Assembly (NCBI GenBank): GCA_024398055.1
Contig: CP073749.1
Span: 1,116,001 to 1,180,000 of the forward strand
From: a bacterium SCSIO 12741
Lineage (GTDB): Bacteria; Bacteroidota; Bacteroidia; Flavobacteriales_G; Salibacteraceae
Direction of reading: 5' to 3'
Length of the DNA stretch: 64,000 nt
The notes beneath the pieces are model-generated. The model was not told the DNA's origin and did no database searches. It saw only the letters and a list, made by a program, of their open reading frames with translations. Numbering within the stretch: the stretch's first letter is position 1; each line of letters opens with the position of its first letter. Shown here piece after piece: positions 1 through 64,000 of the stretch. The position numbers and the translations under genes are program-made.

Positions 1-3000
1 TCAATGGTATCTTATAGGAAATATTCAACGAGTGGTTATAATTCATCCGTTCTCCACCCGATAGGATATTACTCCACACCTCCTGCTTCCAGTAATCGTA
101 CTGCCCTATCGTTTCTCCATTTTCCAGGGTAATTTCTTCGTTCCGCCCTCTTTCTGCAGCTCCATCTGGCTCCTCAATCAAGGATTGGTTGGCTGCCCTA
201 AAGTCCAAAGACAAGTTTTTTGTCAGGTCGTATTTCACCGCATAATCGGTGTTCCAATTGAACTGCTTGTTGTAGAATTCAGGAAGGCGAGCCGTAATAC
301 CCGGGTTGTTGTTTCGCACCTTATAGGCGTTGTACAATCGGTTCATCGAGGTATTGAAACTGATGTTTTTCGGCAGAACATAGAAGTTCATTTCCCGGGC
401 CAGTTTCAGGTACTTCGATCCTTTGAGGAATTTGGCTTTGGATAAAGGTTTTATAGGTTTTGGAGAGAATCCGTAGTTGTAGGTCAGGGTTCCTTTTTGG
501 TTTCGGGTAAGGTCTCGTTCGGTTTCGTAGTTGGTGTGGTTTTCTTCCGAATAGGCGTAGGAAGCCGTGAAGTTGGAAATATCGATGGGTGTTTTCTTGC
601 CATCCGTTTTCGTTCGCTCCTTTCTAACGTTGGTAAAGTTCAACGATTTTCGAATGATCCTATCCCTCGAAACCTTCTTCACCGAGTCTCTTTGAGCCTT
701 ATCATCAAAGGCTTTAACGTAATCTTTAAACTCGATATCCGGAGCCAGTGGAGTAAACAACGGATCTTCTAAGTCGGCACTGTAGCTGGCATACATAGGC
801 AATTTCACACCCCATTGCTCAGGTAGAAATTTATCCAAATTCACGCTCGTGGTAACGTTGATATTCCGTTTGGTTTCTTTCTGCCGTTCGCTCACCTTCT
901 TATCGATACTTCCCCATCCTGGAGTACTCATTCCTCCGGTTACAGAAACGTTGGCGAGGTCGGCCATCTTCAAATTGGCCTGCCCTACCGTCGCCCATCC
1001 ATTGGTTTGATCAAAGTCAGAAAGTCGCAATTCGTTAACCCACACCTCGGCACACTTAGGCATCCCATCATCGCTGGTGGATCCATCTGGTGCCCTTGGA
1101 TTTCGAATACCGATCATAATGGTTCTTACCCCACCCAAGTTTGGATTACCTACCACATACACGGTACCATTTTCATAGGGCTCGCTGTATCGTTTTCTAC
1201 TGAGCATGTCACTGGCACCATCTAAGAGCAGTCTGTCTCGGGCAATTTTCAGATTGGTCAGCACATCCAGAGGTAGGTCAATTTCATTTTCAAGAGGCCA
1301 AACTTCTCTTTGGGCAGGCTCATGATCTGGGTTGTAATATCCGGCTGGAGTAATGGTGGCTGGAATTTCGTACTCGTAGTAGTTGTTCACGAAGTCTGTT
1401 CCAAAACGAACAAACACGGTTACATCTCCGTCAGAAATCTCATCCTGATTGGCCAATGACTCAGCGTGAACATACATCTTCACCCGGCCATACATTCTCA
1501 AATCCAAGTCTGTATTCCGGTAAGTCGCTTGAGCTTTACCATCTTCCAATCCGCATACGGTCATTTGCAAAGACTGCTCATTGATCTGCTGCAAACTGGT
1601 GGTGTTCACATTGATCTCACGTTGAATTCCCGGAGGCAATACATAGTTCACTGGAGTCTTGCCACTGTTTTCTTCAATGTTTACAGCTCCTACGGTAAAG
1701 TCAGCCTCAATATCACTGGTAATTCCTTCGGTGTTATCATCAATGTCACCTAAGTAACGTCGCCACTCTCCACGGACCAGCTCCAATCGAGCAAAACGAA
1801 GGGTTTGAGGATCCTTAAATCCTTTCATAAACATCCGGATAAAACGGATAGAGCGGAAGTCATTAATATTACCGTGCTTGGTCTTTTTGTTGGTTCGGAT
1901 TGGAATTCTGAATTGGTACCATTTGATGTCTCTTTTACGGCCATCAACCGTAGAGGTGCTGGTTACCAAAATGTCGTTGATAAAGTTGTTTCCGATGTTG
2001 GATGGGTCCAAGGCCTCTTGAGAAATCTCTACCTTATACTGGTAGTAAGCTTCTACAGGGTTCACCACGTTGTCACCGTTAATATCCTCTTTATCCGGAC
2101 GGATAGAAGCGGCGGTGGAATATCCTCCCGAGTTCTGAGAACGATATTGCTCTTCCGTAGGTGAGTTACCTTCTGTACCGTTGTACTTTTTGTAACGCTC
2201 CATAATGGACAAGGCGTCGTTGTCGTAATCGTCTCCACGGAAGTAGTGATAGTCATCTGTAGAAGGGTCAGCCTTCAACAATTCAAGAGCTACTTGATCG
2301 GTGATGGCTCCTTCTGCCTTGGTCAAAAAGTCGCTGTAGAATTCGGCCTCTTCTTCACTTCTAAATCCATCCAACCCTACATCCTGATAGGGGCGGGTTG
2401 CTGGGTCATTGTCAAATCCTGTTGCAAATGGAGTTCCTTGTGTAACACGTCCCCATTCAGAGGTCACTCCAAAATTGATATCGGTGGCTTCAGCTTCGTT
2501 GTTAGGTAGCAATTGCTCGTAGATGTTCAGACCATCGTTCATTACATCCTCAGAAATGTTACCCAGGTTAAAGTAGAGGTATCCTTTTTCAGCTCCACCT
2601 TCGTAGTCTTCGTTAAAGGGGTCCATTACCCAGAACTGGATATACTCAATGTTGGCAGCCTCAAAGTCGTTTTGATCAATTCGACGCATAATACCTCCCC
2701 AACGCGTGGCAGGCTCATTCAAAAGCCCTCCTTCATTTACCCCAGCGGAGTAACGATTTCCATTCGGGTCCAATCCATCGATATCGTAGTTATAAAAACC
2801 CCGCTCAGAAGGATAGAAGGTCATATCGAGCATAGAGATGTTCGTATTCTGTCCAACGGCCAATTGACGATTGGGGAATACCTCTTCTACAAATACCTGA
2901 CGTACGAAGTGATTGGACAGCTGCTCCTGGTCGCCCTGAATATTAGGTGGTGCTTGATTCTGATAGAATATCGGGTCAACTACACGCCAGTTAAACAAGG

Positions 3001-5686
3001 CTCGGTTAAAGTTCTTGGCTACGTTGTCGAAAAGATTTCCTTCGGGAAATTCTTCCAATTGTTCTTTAGGAGTACCAGCTAAAAACCAGGTACTGAAAGA
3101 ACGGAGGTCAATGGTGTTTTGACTTCCTTCAAAATCATCGATGTAGGAGTTTCCGTCTTTACCAATCGCATTGGAGTGACCCGGCAATATCTGAGCAAAT
3201 TCACCACTTACCGAAAGGGTGGATTTTTCTTTGGTATCAATTCCAGGAATCTTGTCAATGACCCGTGTCAACCAGGGAAGTTCAGTTTTGTAGGCCAGGT
3301 CTACTCCCCATACCCAGTTTGAAATAGGCTCGTATCCGATATCCACTTTCTGAGTCAGAGGACGTTCCCACAAGTGCATCAATGTACCACCAATAATGAA
3401 GTCATCACTGATTTTGTAGTCCATTCTGTGGGCGAGGAAATTCTTTTGTTGCTGAGCGAAGAGCTGGTTACTCTCCAGGTTCACTTTAATTGGGGTGTTG
3501 GATTCAATAATACTTTGGTTGATGATTTTTACCCGGCCTAAGGTATAGTCCACGGTGTAGTCCTGGTTTTCGACCAATTGACGTCCACCAGCCGTTACGG
3601 TAACCGATCCTTCGGGAATGTTCATGGCATTCAGCGCAATCTCATTGCTCGATTCCGATTGATACTCCCCTTTCAGTGTAAATCGATTTCGTTCGGGCCA
3701 CTTCACCTTGGCATCGGCCTGGGTGTTGGTATAGAGCGAGTCGAAGGAGTATAAATCCATCAGGGCCTCCACCCGTTGAGGAGTTATTCCATCAATGCTT
3801 TCAAAGGCCCTCCGCAGTCCATCTCCAAAAGGTTCCAGTCGAGGAATGATGATTCGACCGTTCTCGGTATTAATGGTGATTTTGTCAACGAAGTCAAATA
3901 CCCCATCCGAACGCTGGCGGCCATTAAAGTCAAGGCTATCCATTCCTAACAGCTGAATCAAGCTGAAGTCGTTGATCTCATCTTCGGGTAAGAAGTTGAT
4001 ATCTACTCCTCGGTTTTGATCCAGGTACCAAACGTTGAATTTAAATCCGTCTTTTTTCACCCGATAAGCACCGATTGAATAGATGTTTTTCATCATCAAA
4101 TCCCACATTGGAACGCGGGTATTAAGCTCGGTACTCTTCAACATTTTCACCAACAGCGGTGCAGGCTCGGCTAAGTCTACTGAGAATTCCCCTACCTGAT
4201 ACACTTCTCCGTTCACGGTGTATTCGTAAGCCACAGCCAGAACCTGATTGGAATTCATTCGTTGCTTCAATGAGATGTACCCCAACTGCGGGTGAAGGGT
4301 ATATTCACTGGGCTCCAGTTTACGGGCCAATTCTACTTTTTGGAAGTCAAGTCGGGGGTCAAGTCCAAGGTCGTTTTGCAGGACGGGAATCGCCTGGTCG
4401 ATGGTTCTGTTATCTCCAAATCCTGTTGCAGGATCGTTCACTGTAAAGTATAAGGAGTTGTGCGAGTTATCCGGCCAGGGAGGGCTTGTACCACGGACCC
4501 ATCGAGCATTAAAAAACTTAGTGAAATCCATTCCACCAGTACCCAAATCCTGAAAGGCGATAATGTCACGAGCATTTGGATCAGTACGGGTATTGGTTAC
4601 CCAAACTTCCACCCGGGTTACGTTGACTGTAGTATTGAGTACCATTGGATCCGAAACCGCTTCTTCATATTGATCGCGGAAATATTGATCCAGGAAGTAG
4701 TGTTTATCGGCCTCGTAGTTGTCGGCCTTTACTTCAAAGTCGCTAATCTGCGCACCACCCTTGGTTTCCACTTCCGACTTCTGTCCTCTTTCCTGCGAAA
4801 GAACCGTGGTCATTGTCAAGCGGCCAAATTGAAACTTCGTTTTGATTCCAAACAAACTTTGGCTACCCGTAATCAGCTGGCTATTCAACGGCATGCTCAC
4901 GTTTCCGAGTTCTACTTTTTGCAGCATCTCATCTTCGTAACCGGTATAGTCCATCTTAAACTGGTTCTGGAAATCGAAGGTGGATTGTGTGTTGTAGTTG
5001 GTGGTAATTTTCAGTTTATCCCCCACATTTCCAATCACATTGATCTGCATGTTCTGGTCAAACTGGAAGGTGGTGATGCGTCGGTTTCTAACCGGAATAA
5101 CCGGATTATCGGTCCGGCTAATTCGTGCTCCAAAAGATAATTCAGCAGAACCCGATGGTCGAATATCGATCGTGTTTCCACCAAAAACGCGGTCAAAGAC
5201 TTTACTCTTAATCTTCAGCTCCGGACGAAAGGCCTTAGAACCTCCACCCGATCCACCTTCTTCAAATTCTTCTTCGGCTGTTTTCTTTTCTTTCCAATAG
5301 TCGCTTAAGGTCTTTTTGCGGGTGTACTCCATGTACTCGTCAAAGTCCATGTATGTGGGGGGGCGGTAATCAATTCCATCACCCATGGTTTTGGTGACTT
5401 CGTATTGGCCGGTTTCGGGGTTGTATTTTACTTCGGTTTTGATGTTACCCGGATCTCCAAGCCCCAGGCTGGGCTCTTCTCCGGAAACTTCGGTTGACTC
5501 TGTATCTCGAAAAGGGTAACGCAACTTCACATCATCTGAATCCCCCGAGTCCACAGGCATTACCTGAATTTTGGGCATAGGATAGTCAGTGGCTGAAAAG
5601 TCCTCTGCAAAGGCGGTCGTATTCAGACAAAAAAGCCCGATAACGAGCCCTATTATTTTCGCGTATATGCGATTTATTGACAACAC
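1..5686 (-). CDS. sprA: SprA, T9SS outer-membrane translocon (3' end outside window)
   Basis: SprA is the giant outer-membrane barrel through which type IX secretion cargo leaves the cell in Bacteroidota; it is also called Sov. The minus-strand frame is open from 5686 to the left edge, about 1,895 residues, against roughly 2,400 in known SprA, so the C-terminal fifth is missing. Recognisable stretches include DGIDYRPPTYMDFDEY and RPSGSAELSFGARISRTDNP near the N-terminus and YIDDFEGSQNTIDLRSFSTW in the middle. No ATG lies upstream of the signal peptide; GTG at 5686 (or TTG at 5683) followed by a hydrophobic segment ending in TAFAED is the best start. It begins 26 bp after ruvA and is probably co-transcribed with it. 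Confidence 0.93.
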   Translation of the reverse strand, partial: MLSINRIYAKIIGLVIGLFCLNTTAFAEDFSATDYPMPKIQVMPVDSGDSDDVKLRYPFRDTESTEVSGEEPSLGLGDPGNIKTEVKYNPETGQYEVTKTMGDGIDYRPPTYMDFDEYMEYTRKKTLSDYWKEKKTAEEEFEEGGSGGGSKAFRPELKIKSKVFDRVFGGNTIDIRPSGSAELSFGARISRTDNPVIPVRNRRITTFQFDQNMQINVIGNVGDKLKITTNYNTQSTFDFQNQFKMDYTGYEDEMLQKVELGNVSMPLNSQLITGSQSLFGIKTKFQFGRLTMTTVLSQERGQKSEVETKGGAQISDFEVKADNYEADKHYFLDQYFRDQYEEAVSDPMVLNTTVNVTRVEVWVTNTRTDPNARDIIAFQDLGTGGMDFTKFFNARWVRGTSPPWPDNSHNSLYFTVNDPATGFGDNRTIDQAIPVLQNDLGLDPRLDFQKVELARKLEPSEYTLHPQLGYISLKQRMNSNQVLAVAYEYTVNGEVYQVGEFSVDLAEPAPLLVKMLKSTELNTRVPMWDLMMKNIYSIGAYRVKKDGFKFNVWYLDQNRGVDINFLPEDEINDFSLIQLLGMDSLDFNGRQRSDGVFDFVDKITINTENGRIIIPRLEPFGDGLRRAFESIDGITPQRVEALMDLYSFDSLYTNTQADAKVKWPERNRFTLKGEYQSESSNEIALNAMNIPEGSVTVTAGGRQLVENQDYTVDYTLGRVKIINQSIIESNTPIKVNLESNQLFAQQQKNFLAHRMDYKISDDFIIGGTLMHLWERPLTQKVDIGYEPISNWVWGVDLAYKTELPWLTRVIDKIPGIDTKEKSTLSVSGEFAQILPGHSNAIGKDGNSYIDDFEGSQNTIDLRSFSTWFLAGTPKEQLEEFPEGNLFDNVAKNFNRALFNWRVVDPIFYQNQAPPNIQGDQEQLSNHFVRQVFVEEVFPNRQLAVGQNTNISMLDMTFYPSERGFYNYDIDGLDPNGNRYSAGVNEGGLLNEPATRWGGIMRRIDQNDFEAANIEYIQFWVMDPFNEDYEGGAEKGYLYFNLGNISEDVMNDGLNIYEQLLPNNEAEATDINFGVTSEWGRVTQGTPFATGFDNDPATRPYQDVGLDGFRSEEEAEFYSDFLTKAEGAITDQVALELLKADPSTDDYHYFRGDDYDNDALSIMERYKKYNGTEGNSPTEEQYRSQNSGGYSTAASIRPDKEDINGDNVVNPVEAYYQYKVEISQEALDPSNIGNNFINDILVTSTSTVDGRKRDIKWYQFRIPIRTNKKTKHGNINDFRSIRFIRMFMKGFKDPQTLRFARLELVRGEWRRYLGDIDDNTEGITSDIEADFTVGAVNIEENSGKTPVNYVLPPGIQREINVNTTSLQQINEQSLQMTVCGLEDGKAQATYRNTDLDLRMYGRVKMYVHAESLANQDEISDGDVTVFVRFGTDFVNNYYEYEIPATITPAGYYNPDHEPAQREVWPLENEIDLPLDVLTNLKIARDRLLLDGASDMLSRKRYSEPYENGTVYVVGNPNLGGVRTIMIGIRNPRAPDGSTSDDGMPKCAEVWVNELRLSDFDQTNGWATVGQANLKMADLANVSVTGGMSTPGWGSIDKKVSERQKETKRNINVTTSVNLDKFLPEQWGVKLPMYASYSADLEDPLFTPLAPDIEFKDYVKAFDDKAQRDSVKKVSRDRIIRKSLNFTNVRKERTKTDGKKTPIDISNFTASYAYSEENHTNYETERDLTRNQKGTLTYNYGFSPKPIKPLSKAKFLKGSKYLKLAREMNFYVLPKNISFNTSMNRLYNAYKVRNNNPGITARLPEFYNKQFNWNTDYAVKYDLTKNLSLDFRAANQSLIEEPDGAAERGRNEEITLENGETIGQYDYWKQEVWSNILSGGERMNYNHSLNISYKIPL

Positions 5687-5712
5687 AAACGAAGCGTAAT
5701 TCCTTCCGCTGT

Positions 5713-6297
5713 TTAAAAATATTTTAAAGCCTCTTTTACTACTTGCTCTACCGATATATCGGCATCCGCTCCACTTAACACTTTCTGCAACACCTTCAAC
5801 GATCGCGGACGATCGAAGCCCAGCGCCACAAGAGCAGATAACGCTTCATTTCTTGTTGTATTGTTTGAGATGGATGAAATTTCAAGTTGGGGTTCTTCTT
5901 TCTGGATTTTATCCTTCAAATCGAGGATCACCCGTTGGGCTGTTTTTGCTCCAATCCCCTTGATAGATTTAAGAAGCGTAACATTTTCGTTAATGATGGC
6001 TTCCATCAAATCGGCGGGTTTGTAGGAGGATAAAATAATTCGAGCGGTATTAGGCCCTACTCCACTTACGGATATCAAATTGCGAAACAACTGCCTTTCA
6101 GAAGCATCGGCAAAGCCAAAAAGTGTGTGAGCATCTTCCCTTACTACCAAGTGGGTTAATAACTTACACGCTTCATCATTGCCCATTTTTTCGTAGGTGT
6201 ACACGGAAATATTCAGAATGTAGCCCACTCCATTGCAATCAATCACTGCATAGGCGGGATTCTTTTCGATCAATCTCCCTTGAATAAACTCTATCAT
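5713..6297 (-). CDS. ruvA: Holliday junction branch migration protein RuvA
   Basis: RuvA binds four-way DNA junctions and loads the RuvB motor during recombinational repair. The protein has 194 residues, the usual length. It shows the N-terminal OB-fold start MIEFIQGRL, two helix-hairpin-helix motifs (ISVSGVGPNTARIIL and SIKGIGAKTAQRVILDLKDK) and a C-terminal RuvB-contacting helical domain. Its ATG overlaps the maeB stop by four bases (ATGA), which indicates translational coupling. sprA follows 26 bp downstream. ruvB is at 14.4-15.4 kb, not next door, as is common in this phylum. Confidence 0.97.
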   Translation of the reverse strand: MIEFIQGRLIEKNPAYAVIDCNGVGYILNISVYTYEKMGNDEACKLLTHLVVREDAHTLFGFADASERQLFRNLISVSGVGPNTARIILSSYKPADLMEAIINENVTLLKSIKGIGAKTAQRVILDLKDKIQKEEPQLEISSISNNTTRNEALSALVALGFDRPRSLKVLQKVLSGADADISVEQVVKEALKYF

Positions 6298-8612
6298 AAT
6301 ACGGGTTGTGTTTGGTCCTCCATACCGGTTTTTCCTTTGATTTTTCGTTGCTGAGCATCGTTAGCTGCGATGGTCACCATGTTTACTATCTCTCGAACCG
6401 TGCTTCCAAGTTGCAGTACATGTACAGGCTTCTTCATGCCAAGCAACACCGGGCCAATAGCTTCGATATCAGACATTTCCTGAAGGAGTTTATAAGCAAT
6501 GTTTCCTGCAGATAGGTTTGGAAAGATAAGTGTATTCACACGTTTTTTAGTCAACAGGGAAAAAGGGAAGAGTTCTTCAGTCATTTCTCTGTTTAGTGCA
6601 AAGTTGGCCTGGATTTCTCCGTCGGCGATAATTTCGGGATGTTCCTGGTGCAAAATGGCCACAGCTTCTTTCACTTTGGCTGCATCTTCTCCTTTAGAAG
6701 AACCGAAATTGGAATAGGACAGCAAAGCCATCCGGGGTTGTATGTTGAATCCCTTGATGGCTTCTGCCACTTGAACGGCAATGGTTGCCAACTGACGTGC
6801 ATCGGGATTAAAATTAATCGTAGTATCCGCCAAAAACAGAGGTCCATTCTTAGCATTCAAAATATACATTCCGGCAAGGGTCTTATATCGGCTTCCCACA
6901 CCAATCACCTGAAGAGGTGGCTTCAAGGTATCTGGGTAGTTGCGGGTCATACCGGAAATAAAGGCATCAGCTTCTCCCCACTTAACCATGGCAGCGCCAA
7001 AGAAGTTTCGCTCCCTCATGGCTTTTACACTTTCATACAAAGTGAAGCCTTTGCGTTTGCGCATATCGTAAAAATGCTGCCCAAACTCTTTGCGTTTATC
7101 TTCTTGTTCCTTGCTGCGAGGATCGATGATTTGAACGTCTTGTAAATCCATCTCAAATTGATCAATCAATCGATGGATTCGTTCCCGGTTACCGAGTAGA
7201 ATCGGTTCGGCGATGCCCTCGTCATGTACGATTTGAACCGCCTTCAAAACTTTGTAGTTGTCGGCCTCTGCAAACACTACCTTTTGTTTGTCTTTTTTGG
7301 CTCTTTCTACCAGGCCGCTTACCAACTTGTTGTCAAGCCCCATTCGGTGTTGAAGCTCTTCGCGGTATTTGTCCCAATCAGTGATGGTCTTTTTGGCCAC
7401 TCCAGATTCAATAGCTGCTTTAGCCACAGCAGGAGCCACCACTTCCAGCAACCGGAAGTCGAGGGGCTTTGGAATGATAAAGTCCTTACCAAAAGTCAGA
7501 TTCGTAACGTTGTAAGCAATGTTTACCTCTTCGGGCACCGGTTCCTTCGCCAATTCGGCAATAGCTCTTACAGCTGCCAATTTCATGGCTTCGTTGATCG
7601 CTGTGGCTTGAACGTCTAAGGCACCCCGAAAAATGAACGGGAATCCAAGTACGTTATTCACCTGGTTATTGTGGTCCGAACGACCGGTTGCCACGATGAT
7701 ATCTTCACGAGCACCAATGGCTTCCTTGTAAGGAATTTCAGGATCAGGGTTAGCCAAGGCAAACACGATGCAATTGGGAGCCATGGTTCGAACCATATCG
7801 GCATTCACAATATTTCCCCGAGACAATCCCAGAAAAACATCCGCACCTACCATAGCTTCTTCCAGGGTATTGGCTTCCACCTCGTTGGCAAACAAGCTTT
7901 TGTATTGATCCAGGTTTCCACGAGAAGATTTAATCACCCCTTTGCTATCGCACATGATGATGTTTTCCTTCTTGGCACCAAGAGCAGCGTAGAGTCGCGC
8001 ACAGGAAATGGCACTTGCCCCTGCTCCGCTCACTACAATTTTGATTTTATCAATGTCTTTTTCGGAGAGTTCCAGAGCATTGACCAAGGCAGCCGCTGAA
8101 ATAATAGCTGTACCATGTTGATCATCGTGCATGACCGGAATATCCAACTCCTCTTTCAAACGCCGTTCTATCTCGAAGGCTTCGGGAGCCTTGATATCTT
8201 CCAGGTTGATTCCTCCGAAGGTGGGAGAAATATTTTTTACGGTACGAACAAATTCATCAATATCGGTGGCATCCACTTCAATGTCGAATACATCGATATC
8301 CGCAAATATTTTAAAGAGAAGTCCTTTCCCCTCCATTACCGGTTTTGAAGCTTCCGGGCCGATGTCACCCAACCCCAGTACTGCTGTACCGTTAGAAATA
8401 ACAGCTACGAGATTTCCCTTAGCGGTGTATTCAAATACTTTGCTGGTCTCATCTGCAATTTCCAGACAAGGCTCAGCAACGCCCGGAGAGTAGGCCAAAG
8501 ACAGATCGCGCTGTGAGGTATACGGCTTGGTTGGTCTGACTTCGATCTTTCCTTTTCTACCCTGCGAATGGTAATCAAGAGCTTCTTTTTTTCGATTCTT
8601 CGTCTTCCGCAT
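6294..8612 (-). CDS. maeB: NADP-dependent malic enzyme (malic/phosphotransacetylase fusion)
   Basis: This enzyme decarboxylates malate to pyruvate and supplies NADPH. The 772-residue length is that of MaeB: an N-terminal malic domain (YSPGVAEPC, and VMHDDQHGTAIISAAALVNA), an NAD(P)-binding domain with the VVSGAGASAISCA motif, and from about residue 440 a phosphotransacetylase-like domain. In characterised MaeB proteins that domain is regulatory and binds acetyl-CoA rather than acting as a transacetylase. The ATG at 8612 is the first gene of the maeB-ruvA-sprA run. Its stop overlaps ruvA by four bases. Confidence 0.96.
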   Translation of the reverse strand: MRKTKNRKKEALDYHSQGRKGKIEVRPTKPYTSQRDLSLAYSPGVAEPCLEIADETSKVFEYTAKGNLVAVISNGTAVLGLGDIGPEASKPVMEGKGLLFKIFADIDVFDIEVDATDIDEFVRTVKNISPTFGGINLEDIKAPEAFEIERRLKEELDIPVMHDDQHGTAIISAAALVNALELSEKDIDKIKIVVSGAGASAISCARLYAALGAKKENIIMCDSKGVIKSSRGNLDQYKSLFANEVEANTLEEAMVGADVFLGLSRGNIVNADMVRTMAPNCIVFALANPDPEIPYKEAIGAREDIIVATGRSDHNNQVNNVLGFPFIFRGALDVQATAINEAMKLAAVRAIAELAKEPVPEEVNIAYNVTNLTFGKDFIIPKPLDFRLLEVVAPAVAKAAIESGVAKKTITDWDKYREELQHRMGLDNKLVSGLVERAKKDKQKVVFAEADNYKVLKAVQIVHDEGIAEPILLGNRERIHRLIDQFEMDLQDVQIIDPRSKEQEDKRKEFGQHFYDMRKRKGFTLYESVKAMRERNFFGAAMVKWGEADAFISGMTRNYPDTLKPPLQVIGVGSRYKTLAGMYILNAKNGPLFLADTTINFNPDARQLATIAVQVAEAIKGFNIQPRMALLSYSNFGSSKGEDAAKVKEAVAILHQEHPEIIADGEIQANFALNREMTEELFPFSLLTKKRVNTLIFPNLSAGNIAYKLLQEMSDIEAIGPVLLGMKKPVHVLQLGSTVREIVNMVTIAANDAQQRKIKGKTGMEDQTQPVL

Positions 8613-8764
8613 GGCTCAAATTAAGCGGGTAAAAGTAACTATTTAGGGAGTTTTGAAGCTCATAAATGGTGGATTAGACCTATTTTGGGCAGGAATGGAT
8701 TTTTAAGCGATCGAAAAAGGGTAAATCGAGGGTATGTTTCGCCCTAAAAATGGGGTCATAGGAG

Positions 8765-9484
8765 ATGGAAAGAAATCGCAGCGATAAACCGCGATTAATT
8801 GTTTTTAGTGGAGCTGGAATGTCGGCTGAAAGTGGCATCGCCACGTTTCGCGACAATGGTGGTTTATGGGAGCAATACCGCGTGGAAGAAGTAGCCACTC
8901 CAGAAGCCTTTCAACGAAACCCGGAACTGGTCCTTGAATTTTACAATCAACGTCGCCGAAGAATCGGTGAAGTTGAACCCAATGCAGCGCATAAAGCCTT
9001 CACCGAATTGGAGCAAGACTTTGAGGTCATTGTGGTAACTCAAAACATTGACAACCTTCATGAACGAGCAGGCTCATCGAAAGTAGTCCATCTTCACGGA
9101 GAAATTACCAAAGCGAGAAGCGCAGCTTTCCCCGAATTAATTTACGATATAGAATACCGAGATATCCAGTTGGGAGACCTGTGTGATAAAGGCCATCAGC
9201 TTCGTCCACACATCGTTTGGTTTGGTGAAATGGTTCCCATGCTCGATCATGCTGCGGAGATCATGCAAACGGCAGATATCTTGGTAGTCATTGGTACCTC
9301 TTTAAATGTATATCCGGCGGCCAGTTTGGTCAATTATGTGCCCGCCCACTGCACCCGCTATTTGGTGGATCCGAATTTGAGTCAGGAAGAATATGGAAAT
9401 CAATTTATCGTACGAACTGGCACAGCGGTTGATATAGTACCTGGGTTGGTTAAGGAGCTTTTGGCTCAGAAAGGAAAATGGTAA
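8765..9484 (+). CDS. cobB: NAD-dependent protein deacylase, CobB/SIRT5-like sirtuin without zinc cysteines
   Basis: Sirtuins remove acyl groups from protein lysines using NAD+. The protein has 239 residues. The NAD site GAGMSAESGIATFRD (residues 16-30), TQNIDNLH (92-99) and the catalytic His111 (HLHGE) are intact. Tyr60 and Arg63 in FYNQRRR match the pair that reads succinyl or malonyl groups in class III sirtuins such as CobB and SIRT5. The zinc module is unusual: between His111 and LRPHIVWFGE only one cysteine remains (Cys140) instead of four. It stands alone, divergent from maeB across a 152-bp gap. Confidence 0.92.
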   Translation: MERNRSDKPRLIVFSGAGMSAESGIATFRDNGGLWEQYRVEEVATPEAFQRNPELVLEFYNQRRRRIGEVEPNAAHKAFTELEQDFEVIVVTQNIDNLHERAGSSKVVHLHGEITKARSAAFPELIYDIEYRDIQLGDLCDKGHQLRPHIVWFGEMVPMLDHAAEIMQTADILVVIGTSLNVYPAASLVNYVPAHCTRYLVDPNLSQEEYGNQFIVRTGTAVDIVPGLVKELLAQKGKW

Positions 9485-9532
9485 ATGAGGAGACATAACG
9501 GTTAAAAGGAATCGAAATCGGTCGGTTTCAGG

Positions 9533-9562
9533 TTGTTAAAGAAAAAGTTGAAGTTATATTTC
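9533..9562 (+). promoter_or_regulatory. Putative promoter of the TlpA-Omp28 operon
   Basis: TTG at 9533-9535 and TATATTTC at 9555-9562 are separated by 19 bp. This resembles the Bacteroidota promoter pattern TTTG-N19-TAnnTTTG with one mismatch in the -7 element. Transcription would start near 9568, ahead of the thioredoxin gene. Confidence 0.4.
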
Positions 9563-9614
9563 TATTAATAAACGAGGGCAAATGCTTAAATTCGTCGCCC
9601 TAAAAGCAAAATTT

Positions 9615-10127
9615 ATGAAGAAGATAGTTGGATTGTTAGCATTGGTGCTGGTAATTGGATTCGCGCAGGCACAGGATAAAGGAAGGAGTATCCCATCGGT
9701 GGTTATTCAGGATATTCAAGGGGAGGCTTTTAATACTTCCGAAATTAATAATGAAGGCAAACCAATGATCATTAGCTTTTGGGCAACCTGGTGTAGCCCT
9801 TGTAAACGTGAGCTAAACAACATCTCTGAACTTTACGATGACTGGATGGATGAAACTGGAGTAAAACTGGTTGCTATTTCTATCGATGATGCACGTAACG
9901 TTCAAAAAGTAAAGCCTTACGTTGATGGACAAGCCTGGGATTACGAAGTTTACCTGGATGTTAACGCTGACTTCAAAAGAGCTTTGAACGTAAATCAGGT
10001 GCCTCACACTTTCTTAGTAAATGGTGACGGACAAATCGTATGGCAGCACAACTCCTACAGTGAAGGAGACGAGTATGAGCTATATGAACTCGTTCAGAAA
10101 TTGGCGAACGGCGAAAGCATCAAATAA
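9615..10127 (+). CDS. TlpA-like thioredoxin-family protein, exported
   Basis: This is a periplasmic thiol-disulfide protein of the TlpA/ResA type, usually a reductant for cytochrome maturation or other exported thiols. ATG at 9615 was preferred over 9582 because it gives a clean signal peptide (MKKIVGLLALVLVIGFAQAQ). The mature part has the redox motif ATWCSPCKREL with Cys60 and Cys63, and the cis-proline region NQVPHTFLV. At 170 residues it is a single thioredoxin domain. It is the first gene of a four-gene envelope operon; the next gene starts 26 bp later. The natural partner could be the Omp28 protein two genes downstream, which also carries a CxxC pair; that is inference. Confidence 0.88.
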   Translation: MKKIVGLLALVLVIGFAQAQDKGRSIPSVVIQDIQGEAFNTSEINNEGKPMIISFWATWCSPCKRELNNISELYDDWMDETGVKLVAISIDDARNVQKVKPYVDGQAWDYEVYLDVNADFKRALNVNQVPHTFLVNGDGQIVWQHNSYSEGDEYELYELVQKLANGESIK

Positions 10128-10153
10128 TAAATCCCGATTTAAACGACTACAGC

Positions 10154-11836
10154 ATGCTTAAATCTTTCGCTAAGCATCTGGTCCCAGTAGCCGTTTTGGT
10201 GTTGGCTACTATCCCCTTTTCAATGAAAGGGCAGGATCAGGTTAAACAATGGTTGAAAGACCCCATCGAAATTCACGGAAACTTTAGTGCTGCAACGCAA
10301 TACTATTTTTCAGATTCGGCGATTGGAGCTCCAGATGTTCCAGAAAAACTTCTTCTTAATGGTTTCGGTAACGTCATCATCGACAAAGGACCATTTTCTG
10401 CAGGATTTCGATACGAAAGTTATTTGAACCCGATTCTGGGTTTCGATGCCCGTTACCAAGGTAGTGGAATACCTTACCGCTATTTTACCTTCCACCAGAA
10501 TGGCCTGGAAGTGACAGCGGGAAACTTCTACGAGCAATTTGGTTCGGGAATGCTTCTCCGCTCTTATGAAGAGAGAGACCTCGGATTGGATAATGCCTTT
10601 GACGGTATGCGTGTTCGCTACAAAATGGGCAAGGGTATCTACTTGAAAGGATTGATCGGACGTCAGCGTTACTTCTTTGACCTAAGTGAAGGTATTGTTC
10701 GTGCCTTTGACGGAGAGGTGGCCTTGAACGAAATGTTCGATAGCATGAAAAAAAGCAAGTTGAAGGTAAAAATCGGAGGTAGCTTTGTGAGTAAGTACCA
10801 GGCCGATGACAACCCCAACTATGTGCTTCCTGAAAACGTGGGAGCCTATGGAGGTCGCCTTACCTTGAACTACAAAAACTTCGCCTTCTTTGCGGAGTAC
10901 TCTTACAAGGAAAACGATCCTTCCTTTGACAACAACTACATCTACAAGCCAGGTCACGGTCTTTACCTTTCGGGATCTTATTCCCGCAAAGGATTGGGGA
11001 TTAACCTGACGGCAAAAACGGTGGACAACATGAGTTTCCGTTCCGACCGGGACGAAACGTTGACCAACGTAATGATCAACTACATGCCTGCATTAACGAA
11101 GCAGCACACCTACAACCTGGCTGCTACACTTTACCCTTACGCTACTCAGCCAACGGGTGAGACGGCTTTTCAGGCTGATATCTTCTTCAAATTGAAAAAG
11201 AAAACCTGGTACGGTGGTAAGTATGGTACACGAGTGGAATTGAATGCGTCGAAAGCATTTGGTTTGGACTCTACTCAGCTTCATGATGAAACCACCAACA
11301 GAATGGGTTATGAAGCGCCTTTCTTCTCGATGGGAACCGATTACTACCAGGACATCAACATCACCGTTACTCGTAAAATGTCTAAATGGTTTAAGGTAAA
11401 AGCCATGTACATGAACTTGATGGTGAACAACAAGGTGATGAATTTCGCCGGTTTGAACGGAAAATTTGCTGGCAATATTTACGCCGACATTGCCGTTTTA
11501 GACATGCTTTTTAAACTGAATCACAAACATTCGATTCGTACAGAGATCCAAGGACTTTGGAGCGATCAAGATCAGGGAGACTGGGCCACTTTGGTAGTGG
11601 AGTACACTTTTTCTCCACACTGGTTTGCTGCCGTTATGGATCAGTTTAACTACGGTAACCCCATTGCTGGAAACCGGATTCACTATCCTTACGCCACTTT
11701 TGGTTACACGAATAAGTCAAATCGCATATCTTTAGGGTACGGAAGGCAGAAGGCCGGATTATTCTGTATCGGAGGGGTGTGTCGTCAGGTTCCAGCCTCC
11801 AATGGTTTTACTCTGACGGTAACCTCCAGTTTCTAA
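10154..11836 (+). CDS. DUF6029-type outer-membrane beta-barrel protein
   Basis: The 560-residue protein begins with a signal peptide ending near SMKGQD. The rest is rich in alternating aromatic and polar strands, as in an outer-membrane barrel (for example GIPYRYFTFHQNGLEVTAGN and MLLRSYEERDLG), and it ends in a C-terminal Phe (TVTSSF), which fits insertion by the BAM machinery. It resembles the uncharacterised Bacteroidota family annotated as DUF6029, which I recall near Omp28 genes. It lies 26 bp after the thioredoxin gene and 12 bp before the Omp28 gene. Function is unknown; an envelope role together with its neighbours is likely. Confidence 0.8.
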   Translation: MLKSFAKHLVPVAVLVLATIPFSMKGQDQVKQWLKDPIEIHGNFSAATQYYFSDSAIGAPDVPEKLLLNGFGNVIIDKGPFSAGFRYESYLNPILGFDARYQGSGIPYRYFTFHQNGLEVTAGNFYEQFGSGMLLRSYEERDLGLDNAFDGMRVRYKMGKGIYLKGLIGRQRYFFDLSEGIVRAFDGEVALNEMFDSMKKSKLKVKIGGSFVSKYQADDNPNYVLPENVGAYGGRLTLNYKNFAFFAEYSYKENDPSFDNNYIYKPGHGLYLSGSYSRKGLGINLTAKTVDNMSFRSDRDETLTNVMINYMPALTKQHTYNLAATLYPYATQPTGETAFQADIFFKLKKKTWYGGKYGTRVELNASKAFGLDSTQLHDETTNRMGYEAPFFSMGTDYYQDINITVTRKMSKWFKVKAMYMNLMVNNKVMNFAGLNGKFAGNIYADIAVLDMLFKLNHKHSIRTEIQGLWSDQDQGDWATLVVEYTFSPHWFAAVMDQFNYGNPIAGNRIHYPYATFGYTNKSNRISLGYGRQKAGLFCIGGVCRQVPASNGFTLTVTSSF

Positions 11837-11848
11837 AAACGAAGGAAT

Positions 11849-12748
11849 ATGAAAAGATTAATCGCATTAGCCGGAGCAATCATAATTGCTCTCAGTTTTA
11901 CTTCCTGTGATAAGGTCACCGATCCTTTTGAAGGAATTGCTCAAGGCGGTGGTGATTTGGTGGGAGACACCAACAGCACGAGCACAGGAAACGTTCGCAA
12001 AGTTTTAGCGGAAGAGTTCACTGGACACACTTGTCAAAGTTGTCCGAGATGGTCGGAATCTTTGAATGATTGGTCCAAAAATGAGTACAAAGGCAAAATG
12101 GTCATTGCGGCTTTGCACTATGGTTCATTTGCAGAACCCAATCCTCAAAAAGGATACCCGGCTGACTTTAGAAGCGAAACCTCCCAAGAGGTTCACGATA
12201 AGGTGGGAGCTACGCTCTACCCTTCTTGTACATTCAGTCGCCTAAAAGCGGGCGCTGAATCTCCTGGTACCTGGGCCGGTGAATTGGCCAATTTGGAAAG
12301 TTCTGGGTTCTTTACCGATGCTTCTCTTCAATTGGATCTGCGCAACATTAGAAGTGATGCTGAAGACAAAAATAACCTGACCATTTGGGGTATTGCTAAA
12401 AAGGATTTGACTGGCGACCATACGGTTGTTGTCTACATCGTAGAAGACAGCATTATTTCCCCACAAACGGATCAGCGTCGTGAGTTGCAAGGGTTGGACC
12501 CTCGTGATCCAAATTACGCACACCGTCACATGGTTCGTGGTCACATCGGATCGGTGAATGGAAATGCCTTTATCGATGCCAATGGATTGACCACAGGTGA
12601 TACTGTACAGGTAAGATACGACCTCGCTAAGGAAGATCGCTCAACGGATTGGGATGTAAAACATTTGATCTTCGTGGTTGCGGTTATTGAGAATGCCACT
12701 GGACAAATTATCCAGGCAGATGAGATCCATGCAGTGGATAACCACTAA
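11849..12748 (+). CDS. Omp28-related lipoprotein with thioredoxin-like CxxC
   Basis: The protein has 299 residues with a lipoprotein signal (LSFTSC, lipidated Cys20). After a linker comes the hallmark Omp28 segment VLAEEFTGHTCQSCPRW, with Cys62 and Cys65 in a CxxC pair like that of thioredoxin folds, followed by a beta-rich C-terminal half. Omp28 proteins are Bacteroidota surface or outer-membrane lipoproteins of unclear function. The gene is third in the operon, 12 bp after the barrel gene, and its last bases overlap the start of the next gene. A redox exchange with the TlpA-like protein encoded upstream is possible but unproven. Confidence 0.87.
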   Translation: MKRLIALAGAIIIALSFTSCDKVTDPFEGIAQGGGDLVGDTNSTSTGNVRKVLAEEFTGHTCQSCPRWSESLNDWSKNEYKGKMVIAALHYGSFAEPNPQKGYPADFRSETSQEVHDKVGATLYPSCTFSRLKAGAESPGTWAGELANLESSGFFTDASLQLDLRNIRSDAEDKNNLTIWGIAKKDLTGDHTVVVYIVEDSIISPQTDQRRELQGLDPRDPNYAHRHMVRGHIGSVNGNAFIDANGLTTGDTVQVRYDLAKEDRSTDWDVKHLIFVVAVIENATGQIIQADEIHAVDNH

Positions 12749-13373
12749 TAAGACCTTTAGAACGGCGGCCCTTTGGGTTGCCGTTTTTTTTGCCTTTCAT
12801 TGGAGCGGAAGTGCTCAAAATGATCGGTCTTTTCATGCCGGAGTAAAACTCGGAATAAACACCTCCCAAATGACCGGAGACGGTTACGGGGGATTTTTTA
12901 AGTTCTCCCCCATTATCGGTGGATTTGCCAACCACAGACTAAATGACAAACTGAAGTTTCAATACGAACTCTACTACCAACAAAAAGGCAGTCATCAGCC
13001 CGCACGACCAGACAAAGGCTTTTACAATTCCTACAAGATTCGGCTTCATTACATTGAGATTCCTTTTCTCTGGCAGTTTCAATTGAAGAAGTTTGAACTG
13101 GAAGCTGGACCCGGTGTTGGATTCATGTTTCATGCGCAGGAATTTGATTCCAATGGAGAGGTTAAGAACCTAACCACTTCCTGGAGAAACTTTGAACTCG
13201 ATGCTATGATTGGAGCCAATTATTACATGGACTCCAAAGAGCGACTATTTGTTAATGTCCGGGTTCATCACTCCGTTACTTCTGTGGTGAGTAGCACACT
13301 CGTTACCCCAGCTGGAATTTATGGCGGTGCTTGGAATGTGGTAATTGGTGCAAGTATCAATTATCGGTTTTAA
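12729..13373 (+). CDS. Small outer-membrane beta-barrel protein (PorT/OMP_b-brl-like)
   Basis: The ATG at 12729 lies inside the end of the Omp28 gene (20-bp overlap) and was chosen because it gives a signal sequence ending in HWSGSAQ; the longer reading frame from 12678 would bury it. The 214-residue product has features of eight-stranded PorT-like barrels: FHAGVKLGINTSQM at the mature start, IIGGFANHRLNDKLKFQYEL, LHYIEIPFLWQF, FELEAGPGVGFMF and a C-terminal NYRF ending. Such proteins sit in the outer membrane and are seldom characterised. The overlap suggests coupled translation with the Omp28 gene. Confidence 0.83.
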   Translation: MQWITTNKTFRTAALWVAVFFAFHWSGSAQNDRSFHAGVKLGINTSQMTGDGYGGFFKFSPIIGGFANHRLNDKLKFQYELYYQQKGSHQPARPDKGFYNSYKIRLHYIEIPFLWQFQLKKFELEAGPGVGFMFHAQEFDSNGEVKNLTTSWRNFELDAMIGANYYMDSKERLFVNVRVHHSVTSVVSSTLVTPAGIYGGAWNVVIGASINYRF

Positions 13374-13384
13374 CCCTGATCACC

Positions 13385-13442
13385 TTTGGTGAATTTTGAA
13401 TTCCGAATGTTGAATTCTGAATTTTGAAAATTCAATGTTCAA
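13385..13442. repeat. AT-rich tandem and palindromic spacer
   Basis: The 65-bp gap between two convergent genes consists of degenerate copies of a GAATTTTGAATT-like unit and ends in the near-perfect palindrome TGAATTTTGAAAATTCA. It may act as a weak two-way terminator. I recognise no named element. Confidence 0.5.
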
Positions 13443-14419
13443 TCTCCGTCTATTCCGAGAAACTTCAGGTTACGTTTAAGGCCGTCGTATTTGGTTCTCT
13501 TTACCGCTGACTGGCGGAATATTTCCTGAAAGACTTCTTCGCTCAAATCCTCCCAGTCTGACTTACTCATGGTCAACAAATCAGGATGGGGGTTGAAATC
13601 GGGTTCGTTGTGGGGTTTTGAAAAGCGATTCCAAGGGCATACCTCCTGACAAATGTCGCAGCCGAAAGCCCAGTTATTGAACTTACCAGATTGCTCATCC
13701 GGAATACTCCCTTTAAGCTCAATGGTGAAATAGGAAATGCATTTACTCCCATCCACTACATAGGGCTCGGTAATAGCATCCGTAGGGCAGGCCTCTACAC
13801 AACGCGTACAAGTGCCACAATAGTCCTTAATGGGGCCGTCGTATTCCAGCTCCAGATCTATGATTAATTCGGCCAGAAAGAAATAAGAACCAGCTTTAGG
13901 GTTAACCAGATTAGTGTGTTTTCCAATCCATCCAACTCCTCCCCTTTTGGCCCAGGCTTTGTCCATTACCGGAGCAGAATCGACAAAGCAACGACCAGCC
14001 AGCTCTCCACATTCCGAAACGAGCTCTTCTAAGAGCGTTTTAAGCTTTTTCTTAAGCACTTTGTGGTAATCCCGACCATAGGCATATCGAGAGATTTTTG
14101 GCGCTTCTGAATCCTCTTGAGTGCTTTCCGGAAAATAATTGTAAGCCAGGCTAACTACACTCTTAGCCCCTGGGACCAATAATGTGGGGTCCACACGTTT
14201 GTCAAAATGATTGGCCATCCAACTCATTTCGCCATGCTTCTGCTGGTTGAGCCAGTTTTCTAAAAAACGGGCTTCATCATCGAGCTTCTCAGCTTTGGAA
14301 ATTCCACAATACATAAACCCCAATTCATTCGCCTTTTCACGAATAAAACGGGTGTAATAGGCCTTATCCAAAGAGATAGAATTAGTTAAACAAATCGCCC
14401 TGAGAGGCACGGGGCGCAA
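13439..14419 (-). CDS. queG: Epoxyqueuosine reductase QueG
   Basis: QueG performs the last step of queuosine synthesis in tRNA, reducing epoxyqueuosine with cobalamin and two [4Fe-4S] clusters. The motifs are present: the cobalamin-domain stretch [26 protein letters not shown], the first cluster [16 protein letters not shown] and the second [13 protein letters not shown]. The start is uncertain. ATG at 14419 overlaps ruvB by 38 bp and adds a non-conserved leader; TTG at 14371 starts 10 bp after ruvB and would give a more typical N-terminus ([19 protein letters not shown]). It is probably co-transcribed with ruvB. Confidence 0.94.
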
Positions 14420-15398
14420 TGCCCAAATGACGGTAAGCTTTTTCAGTTACTTCACGACCTCGTGGAGTACGCATCAAAAATCCTTCTTGAATCAAGAAAG
14501 GCTCATAAACTTCTTCGATGGTTCCTGAGTCTTCACCAACGGCAGTGGCAACGGTATTCAATCCAACAGGGCCACCTTTAAACTTGGTAATAATGGTTGA
14601 AAGGATCTTGTTATCCATTTCATCCAAACCATGCTGATCTACGTTAAGCGCATCCAGAGCATAATGAGCAATCTCCTCATCAATTCTTCCATCGCCTTTG
14701 ATTTGAGCAAAGTCTCTTACCCGCCGAAGCAGGGCATTGGAAATACGAGGTGTCCCTCGACTTCTACCAGCGATTTCTAAAGCGGCCTTATTCAGAATTT
14801 CGATGTCCAAAATTCCTGCCGAACGCTCAACGATGGAACGAAGGGTAGCAGCATCGTAATAATGCAGTCGTGCATTAATTCCAAAACGAGCTCTTAGAGG
14901 GGAGGTCAACAATCCTGACCGGGTGGTAGCGCCAACCAGAGTAAAGGGCTCCAAATCGATTTGAAGGCTACGCGCATTCGGGCCAGAATCGATCATGATA
15001 TCGATTTTGTAATCCTCCATGGCCGAGTACAAAAACTCTTCTACAACAGGACTTAATCTATGAATCTCGTCAATGAACAGTACATCGTTCTTTTCGAGGT
15101 TTGTCAAAAGTCCGGCCAAATCACCCGGTTTGTCCAATACAGGCCCTGAGGTGATTTTAATACCAACTCCCAATTCCTGGGCGATGATGTGAGCCAAGGT
15201 CGTTTTACCCAATCCGGGAGGGCCATGAAGCAGAACATGATCCAAAGCCTCATCACGTTGAAGGGCCGCTTCAACAAAAATTTTGAGGTTTTCCTTTAAC
15301 TGATCTTGTCCTGTAAAATCCTCGAACTGAACCGGGCGTAAAACCTTCTCCAGGTCTCTGTCAGCGGGATTCATTTGTGGATCGAGGTGCTCATTCAT
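14382..15398 (-). CDS. ruvB: Holliday junction branch migration helicase RuvB
   Basis: RuvB is the AAA+ motor that drives branch migration at RuvA-bound junctions. The 338-residue protein has N-terminal [19 protein letters not shown], Walker [13 protein letters not shown], Walker [10 protein letters not shown], sensor 1 [20 protein letters not shown] with its arginine finger, and the C-terminal winged helix that reads DNA ([20 protein letters not shown]). It is the first gene of a ruvB-queG pair and sits just after the terminator of the oxidase operon. Confidence 0.97.
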
Positions 15399-15416
15399 AG
15401 CGGTAAAAGTAGGGAT

Positions 15417-15454
15417 AAAAAAAATGTCCTTACCGACTCCGGCAAGGACATTTT
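15417..15454 (-). terminator. Rho-independent terminator of the act-cta operon
   Basis: An 11-bp perfect stem, AAAATGTCCTT (15421-15431) with AAGGACATTTT (15444-15454), is followed on the minus strand by a run of T (A-run at 15417-15424). It lies 23 bp past the ctaD stop. Confidence 0.88.
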
Positions 15455-15476
15455 CCTCAAGGTTTTATGGAAAGCC

Positions 15477-17234
15477 TTAGTGGCCTTCTCCATCCACTTC
15501 ACCTTCCTCTAAAGGAACGGTTTGTGGAACAAAATCTTCTTCTTTACCTGGCTTGCTATAGTCGTATGCCCAACGGTGTACAACAGGCAATTCTCCAGGC
15601 CAGTTTCCGTGAATGTGCTCTACTGGAGTTGTCCATTCCAAAGAGTTTGCACGCCATGGGTTTTTAGGAGCACGAGGACCACTGAAAATGCTATAGATCA
15701 AATTGAACAGGAAGATGAACTGAGCCAAACCACCGATGATAGCAAACACAGTTACAATCAAACTGATGTCGGTAAGGCTATCAAAAATGGGGAACTCAGA
15801 GTTCGTGTAGTAACGACGTGGTACACCTGCCAATCCCTGGAAGTGCTGTGGGAAGAATACCCCATAAGCAGAGATAAATGTAATCCAGAAGTGGAGGTAA
15901 CCAATTTTCTTATTCATCATTCTACCCCACATCTTAGGGAACCAGTGGTAAACACCAGCGAACATCGCCAGTACAGCAGAAAGTCCCATTACAATGTGGA
16001 AGTGAGCTACCACAAAGTAAGTATCGTGCAAGTTAATATCCAGAGCCGCATCAGCCAGTATGATACCTGTAACACCACCCGTGATGAAGGTAGAAACCAT
16101 ACCGATAGCGAACAACATGGCAGGGGTAAAGTTCAATGTACCTTTCCACAAGGTAGAGATGTAGTTAAACGCTTTTACCGCAGAAGGAATCGCAATCAAG
16201 AGTGTAGTAAATGTAAATACATCACCAAGGAACGGATTCATACCACTCATGTACATGTGGTGACCCCATACGATAAAGGAAAGGAATCCAATCGCAAGGA
16301 TAGATCCGATCATCGCACGGTAACCAAAAATCGGCTTACGAGCATTCGTTGCAATTACCTCAGAAGTAATACCCAATGCAGGTAGAAGGATGATGTATAC
16401 CTCAGGGTGACCAAGGAACCAGAACAAGTGGTGGAACAACAATGGGCTACCACCGGTGTGATCCAAAGCCTCACCAGCCAAGTAAATATCAGACAAGTAA
16501 AAAGAAGTACCGAAGCTACGGTCGAAGATCAACAACAAAGCTGCTGATAACAACACTGGGAAAGAAAGTACCCCCAAAATAGCGGTAACAAACAGGGCCC
16601 AAATACTCAAAGGCAAACGGGTCATCTTCATTCCCTTGGTACGCAAGTTTACGATTGTAACGATGTAGTTCAAACCACCCAACAAAGAGGATACAATGAA
16701 CAACGACATACTTACTAACCAAAGCGTCATACCCATACCTGAACCAGGCATAGCTTCAGCCAATGCACTCAATGGAGGATAAACCGTCCAACCAGCAGCG
16801 GCAGGTCCAGCTTCCACAAAAAGAGATGCAATCATTACAGTTGAAGAAAGGAAGAAGAACCAATAAGAAAGCATGTTCAACATTCCAGATGCCATATCAC
16901 GGGCACCAATCTGCAATGGAATCAAAAGGTTTGAAAAGGTTCCACTCAATCCGGCAGTCAACAAGAAGAATACCATGATGGTACCGTGAATAGTTACCAA
17001 AGCCAAGTACATGTTAGGATCAAGTACTCCGTCTGGTGCCCATTTGTCTCCCAGGAAGAAGTTCAGCACTTCAAAGCTCTCTCCAGGGAAGGCCAGCTGC
17101 AAACGGAAAAGCAGCGACATAATCATCCCAACAAAGGCCATGAAGGTACCAGTCAACAAGAACTGGCGTGAGATCATCTTGTGATCGTAGCTGAAAAGAT
17201 ATTTCGTAATAAATGGTTCTTTATGTCCTGACAT
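15477..17234 (-). CDS. ctaD: Cytochrome c oxidase subunit I
   Basis: This is the catalytic subunit of the haem-copper oxidase, which reduces oxygen and pumps protons at the inner membrane. The 585-residue multi-helix protein contains the CuB/tyrosine site WFLGHPEVYI (with the Glu typical of A1-type oxidases), the CuB histidine pair VWGHHMYMSGM, and the haem ligands AHFHIVMG. It is the last gene of the alternative complex III operon, 26 bp after ctaC, and is followed by a strong terminator. No subunit III gene follows, so that subunit must be encoded elsewhere. Confidence 0.97.
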   Translation of the reverse strand: MSGHKEPFITKYLFSYDHKMISRQFLLTGTFMAFVGMIMSLLFRLQLAFPGESFEVLNFFLGDKWAPDGVLDPNMYLALVTIHGTIMVFFLLTAGLSGTFSNLLIPLQIGARDMASGMLNMLSYWFFFLSSTVMIASLFVEAGPAAAGWTVYPPLSALAEAMPGSGMGMTLWLVSMSLFIVSSLLGGLNYIVTIVNLRTKGMKMTRLPLSIWALFVTAILGVLSFPVLLSAALLLIFDRSFGTSFYLSDIYLAGEALDHTGGSPLLFHHLFWFLGHPEVYIILLPALGITSEVIATNARKPIFGYRAMIGSILAIGFLSFIVWGHHMYMSGMNPFLGDVFTFTTLLIAIPSAVKAFNYISTLWKGTLNFTPAMLFAIGMVSTFITGGVTGIILADAALDINLHDTYFVVAHFHIVMGLSAVLAMFAGVYHWFPKMWGRMMNKKIGYLHFWITFISAYGVFFPQHFQGLAGVPRRYYTNSEFPIFDSLTDISLIVTVFAIIGGLAQFIFLFNLIYSIFSGPRAPKNPWRANSLEWTTPVEHIHGNWPGELPVVHRWAYDYSKPGKEEDFVPQTVPLEEGEVDGEGH

Positions 17235-17260
17235 CTTATTTCAGATTAAATCGTTCTTAG

Positions 17261-18415
17261 TTATTGAGCGTCTGCCGTGTAAAATTTCTTTTGTTCTGCT
17301 AACCATTGGTTGTAGGCCTCTTCGGTCTCAACAATGATCTTCATTTGCATGTTGTAGTGCGCCGCACCACAAATCTTGTTACAGTACAACAAGTAGTCGA
17401 ATTCTGGGTTTCCGAGCTTGTTTCTCATCTCTTCCGAAGTAATGGTCGGAGTGAAGTAGAAAGAAGTCATCATACCAGGTACTGCGTTCATTTGAGCCCG
17501 GAAGTGAGGCATGTAAGCGGAGTGAATAACGTCCTGAGAACGAATTTGGAAATTCACTGGCTTACCTACTGGAATATGAAATTCACCTTTTACGATGATA
17601 TCATCATCCGCAACCGAGTAATCCTTTACGGCAGACTGGGCCTTCATTTGCTCAACCAGAGCTTTGTGCTTTTTAACCGTGGAGATCTTGTCTAAGATTT
17701 CGCGATCGGTTTTACCACCAGGATAAACCTTACCACGACTTTCTTCCAAGTCTGATACCCACTGATCATATTCTCCCAGACGCTCATCCAAACGCTGGTT
17801 GTTGATCAATCCAAGTGGATTGGTCCCAGAAATCATGAGGAAGTTAGCGTGACCAAGAGTAGTATCCTGTCCAGCGTAACGAGCAGTCCAGTCAAACTGA
17901 CGAGCGTACAACTCAATGTTCAAAGCTCCGTTTGGCTTCTCTCTCATCGCTTTGTTCCAGGTATTGATACCGTAAATGATGATGATAGCCAAAACAATTG
18001 CCGGAGCAATAGTCCAGATAAACTCAAGTTTGTTATTATGGGTTACATAGGTCGCCTTAGGGCTTCGTGTTTTAGCGTAGCGGTACACGAAGTAGATCAT
18101 TACAATGTGGGTAAGAACAAATACCGCAGTAATAATGATCAGGTTAAAATCCATCAACGTATCAATCGCAGCTCCGTGTTCGGAGGCCGCCTCGGGTAAA
18201 AGGTGTGGGCCGAAGCGTACAACCAGGTAAATGAAACCTGCGAAATAAGCGATCAGGAATAATACCCACATCAAACTGATGTTGTTCGTCTCCCGGTCCG
18301 TAACATTGATCCCATCTTCTCCATTGAGGAAGTTGGACAACTCAAATACCCTTAATATCTGTACAACCGCTACGATTGCCAGTATTATAACGAGGTATAT
18401 CAATAATGAAGTCAT
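17261..18415 (-). CDS. ctaC: Cytochrome c oxidase subunit II (CuA)
   Basis: Subunit II takes electrons from cytochrome c, or here perhaps directly from alternative complex III, through the binuclear CuA centre. The CuA ligands are complete: the His in VIHSAYMPHF and the set YCNKICGAAHYNM. The protein is long (384 residues) for two reasons: an additional N-terminal hydrophobic segment before the usual two helices, and a charged, probably helical insertion of about 65 residues (around 205-270) between the first periplasmic strands and the CuA core. It sits 29 bp after actF and 26 bp before ctaD. Confidence 0.96.
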   Translation of the reverse strand: MTSLLIYLVIILAIVAVVQILRVFELSNFLNGEDGINVTDRETNNISLMWVLFLIAYFAGFIYLVVRFGPHLLPEAASEHGAAIDTLMDFNLIIITAVFVLTHIVMIYFVYRYAKTRSPKATYVTHNNKLEFIWTIAPAIVLAIIIIYGINTWNKAMREKPNGALNIELYARQFDWTARYAGQDTTLGHANFLMISGTNPLGLINNQRLDERLGEYDQWVSDLEESRGKVYPGGKTDREILDKISTVKKHKALVEQMKAQSAVKDYSVADDDIIVKGEFHIPVGKPVNFQIRSQDVIHSAYMPHFRAQMNAVPGMMTSFYFTPTITSEEMRNKLGNPEFDYLLYCNKICGAAHYNMQMKIIVETEEAYNQWLAEQKKFYTADAQ

Positions 18416-18444
18416 ATTCGCTTACTGTTTACGTTTTCTAATTA

Positions 18445-19740
18445 TTAATGAATTTCGTGATGGATACTCTCTTCGTAGAATGGGTGATTTTTGGTCACCA
18501 GTGGAGCTTTGGTCAAAGTATTAAGCACTACGAAAATGAATGCTCCTAAGAATCCTAAAGCCATTCCGATTTCAACAAATCCAATGTGACCGTGCTCGTG
18601 CATGGTACCTGGGGTAATCATCATGTAAGTGTCCATCCAGTGACCACCTAAGATGATCAAACCGATAACGGTAAGGAAACCGTAGTTTCTCTTGTTGTCA
18701 CGATCCATCAATGCGATCATTGGGAAAATAAAGTTAACGGCAAACATACCCCAGTACATAATTGGGTAGTGCTCGATACGTGCCTGGAAGTAAGTTACCT
18801 CTTCAGGAATGTTAGAGTACCAGATCAACATGAACTGAGAGAAGAACAGGTAAGACCACAAGAAAGAACAACCGAACATCCACTTACCCAAGTCGTGCAG
18901 GTGGCTGCTGTTTAATCCTTTTAGGTAACCGTTCTTGTGCAACCACATGGCCAACAAGGTAACCACTACCATAGAGCTCAACCAGATACCAGAGAAGGTA
19001 TACCAGCCAAACAAAGTAGAGAACCAGTGAGTATCAATTGACATAACCCAGTCCCAAGCAGCAGCTGAAGAAGAGTATCCAAAGAATACAAGGAAGATAG
19101 CCGCATCGCGAACGTTGCGGAAGTGTCGTTTACGATCGTATCCTAAATCTTCTTCCAAAGAACGTTTACGGAAACGAGTCCAGAACCACATCCAAACACC
19201 TAAGAAAAGAATTACACGGAACCAGAAGAATGGTAGATTTAGGTACCAAGACTTACCGGCAATAATTTCATCAAATTCCAAGTTGAATACGGCGCCTTCA
19301 GCATCCTTATCGTTGGTGTACTCAGGGTGAGCCGAATCAATAGTAGATTCGATCACATATTCATTTTGAACAGCTGGGTCCATCCAGTGGAACAGGTGGT
19401 TCCAGTGCATAGTAGCCGCAACAAATACAATCACCAATACAACAGCTCCAATAGGCATAAAGCTACCAATAGCTTCAAGCAAACGGCGAATGATTACAGC
19501 CCATCCAGCTTCTGCGGCAAATTGAACCGCCAGGAAGAAGGTAGCTGCGAGAGCAATACCAAAGAAGAAGAATCCGTCGATCAACAGATTCGACCACAAC
19601 CGGGCCACAGCCGTGTGAGACTCTTCATCTCCTGAAGCCATAAAAATCTGCGCAATTGCCATCACAAGAGCCAAAACTCCGACGCCCATAAGCGCCATGG
19701 CGATTCTTTTCAGCTTGCCGGTAAATACGAATTGTTCCAT
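18445..19740 (-). CDS. actF: Alternative complex III subunit ActF (quinol-binding membrane subunit)
   Basis: ActF is one of the two large NrfD-like membrane subunits of alternative complex III, which oxidises quinol in place of a bc1 complex. The 431-residue protein has about ten hydrophobic helices, for example VGVLALVMAIAQIFMA and FFFFGIALAATFFLAVQFAA, and family stretches such as AAWDWVMSIDTHWFSTLFGW and GHWMDTYMMITP. Order and spacing place it sixth in the act operon, 24 bp after actE and directly before ctaC. Confidence 0.94.
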   Translation of the reverse strand: MEQFVFTGKLKRIAMALMGVGVLALVMAIAQIFMASGDEESHTAVARLWSNLLIDGFFFFGIALAATFFLAVQFAAEAGWAVIIRRLLEAIGSFMPIGAVVLVIVFVAATMHWNHLFHWMDPAVQNEYVIESTIDSAHPEYTNDKDAEGAVFNLEFDEIIAGKSWYLNLPFFWFRVILFLGVWMWFWTRFRKRSLEEDLGYDRKRHFRNVRDAAIFLVFFGYSSSAAAWDWVMSIDTHWFSTLFGWYTFSGIWLSSMVVVTLLAMWLHKNGYLKGLNSSHLHDLGKWMFGCSFLWSYLFFSQFMLIWYSNIPEEVTYFQARIEHYPIMYWGMFAVNFIFPMIALMDRDNKRNYGFLTVIGLIILGGHWMDTYMMITPGTMHEHGHIGFVEIGMALGFLGAFIFVVLNTLTKAPLVTKNHPFYEESIHHEIH

Positions 19741-19764
19741 TATCGTAAGTTTTCTTTTTCTTTA

Positions 19765-20445
19765 TTAGTTAGTAGCCTCTGCTTCTTTGTTCTCTGTCAT
19801 CTCTGCAACTGCTTCGGCTGTAGCTGTAGTATCAGCCATAGCTTCGGGAGCTGCCTCTCCACCACCTAAAATTGCTTTGTAGGTATCCGGATTTTGCAAG
19901 GTGCGTACATACATCAATATCTTCCATCTCTCGGTCTTGGTCAATTGAGATGCATGCGATCCCATCATCCCTTTACCGTATGTAACTGAGTGGAACATTT
20001 TTCCTTCTGGAAGATCTTTCAATCCTTTGTTATAAGCCTGAGGAGCACCCAACTCACTGTTGGTTACTACAGATCCGTCACCAGCACCTTTCTTACCGTG
20101 GCAGTGCTGACAGAAACGGCCATACAATACTTTACCTTCAGCAATATTTGCTTCAGTTACCTTTAGAGGATTGGTAAGTGCTGCTGCTGCGTCGTATCCT
20201 TCTGGTGTATTCGGAAGATCGTAAGGAAGATTGTCGGCGCCTCTTGGAATCGTGTTAGCCACAGGCAAACGTGCTTCCATACTATCACCGTACATGGAGT
20301 TTACACCATACGTTTCGTAGGATGGTGAACGGTACATATCCGGCATGTATTCCACTCCCGGACTGTTTTTATCTTCACAGGCAGTTAGTACAACTACTGC
20401 GGCGAAAATCAAGCCCAACGATTTCATATAATCTGCTAATTGCAT
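19765..20445 (-). CDS. actE: Alternative complex III subunit ActE (monohaem cytochrome c lipoprotein)
   Basis: ActE is the monohaem cytochrome c that passes electrons from alternative complex III to its acceptor. The single haem site is RFCQHCHGKKGAGDG, and the sixth ligand is probably in GKGMMGSHASQL. A lipobox (VVVLTAC) indicates membrane anchoring. The reading frame extends to a TTG at 20478, but the ATG at 20445, or the one at 20427 giving MKSLGLIFAAVVVLTAC, is more plausible. The C-terminus ends in a low-complexity Ala/Glu tail. It follows actD by 13 bp. Confidence 0.93.
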   Translation of the reverse strand: MQLADYMKSLGLIFAAVVVLTACEDKNSPGVEYMPDMYRSPSYETYGVNSMYGDSMEARLPVANTIPRGADNLPYDLPNTPEGYDAAAALTNPLKVTEANIAEGKVLYGRFCQHCHGKKGAGDGSVVTNSELGAPQAYNKGLKDLPEGKMFHSVTYGKGMMGSHASQLTKTERWKILMYVRTLQNPDTYKAILGGGEAAPEAMADTTATAEAVAEMTENKEAEATN

Positions 20446-20458
20446 TGAGAAGGGTATT

Positions 20459-20989
20459 TTATTTTTCAAAAACTTCAACAGTACCGGTTCCCTTTAAAAT
20501 GGTCTCCAGTTCTTCTTTGCTAAACTTGCTATTATCTCCAGGAACGATTTCCACTGCGAAGTGATCATCTGTTGTTCTTGGATCTGGATTCTTGGCGGAT
20601 ACACCAGGAAAAGTCCAGTTTCTTACGAAGTAAGTCAAGGCCATTCCGTGAGCTGCACACAATACCGTGAACTCGAATGTAATTGGAATGAATGATGGAA
20701 TGTTTGCCAACAAGTAGAAGCTGGGCTTACCACCAATGTCCATTGGCCAATCGTAGATCATGAAATAGAACATTCCGACCAAAGCCAAGGTAGTTCCGGT
20801 AATTCCGAACATGAATGCTGCAATCGCAATACGTGTCCACTTCATTCCGATGATCTTCTCAATTCCGTGAATTGGAAATGGAGAGTATACCTCGTTGATG
20901 TGAATCCCTTGAGCCACCATATCGGTTGCTCCTTGTTTTAGGATATCATCGTCGTTATACAGACCGTAGATTTTCTTTTCAGTAGCCAT
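20459..20989 (-). CDS. actD: Alternative complex III subunit ActD (DUF3341)
   Basis: This 176-residue protein has the DUF3341 pattern: an N-terminal soluble part with EVYSPFPIHGIEKIIGMK, then two membrane helices (AIAAFMFGITGTTLALVGMF and a second near IPSFIPITFEFTVLCAAHGM), and a short C-terminal cytoplasmic segment (DDHFAVEI). ActD is a small membrane subunit of alternative complex III with no cofactor. Its start is 12 bp after the actC stop. Confidence 0.94.
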   Translation of the reverse strand: MATEKKIYGLYNDDDILKQGATDMVAQGIHINEVYSPFPIHGIEKIIGMKWTRIAIAAFMFGITGTTLALVGMFYFMIYDWPMDIGGKPSFYLLANIPSFIPITFEFTVLCAAHGMALTYFVRNWTFPGVSAKNPDPRTTDDHFAVEIVPGDNSKFSKEELETILKGTGTVEVFEK

Positions 20990-21001
20990 CCGTAATACGA
21001 A

Positions 21002-22375
21002 TTAGTGTTGTTGTCTTTTATAATTGTCACCTGAAGATTTCAGGATAGACTTCAATTCATTCAGTGCAAGTACCGGGAAGGTTCTGGCGTAGAGCAAGAA
21101 CAATACTCCGAAGATTCCAATGGTTCCCACGAAGATTCCGATATCAACAAATGTTGGGTGGAACAAGGTCCAGTTAGATGGAATGTAATCGCGGTGTAGG
21201 GAGGTTACGATAATTACGAAACGCTCAAACCACATACCGATGTTTACGAAGATTGAGATGATGAAAGAAGCGATGATGCTCTTTCTTACTCGCTCGATGT
21301 AGAACAACAGTGGAGTAATCACGTTACAAGACATCATCGACCAGTATGCCCACCAGTAAGGTCCGGTAGCACGGTTAAGGAACGCGTACTGCTCAAACTC
21401 AACTCCCGAGTAGAAGGCGATGAACAACTCGGTCAAGTAGGCAACACCTACCATAGAACCGGTGATTACAATAATGATGTTCATGTACTCGATGTGCTTA
21501 CGAGTAATGTAGTCTTCCAAGTTAACCACCTTACGAGCGATCAAAAGCAGCGTTTGTACCATGGCGAATCCAGAGAAGATCGCACCGGCAACGAAGTAAG
21601 GAGGGAAGATGGTGGTGTGCCATCCAGGGATAACCGAGGTAGCAAAGTCCATGGATACAATCGAGTGTACCGAGAATACCAGTGGAGTTGCCAAACCGGC
21701 CAATACCAAAGAAACTTCTTCAAAACGAATCCACTGCTTAGCTCTACCACTCCATCCGAAAGAAAGGATGCTGTAAATAGCTTTTGGCAAGGTACGTGTA
21801 GCGCGGTCGCGAATGGTAGCAAAGTCAGGAATCAGACCAATGTACCAGAACACAAGCGATACCGAGAAATACGTCGAGATCGCGAATACGTCCCATAGAA
21901 GTGGTGAGTTAAAGTTTACCCATAGAGATCCAAACTGGTTAGGTAGTGGAAGTACCCAGTAGGCCATCCAAATACGTCCCATGTGAATCCCTGGGAAAAG
22001 GGCTGCCATCATTACCGCGAAGATCGTCATCGCCTCTGCAGAACGGTTAATCGCCATTCTCCATTTTTGACGGAACAAAAGCAGTACCGCTGAGATCAGG
22101 GTTCCGGCGTGACCGATACCTACCCACCAAACGAAGTTGGTGATATCCCAGGCCCAGTCAATGGTCGTATTCAAACCCCAAACACCAATACCACGTCCGA
22201 TTGTGTACAGAATACACCCGAGGCCCCATAGAGCTCCAACGGCGGAGATGGAAAAGGCGAGGTACCAAAGTTTGTTTGCTCTACCTTCAACCGGCCCGCA
22301 AACATCTTCAGTAATCTGATGATAGGTTTTATCCCCTAAGATGAGGGGGTATCTGATTTCCGATTCCTTATGCAT
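21002..22375 (-). CDS. actC: Alternative complex III subunit ActC (NrfD-like)
   Basis: ActC is the NrfD/PsrC-type membrane subunit expected to carry the quinol site near the periplasmic face. The protein has 457 residues and about ten hydrophobic helices. Family-typical segments include WVGIGHAGTLISAVLLLFRQ, FPGIHMGRIWMAYW and SIVSMDFATSVIPGWHTTIF. It follows actB after 26 bp and precedes actD by 12 bp. Confidence 0.95.
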   Translation of the reverse strand: MHKESEIRYPLILGDKTYHQITEDVCGPVEGRANKLWYLAFSISAVGALWGLGCILYTIGRGIGVWGLNTTIDWAWDITNFVWWVGIGHAGTLISAVLLLFRQKWRMAINRSAEAMTIFAVMMAALFPGIHMGRIWMAYWVLPLPNQFGSLWVNFNSPLLWDVFAISTYFSVSLVFWYIGLIPDFATIRDRATRTLPKAIYSILSFGWSGRAKQWIRFEEVSLVLAGLATPLVFSVHSIVSMDFATSVIPGWHTTIFPPYFVAGAIFSGFAMVQTLLLIARKVVNLEDYITRKHIEYMNIIIVITGSMVGVAYLTELFIAFYSGVEFEQYAFLNRATGPYWWAYWSMMSCNVITPLLFYIERVRKSIIASFIISIFVNIGMWFERFVIIVTSLHRDYIPSNWTLFHPTFVDIGIFVGTIGIFGVLFLLYARTFPVLALNELKSILKSSGDNYKRQQH

Positions 22376-22401
22376 GGATCAAAACTTTAGCTGAATATTT
22401 A

Positions 22402-25400
22402 TTAAGCGTTTGCTTTTGTATTTCTCACTTTAGTCAGGTACTTCACGTTTGGCTGTGTACCTACTTCCTCGATCACGGCGTATGCGCGATCCAGTTTCCA
22501 GTCAGCACGTACCTTGGCGTCCTTGTCGTTGATATCACCGAAAGTGATTGCGTTGGTAGGACAAGCAGCAGCACAAGTACTGGTTACTTCACCGTCTTCA
22601 ATTGGACGACCCGCTTTCTTGGCGGCCAATTTACCGGCTTGGATATGCTGAACACAGAAGCTACATTTTTCAATAACCCCTCTTGAGCGAACTACTACGT
22701 CTGGGTTCAATACCATACGTGCCAATTCATTCTGAGCTGGGTTAACGTCTGTGAACTTAGGATCTTTGTTGTAGTTGAACCAGTTGAAGCGACGTACTTT
22801 GTAAGGACAGTTGTTAGCACAGTAACGTGTACCTACACAACGGTTGTAAGCCATTTGGTTCAAACCTTCCTCACTATGGGTGGTAGCAGCTACCGGACAA
22901 ACCGTCTCACATGGAGCGTGGTTACAGTGCTGACACATCATAGGTTGGAAAACTACCTCTGGATACTTAGAAGGAACTTCCATTTCTGCATAGGTATCGA
23001 TCATGCCTTTACCTTCCTCAGAAGCGTTTGCCTTAGTAGTATCACTTGAGTAGTAGCGATCGATACGCAACCAGAACATGCTTCGTGTACGGCGAATCTC
23101 ATCTTTACCTACAACTGGAACGTTGTTATCAATGTGACAAGCTGTAACACAAGATCCACAACCTGTACAAGCGTTCAAGTCGATAGACATGGCCCAGTGG
23201 TGACCGATTTCCAAACCATGATCATCCCATAGGTTCAATTCTCTTAGAGGACGTTTTTTACCAACACCGTCCACTAATTCGAGGTCTTTATTCCATCCTT
23301 TTACCGGATCGTTTTTATCAACCGATTTAAAGGTGGTAATATCTGTTTCGTTTACAATCTTACGACCCATCATGGTGTCGTGAGTCTGTACGGAAGCAAT
23401 GGGGTAAGTTTCACCCAATTCCTCAATAGATCCTTCAGCGTAGTAGCTCAAAGTTCCATTCTTGTCTCCCATCAATGGGTAGGCGTTCTGACCCACTTTT
23501 CCAGCAGGACCAGTAACTGTTCTTCCGTACCCCAAAGCTACACCAACAGTACCCACTTTTTGACCTGGAGCAGCCACAACCGGAAGGTTGATAGACTGAC
23601 CATTTACGGTCAACTTAGCCATATCGGCTGGAGTCTGCTGAGCAGTATTGGTTTCGAACTTACCTTCCATGTCTGCCGGGTTCATGGTAATGTAGTTGTC
23701 CCATGAAACTTTAGACATTGTATCAGGCAATTCCTGAAGGTGTGGGTTATTGGCTTGAGAACCATCACCCATAGATCCTTTGAAGTAGAAGTTTACTTCC
23801 AATCCGGATCCACCTGCTTTGATAGCGCTTGCAGCGGCAGCAGCATTTCCAGCATAAACAGCAGGAGTAGCTTCAGCAGCTGGCTTAGCCTGGTAAATAC
23901 CTTCTTGAACAACGCGGTTCCAGAACCCGTCGAACAAAAGCTCACCAGAAGCAGGGAACATATCTCTTTCCCAAACCTGACGCATGTAGTTGTAGAAATC
24001 AGCGTCTTTACCGGCCCAAGTCAACAAGGACTCCTGAGCGGCACGAGTTTTAGGGAACAATGGCTTAATTACTGGCTGTGCGATGGTGTACATTCCGTTG
24101 TACGGATTGTAGTCATTCCAGGCTTCCAAGAAGAAGCGGTCTGGACAAACGTAATCACACATGGTAGAAGTTTCATCTGGACGATCGGCCAAAGAAATCT
24201 TCAAACCTACTTTAGACATAGCCTCAGCTACACCCCAAGAAGCAGGCATCGTGTATAGTGGATTTGCTCCGTAAATGATCAAGGCATCTACTTTACCAGC
24301 CTTCATGTCAGCTACTAAAGCTTTCGCAGCAGCATCGTTAGAAGAACGGGTATTGTTGGCCATATCCAATTTCAGGGTTGATCCATAGTTACCCAACATC
24401 GTGTTGATGGCATTCACCAACTGTTGAACATTCGAATCGTTGCTCCCTGAAACAACCAGACCAGTACCTTTATTGGCCCACAATTCGTTGGCCGCTTGAG
24501 CAATCTTATTGTTTACACCGTTATCGTCGTCGCTCACTTTAGCGCTTCCTGAACCTTGACCAGCTTTAGAAGCGATCGCGAAGTAAAGAGCCTTAGCAAC
24601 AGTTCCCAATTCAGAAGGTCTAACCGCACCACGAACATCGGCGTTAGCACCGGTAGTGGTCAAGTTAGTTTCAAACTGGAAGTGACGAGACATCCAAGCA
24701 TTTTCTGGTTTACGGTTTTTCACGTAACCAATGGAGTTGCTTACCTCATCCAACCAAGAAGAAAGGAAGTCAGCATCCAAGGATACAATTACCTTGGCTT
24801 TACCGAAGTCGTAAGCAGGAATGGAACGTACTCCAAAATCTTTTTCGTTAGCATCGAGCATACCGCCGTTTGACATGGCGTCGTAGTTCACTACTACCTG
24901 ATCAGCAGCACCCTCTTCTTCACTACTGTAAGCAGCAGCAAAATCATTAAGTACAGCCTGAGTAGAAGGACTCATTACAGAACCTGTCAATACACGAACG
25001 TTTCCGCCTTTCATCTTCACTCCTCTAAGGGCAGCGATGATTTCGCGGTCAGCATCCATCATAGAGATGTTAGCTTCACCTTTCTTGGCAGTACGGTAAC
25101 GGTTGTCATCATACAACTCAAGAACAGATGCGTTTGCACGGGCATTCAAACCGCGCATTTGCTCAGGATACTTATCGTTAGCTTTCAAGAAAATCGGACG
25201 ACCTTCACGGGTTTTCACCAATACGCTGGCAAAGTTTCCTCCGCGGAACACGGAAGAGGCATACCAGTTAGCAACCCCTGGAGTAACTACTTCAGGTTTT
25301 ACAACGTAAGGAATCGAGCGAACTACTGGCGCCTCACAGGCAGCCAAGGTAGCAGCACCCAAGCTAAATCCCATAAACTTCAGGAAATCACGACGTGAAG

Positions 25401-25539
25401 TCGAAGTATCTTTTAATACTTCATTTCCCAAAAATTCTTCTACTGGAATTTCTTCGTTGAATTCTTTTTGAGCGCTTTCTAAAAACTTAGGGTCTTCCTG
25501 AAGCTGCTCTAAACTATTCCAGTATTTTTTAGTACTCAT
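22402..25539 (-). CDS. actB: Alternative complex III subunit ActB (molybdopterin-type/iron-sulfur protein)
   Basis: ActB is the large periplasmic iron-sulfur subunit of alternative complex III, descended from a fusion of a molybdopterin oxidoreductase and a ferredoxin-like protein. The 1,045-residue protein has an N-terminal twin-arginine/lipoprotein signal (SRRDFLKFMGFSLG then LAAC). The middle resembles a molybdopterin-binding fold, which in this family holds no cofactor. The C-terminal part has four cluster motifs: CTGCGSCVTACHIDNN, CQHCNHAPCETVCPV, CVGTRYCANNCPYKVRRFNW and CSFCVQHIQ with CAAACPTNAITFGD. It lies 30 bp downstream of actA. Confidence 0.96.
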   Translation of the reverse strand: MSTKKYWNSLEQLQEDPKFLESAQKEFNEEIPVEEFLGNEVLKDTSTSRRDFLKFMGFSLGAATLAACEAPVVRSIPYVVKPEVVTPGVANWYASSVFRGGNFASVLVKTREGRPIFLKANDKYPEQMRGLNARANASVLELYDDNRYRTAKKGEANISMMDADREIIAALRGVKMKGGNVRVLTGSVMSPSTQAVLNDFAAAYSSEEEGAADQVVVNYDAMSNGGMLDANEKDFGVRSIPAYDFGKAKVIVSLDADFLSSWLDEVSNSIGYVKNRKPENAWMSRHFQFETNLTTTGANADVRGAVRPSELGTVAKALYFAIASKAGQGSGSAKVSDDDNGVNNKIAQAANELWANKGTGLVVSGSNDSNVQQLVNAINTMLGNYGSTLKLDMANNTRSSNDAAAKALVADMKAGKVDALIIYGANPLYTMPASWGVAEAMSKVGLKISLADRPDETSTMCDYVCPDRFFLEAWNDYNPYNGMYTIAQPVIKPLFPKTRAAQESLLTWAGKDADFYNYMRQVWERDMFPASGELLFDGFWNRVVQEGIYQAKPAAEATPAVYAGNAAAAASAIKAGGSGLEVNFYFKGSMGDGSQANNPHLQELPDTMSKVSWDNYITMNPADMEGKFETNTAQQTPADMAKLTVNGQSINLPVVAAPGQKVGTVGVALGYGRTVTGPAGKVGQNAYPLMGDKNGTLSYYAEGSIEELGETYPIASVQTHDTMMGRKIVNETDITTFKSVDKNDPVKGWNKDLELVDGVGKKRPLRELNLWDDHGLEIGHHWAMSIDLNACTGCGSCVTACHIDNNVPVVGKDEIRRTRSMFWLRIDRYYSSDTTKANASEEGKGMIDTYAEMEVPSKYPEVVFQPMMCQHCNHAPCETVCPVAATTHSEEGLNQMAYNRCVGTRYCANNCPYKVRRFNWFNYNKDPKFTDVNPAQNELARMVLNPDVVVRSRGVIEKCSFCVQHIQAGKLAAKKAGRPIEDGEVTSTCAAACPTNAITFGDINDKDAKVRADWKLDRAYAVIEEVGTQPNVKYLTKVRNTKANA

Positions 25540-25569
25540 AGTGGAATTGTTACTTAATTGAACGTCTGA

Positions 25570-26820
25570 TTAATAATGACATTTAGCACATTCGGTACCT
25601 CCGATATGCTCCACGGTGAAGTTTTCGATTCCTTCTTCGGCATGGCGCTCAAGTAGCTGCTCGTGCAACTTCTCGTAGTACTCATTACCTTCCATGGCCA
25701 CCTCGGTTTCGCGGTGACAGTTAATACACCATCCCATGGTCAACTCTGAATGTTGCTTCATTGGATACCCAAATTCTTCAACCGGACCGTGACATGTCTG
25801 ACACTTTTGCTTTCCAACCACTACGTGCTGAGAGTGATTGAAGTAAGTAAAGTCAGGCAGGTTATGAATACGAATCCACTTGATAGGCTTAGACTCTTTG
25901 GTGTAGGCCATTTCGTTTGGATCCCATCCCGCAGCTTCGTAAATTTTTGCAATTTCTTTTTCTCCGTCAACCTTACCGGTAGAGATCCCTTTGTGACAGT
26001 TCATACAAACATTCACAGAAGGAATTCCAGCATTCTTACCTTTGTAAGCGGAGTGGTGACAGTAACCACAATCGATTGCATTGTCACCAGCGTGGATTTT
26101 GTGAGAGAACTTAATCGGCTGCTCAGGAGCGTAATCCTGATTCACACCAACACTCTTCACAACGAACCACAATTTAACGGAAGACAAAACCAAGATGAGA
26201 AGAACCAGTGTAGCGAAGGTACGCTTGTTATCAGCGATCCAATCTACAAAGGCTTCCATCATACCCTTACGAGCAGGAGGTTCTTTTCCTTCAACCGTAG
26301 CAGTCACTTCTTTAAGCGAACGCTTGATATCCCCCATGATCTTAATGACCAACAAGAAGATCACCATGATACCCAACAACCAGTAGATGGTGTAGTCAGG
26401 CTGCTCGACAGTAACCACATCCCCACCCGGAGGCTTTGGCGGATCAACCGGCTTCCAATCACGGATATAATCTAACACCGCATCAACCTCAGCATCAGAA
26501 AGCGCCATAGCAGTCATCACACTCTTGTTGTACGTCTCGAATAATTCCTGAACATATGCATGATCAGGATTATCCTTCAGATACTGTGTTGAATTCTTGA
26601 TCCAGGCACGCATTCTATCGCGGTCTCCCTCCCAACGTTCCTCTGCACCTAAAAGAGCGGGCCCAATGGACTTTTTATCCATCTTATGGCAGGCCGCACA
26701 GTTTGAATTAAATAGTTTCTCGCCGTCCTGTGCTACAGCCTTTCCCGAAGAAAATAAAAGCGCTGTAACTAAGAGAAATAGACAGGAAATATGCGAAATC
26801 GACTTGAAGAAAATCCTCAT
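25570..26820 (-). CDS. actA: Alternative complex III subunit ActA (six-haem cytochrome c)
   Basis: ActA is the multihaem cytochrome of alternative complex III. The 416-residue protein contains six CxxCH sites (CAACH, CGYCH, CMNCH, CQTCH, CINCH, CAKCH). The first lies in an N-terminal monohaem cytochrome c domain preceded by a signal peptide. Two hydrophobic helices (TIYWLLGIMVIFLLVIKIMG and FATLVLLILVLSSVKLWFVV) separate it from the cytochrome c3-like domain with the other five haems. This fusion with an additional monohaem domain is seen in Bacteroidota ActA. It is the first gene of the eight-gene respiratory operon. Confidence 0.96.
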   Translation of the reverse strand: MRIFFKSISHISCLFLLVTALLFSSGKAVAQDGEKLFNSNCAACHKMDKKSIGPALLGAEERWEGDRDRMRAWIKNSTQYLKDNPDHAYVQELFETYNKSVMTAMALSDAEVDAVLDYIRDWKPVDPPKPPGGDVVTVEQPDYTIYWLLGIMVIFLLVIKIMGDIKRSLKEVTATVEGKEPPARKGMMEAFVDWIADNKRTFATLVLLILVLSSVKLWFVVKSVGVNQDYAPEQPIKFSHKIHAGDNAIDCGYCHHSAYKGKNAGIPSVNVCMNCHKGISTGKVDGEKEIAKIYEAAGWDPNEMAYTKESKPIKWIRIHNLPDFTYFNHSQHVVVGKQKCQTCHGPVEEFGYPMKQHSELTMGWCINCHRETEVAMEGNEYYEKLHEQLLERHAEEGIENFTVEHIGGTECAKCHY

Positions 26821-26876
26821 TATTTTTCAGGTTTTTATCGAAAAAATCTTACTTAAACCCCAGTTTTATCAAGCGG

Positions 26877-26884
26877 CAAATTTA
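26877..26884 (-). promoter_or_regulatory. -7 element before the act-cta operon
   Basis: The minus strand reads TAAATTTG, an exact match to the Bacteroidota -7 consensus TAnnTTTG, about 57 bp upstream of the actA ATG. No clear -33 TTTG is seen at the usual spacing. The surrounding cggcaaattta also precedes the tRNA-Arg gene. Confidence 0.5.
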
Positions 26885-27036
26885 TAACAAACGTTAACAT
26901 GGCCTCGGAAGGGTGACGAAAATCAGCTTTGGGTAAAATAATTTAGAACAATTCTAAACAAGGCCATCTCTTTCCCGCATTCCACCTGAGCCTTCTTGTT
27001 TTTATGTAACTAACAATCGGGCACGATTTTAGTTAG

Positions 27037-27044
27037 TATTTTTG
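27037..27044 (+). promoter_or_regulatory. -7 element before the SPOR gene
   Basis: TATTTTTG is an exact TAnnTTTG match 16 bp before the ATG at 27060, giving a very short leader. There is no convincing -33 element. Confidence 0.4.
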
Positions 27045-27059
27045 CTCAAAATTGAGGGT

Positions 27060-27626
27060 ATGAATCGCACTATTTCCAATACAGTTGTCCTTACCATTTT
27101 TAGTACTTGCTTCTATTTTTCGGCCCAGGCTCAGGTTCCTGAAGGGGTCGGATATGGACTTCCGGTAATGGAAGAGTCGGAAGGATTGACCCAATATGGT
27201 GACGAGCGCATTCTCCAACTCAAAGATCGCTACGTTAGAAGCCATGAGGGCAAAGAAGAAATTGCCGGTTATCGGATTCAACTTTTCTCTTCTTCCGGAG
27301 CCAACAGTTGGAATAAGGCCAATGAGGTACAAGAGGAGTTTCTCACCATCTATCCTGACCTACCTTGCTACATTGAATTCCTGGAGCCCAGTTTTAAGGT
27401 CCGCATTGGAGACTACCGTTCTCGCTTGGACGCGGAGCGCTTCTTTGTGGAACTCAAAGAGAACTTTCCAGACGCGTTTATCGTGAGCACCCAAATCAAA
27501 TGGCCAGAATTAAGCATTGAACAAAAAGAGGAAGAAGAGGAAAACAAGCCCTACGTATACCCTCCGGATGGCGCCCCTGATCAGCCAATCACTCCTGGTG
27601 GCGGCGAGGACCCTCGGAATCGTTAA
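27060..27626 (+). CDS. Exported SPOR-domain protein
   Basis: SPOR domains bind denuded peptidoglycan glycan strands, often at division sites. ATG at 27060 gives a signal peptide ending in YFSAQAQ; the frame extends a little further to a TTG that would spoil it. After about 60 residues comes the SPOR fold: IAGYRIQLFSSSGANSWNKA, then SFKVRIGDYRSRLDAERFFV and DAFIVSTQIKWPE. The C-terminal 30 residues are acidic and proline-rich, probably disordered. Length is 188 residues. No division or wall genes are adjacent. Confidence 0.86.
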   Translation: MNRTISNTVVLTIFSTCFYFSAQAQVPEGVGYGLPVMEESEGLTQYGDERILQLKDRYVRSHEGKEEIAGYRIQLFSSSGANSWNKANEVQEEFLTIYPDLPCYIEFLEPSFKVRIGDYRSRLDAERFFVELKENFPDAFIVSTQIKWPELSIEQKEEEEENKPYVYPPDGAPDQPITPGGGEDPRNR

Positions 27627-27640
27627 AGCCTGAACATACT

Positions 27641-27683
27641 CAGGTGCGCGTTTAACCAGGTACGCGTTTAAACGCGCACCTGG
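27641..27683. repeat. REP-like palindromic element, copy 1
   Basis: Three versions of a CAGGTRCGCGTTTAA unit lie here: two direct (27641-27655 and 27657-27671, one mismatch) and one inverted. The second direct copy and the inverted copy form a 28-bp palindrome (27656-27683) with one mismatched pair. A related element lies past the next gene at 29245-29290. It could also end transcription of the SPOR gene, but there is no T-run. Confidence 0.7.
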
Positions 27684-27813
27684 ATTTCTCGGCATTCCAA
27701 CATTTCAGAGCTACCTTACCCGTTAACCCACTTTTCTGCCAGCTCATCGATTATTTTAGAATTCACCTTTGGTGTGCGATAAATTGGCGCGCTTAAAATC
27801 AAAATTCTAAACT

Positions 27814-29235
27814 ATGAACCAATTGCTTACCCGATTCCTTATACTCATTATTGCCCTTGGAGCGGCCTGCCAGATGCATGCACAAATCTGGAATGAGATA
27901 GCCAAATTCAATTCTCCTGACACGACTCCGAATAACCGATTTGGTCATTCCTTGGATATATCCGGAGTTTATGCAGTTGTGGGCTCACCCTTTATCGGCG
28001 CTAATCCAAACGTTCAAGGCAAGGCATACATCTATAAATGGGATGGAACGAATTGGAATCTCGACCAAACTCTAATGGCCTCTGATGGCAGGCCCAACGA
28101 TCTTTTTGGGAGTTCGGTAGGCATCGAGGGAAACACACTTGTAGTTGGCGCCAGTAACGGTATGAGCATTGGAGATTCGTCCGGAGCCGCCTATGTATTC
28201 GAAATGCAGGGCAACTCCTGGGTACAGCAACAGATACTGGTTGATTCCTTAAACCACTCCTTTAAAATGTCGAGTGAATTTGGAAGTGCAGTAGACGTTC
28301 ATCAAAACATGATTGCGGTGGGAGACTACATGTCCCCTCACAATAGCTCCACTACTCCAAATTCCGGTGCTGTTTTTCTATTTGAAAGGAACCAAAATAC
28401 CTGGACTCAAAAGCAAATGATCACCGCTGCCGACGCCAACCTCTCAAACAACTTTGGAGCGTCTGTTACTTTGAGTGACTCGAATCTTCTAATTGGAGAA
28501 TCTACCTCCAACGAAGTAATCGCCTTTGAAAAAACCAATGGAGTATTCAGCAAAACGGAGCGGGTGGTCAAAGAAGCCAGCATAGTTGGTCCGGATGTAG
28601 GAGACCACATTTCCGTTTATGACAACCTGGCCATTGTAAGTGCCCGGTCGGACAATTCTGACACAACACTTTATGGTGGATTGGTATACCAAAAGAATGC
28701 CGGGTCCTGGCAGCAAACGGCTAAGCTTAGATGTCCACCCCGAACTGGTGGTGAAGTGGTAGTAGCCTGTTCGACTAAGACTGCAGTGGTAGGCATGAGT
28801 GGTAAAATCGAAATGTTTGAATCATCCAATGGATCATTTAACCGTACAAATCAAATGGTTCCGAGCGATAGAAACAGCCTTCCTGTAAACGATCTCGCCC
28901 TACACCTGGGCTGGGTAATTGCCGGCAACTCAGTGGATGGCGTGGTCTATATATTTAATACCTTTCCTCCAAGCACTTCTACTGAGGACCTAGGAGAACC
29001 CTCAAACTCCACACTTCGGGTATACCCCAATCCAAGCACGGGAACGGTTTATATAGAATCGCCAAACTCCCCGATTTCAACAGTGAAGGTATACGCCAGT
29101 AACGGCATCCTCCTAACCACCTATTTAAGCCATGAATGGTCCGGTCAACTGGATTTACCTGAGGACAAAGGACTATACCTTATTGAGGTTTCAAACGGAA
29201 ATCAAACGGACTGGAAAAAGGTTATTCGACGTTAG
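27814..29235 (+). CDS. T9SS-secreted FG-GAP repeat protein
   Basis: The 473-residue protein has a signal peptide ending in QMHAQ and then repeated segments of the FG-GAP beta-propeller type (for example NRFGHSLDISGVYAVVGSPF and DLFGSSVGIEGNTLVVGAS), suggesting a single propeller. The last 75 residues form a type A T9SS sorting domain (LRVYPNPSTGTVYIE, then GLYLIEV and a basic end), so SprA is the expected exporter. The role at the surface is unknown. The gene sits between two related palindromic elements. There is no operon partner. Confidence 0.87.
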   Translation: MNQLLTRFLILIIALGAACQMHAQIWNEIAKFNSPDTTPNNRFGHSLDISGVYAVVGSPFIGANPNVQGKAYIYKWDGTNWNLDQTLMASDGRPNDLFGSSVGIEGNTLVVGASNGMSIGDSSGAAYVFEMQGNSWVQQQILVDSLNHSFKMSSEFGSAVDVHQNMIAVGDYMSPHNSSTTPNSGAVFLFERNQNTWTQKQMITAADANLSNNFGASVTLSDSNLLIGESTSNEVIAFEKTNGVFSKTERVVKEASIVGPDVGDHISVYDNLAIVSARSDNSDTTLYGGLVYQKNAGSWQQTAKLRCPPRTGGEVVVACSTKTAVVGMSGKIEMFESSNGSFNRTNQMVPSDRNSLPVNDLALHLGWVIAGNSVDGVVYIFNTFPPSTSTEDLGEPSNSTLRVYPNPSTGTVYIESPNSPISTVKVYASNGILLTTYLSHEWSGQLDLPEDKGLYLIEVSNGNQTDWKKVIRR

Positions 29236-29244
29236 ACTGATCTA

Positions 29245-29290
29245 ACTCAGCTACGCGTTTAGACACGCACCTGAGTTAAACGCGTACCTA
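29245..29290. repeat. REP-like palindromic element, copy 2
   Basis: Arms CTCAGCTACGCGTTTA and TTAAACGCGTACCTAAG are inverted copies with two mismatches. The same CAGGTACGCGTTTAA-type unit occurs upstream of the FG-GAP gene at 27641-27683. A second, overlapping inverted repeat (AACTCAG/CTGAGTT) means the site can fold in more than one way. Confidence 0.65.
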
Positions 29291-29310
29291 AGCTTAAACA
29301 CCAAAAACAA

Positions 29311-29344
29311 AAAAGCCCATCCCGAAGTATCGGAATGGGCTTTT
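29311..29344. terminator. Bidirectional terminator between FG-GAP gene and infB
   Basis: The 10-bp stem AAAAGCCCAT (29311-29320) with ATGGGCTTTT (29335-29344) has A-rich and T-rich flanks on both sides. It can serve both the plus-strand FG-GAP gene and the minus-strand infB operon, which converge here. Confidence 0.85.
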
Positions 29345-29368
29345 CTTTTATCTCTAACAGACCGAGGA

Positions 29369-32206
29369 CTAATCCAAAGTCTGTTTTACTTCTACTTCTT
29401 CGTATCCTTCGATTACATCGCCGACTTTTACATCGTTGAAGTTCTCGATGTTCAAACCACATTCGAAGTTTTTCTTCACTTCTTTTACGTCGTCTTTGAA
29501 TCGTTTCAAGGATCCGAGAGCTCCTGTGTACACCACAATACCATCGCGAATCAAGCGAATCTTGGTATTTCGAGTGATCGTACCATCGGTTACGTAACAA
29601 CCGGCAATAGTACCCACCTTGGAGATTTTGAACGTTTCGCGAACCTCTACGTTGCACACAACGCGCTCTTCCACTTTCGGCTTCAACATTCCTTCCATGG
29701 CCTGTTTCACCTCTTCGATGGCGTCGTAGATAATAGAGTACAAACGAATATCGATCATCTCTTTCTCGGCAATGGCTCGTGCATTCAGTGAAGGACGAAC
29801 TTGGAAACCGATAATGATTGCATTGGAAGCGGATGCCAACAACACATCTGACTCGCTAATTTGCCCCACCGATTTGTGAATAATGTTCACCTGAATCTTC
29901 TCGGTAGAAAGGTTTTGTAGGGAATCGGAAAGGGCTTCGATAGAACCATCCACATCACCTTTGATAATCACGTTAAGCTCCTGGAAGTCTCCAATCGCAA
30001 TACGACGACCAATCTCGTCAAGGGTAATGTGTTTCTGAGTTCTTACACCTTGCTCACGCAACAGCTGCTGACGCTTTTGAGCAATGTTCTTCGCTTCTTT
30101 CTCATCTGGCATTACGTTAAACTTATCACCCGCACTTGGAGCTCCGTTCAATCCCAGAACACTAACTGGACGTGAAGGTCCTGCCTCAGCTACTTGCTGA
30201 CCGCGTTCGTTGAACATAGCCTTAACCTTACCGGTGTAAGCACCTGCCAAAATCACATCTCCAACACGCATGGTACCGCTTTGTACCAACATAGTGGATA
30301 CGTATCCTTTTCCTTTATCAAGAGCAGCTTCAATAACGGTACCATTGGCCCGTTTTTCGCCATCTGCTTTCAATTCGAGTAATTCAGCTTCAAGAAGCAC
30401 TTTCTCTAACAGCTCCTCTACTCTCTGGCCTTTCTTGGCCGAAATATCTTCACTCTGATACTTACCTCCCCAATCTTCAACCAGGAAGTTCATAGCAGCG
30501 AGTTCTTCTTTAATTCTTTCAGGATTTGCACCTTCTTTATCCACCTTGTTGATGGCGAAAATGATAGGTACTCCAGCCGCTTGAGCGTGGTTAATAGCCT
30601 CCTTGGTTTGTGGCATCACATTGTCGTCAGCCGCAATCACGATGATGGCAATATCCGTCACCTGGGCACCCCGTGAACGCATCGCGGTAAAGGCCTCGTG
30701 ACCCGGTGTATCCAGGAAGGTAATGGTCTTTCCATTTTCAAGCTTCACACTGTAGGCACCAATGTGCTGGGTAATACCCCCTGCCTCACCGGCAATCACA
30801 TTAGCCTTACGTACGTGGTCAAGAAGAGAGGTTTTACCGTGGTCTACGTGACCCATTACGGTAACGATAGGCGGACGTTCGTTCATCCGTTCTTCCACAT
30901 CTTCTTCGATCAGCTGATCATCCTCTGCTTCAGCCGTGGTGAATTCCATGGTAAAACCAAATTCTTCACCTACCACCTGCAGGGTTTCTTTATCCAAACG
31001 CTGGTTAATGGAAACGAAGAGTCCGAGCGACATACATGCTGCGATAACCTCGTTTACACTCACATTCATCAAGGAAGCTAATTCGTTTGCGGTGGCAAAC
31101 TCTGTAATCTTCAAGATGCTTTGTTCAGCTTCCTGCTGCTTCATGAGCTCTTCCTGCTGTTGAGAAATCGCTTCACGTTTGGCACGTCTGTGTTTTGCAC
31201 CTTTGGACTTACCTCCACCGCTACTCAAGCGAGCCAAGGTTTCCTTAATTTCTTTTTGGATGTCCTCCTGGGTAATTTCTGGTTGTGGCTCTCTCTTTTG
31301 GAATTTGCCTCTACCTTGTCCTTTACGGCGATCATTTCCACCGCGCTGACCTTGTCCAGGCCCGCCAGGTCTACCACCGGGTCTGCCTCCAGGTCTACCA
31401 GAATCAGGAGATATGCGCTTACGCTTTTTCTTCAGTTGCTGAATCTCTTTGTTATCATCAGAAGAGGCAACTGGTTTTTTCTTTTTCTTCTCGAATTGAG
31501 AGAGGTCAATTTTCTGTCCCGTGATTTTCGGTCCAGCCAACTTCTCCACCTTCGTTTCGATTTTCTCTGGCTTGGAAGGGGTCGCAGGCTTAGCAGGTGC
31601 TTCCTTCTTCGGCTCAGGTTTTTTAGCCACAGGAGGTTTTGGCTCCTCTTTCTTAGGAGGCTCCACCTCTTTCTTAGGCTTTGGCTTGGGCTCTGGTTCT
31701 TTTTTACCAGGGCGAGTTTTTAGGTTCAATGAATCCAGGTCGATCTTACCTACCAATTTAGGCCCTTTATCGTCCGGATCAGCAGGCGTTTCCACCTCTT
31801 CCATCTTCACTTGCTCAGGAGCAGCTTTTTTCTCTACCTCTGGCTCCTTAGCTTCAGGTTCCTCGGGCTTCTCCTCCTTAGGCAAATCGATAATTGGCTT
31901 AACGGATACATTCTTAATCACCACTTCCTCTTCCAGTTCATCGGTACGAGATGGTTTTTCTCTTACCTGATCTTCGATAGAAATGGTTACCCGTTTTTCC
32001 CGGTTTTTGCTGAGCTCCCGAGATTTTTCCTTCACCTGTTTGTCCGAAGAAAACTTTTGAAGCAGCAGGTCATAGGCATCCTCATCGATCTTCGAAGTAG
32101 GGCGACCATCGCACTCTATTCCGTTCTCGACCAGGAAGTCGGTAATGGTTTTAACCCCAACTCCTAATTCCTTAGCAACTTTACTTAACCTAATAGCTCC
32201 TGCCAT
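29369..32206 (-). CDS. infB: Translation initiation factor IF-2
   Basis: IF-2 is the GTPase that brings initiator tRNA to the 30S subunit and joins the subunits. The 945-residue protein has an N-terminal helical IF2N motif ([20 protein letters not shown]), a long Lys/Glu/Pro-rich and then Gly/Arg-rich linker of roughly 300 residues, a second IF2N region, and the G domain: G1 [19 protein letters not shown]3 [10 protein letters not shown]4 AINKVDK. Domains II-IV follow, ending VEVKQTLD. It is the last gene of rimP-nusA-infB and has its own upstream promoter element. Confidence 0.97.
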
Positions 32207-32260
32207 ATAATTCTTTAGTTATCAAACCCTTTAAAACAAAGGGGTAGCTTTCTTCGTGTG

Positions 32261-32268
32261 CAAATATA
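32261..32268 (-). promoter_or_regulatory. -7 element upstream of infB
   Basis: The minus strand reads TATATTTG, an exact TAnnTTTG match in the 96-bp gap between nusA and infB, about 55 bp before the infB ATG. It suggests infB can also be transcribed independently of rimP-nusA. Confidence 0.4.
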
Positions 32269-32302
32269 AAACTCTCGGCTAAACGCCTTTTTCGATCCCT
32301 TT

Positions 32303-33541
32303 CTAATCTTCAAATTCGGATCTCAAAATGCTTAGCACTTCTTCTACGGTCTCCTCTTCGAGGTCAGCGCGTTTTACCAGTTCTCTCTTACCCAAGTCGA
32401 GTACACTCTTAGCAGTGTCACAACCAATGGCTTTCAACTGGTCGAGAATCCAGTGATCGATTTCATCAGAGAATTCTTCCAGGTCTACGTCTTCAATATC
32501 TTCAGCTGATTCGCGGTATACGTCAATTTCGTATCCGGTCAAGCGGCTTGCCAACTTGATGTTGAATCCACCTTTACCAATGGCCAGGGAAACCTGATCA
32601 GGGCGAAGGTAAACGTCAGCTTTGCTCGCCTCATCGTCCAGATTCATATTCGAAATCTTAGCCGGGCTCAAAGCACGCTGGATGTACAACTGAGAATTGG
32701 AGGTATAGTTAATTACATCAATGTTTTCGTTGCGCAACTCACGTACGATACCGTGGATACGAGAACCTTTCATACCTACACAAGCTCCTACCGGATCGAT
32801 ACGATCGTCGTAAGATTCTACGGCTACTTTAGCTCTTTCACCTGGCTCACGTACAATGTTTTTAATGGTAATCAAACCATCAAAAATTTCAGGAACTTCC
32901 ATCTCAAACAAGCGCTCCAAGAAGGCTGGAGAAGTTCTTGACAAGAAGATAATAGGTGAGTTGTTACGCATTTCTACTTTGGTTACTACCGCACGAACTG
33001 AGTCTCCCTTCTTAAAATAGTCAGAAGGAATTTGATCAGATTTAGGTAGCACCAACTCGTTGCCTTCATCGTCGAGCAACAAAATTTCTTTTTTCCAGAT
33101 TTGGTAAACCTCTCCGTTTACGATATCTCCCACACGGTCCTTATACTTCTTGTAAATACCGTCTTTCTGTAGGTCGTGGATACGGGCGGCAAGGTTTTGT
33201 TTCAATGCAGTAATGGAGCGTCTTCCAAAATGCTCAATACGCAATTCCTCAGATACATCTTCCCCTACTTCGAAGTCGGGCTCGATTCTCTGAGCTTCAG
33301 TCAATGAAATTTCTGCATTCGGATCTTCTACTTCTCCATCTGGAACAATCACTCGGTTGTGCCATACTTCGAGGTCACCTTTATCGGGGTTAATAATGAT
33401 GTCGAAATTCTCGGCGGTTCCAAACTGTTTGCCAATCACATTACGAAAAACATCTTCTACAATGTTCATCATCGTAACCCGATCAATGTTCTTCAGGTCT
33501 TTAAATTCCGAAAACGACTCAATTAATTCCTGCGTATTCAT
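32303..33541 (-). CDS. nusA: Transcription termination/antitermination factor NusA
   Basis: NusA binds RNA polymerase and nascent RNA and controls pausing, termination and antitermination. The 412-residue protein has the N-terminal polymerase-binding domain, an S1 domain (GDIVNGEVYQIWKKEILLL), two KH domains (DPVGACVGMKGSRIHGIVRE and VSLAIGKGGFNIKLASRLTG) and a short acidic C-terminal helical part. It starts 11 bp after rimP. The leader of the operon contains a terminator-like hairpin that could be a target for NusA feedback. Confidence 0.97.
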   Translation of the reverse strand: MNTQELIESFSEFKDLKNIDRVTMMNIVEDVFRNVIGKQFGTAENFDIIINPDKGDLEVWHNRVIVPDGEVEDPNAEISLTEAQRIEPDFEVGEDVSEELRIEHFGRRSITALKQNLAARIHDLQKDGIYKKYKDRVGDIVNGEVYQIWKKEILLLDDEGNELVLPKSDQIPSDYFKKGDSVRAVVTKVEMRNNSPIIFLSRTSPAFLERLFEMEVPEIFDGLITIKNIVREPGERAKVAVESYDDRIDPVGACVGMKGSRIHGIVRELRNENIDVINYTSNSQLYIQRALSPAKISNMNLDDEASKADVYLRPDQVSLAIGKGGFNIKLASRLTGYEIDVYRESAEDIEDVDLEEFSDEIDHWILDQLKAIGCDTAKSVLDLGKRELVKRADLEEETVEEVLSILRSEFED

Positions 33542-33552
33542 GACTTAACGAT

Positions 33553-34017
33553 TTAAAAATCCAATATCAATTTTGTCTCTTTTATTTCCGCGAACGGGAA
33601 CTCATGCTCCTGTTTCACTTCCACTTTTTTCTTCTTTCCTTCTACTCTTTCTTTCGAAGTAGTCTCTACTATGATGCGTTCGTCATTTACATCAACCAAT
33701 TGGCCCTTCACCACCACTCCTTCTACTGGAGTTACTTTGACTTTGCGCCCTACATTTTTGGTGTATTGACGCATTACTTTGAAAGGCTTGGTTAAGCCTG
33801 GAGAGGAAACCTGAAGTTCAAAATCTTCTTTCTCCCGGTCAAGGCTGTGCTCTACATGACGCGAAACATTCACGCACTCCTGGATATTGAAGCCCTGATC
33901 TCCATCAATTTCGATAACAATTTTGTTGGAGCCACTCACGGTTATATCCACCACAAAGTACTCTGTACCATGTAGTTTCTCATCCACCAGTTGCGTTATT
34001 TGCTCTTTCGTAATCAT
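33553..34017 (-). CDS. rimP: Ribosome maturation factor RimP
   Basis: RimP helps assemble the 30S ribosomal subunit. The 154-residue protein has the family pattern: YFVVDITVSGSNKIVIEIDG, CVNVSRHVEHSLD and the C-terminal SH3-like part with VSSPGLTKPFKVMRQYTKNV and VKVTPVEGVVVKGQL. It leads the rimP-nusA-infB operon, a conserved order across bacteria. Confidence 0.95.
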   Translation of the reverse strand: MITKEQITQLVDEKLHGTEYFVVDITVSGSNKIVIEIDGDQGFNIQECVNVSRHVEHSLDREKEDFELQVSSPGLTKPFKVMRQYTKNVGRKVKVTPVEGVVVKGQLVDVNDERIIVETTSKERVEGKKKKVEVKQEHEFPFAEIKETKLILDF

Positions 34018-34029
34018 GTTTTATAAACT

Positions 34030-34052
34030 AAAAAGAGGGGCTAAAACCCCTC
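34030..34052 (-). terminator. Terminator-like hairpin 18 bp before rimP (possible attenuator)
   Basis: On the minus strand GAGGGG-TTTTAG-CCCCTC is followed by five T. It lies downstream of the MORN-repeat gene stop and also downstream of a -7 element at 34084-34091. It either ends the MORN gene transcript or attenuates the rimP operon. Confidence 0.75.
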
Positions 34053-34083
34053 CTCTCTATATCACTAATGACGTTTTGCGCCA

Positions 34084-34091
34084 CAAATTTA
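34084..34091 (-). promoter_or_regulatory. -7 element upstream of the rimP leader hairpin
   Basis: TAAATTTG on the minus strand exactly matches TAnnTTTG, 67 bp before the rimP ATG and upstream of the terminator-like hairpin. No good -33 element was found. Confidence 0.45.
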
Positions 34092-34109
34092 TGATTTTTC
34101 TTTCAATAA

Positions 34110-35675
34110 TTATTCTTTTATAAAGCCATTCACGTATTTGACACTTCGTGTAATGTTTCCATCCTCATCGTAGAATTTCCAAACCCCGTTTTGGACCCCT
34201 TCTTTGTAGGATGTTTGGCTCTGAATTTTATCGCCTTTGTAGTAGGAAGTGCTCGGACCGTGAAGTCTATCGTCCTTATAACTGACTTTGCGCAGCAGCT
34301 GTCCCCACTCAGCATAGTATTCCCAGGTCCCGTTTTTTCTACCCTCTGTGTACGATCCTTTTTGATCGATATGCCCATGTGCGTAATAAAAAGTCCACAT
34401 ACCTTCTCTTATACCACCTTTGTAGGATCCGGTTTCACGAGGTTTTCCGGAAGAATAAAAGAATTCCCATTTACCTTCCTTTAAGCCATCCTTAAGTGAG
34501 CCGTGGTAATTGGTCTTACCGTTTTCGTACCAGCCGGTCCATTCGCCAACCATCTTACCCGCAGCAAAACTCCCCTTGTCTTTAGGGCCTTTGGATTCGT
34601 ACCAGGAATTCCACTCTCCTTCTTCTTTACCGTTTTCGTAGTTCCCTTCCTGAAGCTTGTTTCCATTTTCGAACCAGGTGGTCCACAGCCCTTCTTTAAT
34701 CCCTTGGGCATAATTCCCTTTTCTCCAGAGGCTGCCATCTTCATACCAGAAGTTCCACTCCCCATCTTTTTTTCCGGACCGGAATAGCCCTTCACTTTCT
34801 TTCACCTGAGAGTCTTCGAAATAGTAGGTCCAGAGGCTGTCTTGTAATCCCTGGTCAAAATAGCCAGACATGTAAAGGTGCCCGTCTTCCTGAATAAACT
34901 TCCAGAAGCCATCCTTTTCATCTTTTTGGTAAAACCCACTTACCTTGGATTGTCCATTGGCATACCAACTCTGAACGGCCCCTTGCTTCATGCCTTTTTC
35001 GTAATTCACTTCATTCTCGGGGCTACCGTTAGCAAAAAACTTCTTCCAAAGGCCAGTCTTTAAGCCTTGCTCGTAGCTTCCCGATTCTTCTATTTGATCT
35101 GCCGTGTACCAACGTTTGTAGGGGCCATCGAGAATTCCGTTTTTGTAGTGGTTCTCAGCCATTATGGACTGCCCCATGTATTTGTAGAAAACTCCGGTTC
35201 CATGGGTCAGAGATTGAGAGCCATCACGCTTCCAGGCATTTTCTAAACGCACCTCACGTTTGTTCCAGGTTTCTTCCTTATAGTTTTTTCCATCCGGAAA
35301 ATAGTAGGTCCAAAGGCTGTCTTTGTACCCCCGTTCAAATTGTCCTTTGGCTCTTACCTGTCCCTCTTCAAACCAGGAGGTATATACACTATCTTGCAAA
35401 TTGAAATAGAAGTAGCCTTCATTCATTTTTTGGCCATTCTCGTACCAAACGGTTACCGATCCATGCAACTTTCCTACGAGGTAGTGGCTCTCTTCTTTCA
35501 GCTTTCCGCTTTCGTACCAATAGGTCCACTTGCCGTCCTTTACTCCATCAACATAATTCCCTTCACTGAGTTTAAGGGTACTGTCTTTGTCGTAAAACCC
35601 GGTATAGTGTTGAACGTTTTGCGCCCAGGATGTGAGCCCAATAGTTATGAGTAGAAATGAAAAAATGCTGCGCAT
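34110..35675 (-). CDS. Exported MORN-repeat protein (about 19 repeats)
   Basis: The 521-residue protein begins with a signal peptide ending in LTSWAQ and otherwise consists almost entirely of about 19 tandem repeats of roughly 23 residues with the pattern G-x-W-x-x-W/Y-Y/F-x-x-G, such as GEWNFWYEDGSLWRKGNYAQ. These are MORN_2/YwqK-type repeats, which form an extended beta-hairpin ladder. Databases often label such proteins as antitoxins, but nothing here supports that, and an exported scaffold or protein-binding surface is more likely. One repeat near residues 150-175 is degenerate. It has its own promoter element, and rimP follows 92 bp downstream. Confidence 0.85.
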   Translation of the reverse strand: MRSIFSFLLITIGLTSWAQNVQHYTGFYDKDSTLKLSEGNYVDGVKDGKWTYWYESGKLKEESHYLVGKLHGSVTVWYENGQKMNEGYFYFNLQDSVYTSWFEEGQVRAKGQFERGYKDSLWTYYFPDGKNYKEETWNKREVRLENAWKRDGSQSLTHGTGVFYKYMGQSIMAENHYKNGILDGPYKRWYTADQIEESGSYEQGLKTGLWKKFFANGSPENEVNYEKGMKQGAVQSWYANGQSKVSGFYQKDEKDGFWKFIQEDGHLYMSGYFDQGLQDSLWTYYFEDSQVKESEGLFRSGKKDGEWNFWYEDGSLWRKGNYAQGIKEGLWTTWFENGNKLQEGNYENGKEEGEWNSWYESKGPKDKGSFAAGKMVGEWTGWYENGKTNYHGSLKDGLKEGKWEFFYSSGKPRETGSYKGGIREGMWTFYYAHGHIDQKGSYTEGRKNGTWEYYAEWGQLLRKVSYKDDRLHGPSTSYYKGDKIQSQTSYKEGVQNGVWKFYDEDGNITRSVKYVNGFIKE

Positions 35676-35691
35676 ACCTGCTGATTTTCTG

Positions 35692-35699
35692 CAAATGTA
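35692..35699 (-). promoter_or_regulatory. -7 element before the MORN-repeat gene
   Basis: TACATTTG on the minus strand exactly matches TAnnTTTG, 16 bp upstream of the ATG at 35675, leaving a leader of about 10 bases. Confidence 0.45.
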
Positions 35700-35907
35700 G
35701 GAGGCGAAACGGGTGGCTATTGATCAGCGAAAAAAAATAATGAACAAATTGCCGAAGACTTCTTTTGCCCACTTCAACCCTTCCTGATAAACTGAAAAAC
35801 AGCCTTCTAAGTATTCTTAAGCTAAACTCTTCAAAAAAAATTTCATGCGAGTTGTAAGATTTCTGGCCTCCTTGCTACTAATCCAATAAACACTAAAACA
35901 TTTCGCC

Positions 35908-36870
35908 ATGAAAACTCCCCATCTTATTTGGATTCTGGTTCTTTTCTTCGGGCTTTGGGCCTGCAAAAAAGAGCCCCTTGAACATCCTGAAACCAAAACA
36001 GGAACAATGGTTGTTGCGCAATCAGAAGATTCGAGCGCTTCACCAAGCCCTCAGCCCATTTCAGAAAACCGTTCCTCTTTATTCTGGAAAGTCTCTGGAG
36101 GCGACCTCGAAAAACCTTCCTACTTGTTTGGCACCATCCATTTGATACCGGAGCCCCAGCTGGGCTTTATTCCAACACTGGATTCACTTCTACTACTTAG
36201 CGACAGACTGGTACTCGAAGCCAACCCTCGAGATCCAGCTATTCAGGCAGCATCTAGTAAACACGCTGTCCTTGATCCGTCCTTAATCCAGGATATGTAT
36301 ACGCCGGCAGAAATGGCCATGCTCAGCCATTTTTGCGATTCCATTGGATTGGATTTTAACCAGCTGGTGCGGTATCAACCTCTTGTTATTGCTCAACTTA
36401 TCACCACACGGGTTTTAGGTGCTGCCTATCCTTTGACGAGTTATGAAGATGAACTAATCCAACTGGCCGAGAAACGTGGAGTGATTCTGGATGGAGCCGA
36501 AGGTCCCGATTACGTCTATTCTTATCTAAGCAAATTAGATGCACTGGAACAGGCTGATAATCTGGTATTACTAACTGAGACGGCCAAACAAGACCCAAGA
36601 TTGGGCTATGATGAAATGCTGGATACCTATCTTCGACAAGACATTGAGGGTCTTTACAACCTGGTAAAAACCGGTATGGGAAGTAGCCCTGAAAACATCA
36701 ATATTCTGGTATCGGAGCGCAATGAATACTGGTTGAGTCACGGCTTAATCGATCAGCATGAAAGTCGGTTTATTGCCGTTGGTAGCGGCCACCTCTATGG
36801 AGAACGGGGCTTGATCCAGCTACTGAAGAAAAAGGGATACAAAGTAGAATCGATCCAGGTAAGCAAATGA
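35908..36870 (+). CDS. TraB/GumN-family lipoprotein
   Basis: The 320-residue protein has a lipobox (FFGLWAC, Cys19), then a Ser/Pro-rich linker and a TraB/GumN (Tiki-like) domain. Family motifs are YLFGTIHLIPEP with the GTIH histidine, the acidic LVLEANP, and the C-terminal FIAVGSGHLYGERGLIQLL. Members of this fold include metalloproteases related to Tiki, so a metal-dependent hydrolase at the membrane is plausible but not shown. Its stop overlaps the start of an ECF sigma factor by four bases (ATGA), an unusual pairing. Confidence 0.87.
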   Translation: MKTPHLIWILVLFFGLWACKKEPLEHPETKTGTMVVAQSEDSSASPSPQPISENRSSLFWKVSGGDLEKPSYLFGTIHLIPEPQLGFIPTLDSLLLLSDRLVLEANPRDPAIQAASSKHAVLDPSLIQDMYTPAEMAMLSHFCDSIGLDFNQLVRYQPLVIAQLITTRVLGAAYPLTSYEDELIQLAEKRGVILDGAEGPDYVYSYLSKLDALEQADNLVLLTETAKQDPRLGYDEMLDTYLRQDIEGLYNLVKTGMGSSPENINILVSERNEYWLSHGLIDQHESRFIAVGSGHLYGERGLIQLLKKKGYKVESIQVSK

Positions 36871-37358
36871 CACTACCACAAGGAACTGAACCCCAACTGG
36901 AAAAAATGATCCGGGATCACCTGCTGTTGATTCACAAGGTGTCCTGGTTCTATACCCGGGATCCGGAAGAACGGAAAGACCTGGCCCAGGAAATTGTGTA
37001 TCAGATTTGTCGATCCTACTCCTCTTTTAAAGGAAACTCCAAGCCCAGCACCTGGATTTACCGAATAGGAATCAACACGGCTATTGGTCAGTTGCGCCAG
37101 AAAAAAATGATTACCGAACCCCTTTCCCAACACACTCATTTGGCCCAACCTGATGAGGAAAAAAGGGAGCAACAGAAAGAGCTCCAGCAAGCCATCCAAC
37201 GATTGGATGAAGCTGAAAAATCACTGGTCATGCTCTTTCTCGACGACATTCCCTACCGAGAAATCGGTGAAATCCTGGGAATAAGCGAAAACCTGGTGGG
37301 TGTAAAAATTCACCGCATTAAAAACAAACTCAAAAAATTCATTCATGGAACTGCATAA
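36867..37358 (+). CDS. ECF-family RNA polymerase sigma factor
   Basis: The 163-residue protein has the two-domain ECF layout. Region 2 spans about residues 15-75, with RKDLAQEIVYQICRSYSSF and STWIYRIGINTAI. Region 4 spans about 105-160, with LVMLFLDDIPYREIGEILGI and NLVGVKIHRIKNKLKK as the helix-turn-helix. It overlaps the TraB/GumN gene by four bases upstream and the next membrane protein by 14 bases downstream, so the three are translated together. The membrane protein is in the usual anti-sigma position. Confidence 0.93.
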   Translation: MTLPQGTEPQLEKMIRDHLLLIHKVSWFYTRDPEERKDLAQEIVYQICRSYSSFKGNSKPSTWIYRIGINTAIGQLRQKKMITEPLSQHTHLAQPDEEKREQQKELQQAIQRLDEAEKSLVMLFLDDIPYREIGEILGISENLVGVKIHRIKNKLKKFIHGTA

Positions 37359-37995
37359 TTTAAAAACCGAATGGGCTCAAGTGAGCGAACAACTTCAGGA
37401 AACGCTTCCCGACCTTCCCTCTGCAGAAGTTCAGAGCGTCTACCAATCCATGCCTTACAAAAGACTCATTTATAACAACCTCTTAGAATTGGGCTTCAGC
37501 GCAATGGGTGTTCCCGTGGTAGGCTTGGCTATGCTTTTGATGGATCCTCAGGGATACCTTCCCGCCGGAGTTAAATGGTTGGCCTGGATTACAACATTTG
37601 TCCTTCTGGTCCCATCCTTTGCGCTCTTTCGAGCCATTCATCAACCCGACGCTTCGTTGAGCACCGTGTCCTACTTGAAAAGTGTGAGTAGCCGCATTCG
37701 GTTTTACCGCATATATCAAGTGGTGATGAATTTTTTCCTCTGTATGATCATTTGTATTCCCGGGTTCTTAACCTCTCGAAAGTGGATTCTAACCCTGGAT
37801 GGAGAAACATTTGAAGGCGTTATCAATTTTCCTGAGCCCTATTTTACCCAATACGTTTTGGCAACGGGAGCCCTTTCCATCGTTATGTCGATTTTCGCTG
37901 CAGCCTGGGGATATACGGCCTATGCCATCTTTTATAAGAAACGAAAAGGAGCCTTGGATCGGATCATTTCAGGGTTTGAAGGACAGGCGGGATAA
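37345..37995 (+). CDS. Four-helix membrane protein, candidate anti-sigma factor
   Basis: I do not recognise a named family. The 216-residue protein has an N-terminal soluble segment of about 45 residues (ELHNLKTEWAQVSEQLQETL), then four hydrophobic helices near 47-68, 76-96, 123-145 and 170-195, and a basic C-terminal tail. The gene overlaps the ECF sigma gene by 14 bp, the classic place for an anti-sigma factor, and the N-terminal cytosolic helix could hold the sigma factor. No zinc-binding HxxxCxxC motif is present. It is not a standard FecR-type anti-sigma factor. Confidence 0.75.
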   Translation: MELHNLKTEWAQVSEQLQETLPDLPSAEVQSVYQSMPYKRLIYNNLLELGFSAMGVPVVGLAMLLMDPQGYLPAGVKWLAWITTFVLLVPSFALFRAIHQPDASLSTVSYLKSVSSRIRFYRIYQVVMNFFLCMIICIPGFLTSRKWILTLDGETFEGVINFPEPYFTQYVLATGALSIVMSIFAAAWGYTAYAIFYKKRKGALDRIISGFEGQAG

Positions 37996-38038
37996 CCGAT
38001 ATGTAGTAAGGGTAACAAAATGTGTCAGTGAACTAAAC

Positions 38039-38046
38039 TAGCTTTG
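38039..38046 (+). promoter_or_regulatory. -7 element before the DUF547-arsS operon
   Basis: TAGCTTTG exactly matches TAnnTTTG, 22 bp upstream of the ATG at 38068. It separates the arsenosugar set from the sigma-factor operon. Confidence 0.45.
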
Positions 38047-38067
38047 TTGTGTCAAAATTCTTGAGTT

Positions 38068-38802
38068 ATGCGGATATTGTTTTCCTTGGGTTTTATCCTA
38101 ACTGTACTTCTAAGCCAGGCTCAGGTCTCTCACATGGCCTGGGATGACCTGGTAAAAAAACATGTAGCTCCCAATGGGGATGTAAACTACAAAGGGTTTA
38201 AAGCCGATGAAAAGCACCTGGACGCCTATCTGGACATGCTGGCCAACAATGCTCCTCAGTCCAGCTGGGGCAAGGCTGAAATTATGGCCTATTGGATCAA
38301 TGCCTACAATGCCTACACCGTAAAGTTGATTTGCAAGCACTACCCAGTGGAGTCCATCAAAGACTTGGGTGGAATGATCTATCAGGTGAACACCACCTGG
38401 GACATTGATTTCATAGAAATTGGTGGGGAGAAAATGAACCTCAACAACATTGAACACGACAAACTACGGGGTCAGTTCAAAGATGCCCGAATTCATTTTG
38501 CCGTGAATTGTGCCTCCATTAGTTGCCCACGACTGAGGAACGAAGCCTTTGTTGCCTCTAAACTGGAAAATCAACTCAACGATCAGGCTCGCTACTTCGT
38601 CAACAACTCCATTAAGAATCAAATTAAAGGAAAGGACAAGGTGTATATCAGCAAACTATTTAGCTGGTATTCCGGAGATTTTACCCGAGATGGGAAAACC
38701 ATTCGGGAATACATTAATCAATATGCACAAAGCCCCATTCCGGCAAGCGCAGCCATTGATTACCTCGAGTACAACTGGAAGCTGAACGAAAAGAAAAATT
38801 AA
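38068..38802 (+). CDS. Exported DUF547 protein
   Basis: The 244-residue protein has a signal peptide ending in LLSQAQ and a DUF547 domain. Typical stretches are AYWINAYNAYTVKLICKHYP, KMNLNNIEHDKLRG and the cysteine motif HFAVNCASISCPRLRNEAF. The fold looks related to papain-like or transglutaminase-like folds and keeps conserved Cys and His residues, but no activity is known. It is the first gene of a run with a peroxidase-like protein (26 bp gap) and ArsS, so a role linked to arsenic metabolism is possible. Confidence 0.86.
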   Translation: MRILFSLGFILTVLLSQAQVSHMAWDDLVKKHVAPNGDVNYKGFKADEKHLDAYLDMLANNAPQSSWGKAEIMAYWINAYNAYTVKLICKHYPVESIKDLGGMIYQVNTTWDIDFIEIGGEKMNLNNIEHDKLRGQFKDARIHFAVNCASISCPRLRNEAFVASKLENQLNDQARYFVNNSIKNQIKGKDKVYISKLFSWYSGDFTRDGKTIREYINQYAQSPIPASAAIDYLEYNWKLNEKKN

Positions 38803-38828
38803 TTTAGCCCTCTATCCAAAGGAAAAGT

Positions 38829-39167
38829 ATGAGCAGTAAAACTTATTATGACCCCGCTGACCTAAAAAAGTTTGGCGATATCGCTGAATGGAACGACGAC
38901 CTTGCCAAACGTTTTTTTGATTGGTATAACGCCGTTTTTGAGGAAGGCTCGCTAAGTGCACGAGAAAAGTCTCTGATTGCTCTGGCCGTTGCTCACACGG
39001 TACAATGCCCTTATTGTATTGATGCCTACACGGTAGACGGAATGAAACGAGGAATTAGTGAGGAAGAAATGATGGAGGCCCTACATGTGGCCGGTGCCAT
39101 TAGAGGAGGAGCTAGCTTGGTTCATGGTGTTCAGATGATGAACAAAGCCAAGAAGCTCGGCATGTAA
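38829..39167 (+). CDS. Arsenosugar biosynthesis-associated peroxidase-like protein (CMD family)
   Basis: This small (112-residue) carboxymuconolactone decarboxylase/AhpD-like protein has the helical signature REKSLIALAVAHTVQCPYCI with Cys60 and Cys63. In AhpD the motif continues to a His four residues after the second Cys; here that position is Tyr67 (CIDAYT). Proteins of this exact type accompany arsS genes and are named after that association; the chemistry is not established. It is 18 bp upstream of arsS, so co-expression is near certain. Confidence 0.9.
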   Translation: MSSKTYYDPADLKKFGDIAEWNDDLAKRFFDWYNAVFEEGSLSAREKSLIALAVAHTVQCPYCIDAYTVDGMKRGISEEEMMEALHVAGAIRGGASLVHGVQMMNKAKKLGM

Positions 39168-39185
39168 TTCCAGGGAATAGTCATT

Positions 39186-40241
39186 ATGATTAAATCTTTA
39201 AAAGCTCAGAATCACCGATTGGCTTCTACTGAGGAGCAGCTTCAATTTTTGAACAATGGCATTTTTGCTTCGGGTGATCATGAGAAGTTTGAAATTTACC
39301 TTCAGCGCAATGAGCGATTTCCATTGCGCCCCGCTCAGCTGGAAATTCTCCAGGTGAATGTGGGCTATATGTGTAATCAAACCTGTAAGCATTGCCACGT
39401 AGACGCCGGACCTGATCGCAAGGAGATTATGACTCGGGAAACGATGGAGTTGTGCCTGGATGTCCTGGAGAAAAATCAGATTCCAACCTTAGACATTACC
39501 GGCGGGGCTCCGGAAATGAATCCCGACTTCAGATGGTTTGTTGAAGAGGCGCACAAGCGAGGTGTACAGGAGATCATTGTTCGATCCAATCTCACCATTT
39601 TGCTGGCCAATCCCAAATACCATGATTTGCCCGAGTTCTTTGCACAACACGGTATCCGGGTAGTATCTTCACTTCCCTATTACCGACGAAATAAAACGGA
39701 CAGACAGCGAGGCAATGGCGTTTTCGATAAATCGATTGAAGCCTTGCAACGACTCAATGAAAAAGGATATGGCAAACCAGGCAGTGGCCTAATCCTCGAT
39801 CTGGTTTACAACCCAAGTGGCGCATTTTTACCCGGCGATCAAATGCAATTGGAACTGGACTTTAAGCAAGCATTGAAAAAAGATTTTGACGTAAGCTTTA
39901 GTAACCTTTTCACCATTACCAATCTGCCCATTTCCCGTTTTCTGGATTACCTGATTGTGTCCGAAAACTACGAAGACTACATGGACAGATTGATCACTGC
40001 ATTTAATCCCTCAGCCATTGATGGGGTCATGTGTCGCAATACCATATCGGTAGACTGGCAAGGCCACATGTACGATTGTGATTTTAACCAAATGCTGGAA
40101 ATAAAAACCAGTCCGGCGGCTGGTCAGCACATCTCGGAGTTTGACCTAAAAAAGTTAACGAACCGAGCCATCCGAACGGATCAGCATTGCTTTGGCTGTA
40201 CAGCTGGAGCAGGTTCAAGCTGCCAGGGTACGGTAGCCTGA
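39186..40241 (+). CDS. arsS: Arsenosugar biosynthesis radical SAM protein ArsS
   Basis: ArsS is the radical SAM enzyme that joins an adenosyl moiety to dimethylarsenic during arsenosugar synthesis. The 351-residue protein has the cluster motif CNQTCKHCHVDAGP (Cys63, Cys67, Cys70), LDITGGAPEMNP and a C-terminal cysteine-rich end CFGCTAGAGSSCQG. Late in the chain are GVMCRNTISVDWQGHMYDCD and DFNQML. No arsM methyltransferase or arsR regulator lies in the window, so the rest of the pathway must be elsewhere. Its stop is 7 bp from the stop of the next, convergent gene. Confidence 0.95.
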   Translation: MIKSLKAQNHRLASTEEQLQFLNNGIFASGDHEKFEIYLQRNERFPLRPAQLEILQVNVGYMCNQTCKHCHVDAGPDRKEIMTRETMELCLDVLEKNQIPTLDITGGAPEMNPDFRWFVEEAHKRGVQEIIVRSNLTILLANPKYHDLPEFFAQHGIRVVSSLPYYRRNKTDRQRGNGVFDKSIEALQRLNEKGYGKPGSGLILDLVYNPSGAFLPGDQMQLELDFKQALKKDFDVSFSNLFTITNLPISRFLDYLIVSENYEDYMDRLITAFNPSAIDGVMCRNTISVDWQGHMYDCDFNQMLEIKTSPAAGQHISEFDLKKLTNRAIRTDQHCFGCTAGAGSSCQGTVA

Positions 40242-40248
40242 TTTCCCT

Positions 40249-40653
40249 CTAATTTATCGTAAGCGTTCCACCTCCTACATTAGATTGGTAGCTAATACTC
40301 ACTGTTCCTATACAGGGTGGCAGATAAGGATAAGCCACTACTCCACCTAAAGGACCTAATAAGCAAGCTGGTAATCCACCTGCCGGAGTTGCATTTAGGG
40401 TAAGCGGTACAATAGGACAGGAACCACCGATCACTTCAACTTCATAGATATTCTCTCCATTCGGAGTGCTCCATACCTGATTGCTAAATGGAGGCGATTG
40501 CAGGTTATGATTTGTCCCGGGTGGACAAGAACTTGTGTAGGCCATGTCAATGGAAAAATCGTTTGAGGTGTTGTTGATAATAGTAAGTGATGTTTGTGCT
40601 TGAAGGGCCACAGAGGTCAATAGCACAATGGCCAAAATAGCTAAGGTTTTCAT
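40249..40653 (-). CDS. Small secreted protein of unknown function
   Basis: I do not recognise this family. The 134-residue protein has a signal peptide (MKTLAILAIVLLTSVALQAQ) and a beta-rich mature part with four cysteines (SCPPG, SCPIV, ACLLG, PCIGT) that could make two disulfides. The start SLTIINNTSNDFSIDMAY resembles small beta-sandwich secreted proteins, but the similarity is too weak to name. There is no T9SS tail. It converges on arsS with a 7-bp gap. Confidence 0.72.
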   Translation of the reverse strand: MKTLAILAIVLLTSVALQAQTSLTIINNTSNDFSIDMAYTSSCPPGTNHNLQSPPFSNQVWSTPNGENIYEVEVIGGSCPIVPLTLNATPAGGLPACLLGPLGGVVAYPYLPPCIGTVSISYQSNVGGGTLTIN

Positions 40654-40970
40654 GAAAATTAAATTTAAGATTTATAGATTGCTTCACTAAAATTAGCACA
40701 ACACCCTGATAATCAAATGCAATAATGCAGGAGATTTACCAAAGTCCCCTTTGAATAGACAAAACCTTTTCTCCTGTCGATTAAAAAAAGAGGATCAACC
40801 AGAGGTGTCTTTTATTAATGGCTGGTTTGGGTTTGCCATGTGGGGATAAAAAAAGCCTGCCTCATCAATTCAAATGGGCGATTTACGCGCAATACGCCCT
40901 ACTTAGTTGTCCGAGGGTAATTCCCTGTAAAACGGTCATTGTCAATTCATAAAACCGAAAAAAGGCGATC
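40654..40970. other. Gene-free spacer between divergent genes
   Basis: No reading frame worth calling lies in these bases. A short inverted repeat, GGGCG (40876-40880) with CGCCC (40895-40899), is the only structure seen in this part. The right end of the full 423-bp gap holds a promoter element and tandem hairpins, listed separately. Confidence 0.6.
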
Positions 40971-40978
40971 TATTTTTG
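40971..40978 (+). promoter_or_regulatory. -7 element before the TPR/LuxR gene leader
   Basis: TATTTTTG exactly matches TAnnTTTG. Transcription would start near 40985, directly before the tandem hairpins. The nearest upstream TTG (40939-40941) is too far away for a normal -33 element. Confidence 0.45.
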
Positions 40979-40988
40979 AATAAATCGT

Positions 40989-41045
40989 GCTTTCCAAAGC
41001 CGACCGCTTCGGCGGTCTAAAGCAGTCTGGCTATCGGGCTGCTTT
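40989..41045 (+). promoter_or_regulatory. Attenuator-like leader with UUCG hairpin and terminator
   Basis: Hairpin 1 is GACCGC-TTCG-GCGGTC (41002-41017), a stable C(UUCG)G tetraloop. Hairpin 2 is AAAGCAG (41019-41025) with CTGCTTT (41039-41045), followed by a T-run, which is a terminator on the plus strand. GCTTT at 40989-40993 can instead pair with AAAGC at 41019-41023, enclosing hairpin 1 and breaking the terminator. The coding start is 32 bp further on. Confidence 0.6.
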
Positions 41046-41076
41046 TTTTATTTTGGCCTCCGCAAAAGATTAGGAA

Positions 41077-42816
41077 ATGAAGTGGTTAACGACTTTATTG
41101 TGGGTCACCTGCCTGAGCGTTCCTTGCCCCCTCCTCGCTCAGCAGTCCGCCCCAAGCACGGAATCCTTGGTCCAGATTTGGAAGAAGGTATTACAGGAAA
41201 ATCCAGATTCGGTATTGACTTTAACGGCCCTCTATCTGACGGAAGAATTCCCTGATTCGTCCTATTCGAAAATCATGGCGAGGTATTACCAAGGCAAAGC
41301 CTACTACGCTAACTACCAGCTTCAGGAAAGTAGTCGAGCTTTTCAATGGGCAATTCAAGGAACAATTCAAAGTGAAAGAGACAGCCTGCTGGCCATAGTC
41401 CGAATCGACCTTGCGGATGTTTATAGCGATCTGGGTCTTTATAATATAGGTATACCTCACTTGCTCAAAGCCCTGGATTACTATGAGGTGCTGGAAGATT
41501 CATCCCGAATCATTCGAACCAAAATGGCCTTGGGCAGAAACTATGTTGGACATGACGACAACGCTCAGGCGGAAAAGACACTGTTTGAATGCCTGGGCTA
41601 TTACCAACGACAAGGAGATAGCGATCGTGTAGGTGGATGTTTTACCAACTTGTCTGCCCTGTATTCCCGAATGGGCGATCATGAAAAAGAACTGAACTAC
41701 CTCAACCAAGCGCTTACCTACTGGGAATTGCTGAACAACAAACCGGCCTATGTGGGAGCCAAAAACAACCTGGCCATTTACTACGAAAGTCAGGAGCGTT
41801 ATGATCTGGCCATTCCTATTCTACGGGAGTGCCTGCCACTCTGGGAAGAGCTGCAACAACCTTTTTGGAAAGTACTAACCTTGGCCAATCTGGGAAACAA
41901 CCTCTACCACAATGGCCAGCTCGAGGAAGCTGAAAAAGTGCTGGCTCAGGCTCAGGACGAATCTGAAGCATTGGAAGCCGATATTATCACCTTGCAGATT
42001 TACGAGTATCGAGCCTACCTCTATGAAGATTTGGGAAAGGCGCAATTGGCGCTGGAATCTTACAAAAAATATACGGCGCTCAAAGAAGATGTGTTGGCCG
42101 ATGAAAATGAGGAGTCTCTGCAGATTGCAGAAGTGCGCTACGGGGTAGAAAAGTTGGTTGATCAGGTAAAAATCGAGCAGCTGAACCTAAAGAATGAAAA
42201 AGCGGAAACCATGGCCTTGCGCACGCAGCGCATTTATGCTGTATTTCTCATTGTGATGCTCATTGGTATTCTTGCCCTGGCGTATAGCCGCTATCGGTAT
42301 AAGCTCAAAGCCTCTGCCCTTTTGCATGAAGCTTCCGTGGAAAAACTAAACCTTCAAAAAGAACTACTCCGTCATGAAAACCGGGAAAAGAACAAACAGA
42401 TTTCAGCTTTTACCTTAAAAACGATCGAACAGAATTCGGTCTACAATCAGGCTATTGAACAAATTGAATCGCTCAAGGATCAATCCATTTCTGAGGAGCA
42501 ACAGGAAATGTTGGAACGGGTTATTCAAAAATTAAAACGTAACCAAAGTACCCAACTCAATTGGGAAGAATTCCACTATTATTTCGAAAAGGTCCATCCC
42601 GATTTTTTCAAAATTCTACAGGAAAAATTCCCCAAACTCACCTTACGTGAACTTAGGCTTTGTGCCTTCATTCGACAAGGCCTCACGATACAGGAAATTG
42701 CCGATTTGCTCAACGTAAGTTACAAGGCCGTAGAGACATCTCGCTACCGTATGCGGAAGAAAATGAACCTTGAAACGAGCGAAAACCTCCTTGAAATTAT
42801 TAGCTCAATATCCTGA
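41077..42816 (+). CDS. Membrane-bound TPR protein with C-terminal LuxR-type HTH
   Basis: This is a Bacteroidota-type one-component regulator. The 579-residue protein has a signal-like N-terminus ending in PLLAQQ, periplasmic tetratricopeptide repeats from about 60 to 340, one membrane helix near 385-405 (FLIVMLIGILALAYSRY), a cytoplasmic coiled coil near 410-500 and a LuxR-like helix-turn-helix near 520-566 (LTIQEIADLLNVSYKAVETS). It could sense something in the periplasm and bind DNA while tethered to the membrane; ligand and targets are unknown. The leader has an attenuator-like structure. A large secreted-protein gene follows 115 bp downstream. Confidence 0.86.
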   Translation: MKWLTTLLWVTCLSVPCPLLAQQSAPSTESLVQIWKKVLQENPDSVLTLTALYLTEEFPDSSYSKIMARYYQGKAYYANYQLQESSRAFQWAIQGTIQSERDSLLAIVRIDLADVYSDLGLYNIGIPHLLKALDYYEVLEDSSRIIRTKMALGRNYVGHDDNAQAEKTLFECLGYYQRQGDSDRVGGCFTNLSALYSRMGDHEKELNYLNQALTYWELLNNKPAYVGAKNNLAIYYESQERYDLAIPILRECLPLWEELQQPFWKVLTLANLGNNLYHNGQLEEAEKVLAQAQDESEALEADIITLQIYEYRAYLYEDLGKAQLALESYKKYTALKEDVLADENEESLQIAEVRYGVEKLVDQVKIEQLNLKNEKAETMALRTQRIYAVFLIVMLIGILALAYSRYRYKLKASALLHEASVEKLNLQKELLRHENREKNKQISAFTLKTIEQNSVYNQAIEQIESLKDQSISEEQQEMLERVIQKLKRNQSTQLNWEEFHYYFEKVHPDFFKILQEKFPKLTLRELRLCAFIRQGLTIQEIADLLNVSYKAVETSRYRMRKKMNLETSENLLEIISSIS

Positions 42817-42931
42817 TAATCAAGCCTAATAGATACGTGTAGGGACATTGTAGGGGTAATTGAAGGGTGCCTAACCTGGCCATTTTTATTTGGTTCGCGT
42901 AGAACCGGCCTGCACCCAAATTCTAATCGAT

Positions 42932-45900
42932 ATGAATCGAGTATTACCCTTGCTAGGATTGTGCCTACCTTTTTGGGCATGGTCTCAAACTGGACCTGCT
43001 GGCGTAGAATCTACTAACGGGAGTTCCAATCTGTTTCTTTGGCTTGATGCTTCTCAAATTGAAGGAGTAAGTGACGATAATAACATTACCACCTGGAACG
43101 ACCTTTCGGGTTATGATCATCACGCATCCAATAATTCTCCCAGTCTAAAACCGAACCTTTACCTGAATGAAGTTAACGGGCTACCCGTGGTTCGATTTGA
43201 TGGTAATAACGAAGAACTCAATGGAACTTTCAGCAGTGCAGGCACACCGGTAACCACATTTACCGTTTGTTATTTTGCAAGTGCCAATCAGGGAAGTGAG
43301 GACAACGACTATGTCTTCAGTGTAGGATCTACCGCCAGTGCCGGGTCCATGTTTAACCTGGCTCGGCGAAAATCGAACGATGGGAATGCCGATGAATATT
43401 ACTCATACGATGGCGACACCCGTTACTACGGCCCGACACTTTCTGGGCAAACCTGGCAAATCATTCACCAGGAATTAAACTCTTCGGCTACCTATCACTC
43501 CCTAAATCTGAACGGAAGTAATCAGACGGTGACAGACTTTGGCTCAGCCATCTCCACCGACGGGATATTTCGCATCGGAGATTATACCAGCAGTGTGGGC
43601 ACCAAACATCAATTCAACGGAAATCTGGCCGAGATTATATTCTACAACCGGATTCTGAACTCGGCAGAGACCAATCTCGTCAATTCCTACCTGGGCGGGA
43701 AATATGACATCACGGTAAACAATGATAAGTACGCCGGAGACGACAACGCCAATGGTGATTTTGACCAAAACATTATCGGAATTGGACAAGAAGCAGATGG
43801 TAATTCAGATTCGGCTACAGCAGCGGGTTTAATGCTGGGCATCAACAGCAACTTTGAGAATGGTGACTACCTGGTGGCTGGTCATGCCTCCGCCGAAAAT
43901 TCAGTAAACACAGCAGATGCCAGCGATGCCGGAGGCACCCTCGAAGCCCGATGGGGACGCATTTGGTATTTGGATCAAACCAATACCTCAACCGCGATTT
44001 CAGCAAACTTCACCTTCCGATTGGACTATTCCGGATTAGGAGGAAACACCCAGGGATTAGCCAGCAATTACCAACTACTCTATCGGTCAAGTAACTCTGG
44101 AAACTGGACGCTACTTGCCTCAGGGTCGGCCCACTATGGAAAGTTTGTCACCTTTTCTAATGTCACCATCAGCTCCGATGGCTATTATACTTTGGGAACC
44201 ATCGACCAAACAAACAGCCCTATTGGGGTAGCAGCAACCACCGCTGGAAATGACGGACCCGGTGGACTGGAAAATACCGGTGGAAGTTCCAACCTCGAAA
44301 TGTGGCTTAAACCCTCAGACATTAGTGGCGATGATCAAGATTATGTACTCACGCTGGAGGATCAATCCGGAAAGAACCACCATGCTACGCAAGGAACCCT
44401 AAACAACATTCCCCTGCTCAACGTGTCGGGAGCAAACGGGCTAAATACACTCGAATTTGATGGAGTAGCCGATTACTTGACCGGTAACATGTCAGCTAAT
44501 CTCAATGCCCCGTTAACCATCATTTCGGTAGCCCGTTTTGCCTCGACCAACCAAGGATCAAATGACAATGATTACGTCTTTTCGATCGGAGCAAATGGAA
44601 CTAATAACCAACACACCAGCATTACCCGAAGAAAAAATGATACTCCAGCCGATGCCGACAAATTTTACAGCTGGGACGGAAACGGCACCCAATTTGGCCC
44701 GACCATTACCGGGCAACAATGGAACATTTATACCCAGGTGCATCAAACCAGTTCACCATACCACAATCTCTATATTGACAATACTTCCCAAACTGTAAGC
44801 GACTATTCCGCCAGCCTTTCCACGGATGGTAGTTTCTCCATAGGTAGATGGAACTCAGGCGCTCATTACCTGAGTGGGGAATTGGGCGATGTAATCGTGT
44901 TTACTAAAGTGCTCAACACCGCAGAGCGCCACATCGTCCATTCCTACCTGGGAGCTAAATTCAACCTCAGCGTGGAATCCGATAAATACAGCGGCGACGA
45001 TAACGGAAATGGAGATTATGATTTGGAAGTGGCCGGAGTAGGCACCGAATCTGACGGAAGTAATAGCGCCGCCAGTTCGGCAGGTCTACACATCAGCCAA
45101 AAATCCAACTTTGGTAACGGAGACTACCTGCTCTTCGGACACAAGGTGGCTAAAAACAACGCCGTTCAAACAGACATTACCACCACATCCGGAAGTTTAT
45201 CCGCCCGATGGGAACGCGTTTGGTTTTTGGATCAAACGGACGTGGGAGCCGGTATGACCATCGACCTCACTTTTGATTTTAGCGATGCCGGATTTGGAGG
45301 CTACCCTTATGGAACGGCAAGCGATTACAAATTGCTTTACCGATCCGGGCAATCAGGTTCATGGACCATTCTTGCTTCGGCATCCAGCTACAGCAATGAT
45401 CAGGTTTTGTTTTCGGATTTAGCGATCAATAACGATGGCTATTACACTTTAGGAACTGCTGATTTAGCGGGTAGTCCGTTGCCCGTCGAGCTTCAAGATT
45501 TTAATGCTCAACTCACGGATCAGCATTGGGTACATCTTCACTGGTCAACTGTTTCTGAGGTTAATCTGGCCCATTTTGAAGTGGAAAGGTTGACAACAAA
45601 AGGCACCTTTGAGTCTTTGGAAAAAGTACCCGCACAAGGGTTTTCAAATCAGGAGCAATTCTACCAAACCATGGACAATCTGTTGGAAGAAAAGGACCAG
45701 TACTACCGCTTGAAAATGGTGGATTTAGACGGAACCCAATCCTACAGCTCAGTCGTAAAAGTAGCTCCGCAAAAACGGGTTCAGAGAAATGGCCTTCGGG
45801 TATTTCCAAACCCAACGGATGGTTTTCTTCACCTCCAACTACCATTGGACTCGGAGCTCGGGCAAATCAAAATCTACTCTTCGCTCGGGCAGCCGGTATT

Positions 45901-46012
45901 GGAACAAAACCTTGCTCCTCAAGAAAAACACACACTGGATTTAAGTCATCTTAAAAAAGGACTCTACCTCTTACAACTGGGAAATGAAAGCCGCTGGATT
46001 AGTGTTCAATGA
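42932..46012 (+). CDS. Large T9SS-secreted protein with two duplicated LamG-like modules
   Basis: ATG at 42932 gives a signal peptide ending in FWAWSQ. The 1,026-residue protein has two homologous modules of about 400 residues (22-430 and 442-845). Each starts with a Gly/Ser-rich segment (GGSSNLEMWLKPSDI in the second), carries a concanavalin-like domain (FASTNQGSNDNDYVFSIG), and then an acidic DKYSGDDNGNGDYD-type stretch that looks calcium-binding. A fibronectin-like segment (850-945) precedes a type A sorting domain (LRVFPNPTDGFLHL to GLYLLQL). It is probably a surface adhesin or glycan-binding protein. It converges on the next gene with one base between the stops. Confidence 0.85.
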   Translation: MNRVLPLLGLCLPFWAWSQTGPAGVESTNGSSNLFLWLDASQIEGVSDDNNITTWNDLSGYDHHASNNSPSLKPNLYLNEVNGLPVVRFDGNNEELNGTFSSAGTPVTTFTVCYFASANQGSEDNDYVFSVGSTASAGSMFNLARRKSNDGNADEYYSYDGDTRYYGPTLSGQTWQIIHQELNSSATYHSLNLNGSNQTVTDFGSAISTDGIFRIGDYTSSVGTKHQFNGNLAEIIFYNRILNSAETNLVNSYLGGKYDITVNNDKYAGDDNANGDFDQNIIGIGQEADGNSDSATAAGLMLGINSNFENGDYLVAGHASAENSVNTADASDAGGTLEARWGRIWYLDQTNTSTAISANFTFRLDYSGLGGNTQGLASNYQLLYRSSNSGNWTLLASGSAHYGKFVTFSNVTISSDGYYTLGTIDQTNSPIGVAATTAGNDGPGGLENTGGSSNLEMWLKPSDISGDDQDYVLTLEDQSGKNHHATQGTLNNIPLLNVSGANGLNTLEFDGVADYLTGNMSANLNAPLTIISVARFASTNQGSNDNDYVFSIGANGTNNQHTSITRRKNDTPADADKFYSWDGNGTQFGPTITGQQWNIYTQVHQTSSPYHNLYIDNTSQTVSDYSASLSTDGSFSIGRWNSGAHYLSGELGDVIVFTKVLNTAERHIVHSYLGAKFNLSVESDKYSGDDNGNGDYDLEVAGVGTESDGSNSAASSAGLHISQKSNFGNGDYLLFGHKVAKNNAVQTDITTTSGSLSARWERVWFLDQTDVGAGMTIDLTFDFSDAGFGGYPYGTASDYKLLYRSGQSGSWTILASASSYSNDQVLFSDLAINNDGYYTLGTADLAGSPLPVELQDFNAQLTDQHWVHLHWSTVSEVNLAHFEVERLTTKGTFESLEKVPAQGFSNQEQFYQTMDNLLEEKDQYYRLKMVDLDGTQSYSSVVKVAPQKRVQRNGLRVFPNPTDGFLHLQLPLDSELGQIKIYSSLGQPVLEQNLAPQEKHTLDLSHLKKGLYLLQLGNESRWISVQ

Positions 46013-46013
46013 T

Positions 46014-48476
46014 TTATTCGATCACCGTAACCCGAAATTGGGACAAACTTTGATCGTCGCGCAAAATGACCAAATAGGTACCTGGGGCCTGGTTTAGAAT
46101 CACCTCTTTGTCCAATTGATGGTTGGAAGTTGACCAGGATTCGCGATAAACTTGTTTACCCAAAGTAGAATAGATATTCAATTCCACTCTTCCCTGAACC
46201 GCGTCGGCCTGAATTCTAAATGTTCCCTGCGTAGGATTTGGGAACACTTTGAGGCTTCCAAAACCAGATGCTTCGGCGATACCCATGCAGATTTCTGTCT
46301 GGGTAACCACCAGCGAATCACGGTAAGAGCATCCTACATCATGAACTTCTAACCAATAGAGTCCCGGGCCGGTAACTGTAAAGGTGCTTCCCTTGCTACC
46401 ATCTTGCCAGGTGTGGGGATTGGTAAAGGAATTGTGACCACTTTGCAACAAGATGGTCTCCTGGCTACAGATAGAGGTGTCCGGTCCAAAGTCGAAGGCA
46501 GGTGCTGCGTTCACCCTAATGTTCATGGAACAACTGGCACTATTACCACTGGAATCTCTAACGGTATAGGTATTGGTTGTTGTTCCTACTGGTAAGATTC
46601 CTCCCACAGCAACACCTGAAGTGAGTTGAACATTCCAATTGGTGCAATTATCAGAAACCCGAGGAAGATATTCTCCCGCCCGGTATCCATCCAATCGATT
46701 TTGGCAAACAGCGGTATCGGCCTTACAGGTTATGGTTGGAGTAATCGTATCAAATACAACAACTGCAGCTGGAATGGAAGCTTGATTTCCGGATGAGTCT
46801 TCCACGAAAATGGTGAAATGCTTTACCCCTAAATCAGCGCATCCAAATTGAGTTTGATTGGCGGTAACACGACTGATGCCGCACCCATCCGCAACACTGG
46901 CAATCAGCAATCCAGGTATGATGGTAGCCACACCGGAGGCATTCAAATACACCGTATCCGTTTTTGTAGTGGCAGTTGGTGGTGTGGTATCCAATACTGT
47001 TATGCGGGTGTTGGTCGTGTCGTATCGGCCACCGTAATCAGCGGCGGTAAACAACACGGTATGGGTTCCAATATCTGAGCAGTTGAATTGCGTTCGGCTC
47101 AGGCTAAAGAGCATGGAATTGCAGTTATCCCAACTTCCATCATCCAAGTCAGCTGGATTTACGATTACGTTTCCGGTCGAATCCAGGTAAAAGGTATCAG
47201 CCTTGGCCCTGGCAATGGGAACAATGTTGTCTTCGATCACCACAACCGATTGAACCGAATCCCGGTTTCCACTGGAATCAACCGCCGTTAAAGTGATCAG
47301 GAATTGCCCCATGTCGGTGCAGTCATAATTGGTTTTATCCACGTACAATTGGGCAATGGCGCAATTGTCGAAACTGTTGTCATTGATATCGGCCACGGTG
47401 AGTGATGCCAGGCCATTGGAGTCCAGGAAGATGGAATGATTACGTGCCTTGGCTTCTGGGCGTACGGTGTCGAGCACCACCACGTAGGTATGAGCCGTAT
47501 CCGTATTTCCAGCAGAGTCGGCCACGGTAAATACCACTGGATTTATTCCGCGATCGGCGCATTGAAACAGGGAGTCGTTTAGCGTCCAGGAGGTAATTCC
47601 AACGTTATCGGTACTTCCGTTATCCAGGTTTTGCGCGATGGCTTTGGCGTTACCAGCCGTATCCAGGTAGACCGTATCGGGTTTTGCCTTGGCAACCGGA
47701 GGAATTAAATCTGGGGCCGCACTAATACAAATGTTATCTACGCTACCCGTTAAACTTCGGGCGCTCCATCCTTTGGCCACCATTCCGAATTGGGCCGTGT
47801 TGAGCCCATCAATACTGGCGGGAATAACCAATGAAATAGGAGATCCTGTCATTTGGGTGGTTCGAGCTGAATCCAAATAGACGCTTAACTCAAGCAAAGT
47901 ATCCTGAGCTCTTTCCAACCTCATGTAGTAGTTCTTGTTTAGCCCCACATACCTTAAATGGCTGGAGTTGTATTCCGCTAAGCTATCCCGGGCTACAATT
48001 CTAAAATACAAGTGACCATCAGCAGGGTTAAAGCTTCTGAAATTTACGAAAATACCGTCCTGCACAGAGTTTGGATAACCGGTACAAGCCACGTTTAGGC
48101 AGTTAGAATAAGGCTCTCCTGTTCCCGCTGTTAGTGCCAATGTATAGGCGTCGCAATTTGGATTTCCTCCGATAGTTCCTGCCGAATTGGGCCTGAAGGT
48201 CCATTCAGCCGTAAAGTTGTCGTTATGGTCCAGCGATAGTCCAATGTTCTTATAAACTCGCCTTTGCTGGCCACAAGCAGCACTATTGTATTCCACTTGA
48301 CCATTGGCTACTTGAACCTGACTTCCTACCTGCATCCACCCAGTGGCCGTACTCAAATCATCACTGAATGAGCATGTTTTCTGAGCTATTCCAGACAGGG
48401 AAAAACACAACGCCAGTGTAAAAATCGAATACTTTAAAGCCCAGGGTAAAGACTTAAATGTTGCGATTGATTTCAT
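46014..48476 (-). CDS. Large T9SS-secreted HYR-type repeat protein
   Basis: ATG at 48476 gives a signal peptide ending in LSGIAQ; the frame extends 10 codons further without one. The 820-residue protein has an N-terminal jelly-roll domain (about 35-250), four Ig-like repeats of about 80 residues with the pattern KTDTVYLNASGVATI then CADLGVKHFTIFVEDSSGN, an HYR domain (AGEYLPRVSDNCTNW), a further Ig-like region and a type A T9SS sorting domain (LKVFPNPTQGTFRI to GTYLVIL). HYR repeats are usually adhesive. It faces the LamG-type gene tail to tail, with one base between the stops. Confidence 0.86.
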   Translation of the reverse strand: MKSIATFKSLPWALKYSIFTLALCFSLSGIAQKTCSFSDDLSTATGWMQVGSQVQVANGQVEYNSAACGQQRRVYKNIGLSLDHNDNFTAEWTFRPNSAGTIGGNPNCDAYTLALTAGTGEPYSNCLNVACTGYPNSVQDGIFVNFRSFNPADGHLYFRIVARDSLAEYNSSHLRYVGLNKNYYMRLERAQDTLLELSVYLDSARTTQMTGSPISLVIPASIDGLNTAQFGMVAKGWSARSLTGSVDNICISAAPDLIPPVAKAKPDTVYLDTAGNAKAIAQNLDNGSTDNVGITSWTLNDSLFQCADRGINPVVFTVADSAGNTDTAHTYVVVLDTVRPEAKARNHSIFLDSNGLASLTVADINDNSFDNCAIAQLYVDKTNYDCTDMGQFLITLTAVDSSGNRDSVQSVVVIEDNIVPIARAKADTFYLDSTGNVIVNPADLDDGSWDNCNSMLFSLSRTQFNCSDIGTHTVLFTAADYGGRYDTTNTRITVLDTTPPTATTKTDTVYLNASGVATIIPGLLIASVADGCGISRVTANQTQFGCADLGVKHFTIFVEDSSGNQASIPAAVVVFDTITPTITCKADTAVCQNRLDGYRAGEYLPRVSDNCTNWNVQLTSGVAVGGILPVGTTTNTYTVRDSSGNSASCSMNIRVNAAPAFDFGPDTSICSQETILLQSGHNSFTNPHTWQDGSKGSTFTVTGPGLYWLEVHDVGCSYRDSLVVTQTEICMGIAEASGFGSLKVFPNPTQGTFRIQADAVQGRVELNIYSTLGKQVYRESWSTSNHQLDKEVILNQAPGTYLVILRDDQSLSQFRVTVIE

Positions 48477-48490
48477 TTTCAATTGGTTTT

Positions 48491-48498
48491 CAAAGCTA
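48491..48498 (-). promoter_or_regulatory. -7 element before the HYR-repeat gene
   Basis: TAGCTTTG on the minus strand is an exact TAnnTTTG match, 14 bp upstream of the ATG at 48476, so the leader would be very short. It also supports that start over the upstream in-frame codon. Confidence 0.45.
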
Positions 48499-48561
48499 TT
48501 GACCAATCAAAAATAAGAAAGCCTGATAAATACCTGGGCTTCAGGTGGCTCTTGGTCGGAT

Positions 48562-49566
48562 TTACTTATTATCCTCTGAAAAACGAACTACCCAAATTCC
48601 ACGTAGTTGATTCGGTGAATAACCAACGGCCTTATCTTCCGGGTACAGTTTAGTCAGGGCATCAAGGGTTTCTGGCAATACTTGCTTTTGCGGTTCACCG
48701 TGGCACTGCATGCACATATCATTGGTCATGATTGGATAGTAGCCCACCAAATGGCCTTCCCAATCTTTTAACTCGGCTTGAGGCTTTTGGCCTGCTATCA
48801 ACTCAGATTTCATCCGACTGATCACCTCGAGTTCCTCCTCGTTAGCCGCATTGTTGGGATTTCTGTTTTTGTCTGAGACCCTTTTAATGGTGGCATTCAA
48901 CTCCAGGCTCATGCTATCGGTAAGAGGATAGGCTCGCTCATTGCAAAAGGTTAATGCTCCAGAAGTGCCTTTCTCCTTTATCGCTCCCAGCAAGTTTTTC
49001 CCCAATACTCCTTTTGTGGCCATGGCAAGCTTCCGACCTTTGGCCAGGTAATCTACCGTACCCAGGTCCTTCATTTCAGAATAGCGCTGTTGTTGTTTTT
49101 CAAACCCGCCCTCATACCAGCTCGAATCTTCCAAAGGCGTGTGATACAGGTAATAGGCGATAGCCTCCGCCTCATCTGGAGATACATTCATTTTTGGCAT
49201 GGGACCGTACTGAGCCACAGCCTCAGCTATTACCGCATTTTCCCTCGGATTATCCAAAAACAAACCCAGTTTCTTGCTCAATTGTTCCAACTCCACTCCT
49301 TCGGAAACATAGGTCGACTTGAGGACAGCCAAGTTGGGAGCCACAGTCCCCTCGTTTAGATTTGGTCTATGGCAGGCCAAGCAGGTATTAGATAAAGCTT
49401 CAAATCCTTGGGCCATTTTTAGATCATGCGGAGTCACCTTTACTGGTGGCTTCTCTTCTGAATCTTGTTCTTTTTCCGGACCGCTACAGGAAACGACAAG
49501 CACCATGCTGGAGAGCATTCCTAACATTATCCAACGGCTTAGTATTTGGGGGTTAAAAACCTTCAT
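48562..49566 (-). CDS. Dihaem c-type cytochrome lipoprotein with DUF3365 domain
   Basis: ATG at 49566 gives a lipobox (VLVVSC, Cys27). The 334-residue protein has two haem sites. The first, CLACH (residues 62-66), sits in a monohaem cytochrome c domain with the later YGPMPKMNVSPDEAEAIAYY supplying a methionine ligand. The second, CMQCH near residue 285, is inside a C-terminal DUF3365/Tll0287-like sensory-type domain (GALTFCNERAYPLTD, GYSPNQLRGIWVVRF). The combination suggests an electron-transfer or redox-sensing lipoprotein on the periplasmic side. No oxidase or reductase gene is adjacent. Confidence 0.86.
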   Translation of the reverse strand: MKVFNPQILSRWIMLGMLSSMVLVVSCSGPEKEQDSEEKPPVKVTPHDLKMAQGFEALSNTCLACHRPNLNEGTVAPNLAVLKSTYVSEGVELEQLSKKLGLFLDNPRENAVIAEAVAQYGPMPKMNVSPDEAEAIAYYLYHTPLEDSSWYEGGFEKQQQRYSEMKDLGTVDYLAKGRKLAMATKGVLGKNLLGAIKEKGTSGALTFCNERAYPLTDSMSLELNATIKRVSDKNRNPNNAANEEELEVISRMKSELIAGQKPQAELKDWEGHLVGYYPIMTNDMCMQCHGEPQKQVLPETLDALTKLYPEDKAVGYSPNQLRGIWVVRFSEDNK

Positions 49567-49589
49567 CAATCGTTGTTTTTCGTAAGGAT

Positions 49590-49597
49590 CAAAAATA
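49590..49597 (-). promoter_or_regulatory. -7 element before the dihaem cytochrome gene
   Basis: TATTTTTG on the minus strand matches TAnnTTTG exactly, 23 bp before the ATG at 49566. Confidence 0.42.
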
Positions 49598-49775
49598 GGT
49601 TGTTTTTCAAGTCCGGATTGTAACTCAGGTCACCTGGCAGATCAAATCCAATCGTTAAAAAACTGAAAACCAACACCGTCAGGAAAATGTGTTTTACAAT
49701 CGAGGATTTGTGCCATTAGCCCGTGGCAAGATCTCAGGAACTTTGGACTATCCAAAACACAAAAAAATAGAAATC

Positions 49776-50594
49776 ATGCGAAAAACAGTTTTAATCACCG
49801 GATCAAGCACAGGAATTGGACGCGCCACCGCACTGAAGTTTCAGCAAGAAGGCTGGAACGTTATTGCCACCATGCGATCTCCTGAAAAGGAAGAAGAATT
49901 GAATCAGTTGGACCATGTGTTGGTTACCCGACTGGATGTATTGGATTTGGATTCGATCAACCAAGCCATTGAAACCGGAATCGAGGCTTTTGGCGGAATT
50001 GATGTGTTGGTAAACAATGCCGGATATGGCGCCTACGGGCCATTGGAATCTTTTCCCCGAGAAAACATCGTTCGCCAGTTCAACACCAATGTGATAGGTC
50101 TATTGGACGTAACCCGTGCCATCCTCCCCCACATGAGATCCAGACAAGCAGGAACGATTATCAACATTTCATCCATTGGCGGAAAAATGACCTTCCCATT
50201 GGGATCTTTGTACCACGGAACCAAGTTTGCCGTCGAGGGAATTTCAGAAGCCTTGAATTACGAGACATCTCAGTTTGGAGTAAAAATCAAAATTGTAGAA
50301 CCAGGTGCTATTGCAACTGACTTTGGCGGTCGCTCTTTCGATTTCCAAAACGACGAGAGTCTCGCTGAATATCAAAGTACCGTTCAAACTCTCTATGCCG
50401 CTTTCGAAAATCTTGGAGGCAATGCATCCCCTGCATCCTTGGTAGGAGATGTGATTTACACAGCGGCTTCCGATGGTACCACTCAGATTCGCTATACAGC
50501 CGGACCTGATGCGGAAGAATTCATGAAAAACCGAAAGGAATACGATGACGCCACCTTTATCGGTGGAATCTTTAACCAATTCGGTTTGAAATAA
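49776..50594 (+). CDS. Short-chain dehydrogenase/reductase
   Basis: This is an NAD(P)-dependent oxidoreductase of the classical SDR family; the substrate is unknown. ATG at 49776 starts right before the cofactor motif (MRKTVLITGSSTGIGRATAL, the TGxxxGIG pattern). Further motifs are DVLVNNAGYGAYGP, the catalytic Ser in INISSIGG and the YxxxK pair in SLYHGTKFAVEG. The product is 272 residues long, normal for the family. It is a single gene followed by its own terminator. Confidence 0.92.
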   Translation: MRKTVLITGSSTGIGRATALKFQQEGWNVIATMRSPEKEEELNQLDHVLVTRLDVLDLDSINQAIETGIEAFGGIDVLVNNAGYGAYGPLESFPRENIVRQFNTNVIGLLDVTRAILPHMRSRQAGTIINISSIGGKMTFPLGSLYHGTKFAVEGISEALNYETSQFGVKIKIVEPGAIATDFGGRSFDFQNDESLAEYQSTVQTLYAAFENLGGNASPASLVGDVIYTAASDGTTQIRYTAGPDAEEFMKNRKEYDDATFIGGIFNQFGLK

Positions 50595-50614
50595 TAATTC
50601 GGTTTAGGTTGAGG

Positions 50615-50657
50615 GCCGCCTTCTTGACAAGTGTTGAGGGGCGGCTTTCTTTTTGTT
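50615..50657 (+). terminator. Rho-independent terminator after the SDR gene
   Basis: GCCGCC (50615-50620) pairs with GGCGGC (50640-50645) across a 19-base loop, followed by a T-rich tract (tttcttttt). It lies 20 bp past the SDR stop. Confidence 0.78.
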
Positions 50658-50709
50658 TGTTGAACCTTTACAAGCTATAGTTTTACCCCAATCAAACAAC
50701 GGTTTAGCA

Positions 50710-51633
50710 ATGATAAAAGGCCTACTTCCACTTCTGATAATACTCAACCTAAACGCCCACAGTCAGCGTTTCGAATACGTTTACCGCAATCCATCCGACA
50801 GCAGCCACAACTGCTATTTAAAGGTGATTCCCAACACCAAGGAGATGAAAGGCCTGATCGTTCGGGACTATTCTAACCTGCCCGATGTGACTAAATCTTC
50901 ACCCTATGGTTTTTTGGACCTCTGCACTCAAGCAGGTTATATGACCTTGTACACCAACACTTCCACCCAATTTCCCGAATTATTCACCCAAGATTCTACG
51001 ATGGCTCTTTTGGATCAAATCATCCATGAGGTTCTTGAAGACCATCAAATTCCAAAGGGCTCACTTTTTCTGGGTGGAATCTCTGCCAGTGGATCGAGGG
51101 CTTTGCGGTTTGCCGAGTACTGTGCTTCTGGCAAATCGGATCTTAAGATTAGTGGTGTGTTCGCTGTCGATTCTCCTTTGGATCTCACTCGGTTCTATAA
51201 TTCAGCCAAAAATCACCGATCCAATTTCAAAGAAGGCATGCTCTGGGAAGCCGATTGGATGTTGCCCTTGTTTCAAAAACTGTTTAACGGCAGTCCCGAT
51301 GAGTTCCCGATGGCTTACCAAGATGCCTCGGTATTCTCAGCCAACGACAGCTTGGGTGGGCAGGCCTTTAAACTGAAAAGCACACCTATCATCCTCTTTC
51401 ACGAACCGGATATTGATTGGTGGTTAAACGAACGTGGCGCTACCTACTACGACTTCAATTCCTATGATTTAGCCGGATTCACGCTTTGCCTTCAGCAACT
51501 GGGAAACACTGATATCACGCTGATTACCACCACCGGAAAAGGCTTTGACCGAAAAGGGAATAGAAATTGCCATTCCTGGACCATCGTGGATGAAGAACTT
51601 CTGGTCAATTGGATTGTTGATCATACGGAATAA
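50710..51633 (+). CDS. Exported alpha/beta-hydrolase-like protein
   Basis: ATG at 50710 gives a signal peptide ending in NAHSQ. The 307-residue protein looks like an alpha/beta hydrolase: a nucleophile-elbow-like segment SLFLGGISASGSRALRFAEY, a possible acid in GVFAVDSPLDL, and a late His in NCHSWTIVDEELL. The elbow reads GISAS, not the strict GxSxG, so catalytic activity is uncertain. I do not recognise a specific family. It stands between an SDR gene (with terminator) and the AsmA-like gene, 95 bp before it. Confidence 0.7.
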   Translation: MIKGLLPLLIILNLNAHSQRFEYVYRNPSDSSHNCYLKVIPNTKEMKGLIVRDYSNLPDVTKSSPYGFLDLCTQAGYMTLYTNTSTQFPELFTQDSTMALLDQIIHEVLEDHQIPKGSLFLGGISASGSRALRFAEYCASGKSDLKISGVFAVDSPLDLTRFYNSAKNHRSNFKEGMLWEADWMLPLFQKLFNGSPDEFPMAYQDASVFSANDSLGGQAFKLKSTPIILFHEPDIDWWLNERGATYYDFNSYDLAGFTLCLQQLGNTDITLITTTGKGFDRKGNRNCHSWTIVDEELLVNWIVDHTE

Positions 51634-51728
51634 GACGCAGATGACTTAAGCTCATTTTCTATTTGTCTGATTCTTTATCTATTGCTACTTTCACGTTTAA
51701 CGGGACAATTCAAAGAACATAAAGAATC

Positions 51729-54700
51729 ATGAAGATTCAATTCCAAAAACGAAAGCTGTTTTGGTGGCTGGCAGGACTCGCTATCACTTTACCTACTGCA
51801 TTTTTCGGCACCCTACTTTTGGTCCTTTACTTCAAGCAGGACGCCATTGTGCAGCATCAGTTGGAGGCCATTAACAAGAAGTACCAGGGCAAGGTGACCA
51901 TTGAAGATACGCACCTGGCTCCCTTCGAAGACTTTCCGCTCATCTCCATCAAAATAGATGAAGTTCATGTTTACGAGACCAAAGCTCCCGAAGCAACAGC
52001 CATTCTAAATGTGGCCGACATCTTTGTTCGATTCAATTTCTGGGACATTGTTACTGGCTCCTACGACATCCAATCCCTGTTAATCGAGGAAGGATTTTTT
52101 CATTTTGTGTTGCACGAAGATGGCAGCAACAACCTTGAAAATGCCCTGCTGACCTCGTCCGAAGAAAGTAGTGATGATCCCATGGACATCCATCTTCAGG
52201 AAATCACCTTGCGCAACCTGGACATTCACAAATTGAACGAATCGAATCAATTGATCGTAGAGACATTCGTTTACCAGGCCGATGGCGGGTTTAAAAGCGA
52301 AGGCAGCCTGATTCATGTTCATGTAGATTCAAAATTTGAGCTCAATGTGATCGATCATGGTGACACGACCTTTGTTAAACACAAACATTTCGATATTCAT
52401 ACCGATCTTGAGTACGACAGTGCCTCAGGTATACTCGCTTTTGAACCCTCACGCATTCAAATGGAGCATGGGGACTTTGAGTTAGAAGGGTCATTGGACA
52501 CCCAAAAAGACAACTACGTTGATATCAAAGTGAAGGGAACCAAGCCCAATTTTGATATGCTTATTGCCTTTGCTCCTGAAGACTTGATACCCGTACTGGA
52601 ACGCTACAAAAACGAAGGCAAGATTTACTTCAACGCATTACTTGAAGGACCTACCGCACAAGGCCAGTTACCCTTTATTGATGTTCAATTTGGAGCCAGC
52701 GAAGCCTTTTTGGAAAACACATCTGAAAGAAAGCGAATTGATGACATGGGCTTCCAGGGACACTTTACTAATGGTAAAGAGCGGAATCTACGTACCATGG
52801 AGTTTTCGTTGATCAACATGGCGGCGAAAATGGAGAATGGAAACTTTCTGGGTTCGGTTGAAGTGGTGAACTTTGAAGAGCCTGAGGTGGACATGGAACT
52901 TGATGCCGATTTTAACCTCGAATTTCTCGCCAGCTTTTTCAATCTCTCTGAAATTCAAGACGTATCAGGTCGGGTGGCCTTGAGCATGCGTTTTCACGAC
53001 ATTATAGACCTCGATCATCCGGAAAAGGCTTTAAACGATTTGAACCAAGCCTATTTCAGTGAACTAAAGATTACCGATTTCAGCCTGGCGTCTACCGAAC
53101 TTCCCGCCCAGCTCGAGCGACTCAATGCCCACCTGATCATGAATGGAAAAGAAGCCAAACTCGATCAGTTTGATCTAAAGTTCGGCGAATCGGATCTGTC
53201 CATCACCGGTTTTCTTACCGACCTCCCTGCCATCGTGCATCATACTTACGACCCCGTTGTGGCCCATCTCGAAATCAAATCTAAGCGACTTGATCTGGCA
53301 GAAATAACGGGTTACTCCAAAGAAGACAGCACGGGGATTGATGAGCAAATTGAAGACCTTCGAGTGAGCTTTTCCTTTAATTCATCGGCACGGGCTTTTA
53401 CTGAGTCGAAATACCTGCCCCATGGTGAGTTTTTCGTAGAGAGCCTACATGCTCAGCTCAAGCATTATCCGCACGAATTGCACGACTTTCACGTGGATGT
53501 AATGATTGATGAGCGTGATTTGAGCATCAAAGATTTTACCGGTTACATCGATGATTCGGATTTCCATTTCAATGGCTGGGTTCATGACTACGGTTTTTGG
53601 ATGCAAGATGTGTTGAACGGAGACGTGGATTTGGACGTTACCCTGAAGTCCGATCTCCTGCGGTTAGAAGATCTCTTTTCCTACCAAGGTGAGAATTATG
53701 TTCCCGAAGATTACCGCCATGAAGAGTTGGAACAACTGGCCGTGCACATCAATTCAAGCATGCACTTCCGGGATTCGCACCTACATTCCATCGATCTTGA
53801 ATTGGATAAGCTTGAGGCCAAGATGCATGTTCACCCCCTAAAGTTCGAAGAGTTCAACGGTCGAATCCATTACGAGGATGACCATTTGGTGGTAGAAAGA
53901 TTTCATGGAAAAATGGGACAAACCCGATTTGATGTGGACATGAATTACTACCTCGGCGATGATCCCACGGTAAGGAAACGAGACAATCATTTGGGACTCC
54001 ATGCCAGCTACATCGACTTTGATCAGCTCTTCGATTTCAAACTGCCCGGCGCCGAACCTGACACCCAAGTGGCCATTTTCGGGACCACCATGGATGTTCC
54101 AAAGCACGCCGACGCTTTCAACATTTACGAGCTACCCTTCACCGATATGACCTTTGATGTGGAGGTGGGACATTTTATCTACCACCGCATCGATCTGCAA
54201 GACATTCAAGCCAAAATGCGCACCACAGAAAACCACTACCTCTACATTGACACCCTGCACATGAATGCAGCCGGCGGAAAAGTGGATATGTCCGGTTATT
54301 TCAATGGAAGCGATCCGGAACACATTTACCTCAAGCCTAACTTAAATCTCACCAATGTAGAACTGGATCGGGTGTTGTTCAAATTCGAGAATTTCGGCCA
54401 GGATGTGATCGTGTCAGACAACCTTCATGGTCGTATTTCAGCCCATGTAACCGGTAAAATTCGCATCTACCCAGACCTCGTTCCCGATCTGGATCAATCC
54501 GAAGTGCACGCCGATATTGAAGTGCTCGAAGGCCGCCTGGAGAACTACGAATACATGCTCATGCTCTCTGATTATATGGGCGACAAGGACTTAACAAGCA
54601 TTCAATTTGACACCCTAAAAAACCACATGGACGTAACTAATGGGGTGCTCACCATTCCAAACATGACCATCGAATCTACCTTGGGCCATTACGAACTTTC

Positions 54701-54929
54701 TGGTACCCAGGACATGAACTACAACATGGAATACTACATCCGTGTGCCCTGGACAGTAATCAAAGAAGGTGCTCGTTACAAAATGTTCGGCAGTAAGAAA
54801 ACCGAAAGCGGTGAAACCGGCGATGACGAAATCGTTAAGGTAGATCCCAAGAAAAAGGTAAAATACCTCAACCTAAGAATCGCCGGCAACATGGAGGACT
54901 ACAAGATTTCTTTGGCTAAGGAGAAGTGA
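51729..54929 (+). CDS. Very large AsmA-like envelope protein
   Basis: The 1,066-residue protein has one N-terminal membrane helix (WLAGLAITLPTAFFGTLLLV, about 13-34) and then a long beta-rich periplasmic region. The first part (YFKQDAIVQHQLEAINKKYQ to IDEVHVYETKAP) and the C-terminal part (ITGFLTDLPA, LNLRIAGNMEDYKISLAK) fit the AsmA/TamB-like group, some members of which move phospholipids across the periplasm through a hydrophobic groove. Bacteroidota carry several such proteins of unknown individual role. It is rich in Asp and His. A bidirectional terminator follows. Confidence 0.84.
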   Translation: MKIQFQKRKLFWWLAGLAITLPTAFFGTLLLVLYFKQDAIVQHQLEAINKKYQGKVTIEDTHLAPFEDFPLISIKIDEVHVYETKAPEATAILNVADIFVRFNFWDIVTGSYDIQSLLIEEGFFHFVLHEDGSNNLENALLTSSEESSDDPMDIHLQEITLRNLDIHKLNESNQLIVETFVYQADGGFKSEGSLIHVHVDSKFELNVIDHGDTTFVKHKHFDIHTDLEYDSASGILAFEPSRIQMEHGDFELEGSLDTQKDNYVDIKVKGTKPNFDMLIAFAPEDLIPVLERYKNEGKIYFNALLEGPTAQGQLPFIDVQFGASEAFLENTSERKRIDDMGFQGHFTNGKERNLRTMEFSLINMAAKMENGNFLGSVEVVNFEEPEVDMELDADFNLEFLASFFNLSEIQDVSGRVALSMRFHDIIDLDHPEKALNDLNQAYFSELKITDFSLASTELPAQLERLNAHLIMNGKEAKLDQFDLKFGESDLSITGFLTDLPAIVHHTYDPVVAHLEIKSKRLDLAEITGYSKEDSTGIDEQIEDLRVSFSFNSSARAFTESKYLPHGEFFVESLHAQLKHYPHELHDFHVDVMIDERDLSIKDFTGYIDDSDFHFNGWVHDYGFWMQDVLNGDVDLDVTLKSDLLRLEDLFSYQGENYVPEDYRHEELEQLAVHINSSMHFRDSHLHSIDLELDKLEAKMHVHPLKFEEFNGRIHYEDDHLVVERFHGKMGQTRFDVDMNYYLGDDPTVRKRDNHLGLHASYIDFDQLFDFKLPGAEPDTQVAIFGTTMDVPKHADAFNIYELPFTDMTFDVEVGHFIYHRIDLQDIQAKMRTTENHYLYIDTLHMNAAGGKVDMSGYFNGSDPEHIYLKPNLNLTNVELDRVLFKFENFGQDVIVSDNLHGRISAHVTGKIRIYPDLVPDLDQSEVHADIEVLEGRLENYEYMLMLSDYMGDKDLTSIQFDTLKNHMDVTNGVLTIPNMTIESTLGHYELSGTQDMNYNMEYYIRVPWTVIKEGARYKMFGSKKTESGETGDDEIVKVDPKKKVKYLNLRIAGNMEDYKISLAKEK

Positions 54930-54936
54930 GAGGTAA

Positions 54937-55038
54937 GCTCGAGATTCGAGATTGGAGATTACCTACGGTGATCGCTTCGCTCTGAGTTGGAGATTGGAGA
55001 TTGGATTCCGATAACCATCGGGAGAGATTGGATAGTGA
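54937..55038. repeat. GAGATTGGAGATT micro-repeats in a spacer
   Basis: At least four copies of a GAGATTGGA/GAGATTCGA-type unit lie between the AsmA-like stop and the terminator. No gene is seen. The element is short and irregular, and I cannot assign it to a known family. Confidence 0.5.
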
Positions 55039-55054
55039 CATTCTGAAAATAAAA

Positions 55055-55083
55055 AAGCCCCTCAAAAAAATATCAAGGGGCTT
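55055..55083. terminator. Bidirectional terminator between convergent genes
   Basis: AAGCCCCT (55055-55062) pairs with AGGGGCTT (55076-55083), with A-rich sequence on the left and T-rich sequence on the right, so it can serve both the AsmA-like gene and the HMA-type gene. Confidence 0.82.
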
Positions 55084-55091
55084 CTTTTCAA

Positions 55092-55445
55092 TCAGTCCTT
55101 TTTACAACAAGCATCAAGCTTTGCATAGCCTGCTGGATCGGCAGGAATGTTGTCTGCTGGAAAGCCAAGTTTCGCGATTTCTTGTCGCAGTTCGTCCGGG
55201 GTAGTTTTTCCGCTTCTATAAATGATGGTGATGGTAGTATCGGACGGGTTGTACTGCACTTGCTTTACCCCTTTTCCAAAACTCAATTCACCTTCAAATC
55301 TTTTACCACAGCTGCCACAAACCTGACAATGGCTGCAGTTGATTTTTGTTTTAACGTTCAAGGTATCCATCTTGCTTTGACCATAAGAAAGAGCGGTAAA
55401 GCCCATAAATGCCAAGAAGAGGGAAAGGTTTAAAAGGATTTTCAT
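55092..55445 (-). CDS. Exported HMA-type metal-binding protein with CxxCxxCxxC
   Basis: The 117-residue protein has a signal peptide ending in LSYGQ and a heavy-metal-associated-like domain (TKINCSHCQVCGSCGKRFEG then GVKQVQYNPSDTTITIIYRS and ELRQEIAKLGF). Ordinary HMA domains have one MxCxxC site; here four cysteines (37, 40, 43, 46) follow each other every third position, and the C-terminus adds ACCKK. It may bind a soft metal such as copper, zinc or mercury in the periplasm. A DoxX-like gene lies 73 bp upstream on the same strand. Confidence 0.83.
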   Translation of the reverse strand: MKILLNLSLFLAFMGFTALSYGQSKMDTLNVKTKINCSHCQVCGSCGKRFEGELSFGKGVKQVQYNPSDTTITIIYRSGKTTPDELRQEIAKLGFPADNIPADPAGYAKLDACCKKD

Positions 55446-55518
55446 TGCATCGATTTTAGTGCCGCTAATATAAGAAGCTAAACTGGAACTTCCCTATCCG
55501 CTCAAAAGGAGGTTTATC

Positions 55519-55887
55519 CTAATTGCTGGTAGCATCGGGTACTCGAAAGAGTCCTGGCTTCCGGAGGTAGGCCGCAAAAACGGTTGCAGCCAGTATCAAC
55601 ATGACCACTTCGGCAGGTTTGCCCTTGTACAAATGAATGGATACGATGAATATCATGTATAGCGATAACATTGAGGTTCCATAAAGCAGGGTTTTGTTGT
55701 AGAGATACAATCCCGTGGAAAGCAGGATGTAAATTCCAGCAGTTATCATCACTGCACTACTCTCTACGATTTTTCCAGTTTGATTCGGATCCAGCAATTT
55801 GTTGAACGCATTGGGAATGTAGAATGAGGTAAGAACTACCGAAGGCAGCCAGATTAGGATGGTTTTGAGTACGTCATTGGTTTTCAT
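55519..55887 (-). CDS. DoxX-like four-helix membrane protein
   Basis: The 122-residue protein has four hydrophobic segments (ILIWLPSVVLTSFYI; AVMITAGIYILLSTGLYLY; LLYGTSMLSLYMIFIVSIHL; EVVMLILAATVFAAYL) and the small-protein pattern of DoxX-like proteins (PNAFNKLLDPNQTGKIVESS). Function is unknown. It precedes the Cys-rich HMA protein on the same strand, so a link to metal or thiol handling is conceivable. An exact -7 element just before the ATG would make its transcript almost leaderless. Confidence 0.76.
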   Translation of the reverse strand: MKTNDVLKTILIWLPSVVLTSFYIPNAFNKLLDPNQTGKIVESSAVMITAGIYILLSTGLYLYNKTLLYGTSMLSLYMIFIVSIHLYKGKPAEVVMLILAATVFAAYLRKPGLFRVPDATSN

Positions 55888-55891
55888 TTTT

Positions 55892-55899
55892 CAAAACTA
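55892..55899 (-). promoter_or_regulatory. -7 element before the DoxX-like gene
   Basis: TAGTTTTG on the minus strand matches TAnnTTTG only 5 bp upstream of the ATG at 55887, so the transcript would start at or next to the start codon. Confidence 0.35.
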
Positions 55900-56025
55900 T
55901 TTCTCGGCATCAATTGGGAACAGCATGACCGAGAAGGAATCGTGAAAAAATGCAAAGGAGGGAGAGAGAAACGAGAGGCGTGATGCGAGAATTGAGGGAG
56001 GATTGGTAGAGGTCAGAACGAGTTT

Positions 56026-56094
56026 GAGTGCGAGAACGAAGAAAATCAGATCCGAGTGATCCTCGTTCTCACTCCTCACACTCGAACCTGATTT
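56026..56094 (-). repeat. Overlapping inverted repeats downstream of tRNA-Arg
   Basis: Arms 56026-56039 and 56063-56074 (GAGTGCGAGAACGA/TCGTTCTCACTC), and arms 56043-56058 and 56079-56094 (AAATCAGATCCGAGTG and its inverse, 14 of 16 matching), interlock. Read from the tRNA on the minus strand, the second pair ends in TTTTCTT and may be the tRNA terminator. Confidence 0.55.
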
Positions 56095-56096
56095 AG

Positions 56097-56168
56097 TAGC
56101 CCCACCAGGAATCGAACCTGGATCTAAAGTTTAGGAAACTTCTATTCTATCCATTGAACTATGGGGCC
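56097..56168 (-). tRNA. tRNA-Arg, anticodon CCU
   Basis: The 72-nt minus-strand sequence folds as a full cloverleaf: acceptor GGCCCCA with TGGGGCT, D stem GTTC/GAAT, anticodon stem GAAGT/ACTTT with loop TTCCTAA, and T arm CCAGG-TTCGATT-CCTGG. The anticodon is CCT, reading AGG. The CCA end is not encoded. An exact -7 element lies about 57 bp upstream at 56225-56232. Confidence 0.95.
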
Positions 56169-56224
56169 ATTTTGATGTCCGGTAGAAATCAAAAAGGAAT
56201 TGTTCCCTCAGGAGGAAACGGCGG

Positions 56225-56232
56225 CAAATTTA
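56225..56232 (-). promoter_or_regulatory. -7 element before tRNA-Arg
   Basis: TAAATTTG on the minus strand, in the context cggcaaattta, which is nearly the same as that upstream of the act operon. The inferred transcript would start about 50 bases before the mature tRNA. Confidence 0.5.
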
Positions 56233-56282
56233 ATCATTGCCTGAAAAAATAATGGGATCAGAAATGAGAAGGAACCTTCCCT

Positions 56283-56696
56283 CTATTGGGACCAGCGATC
56301 GCTTTTTTGAATGACTTCTTTGAGTACTTCTAAATCGATGTCTTCCAGCTTTTTGATATAGAGACAACCCTTTCCTTTTTTGTGTTTTCCTAAGCGCTCA
56401 AGCATCTCTTCCTCCTCTTGCAAATTGTACATTACATAAACGGATAGATGGGCTTTGGCGGGAGATAAACCAACATTAAACCACTCAAATTCATCTCCAT
56501 TTTTCCGCTGATAGGAGTAGCTTCCAAACCCTACAATGCTTTTTCCCCACATCTTTGGGTTCTCGCCGGTAATCTCCTTCATCATTTCCAAAACGGTGAA
56601 AGCATCGGACTTTCTTTTTTCGTTTTCTACGGCATTCAAAAAAGCAGTTACGCTTGCATCGGTCTGGGCGTTTACCAGGGTTTTCTTTTGAGTCAT
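56283..56696 (-). CDS. DUF1801 (YdhG-like) protein
   Basis: The 137-residue cytosolic protein has the DUF1801 pattern: TDASVTAFLNAVENEKRKSD at the N-terminus, then MWGKSIVGFGSYSYQRKNGD, WFNVGLSPAKAHLSVYVM and GCLYIKKLEDIDLEVLKEVI. Members share a frataxin-like fold, and their role is not settled. ATG at 56696 is preferred over the TTG two codons upstream. There is no operon partner; the tRNA gene lies downstream. Confidence 0.88.
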   Translation of the reverse strand: MTQKKTLVNAQTDASVTAFLNAVENEKRKSDAFTVLEMMKEITGENPKMWGKSIVGFGSYSYQRKNGDEFEWFNVGLSPAKAHLSVYVMYNLQEEEEMLERLGKHKKGKGCLYIKKLEDIDLEVLKEVIQKSDRWSQ

Positions 56697-56756
56697 GACC
56701 AAGAGAGTTATCCTCTAAAGATAGCCAAATAAGAAATGATACTAACCAGTGGGTAT

Positions 56757-57407
56757 CTACAGCTCGGTAAGATCGAACTCGATGGATTGATACTTCTTTT
56801 TATCCGTATCGAGATACAGGGTAAGGATCTTTTCACGAAAAAGAAAGCCATCGGAATGAGGCGGGGAGTAATCCAATCTCTCTTCCAGAATAGCTCCCCA
56901 GAATACCTTGGATTTCAGCTTAATCTCAAGCCTCTTTCCCGTATGGTAATTCATTACCTCCATCATGGGCTTGAAGGTGACCGTATCCCAATACAAATTC
57001 ATAAACAGGGTTTGATTCGTATCAATCAAATATCCATCTGCTATTTGAGCAGTATCTTCCGCTCTTAAGGGTGCCAAAATGGTCGCAAAACAATAGGTCC
57101 CACAACCCATGGTCAAGCCTACAAACTCCTCATTTTTCCATTCCATCGTGGGAATGGAGGGTATGTATTTATCGGTACACTCAAACGAGCACCAGGAGGG
57201 TAGTGTTTTGCTCACGTTGGCATTACCATATTCAATATCCACTCGTCCACTTCGATTGACGTATCTTACGTAGACATCGTCTAGGTTAGTCGTATCTGGA
57301 ATATAGTTGAGTACATTACAGGTATCCAAACCCCAAATATTGTCCTCTTGGGAATGAGCTAAAACCCCTAAACCGATCAGGGCACAAAAACAAATCAAAT
57401 GGCGCAT
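56757..57407 (-). CDS. Exported protein of unknown function
   Basis: I do not recognise this family. ATG at 57407 gives a signal peptide ending in LGVLAHSQ; the reading frame itself extends upstream to a TTG. The mature part (about 195 residues) is beta-rich with several cysteines (DTCNVLNYIP, SWCSFECTDKY, GCGTYCFATI), suggesting disulfides in the periplasm. It starts 46 bp after metG with no terminator between, so it may be the second gene of a metG transcript. Confidence 0.7.
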   Translation of the reverse strand: MRHLICFCALIGLGVLAHSQEDNIWGLDTCNVLNYIPDTTNLDDVYVRYVNRSGRVDIEYGNANVSKTLPSWCSFECTDKYIPSIPTMEWKNEEFVGLTMGCGTYCFATILAPLRAEDTAQIADGYLIDTNQTLFMNLYWDTVTFKPMMEVMNYHTGKRLEIKLKSKVFWGAILEERLDYSPPHSDGFLFREKILTLYLDTDKKKYQSIEFDLTEL

Positions 57408-57453
57408 ACGAAGGGCCAACGAATGAAGGGTCGTGTTAGTATGCAAAAAAGAA

Positions 57454-59472
57454 TTATCTCACTTCTGACCCACTGTCCATAGTAGATTCAGGTGAAACAA
57501 ATGCCAATTTACCATCCTTATCTTCAGCCATAAGAATCATTCCCTGAGATTCCACACCACGAATCTTGCGAGGATGTAGATTGAGCAAAACGCTTACTTG
57601 CTTACCTACTATCTCTTCGGGTTTATAAAACTCGGCAATCCCAGAAACCACGGTTCTCTTATCCAAACCGGTGTCTACTAATAGCTTGAGCAGCTTATTA
57701 GCCTTGGGTACTTTCTCGGCTTCCAAAATGGTTCCAACCCGGATATCCATTTGTTGGAAGGTTTCAAAATCAACGGCTTCCTTTTGAGGTTCGTGGGCCG
57801 TTTCTGGCTGAGCCTTGCTGGCTTCTAATTTGGCCATCTGCTCTTCCATTTGAGCATCTTCTACCTTTTGGAATAACAATCCAGCCTTTTCGATTTTTCC
57901 TTCTTCGGCTTGAAATACACCTTGCAATTTTTCCGCTGTAGAAGGGAGGAAAGGAATAAAAATAGTACCCAATTCCCGGGTCACTTCCAAAGCGATGGAC
58001 AAGATTGTAGCGGTCCGGTCTGGATCGGTTTTTATCTTTTTCCAAGGCTCTTCATCGGCCAGGTATTTATTTCCTAATCGAGCCAGGTTCATTGCCTCGG
58101 CCTGTGCTTCTCGGAACTTCAAGCTGTTAAGCAATTCCTCGGTTCGGGTTTTTATTTTCGGAATCTCAGCCAATACTTCCTGATCGTATTCGCTAAGCTC
58201 ACCTCTTGCCGGAATTTCTCCATCGTAATATTTGTGGGTAAGCACCACAGAACGATTCACGAAGTTTCCTAAGATGGCTACCAATTCGTTATTTACACGG
58301 GCCTGGTAGTCCTTCCAGGTAAATTCACTGTCCTTGGATTCCGGAGCAATGGAAGTGAGAACGTAACGTAGCTCATCCTGCTTTCCAGGAAAATCCTTGA
58401 GGTATTCAGGTAACCAAATGGCCCAGTTTCGAGAGGTCGAAATTTTATCGCCCTCCAGGTTCAAAAACTCATTGGCAGGTACATTAATTGGTAGGTTTAG
58501 CTCGCCATGGGCCTTGAGCAAAATCGGGAAAATGATGCAATGGAATACAATGTTATCTTTCCCAATAAAGTGCATCATCGCTGTATCGTCTCCAGACCAG
58601 TATTCCTTCCAGTCTTTTCCATGATCAGCTGCCCACTGACGAGTAGCTGAGATATATCCGATAGGAGCGTCAAGCCATACGTAAAGTACTTTTCCATCTC
58701 CTCCTTTAACCGGAACTTTTACTCCCCAATCCAGGTCACGTGTCATGGCACGAGGCTGCAATCCTCCATCAATCCAGCTTTTACACTGACCGAGAACCTG
58801 ATTTCTCCAGGTTTTGGGATCGTGGTGTTCTTTTCCGTCTAATGTTCCCTCTTCGATCCAGGACCTCAACCAAGCTTCGTGATCTTGCATAGGGAGGTAC
58901 CAATGGGAGGTATCTTTTAGGACGGGGGTGGCACCGCTTAGTGTGCTTACGGGGTTGATCAGCTCTAAGGGGCTTAGGGATGTTCCGCAGTTTTCACACT
59001 GGTCGCCGTATGCTCGGTCTGAACCGCAATTAGGGCAGGTTCCCTGCACGTATCTATCGGCTAAGAATTGCTTGTGCTCTTCGTCGTAAAACTGCTGTCC
59101 TTCCCGAATTTCGAAAACACCTTTTTCCTCCAACACCTTGAAATACTCTTGGGCTGTTTCGTGGTGCAACGGACTTGTGGTACGGTGATAAATGTCGAAA
59201 TCGATGCCAAAATCCTTGAACGCATCTCTGTTGATGGCGTGGTATTTATCAACGATTTCCTGGGGTAAAATACCCTCTTTTTTGGCACGTAAAGTGATCG
59301 CAGCCCCGTGTTCATCCGAGCCACAGATAAAGGCTACCTCTTTGCCTTGCATTCGCAGGTGCCTAACATAGATATCGGCAGGCAAGTAGGCACCGGCCAA
59401 ATGTCCAATGTGTAAGGGTCCATTAGCGTAAGGAAGCGCAGAGGTAATGAGGTATCGGCTGTAATTTTTCAT
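57454..59472 (-). CDS. metG: Methionyl-tRNA synthetase
   Basis: This enzyme charges tRNA with methionine. ATG at 59472 starts directly before the conserved [20 protein letters not shown] (HIGH motif); the longer frame reaches into the divergent gene. The 672-residue protein has a zinc knuckle (CPNCG and CENCG), GSDEHGAAI, and the KMSKS-equivalent [10 protein letters not shown]-terminal EMAP/Trbp111-type tRNA-binding domain (about 565-672, [20 protein letters not shown]) explains the length. It diverges from the S66 peptidase gene across 45 bp. Confidence 0.97.
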
Positions 59473-59508
59473 TAGGGCTATTTTTCTACTTTTATCCGCA
59501 AAAGGCTG

Positions 59509-59516
59509 CAAAGATA
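59509..59516 (-). promoter_or_regulatory. -7 element before metG
   Basis: TATCTTTG on the minus strand exactly matches TAnnTTTG, 36 bp upstream of the metG ATG at 59472, and it abuts the start of the divergent S66 gene. Confidence 0.45.
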
Positions 59517-59517
59517 G

Positions 59518-60435
59518 ATGGATCAAATGATAATTCCCCCTTTTCTAAAAACCGGTGATAAGGTTGCTATTGTCAACCCCGGAAAGGTGCTTCCAAAGGA
59601 GGCCTTGACCCAAGCCATTACGCTTCTCGAGGAATGGGGATTAACGGTTGTTCCCGGAGCTCATGTCCTCGAAAAACACAACCAATTTGCCGGGCGAGAC
59701 GAACAGCGGTTATTCGATTTTCAAAAAGCCTTAAGCGATCCTGATATCCAAGCCATCTTTTGTGCCCGCGGTGGATATGGGTCCGTTCGAATTATTGATC
59801 AATTGGACTTCACTTCATTTCTCGATCATCCAAAATGGATAATCGGCTACAGCGATATCACGGTTTTTCATACCCATCTTAATCGCAACCATCGCACAGC
59901 GACCATTCACGGTCCAATGCCACTCGAATTTAAGGATCGAGACAAACGAAAAGAGGCGCTTGAACAACTCCAATCGATGCTCTTTGGAAAACCTGCTACC
60001 ATCCAAATCGATGGACATCCTTTTAATCGATCTGGCGAAGCGGAAGGTGAATTAGTAGGAGGAAACCTCTCGGTTTTGGCGGGATTAAGCGGAACCAATT
60101 CGGATTTGGAAACAGATGGAAAAATCCTTTTTCTCGAAGACTTGTGTGAAGAACTGTATCACCTGGATAGGATGATGTTTACGCTCAAGAAATCCGGAAA
60201 GCTCAAAAACTTACAAGGCTTAATCATAGGAGGTTTCACAGACATGACGGACGTTTCAGGATGGTTTAAAGGAGAAGCCTACGATATTATTCAAGAGCAC
60301 TTATCCGATTACAATTACCCAGTAGCCTATCGTTTCCCAACCGGACATATCCATCGAAACTACCCAATAATCAACGGCGGACGCTATCGTTTAGAGGTTT
60401 CTTCTTTAGAAACAAGATTAGGTTATCAATTTTAA
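59518..60435 (+). CDS. LD-carboxypeptidase, peptidase family S66
   Basis: S66 enzymes cut the L,D bond of murein tetrapeptides during cell-wall recycling. The 305-residue protein has the family start [29 protein letters not shown], the catalytic serine in [12 protein letters not shown] (about residue 110), the acidic residue in [17 protein letters not shown] (about 206) and the histidine in [12 protein letters not shown]. There is no signal peptide, as in cytosolic LdcA. It diverges from metG. Confidence 0.92.
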
Positions 60436-60479
60436 GGGTAAACTCAGAGCTCAGATGGCTTTCGGGATCGTTTTCCACC

Positions 60480-60887
60480 TCAGGTAGAATGAATTTCAGA
60501 TCGCAGTAGTCTAAAGTCTGTTAATCCATAAACCAACTGAAGAAGTACTGCTATAGCGCCGGCAGCGTCCAATGAATCTGATCCAAAATCTTTGGCATAA
60601 CAAAGTATTCCTTCCCACTCATACTTGAAAAACTCATTATACAAATTGAGACTTTTGAATATTTCGTACTCCGAAACTTGATTCGGATCATCTAAGTCGA
60701 AGGGCACATAAACGACTAAGCCAAAATTATCAGCCGGAAATTCGGGTCTCTCTATGCTCATGGGATGGATCACCTGAAGAGCCACATCAGACCCTATGCA
60801 AAAATCCAAAATGTAATGATCATTGAAAGGCCCATATTGACTAATTACCTTATCTAACTGGACCTTTATGGGATTCAGAACACTCAT
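60480..60887 (-). CDS. Small cytosolic protein of unknown function
   Basis: I do not recognise this 135-residue protein. It has no signal peptide or membrane helix. Features are an N-terminal amphipathic segment (IKVQLDKVISQYGPFNDHYI), VVYVPFDLDDPNQVSEYEIF, a Trp-containing centre (YEWEGILCYAKDF) and a hydrophobic C-terminal helix (GAIAVLLQLVYGLTDFRLL). By eye it is richer in A and T than its neighbours. Acidic, solitary proteins of this size sometimes turn out to be immunity proteins, but no toxin gene is nearby and the idea is only a guess. Confidence 0.6.
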   Translation of the reverse strand: MSVLNPIKVQLDKVISQYGPFNDHYILDFCIGSDVALQVIHPMSIERPEFPADNFGLVVYVPFDLDDPNQVSEYEIFKSLNLYNEFFKYEWEGILCYAKDFGSDSLDAAGAIAVLLQLVYGLTDFRLLRSEIHST

Positions 60888-60971
60888 TAATTGATTGGTA
60901 ATTGGTCAAGAATGTGTGCAGATTAGCATGGAATTTCTAAAGCTTAATCAGATCCTACAGATCAGACTGCC

Positions 60972-61865
60972 TTAGTTTTTCACCCCGGCATGCTTCAAGA
61001 AGCGATCGTACTCTTTCTGAACCATTTCGGATTCAGGAGCAAGAGCAATTGCCTTTTCATAGTGGGTTACCGCATCCATGTACAAGCCGTTGATTTTGTA
61101 GAACTCAGCCAAAAGAGCATGGTACAATGGAGAATCAGGATCAGCTTCCTTATTGATCTCGGCCAGGTCTTTTTCAATCTGAACCATCTCCTCACCAGTA
61201 GGAATTCGAAGAATCAATTCACGGGACTTTTTGTTGTCCGCATCGGTTACAACCAACTTGTAAATCGCATCTTCTTCAAACTCAATAGTAGATAAGTCCA
61301 CGGCAGCCACGGTTTCTTTTACATCAAGGGTAATTACAGACTCATCAAACAAATTGAAGATCTCCACCTTGTAGCTTTCTGAAGGACTCTTGGCATCCCA
61401 CTTAACCGAGGTCATTCGATTTAGGATATACGTGGTTTCTGGCGAGTACACTTTGATGTCGTAATTATCCACCGAGCGCTCAACCGAACCCGTGATACTC
61501 ATGTTCGCCGTTCGCGAATCGTCAGTACCTTGCATTTCATTCATCACATAAGTCAGGTAGCGCTGCGCCAAGGATGAATTATCGGCCTCAAAATTTCCAG
61601 CCGCATCGTTAAGTGTATAAATCCCTGTTTTGTGTAAGTTGAAGGATTGTCCACTGGCGTGCATCAATTGCAGGGAGCCACCTTCGGCTACCATAATCTT
61701 CGCATCCGACGGGAGTTCGGTTCCCGGTCCAATGGGTTGAAAAGTTCCTTCTTTTTGTACGGCATTGTCACCTTTTACAGACAATACTTTAAAACTGCTT
61801 GATTGGGCCCACAGGGCTGGGCTTAACAGAAAAATCAGCAGACTGAGCAGCAAATTCTTTTTCAT
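60972..61865 (-). CDS. Exported FecR-like/TPR protein
   Basis: The 297-residue protein has a signal peptide ending in SPALWAQ. Residues 24-90 form a FecR-like beta domain (FKVLSVKGDNAVQKEG, LPSDAKIMVAEGGSLQLMHA, FNLHKTGIYTL), a central Ig-like part follows (VEIFNLFDESVITLDVK, IYKLVVTDADNKKS), and the C-terminal 60 residues are a TPR-type helical pair (YHALLAEFYKINGLYMDAVT). It is not a membrane anti-sigma factor, because the cytoplasmic part and membrane helix are absent. It is divergent from the CHASE2 gene across a 138-bp shared spacer, which suggests a common sensing function. Confidence 0.83.
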   Translation of the reverse strand: MKKNLLLSLLIFLLSPALWAQSSSFKVLSVKGDNAVQKEGTFQPIGPGTELPSDAKIMVAEGGSLQLMHASGQSFNLHKTGIYTLNDAAGNFEADNSSLAQRYLTYVMNEMQGTDDSRTANMSITGSVERSVDNYDIKVYSPETTYILNRMTSVKWDAKSPSESYKVEIFNLFDESVITLDVKETVAAVDLSTIEFEEDAIYKLVVTDADNKKSRELILRIPTGEEMVQIEKDLAEINKEADPDSPLYHALLAEFYKINGLYMDAVTHYEKAIALAPESEMVQKEYDRFLKHAGVKN

Positions 61866-61887
61866 GGTTACTCCGCGTTTGTTAGAG

Positions 61888-61895
61888 CAAAATTA
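61888..61895 (-). promoter_or_regulatory. -7 element before the FecR-like gene
   Basis: TAATTTTG on the minus strand matches TAnnTTTG exactly, 23 bp before the ATG at 61865. ATTG lies 22 bp further upstream (61918-61921), a weak -33 candidate. Confidence 0.45.
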
Positions 61896-62003
61896 CTCCA
61901 TTTCTTAAAATTACTAACAATTGCCCATAAATACTCGGTTTTTAACTGCTTTATTTTTAGGGATTTATTTTTCTTTGAATGGAGTAATTCTTCGACCTAA
62001 TAC

Positions 62004-63236
62004 ATGAAATATCTTTTTCGTCTCGATAGCCTTATCTGCACGAGTATTCTCCTCGGAGTAGTCGTACTGCTGTCAAATTTGAATTTTAACGTAGAGGTGT
62101 TCGACCCGGTAGCCAAGGCTTTCGAGGATTTTGAGATTTCGGATGTGGTCTTCACACAGCCCAAAGAAAACGACAGAAATCAGGCAACCCTGCGACCTAA
62201 ACCGGAGGCCGATACCAGCATCGTACTGGTTAACATCGGAATGCTCGATCGCGGACAAATAGCGAAACAAATCGACGTACTCAACAAGCATGAACCGGCT
62301 ATAATCGCGATTGATGCCTTTTTCAGGAAGGAAAAGGATCCCATGAAGGATTTTCCACTGGCCATGGCTCTGGCTAACGTTAAGAACCTGGTTTTGGTTA
62401 GTGAATTACATCATATCGATTCAGGATATGCCTGCTTTGATTCCCTTTCCCTTTCCAACCCAATTTTCAATGAAAAAGCCAACAACGGATTTGCCAATGT
62501 GGTAGCCAGCTCGGGAACCCAGGGATTCAGAACCGTAAAGAAGTTCTCTCCTGTAGAATGTTTAGGTGATAGCAGCTACCCTAATTTCTCTACTAAGATT
62601 GCTCAGCTTTATGACCCTGAAGCTTATGAAAAACTAATAAAACGAGGCAACGAAGAGGAAGTAATCAACTGGCGGGGGCACTACAGTAATTTCTACGCTC
62701 TGGATGCTGAAGACGTAATGAATGAAAAATACGACCTAAGCTTCATCAAGGGCAAAATTGTTTTGATGGGTTATATGGGCGTTCCCATGGGCAATTACGA
62801 CCTGGTCGATATATTCTATACTCCCCAAAACCATCGCGTTGCCGGGCGTTCTTATCCGGACACCTACGGAGTTGTTGTTCATGCCAATATTATCTCCATG
62901 ATTCTTCATGGGAACTACCTGCACGAAGCTCCTGAATGGGTGAACTGGGTACTCATATTCATTATTGTTTACCTCAATATTTGCTTCTTCATTTTCGTGG
63001 CTGAGCATAAAAAAATCTACTACGATTTGATCACTAAATCGGTGCAGATTTTGGAAATGATGCTTCTTATGTTCCTGATCGTAATTCTGATGCTGAAGTT
63101 TGAATTCAAATTCCATTTGTCAACGTTGATTGTTGCCATTTTCTTCTCAGGAGACTTCACCGAACTCTACATGGGATCCCTCAAACCCATTACGCTAAAA
63201 CTACTGCGCAAACTCGGCTTCGGCACTCAGGAATAA
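62004..63236 (+). CDS. CHASE2-domain membrane protein without an output domain
   Basis: CHASE2 is an extracytoplasmic sensor domain normally fused to a kinase, cyclase or similar output. The 410-residue protein has a first membrane helix (ICTSILLGVVVLLSN, about 11-25), the CHASE2 domain to about residue 310 (VNIGMLDRGQIAKQIDVLNK, IIAIDAFFRKEKDP, FIKGKIVLMGYMG, YGVVVHANIISMILHGNYL), and three more membrane helices (about 312-333, 347-366, 372-390). It stops after a short basic tail, so nothing can act as an output. It is divergent from the FecR-like/TPR gene, and ispG starts 57 bp downstream. Confidence 0.87.
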   Translation: MKYLFRLDSLICTSILLGVVVLLSNLNFNVEVFDPVAKAFEDFEISDVVFTQPKENDRNQATLRPKPEADTSIVLVNIGMLDRGQIAKQIDVLNKHEPAIIAIDAFFRKEKDPMKDFPLAMALANVKNLVLVSELHHIDSGYACFDSLSLSNPIFNEKANNGFANVVASSGTQGFRTVKKFSPVECLGDSSYPNFSTKIAQLYDPEAYEKLIKRGNEEEVINWRGHYSNFYALDAEDVMNEKYDLSFIKGKIVLMGYMGVPMGNYDLVDIFYTPQNHRVAGRSYPDTYGVVVHANIISMILHGNYLHEAPEWVNWVLIFIIVYLNICFFIFVAEHKKIYYDLITKSVQILEMMLLMFLIVILMLKFEFKFHLSTLIVAIFFSGDFTELYMGSLKPITLKLLRKLGFGTQE

Positions 63237-63278
63237 ACTTTTACGCCCTCCAGGTGTAATTAGGGCAGCTGAAGTCTC

Positions 63279-63286
63279 TATTTTTG
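63279..63286 (+). promoter_or_regulatory. -7 element before ispG
   Basis: TATTTTTG exactly matches TAnnTTTG only 7 bp before the ATG at 63294, so an ispG transcript from it would be nearly leaderless. Confidence 0.4.
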
Positions 63287-63293
63287 CCGAATC

Positions 63294-64000
63294 ATGTCTA
63301 CCCAAGAAATGAAGTATACGAACAGCCTGACCGAATTTTCCCGGTTCAAAACCCGGGAAGTAAAGGTGGGAAATGTAAAAATCGGAGGAGATAATCCGAT
63401 TGTGGTTCAGTCCATGACCACAACCGACACCATGGATACTAAAGGCACCGTGGATCAATCGGTACGAATGATTGAAGCCGGGTGCGAATTGGTGCGGATC
63501 ACCGCACCCAGTATTCGAGATGCTAAAAACCTGGAGAACATTCAGCAAAAACTGAGGGATTTGGGCCATCCAACTCCTTTGGTTGCGGATATTCATTTCA
63601 CCCCTAATGCGGCTGAAGCTGCGGCCCAAATTGTGGCCAAGGTGCGGGTAAATCCGGGTAACTACGCCGACAAAAAGAAATTTCAAGACCTCGAATATAC
63701 CGACGAAAGCTACCAGGAAGAATTGGATCGAATCCGGAAGCGCTTTACGCCTCTGGTTAAGCTCTGTAAAGAGCATGGAACGGCGATGCGAATTGGCACC
63801 AATCATGGTTCCTTATCGGATCGTATCATGAGTCGTTACGGGGACACTCCGGAGGGCATGGTGGAATCGGCACTGGAATTTGTGCAAATCTGCGAAGATG
63901 AAGGCTACCAGGACATCGTTCTTTCCATGAAGGCATCGAACACTCAGGTCATGGTTCAAGCCTATCGTTTGTTGGTCAACCGTATGATTGAAACGGGTAG
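63294..64000 (+). CDS. ispG: 4-hydroxy-3-methylbut-2-enyl-diphosphate synthase IspG (3' end outside window)
   Basis: IspG converts methylerythritol cyclodiphosphate to hydroxymethylbutenyl diphosphate, the sixth step of the MEP isoprenoid pathway, using a [4Fe-4S] cluster. The frame is open to the right edge (235 complete codons). The N-terminal TIM-barrel signatures are clear: [50 protein letters not shown] and [20 protein letters not shown]. Members of this phylum usually have the long IspG with an additional middle domain; that part and the cluster cysteines lie outside the window. Confidence 0.96.

Follow-up and report, generated by a model that had tools for sequence, protein, structure and literature searches.

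The window, the whole stretch of 64,000 nucleotides that was analysed, belongs to a genome of 5.1 Mb in a single contig. Three ORFs, all on the forward strand, follow each other at 35908-36870, 36867-37358 and 37345-37995. The first encodes a TraB/PrgY/GumN-family envelope protein of 320 amino acids, a putative lipoprotein. The second encodes an ECF sigma factor of 163 amino acids with regions 2 and 4, and the third a four-helix membrane protein of 216 amino acids (the 4-TM protein), proposed here to be an anti-sigma factor from its position behind the sigma gene. The overlaps of 4 and 14 bp claimed in a preliminary description of the locus were confirmed from the ORF coordinates; the TraB stop and the sigma start share an ATGA (36867-36870), and the sigma stop overlaps the 4-TM start at 37345-37358. 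The latter overlap has the same length in the nearest relative, the sibling genome G013 (same family code), in which the sigma factor is 54% identical and the 4-TM protein 25%. No TraB gene is found beside the G013 pair in the 17 kb read.

On one side of the three genes a 521 amino acid protein with 11 scored MORN_2 repeats is encoded divergently on the reverse strand (34110-35675). At 38068-40241 there are genes for a DUF547 protein, a member of the carboxymuconolactone-decarboxylase family and a radical SAM protein with DUF3641, the last two of which we take to be an arsenosugar-pathway pair.

TraB/GumN proteins are related to the animal protease Tiki. The window protein matches PF01963 over residues 58-314 (E 8.1e-41, 141 bits against a cut-off of 26.8, profile positions 1-262 of 263) and is thus a member of this family. 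Its N-terminus, ...LWAC-KK (MKTPHLIWILVLFFGLWAC-KK), was taken by eye to be a putative lipobox. A PDB sequence search with the protein gave nothing useful. The PF01963 search found the family in 10 of 42 genomes of the order and 130 of 295 of the class. Among the matches listed there were 127 distinct proteins; five in frames of at least 520 amino acids were left out, as were 34 listed long-frame places and a 186-codon fragment in G284. The remaining 122 proteins (frames below 520 amino acids) come from 117 loci in 112 genomes with 39 family codes, and 20 of them are linked to a sigma gene as described below. The residues G75, T76, H78, E104, E198, R271, N272 and H295 are near-invariant, each being found in 120-122 of the 122 proteins and in all 20 of the linked ones, and all are present in the window protein. 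His78 of the GTxH motif (36139-36141), a putative metal or catalytic residue, is a histidine in 120 of the 122 proteins, and His295 of the second conserved histidine motif, VGSGHLYG (36790-36792), in 121 of 122. The family match and the conserved residues bear out the TraB/GumN motifs described earlier for this gene. The window protein departs from the others at some otherwise conserved positions, including L197 (A) and Q203 (V). Because the active-site residues are intact in all 20 linked proteins, the linked copies look, as far as sequence can tell, enzymatically competent.

TraB matches of a second kind, in open frames of about 1000-1290 codons, occur at many places in the class, including L001 (G000:C1:4388813-4389595); the long-frame protein of the window's own genome begins with the TraB domain. 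Tandem TraB/GumN genes are found in L127, L128, L150, L153 and L133, in four of these five beside a sigma gene. Behind the TraB gene of L129 (G079) there is, at L129:2358-3689, a gene for a membrane metalloprotease of family M50 (site-2 protease type), a full RseP-like protein with PDZ domains; the gene behind TraB in L135 (G224) scores 24.5 bits for M50, short of the Pfam cut-off of 27.2. In L152, which is of f56 like L185 and L193, TraB is preceded by an ORF of 110 codons that encodes two hydrophobic segments, and the aligned upstream DNA of L185 and L193 shares its start. Genes presumably of biotin synthesis flank the cluster.

The sigma factor matches Sigma70_r2 (E 1.7e-11, residues 14-80) and Sigma70_r4_2 (E 5.2e-11, residues 104-155) in Pfam, and sigma70-ECF (TIGR02937) in NCBIfam with 89 bits. 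Regions 2 and 4 are found and no region 3 family is listed by Pfam, as is characteristic of the ECF group. No shared ECF promoter motif was found upstream of the operons when 15 regions were compared. The related loci L127, L128 and L150 all have the pattern AAC-N15 to 19-CGT/GTC at -51; it is found elsewhere upstream in L013, L161, L165 and L169, and is absent in the window and seven other loci. A scan for sigma-70-type promoters found one, with 3.8 expected.

The AlphaFold2 model of the 4-TM protein (pLDDT 80, pTM 0.60) begins with two helices, residues 3-20 and 26-34, that precede the membrane part and that are compared with CnrY below. They are followed by four long helices (37-64, 68-97, 107-146 and 164-215) with a short hairpin (149-156) between the third and the fourth, all encoded at 37453-37989. 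Only 3 residues are left between helices 1 and 2 and 17 between helices 3 and 4. The model agrees with the earlier description of the gene product as a membrane protein of four helices whose N-terminal helix is soluble. The predicted cytoplasmic N-terminal helix (residues 1-20, 37345-37404) carries the conserved L6 and W10 and is the proposed sigma-binding element. The segment between helices 2 and 3 has five positive and one negative charges and the C-terminus five and two, a positive excess that favours a cytoplasmic place for both. The N-terminal segment is net negative (three positive, six negative), and by itself is therefore no argument for a cytoplasmic N-terminus. In the topology that we infer, the N and C termini would be cytoplasmic and the periplasmic parts small.

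The window 4-TM protein matched no Pfam family at E up to 1 and no NCBIfam family. None of the 37 aligned family members reached a Pfam curated cut-off; the best match was DUF2207_C in L038 (E 9.7e-6, 25.9 bits against a cut-off of 33), and the other Pfam matches were scattered. In NCBIfam the matches of the 37 members were weak and scattered over five unrelated families, each of them hit by a single member (best E 0.0036). A class I anti-sigma domain, of the zinc or the RseA type, was thus not found by Pfam or NCBIfam in any of the 37, and the earlier statement that the third protein has no known anti-sigma motif is right at the sequence level. Nor did the 21 PDB sequences listed for the 4-TM profile (E up to 10) include an anti-sigma chain, so that no sequence relation to known anti-sigma families was detected in PDB sequences, Pfam or NCBIfam. 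Foldseek with the model gave no PDB match at E up to 0.001, and VIA-align gave generic helical bundles alone (Z up to 10.4).

Conservation among the 37 members is uneven. W10 has the highest score of all positions and is a tryptophan in 34 members. Residue 48 is a glutamate in 31 of 37. Towards the C-terminus Y197 is found in 26 of 37, and position 210 is a glutamate in 29 of 37 and a glycine in the window protein. The lowest mean conservation is found in the stretch 147-163. The stretch between helices 3 and 4 has a median length of 24 residues in the 14 TraB-linked proteins and 21 in the 23 others (P 0.008, a value that ignores kinship).

The 4-TM gene is constantly associated with an ECF sigma gene. 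A search with a two-row sigma alignment against one genome per species gave 77 sigma loci, nearly all from Bacteroidota. In 57 of these the next ORF encodes 198-231 amino acids with a start like M-E-x-x-x-L-x-x-x-W. Some of the remaining 20 end at contig ends, and twelve carry proteins of 141-159 residues with two hydrophobic segments, mostly beside more distant sigma factors. The visible N-termini of these twelve often have a Cys-x-x-Cys, and by their sequences the proteins resemble anti-sigma factors of the ordinary zinc type. When a profile built from 16 4-TM proteins, of which 15 are TraB-linked, and free of sigma information was run on the 295 class genomes, it matched in at least 40. All 15 of the further 4-TM loci that were read (L237-L251) have an ECF sigma gene directly upstream. 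The anti-sigma position noted earlier for the third gene recurs in 57 of the 77 sigma loci and in all of the 15 further ones. No TraB gene was found in the 1.5 kb flanks of the 15 loci, nor within up to 5 kb on either side of the 77 sigma loci. The class searches with the 4-TM and sigma profiles scored the first 10-12 candidates per genome, which makes absences in them soft.

The window protein is a divergent member of this family. Used alone as a query among close relatives it was found in 2 of 41 genomes, its own included, and a two-row alignment found it in 1 of 295, its own genome. Its direct match to the family profile is weak (best 27 bits; hhalign probability 70), the match is strong in profiles that contain the window protein itself, and the TraB-linked members form a bridge between it and the 77-locus set. 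The partner class was defined in this analysis as proteins of about 200-230 amino acids directly behind an ECF sigma gene, with hydrophobic helices and a start like M-E-L-x-x-L-K-x-x-W. The window protein has these properties, and judged on sequence it is a member of a large, unnamed Bacteroidota family.

The survey of TraB/GumN genes for neighbouring ECF sigma genes, which had been suggested as a check on the locus, was positive. An ECF sigma gene of the window subfamily lies in the flanks of about 1.5 kb in 16 of the 117 TraB loci (the 20 linked proteins), with seven family codes and in both gene orders. In 15 of the 16 loci the gene next to TraB is the sigma gene or its 4-TM partner. The order TraB, sigma, 4-TM is found in 11 loci: the window, L127, L128, L147, L150, L152, L161, L165, L185, L193 and L013, the last with a start codon that overlaps the sigma gene by 8 bp before the contig ends. 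The order sigma, 4-TM, TraB is found in five loci, L131, L135, L153, L169 and, with one ORF between, L122. L118, where the sigma gene is on the opposite strand and of another ECF type, was left out of the linked set. L150 was counted as linked and left out of the sigma tree; its sigma frame (L150:3458-3933, G086) is split into two overlapping frames by either a frameshift or a sequencing error, and its TraB and 4-TM genes are open.

The linkage is far more frequent than expected by chance. In the class, 33 genomes have both TraB and a sigma gene of the subfamily, and in 15 of these, with seven family codes, the genes are together, where 0.09 would be expected for an interval of 5 kb, an expectation valid for the sigma profile A6, since this profile was seeded partly with TraB-linked loci. 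If each genome is allowed 20 ECF genes that could all serve as the neighbour, the probability is 4e-8 for 16 of 117 loci and 1e-16 for same-strand adjacency (15 of 117); with 60 ECF genes assumed per genome, the corresponding values are 0.014 (5 kb interval) and 7e-10. The counts and these probabilities reject a chance neighbourhood of the two genes. The sigma gene is also the most widespread neighbour of TraB in BLAST clusters of the 117 loci (6 family codes, 15 genomes), followed by an aminotransferase-like gene (4 family codes, 10 genomes) and the 4-TM gene (4 family codes, 9 genomes), the count for the latter probably being too low because the gene diverges fast.

The phylogenetic trees show that the linkage is scattered. 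The TraB label switches 10 times over the 102 rows of the sigma tree (quick IQ-TREE), and at least four of these switches are set by starred branches; over the 122 rows of the TraB tree (FastTree) the sigma-link label also switches 10 times, at least five of them by starred branches. The link therefore appears to have been gained or lost repeatedly. The exact place of the window in the trees is unsure, since its sigma factor is long-branched and FastTree warns of long-branch joining for its TraB row. A TraB protein of G147 is closely related to a linked one and has no sigma gene in its flanks. The two gene orders and the scatter over both trees reject descent as a single inherited block. Only 15 of the 112 subfamily sigma matches in the class sample fall in TraB-linked genomes; with so many sigma genes that have no TraB nearby, TraB is an optional partner and might just as well serve as an output enzyme.

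A pair model was obtained from a read-through chain of the sigma and 4-TM genes of L153 (pLDDT 84.7, pTM 0.56). The sigma factor in this model resembles SigW in SigW/RsiW (Z 15.2, rmsd 3.1 over 145), RpoE in RpoE/NepR (Z 15.2, rmsd 3.0 over 151) and CnrH in CnrH/CnrY (Z 14.1, rmsd 3.0 over 143). Full-length alignments with sigma factors bound to RNA polymerase gave an rmsd of about 27, and with the sigma factors bound to RseA and MucA the alignment covers a single domain. Also close is SigG1 (Z 13.6, rmsd 4.3 over 156), a PDB entry that mentions no anti-sigma factor in the title. Because SigG1 is compact too, the compact sigma form of the model lends weak support to an anti-sigma complex.

The three genes are proposed to form an envelope-linked sigma-factor module, a reading to which we give about an even chance of being right. 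The 4-TM protein would hold the ECF sigma factor to the inner membrane through its short, cytoplasmic, N-terminal helical segment, much as CnrY does with its short anti-sigma domain, which wraps around the sigma factor. On a disturbance of the envelope, sensed by its membrane or periplasmic part, the 4-TM protein would release the sigma factor, which would then transcribe its regulon. TraB/GumN would be the dedicated envelope protein of the module, with the Tiki-type active-site residues intact, and most likely an output enzyme under the same regulation, with a peptide or polypeptide of the envelope as its target; it may also feed back on the signal. Sigma binding, release, autoregulation and the role of TraB are the steps that we infer. 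The 4-TM protein is judged to be probably a membrane anti-sigma factor, on the basis of its position, the constant pairing and the conserved N-terminal helix. The signalling unit of the preliminary description, in which the lipoprotein senses or cleaves something at the envelope and the membrane protein releases the sigma factor, is thereby supported in part.

The 4-TM protein could instead be a membrane effector or a positive partner of the sigma factor, in a plain ECF operon with envelope genes. The lack of a known anti-sigma domain and of a fold match would suit such a role, as would the conservation of parts of the C-terminal region (Y197 and position 210), but the gene directly follows the sigma gene in the great majority of loci, the most conserved residue sits in the N-terminal segment and not in the membrane part, and zinc-type-looking anti-sigma proteins are found at the same place in twelve of the 77 sigma loci. 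This makes either of these roles quite unlikely. That TraB and the sigma gene are linked passively, by shared descent or a favourable site and with no functional tie, is very improbable; the small linked fraction of the TraB loci and the differences between near relatives would fit, but not the two orders, the seven family codes, the scatter over both trees and a rate far above chance.

For TraB the alternative is an input arm, in which the protein would set the release of the sigma factor by binding or cleaving either a signal peptide or the 4-TM protein at its short periplasmic loop. It would then be comparable to RseB, CnrX and PrgY, each of which works upstream of the regulator in its own system. 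ECF factors are often regulated by third genes of their operons, as in rpoE-rseA-rseB and cnrYXH. The intact active sites of the linked TraB proteins, the slightly longer helix 3-4 stretch in TraB-linked 4-TM proteins and the two loci where TraB adjoins a site-2-protease-type gene, one of them by a sub-threshold match, also speak for an input. The model, however, leaves little to cleave between the helices, and many sigma/4-TM pairs do without TraB. An input role is for these reasons the less likely one. The optional presence together with the intact active site fits an envelope enzyme that is co-regulated better than a sensor that is obligatory, and TraB is judged to be a dedicated but optional envelope enzyme of the module. 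A bolder reading, that the 4-TM proteins are a widespread new class of polytopic anti-sigma factors and that TraB serves one set of them as a dedicated signal-input protease, is unlikely to hold in full. If true, the class would fill much of the gap left by Bacteroidota ECF factors that have no known regulators, and a Tiki-family protein would control transcription across the envelope.

To our knowledge, the bacterial role of TraB/GumN proteins outside pheromone shutdown is largely open, and the recurring association with a sigma factor offers a way to test it. The recurring sigma/4-TM pair is likewise a concrete candidate for an anti-sigma class of Bacteroidetes ECF factors. According to passages of PMC7406223, a class I anti-sigma domain adjoins just 6% of these factors, and other classes or broken synteny are suggested there; on that figure another anti-sigma class is to be expected. 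Nothing on TraB/GumN paired with an ECF sigma factor was found in the open PubMed Central papers searched; both terms occur in PMC12292232 and PMC10100999, in passages with content unrelated to such a pairing.

The RpoE-RseA-RseB and CnrH-CnrY-CnrX systems of Proteobacteria likewise combine an ECF sigma factor, a membrane anti-sigma factor and a third protein on the envelope side in one operon. RseA and CnrY are single-pass membrane proteins, whereas the window partner is a four-helix protein without detectable similarity to them, and the third gene is of the Tiki/TraB type in place of RseB or CnrX. CnrH/CnrY resembles the pair model in the compact form of the sigma factor. The first helix of CnrY binds sigma 4 and the second sigma 2, as described in passages of PMC7406223 and PMC4598750, and by analogy this two-helix binding is a plausible model for residues 1-36 of the 4-TM protein.

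PrgY and plasmid TraB belong to the same Pfam family as the window TraB, and PrgY, a homologue of plasmid TraB, is believed to break down a pheromone peptide extracellularly (PMC7117660, in part). The passages of that paper on TraB/PrgY name no sigma factor partner, unlike the window trio. The EcfO-Reo and Das-Dma systems of Bacteroides (passages of PMC13114119 and PMC13088901) consist, as here, of a Bacteroidota ECF factor and an adjacent membrane-spanning regulator, and are tied to envelope stress. Reo spans from the cytoplasm to the surface, and Dma2 combines a single transmembrane helix with a long tether and, at the C-terminus, a beta-barrel (same passages). With four long helices, no barrel and 216 residues, the 4-TM protein is not a dual-membrane anti-sigma factor of the Dma kind as described in part of PMC13088901. 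The three genes can also be likened to cirY/cirZ-spy of Phocaeicola vulgatus, where, according to passages of PMC13114119, a sigma/anti-sigma pair is co-transcribed with an envelope effector, the effector being the Spy chaperone in that operon and a TraB protein in the window.

Follow-up and report, generated by a model that had tools for sequence, protein, structure and literature searches.

FecR-type proteins and CHASE2 in described systems

Among the closest described systems is that of Magnetospirillum, in which mtxA is followed by a CHASE2-adenylate cyclase gene and in which, under standard conditions, no phenotype was visible after deletion of MtxA (PMC4439547). The window, by which we mean the whole stretch of 64,000 nucleotides that was analysed here, contains two genes of a similar kind. 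Like MtxA (4z29), the exported protein encoded by one of them combines an export signal peptide, a beta head, an Ig-like domain and TPR helices, in equal order and of equal size, and adjoins a CHASE2 protein. Unlike at the mtxA locus, where the CHASE2 neighbour bears an adenylate cyclase, the CHASE2 protein of the window has no cyclase domain. The exported protein gave no sequence match to PF22121, a family that was weakly matched by five of its 66 relatives (best E-value 0.0063).

The Campylobacterota FecR/TPR/CHASE2-adenylate cyclase cluster likewise places a FecR-domain outer-membrane protein and a TPR protein beside CHASE2, but FecR and TPR lie there on separate genes and are accompanied by a cyclase and a phosphodiesterase, neither of which the window pair has (PMC9239204). 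The BiofilmReg operon of Burkholderia and P. aeruginosa displays an exported FecR protein adjoining a CHASE2 membrane protein, as here; in that operon, unlike in the window, FecR is combined with LysM and CHASE2 with a histidine kinase, and a response regulator is included (PMC5192318). Meanwhile, the metacaspase-CHASE2 of Trichodesmium links a caspase-family domain to CHASE2, as is the case in some of the lineages described below. It is a fused protein predicted to be cytoplasmic, whereas the caspase genes seen here are separate and several of their products are apparently exported (PMC3501461, PMC2853523).

Within the phylum itself, CHASE2-guanylate/adenylate cyclases (loci L232-L251) adjoin exported PF04773 proteins in many loci, often a protein of about 230 aa with a real PF04773 FecR domain. 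These loci resemble the window pair in that CHASE2 has an exported neighbour, but the cyclases are about 710-755 aa long with Guanylate_cyc (confirmed in four of them), and extra exported ORFs are present. At L237, an M48 peptidase gene with an SH3 domain (7198-8442) lies directly downstream of the CHASE2-cyclase, and ORFs with a similar start come after the cyclase in L245 and L251.

The first-pass annotation had put the combination forward as a candidate for an undescribed system. This does not hold for the pairing as such: FecR-type proteins and CHASE2 have been published together with histidine kinase or cyclase outputs (PMC5192318, PMC9239204, PMC4439547), and these cases, along with the PF04773 neighbours of the phylum's cyclases, indicate that the pairing is already known and that the output-less family is a variant of it. 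Of the output-less CHASE2 family itself, we found no description in the literature (open-licence papers).

Organisation of the window pair

The gene order read at first pass was confirmed by the ORFs, the Pfam matches and the structural models: a gene for an exported protein faces, across a shared spacer, a divergent gene for a CHASE2 protein that ends after its last helix. The coordinates of both ORFs and the length of the spacer were exact in the window sequence (Table 1). Within the spacer, TAATTTTG is a putative promoter element. Downstream of the exported gene lies a 135-aa ORF (60480-60887, minus strand) that matched nothing in Pfam or NCBIfam and for which the neighbours at the other pair loci included no relative.

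Table 1. Features of the FecR-like/CHASE2 gene pair, in window coordinates
Feature	Position	Strand	Remarks
Exported MtxA-like protein (signal peptide, FecR-like head, Ig-like domain, TPR-like helices)	60972..61865	-	297 aa
Signal peptide, about residues 1-20	61806..61865	-	sequence reading; model helix 3-19
FecR-like beta head, residues 22-93	61587..61802	-	profile comparison and fold match
Ig-like domain, residues 135-222	61200..61463	-	model; MtxA-Big and many FN3/Ig matches
TPR-like helices, residues 224-293	60987..61196	-	weak Pfam TPR matches; model; MtxA match
Shared divergent spacer	61866..62003		138 bp, 31% GC
TAATTTTG, Bacteroidota -7-like	61888-61895	-	inside the 138-bp spacer
Output-less CHASE2 membrane protein	62004..63236	+	410 aa; PF05226 match and model
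CHASE2 protein TM helix 1, residues 7-25	62022..62078	+	model
Periplasmic CHASE2 domain, about residues 31-305	62094..62918	+	Pfam, alignment, model
CHASE2 protein helices TM2-TM4 (311-335, 337-366, 373-403)	62934..63212	+	model

The exported protein

The AlphaFold2 model of the exported protein, obtained from an alignment of the window protein and its relatives, reached a pLDDT of 86. It comprises a beta domain (about residues 24-84), helices (85-125) accompanied by a low-confidence linker after the beta head, an Ig-like sandwich (about 135-222) and four TPR-like helices (224-293), while the N-terminal segment reads as signal-peptide-like in the sequence. Among PDB structures, the model matched best the MtxA C-terminal domain (4z29; E-value 5e-6 in Foldseek), which aligned to residues 136-297 with a VIA-align Z of 11.7 and an rmsd of 2.9 over 148 residues. 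The beta head matched a cell-surface anchoring domain (5ix9; Z 10.5, 71 residues).

The earlier description of this protein as FecR-like stands by profile comparison and by fold, not by a Pfam match. The alignment of the exported family (A4) matched that of FecR proteins (A6), in which eight of ten members carry PF04773 above the cut-off, with an hhalign probability of 95.9 over 95 columns covering the first 95 residues or so. In Pfam, the protein itself had no PF04773 match at E<=1, and PF04773 was absent from the 25 top families of its 66 relatives. In NCBIfam, residues 27-99 matched retention_LapA (NF033682, E-value 5.4e-5) with 23.4 bits against a cut-off of 50. The sigma/anti-sigma layout of FecIR regulators was not encountered either, as no sigma factor gene was recognised among the window neighbours or the conserved neighbour clusters. 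The exported protein carries a signal peptide, unlike the membrane-spanning anti-sigma FecR of such regulators.

A CHASE2 protein without an output domain

The second protein matched CHASE2 (PF05226) with an E-value of 5.1e-23 and 82.4 bits against a curated cut-off of 26.3, the sole such match in the complete 5.1-Mb contig. Its AlphaFold2 model (pLDDT 91.9) consists of one helix, a periplasmic-type domain and three further helices (Table 1), and the 410-aa protein thus has the topology of CHASE2 receptors, with one helix before the extracytoplasmic domain and three after it. The chain stops at residue 410, seven residues past the last helix. CHASE2 is the only domain above the Pfam cut-off: neither a kinase nor a cyclase nor any other output domain was found at the C-terminus of this protein, and none in any of the relatives that were examined. 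A PDB search with the model returned nothing above background (best Foldseek E-value 0.34, Z 5.0), which is no proof of a new fold.

Within the CHASE2 domain, D47, N77, R83, P98, D104, L119, R214, E219, K251, D269, P274, N276, G281, D286, H293 and N295 are invariant. Mean conservation peaks at 0.50 in this periplasmic domain and reaches its minimum, 0.31, in the C-terminal tail. Conserved residues are also found at Y339, Y340, D341, E387 and Y389, which are predicted to lie on the cytoplasmic side, judging from the CHASE2 topology and the basic residues. These positions leave room for a possible small contact with a cytoplasmic or membrane partner.

The first-pass annotation had read the pair as a split envelope sensor that passes its signal through the membrane helices to an output on a different protein. 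In such a reading, the CHASE2 helices would recruit a separate histidine kinase as a cytoplasmic output in trans. The retained 1+3 helix topology, the YYD and ExY residues on what is probably the cytoplasmic side, and the published FecR-CHASE2-HK operons (PMC5192318) are all consistent with this. PAS-HisKA genes occur upstream of exodeoxyribonuclease III, tandem CHASE2 and FecR at L187 (4323-5597), L216 (5099-6694) and L218 (5404-6999), but outside this small lineage the neighbourhood of the pair has no conserved kinase gene, and the C-terminal tail is poorly conserved. HisKA proteins were present in all 20 of the 20 carriers tested, which is uninformative because histidine kinases are everywhere. 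On balance, we consider recruitment of a kinase rather unlikely.

The end of the chain directly after the last helix could also suggest that the gene is a copy of one for a longer receptor that was truncated or is decaying, an explanation that we find hardly credible and have rejected. No longer copy is present elsewhere in the genome, the residues are strongly conserved, and relatives in several classes are mostly 370-475 aa long, apart from double-CHASE2 forms, either tandem or fused, and one family with forms of about 550 aa. In a quick, unrooted maximum-likelihood tree, 75 output-less proteins were set apart from 20 cyclase-type CHASE2 proteins of the phylum by a single branch with 100% SH-aLRT support, suggesting that the output-less family is not a recent truncation.

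Conservation and adjacency of the pair

Across 395 genomes of the class, CHASE2 was detected in 39, the exported protein (strong matches) in 40, and both in 35. The exported protein therefore co-occurs with CHASE2 in 35 of the 39 CHASE2-bearing genomes (Fisher p=3e-40, phylogeny ignored; our P values for co-occurrence do not account for shared ancestry). The two genes are adjacent in 29 of the 35 co-occurring genomes, so that the adjacency sought in other Bacteroidota is not limited to the window's genome. In the other six, both are present but unlinked, which argues for a functional relationship over synteny. Two possibilities had been raised against the first reading, namely that the adjacency occurs in this genome only, or that the CHASE2 protein is a truncated copy of a longer gene; both were examined, and neither holds.

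All 17 carriers of the window's own family (among 149 relatives) encode the exported protein divergently and less than 200 bp from CHASE2, while outside this family the order is mostly CHASE2->FecR on a single strand. A profile scan of named genomes yielded 318 relatives, and the best 80 of these include Crocinitomicaceae, Cytophagales (Fulvivirga, Marivirga, Hymenobacter, Cytophaga), Ignavibacteria and Kapaibacterium. Many Bacteroidota and members of related phyla share the conserved pair. At L209 (8001-10253), CHASE2 and FecR/TPR are fused in one frame of 750 aa (CHASE2-TM5-FecR/TPR), and the hydrophobic segment between the halves would bring the FecR half back to the periplasmic side; this fusion stems from a single MAG contig and could be an assembly error. 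Conserved adjacency, co-occurrence when unlinked, two orientations and one natural fusion collectively bear out the proposal that the two proteins belong together.

Several loci displayed variations in gene content. Tandem CHASE2 genes precede FecR at L171, L187, L188, L204, L216 and L218, and up to four FecR-like copies are found at L216 and L218. An 825-aa double-CHASE2 ORF is encoded at L225 (130-2607), and a prolyl-oligopeptidase-type (S9) gene sits between CHASE2 and the FecR-like gene at L198 (9198-11156).

Candidate effectors

Elsewhere in the phylum, CHASE2 is usually fused to class III cyclases, and six matches to such cyclases were found in the window's genome; activation of a separate class III adenylate/guanylate cyclase by the pair could thus be envisaged. 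Yet class III cyclase matches are missing from 22 of the 27 carriers, PF00211 being present in 5/27 carriers vs 73/122 non-carriers (p=1e-4, phylogeny ignored). This makes a cyclase in trans very improbable, and we rejected it as the general output.

Caspase-family (C14) genes, on the other hand, are enriched at the pair loci: 16 genes were found in 12 of 110 loci, where the Bacteroidia background rate, with genomes assumed to average 3.6 Mb, would predict about 0.42. Not all of the 12 loci are independent, and counting six lineages alone gives a p of about 5e-6. The lineages with C14 genes at the locus comprise G117, G077, the Ignavibacteria L176, L177, L186, L192 and L198, as well as L168/L170, L211, G313 and G382. 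In G117 (L083:6538-14043), the genes abut in the order C14, CHASE2, FecR-like and C14-TPR, with 7 bp and -16 bp at the junctions. Those five Ignavibacteria loci hold a CHASE2/FecR-like cluster with a C14 gene and a papain-like (C1) gene beside FecR, and in four Ignavibacteria genomes the C14 gene at the pair locus is the sole one of the genome.

At L170 (4758-6704, plus strand) and L168 (9283-11274, plus strand), the gene directly downstream of the output-less CHASE2 encodes a protein with a signal peptide, a FecR-like head, a C14 domain and an outer-membrane beta-barrel domain. The His (AGHG) and Cys (DACFSG) motifs of the C14 domain are present. The L170 head matched the FecR-like head of the exported protein (hhalign 99.4%, E-value 6.7e-22, 148 columns), suggesting that one and the same head occurs in two combinations, with Ig-TPR as in the window or with a caspase and a barrel. 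Several of the C14 proteins encoded near the pair apparently carry signal peptides, and this suggests that the effector in those lineages is on the envelope side.

As a partner, the caspase is specific to certain lineages and not universal. In the relatives' set, the genome-wide presence of C14 genes was not linked to the pair (10/27 carriers vs 39/122 non-carriers, p=0.65), and we rejected a universal role on this basis. No caspase-family gene was found near the window's pair or in the loci of its family, and the window's genome has two C14 genes, both unlinked to the pair. As for the co-occurring third gene that the first-pass annotation had proposed to look for, recurrent ones do exist, mostly caspase-family proteases, and they are confined to particular lineages. 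No universal third gene was found; neighbours such as metG, LD-carboxypeptidase, ispG, meaB and exodeoxyribonuclease III represent lineage synteny.

A further explanation is that the pair does not signal and acts as a structural tether, by which the inner membrane, the wall and the outer membrane, or other machines of the envelope, are held together. TPR and Ig folds serve as binding modules, the FecR-like head resembles the anchoring domain of 5ix9 and is fused to an outer-membrane barrel at L168/L170, published FecR partners carry LysM (PMC5192318), and no relative has an output domain. Nevertheless, the periplasmic CHASE2 domain is strongly conserved, the characterised CHASE2 proteins that we found described are all receptors, and the caspase-bearing loci look regulatory. 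We therefore regard a purely structural role as unlikely, and more so than the recruitment of a kinase.

A probable receptor core with a separate effector

Based on these findings, the window pair is a genuine and conserved receptor core of the FecR-CHASE2 type that has no output domain and whose exported partner resembles MtxA. We consider it probable that such pairs form the receptor core of a FecR-CHASE2 envelope module that has no catalytic domain and whose effector is separate, in several lineages probably an exported caspase. Sensing by the pair would be in line with what is known of the family, and we infer physical binding and effector coupling within the module. The exported FecR-like/Ig/TPR protein probably binds the periplasmic face of CHASE2, perhaps via its TPR/Ig surface, and would signal or assemble through the CHASE2 protein. 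The effector would be encoded in neither protein and would differ by lineage. In several lineages it is probably an exported caspase-family protease, clustered with the pair or fused to a FecR-like head and presumably coupled to it, while in the window's own family it would be unlinked to the pair.

More tentatively, output-less CHASE2 proteins and their FecR-like partners may be envelope sensors whose effector acts outside the cytoplasm: a periplasmic or outer-membrane caspase-family protease in several lineages, and an envelope effector in that of the window. If this possibility is true, CHASE2 would control exported proteolysis, not a kinase or a cyclase.

A conserved two-protein version without an enzyme is the simplest system for asking whether FecR-like and CHASE2 domains bind and what their function is. 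Moreover, if exported caspases are the effectors in some lineages, the module would offer an approach to the exported proteases of the caspase family in bacteria, which await an explanation.
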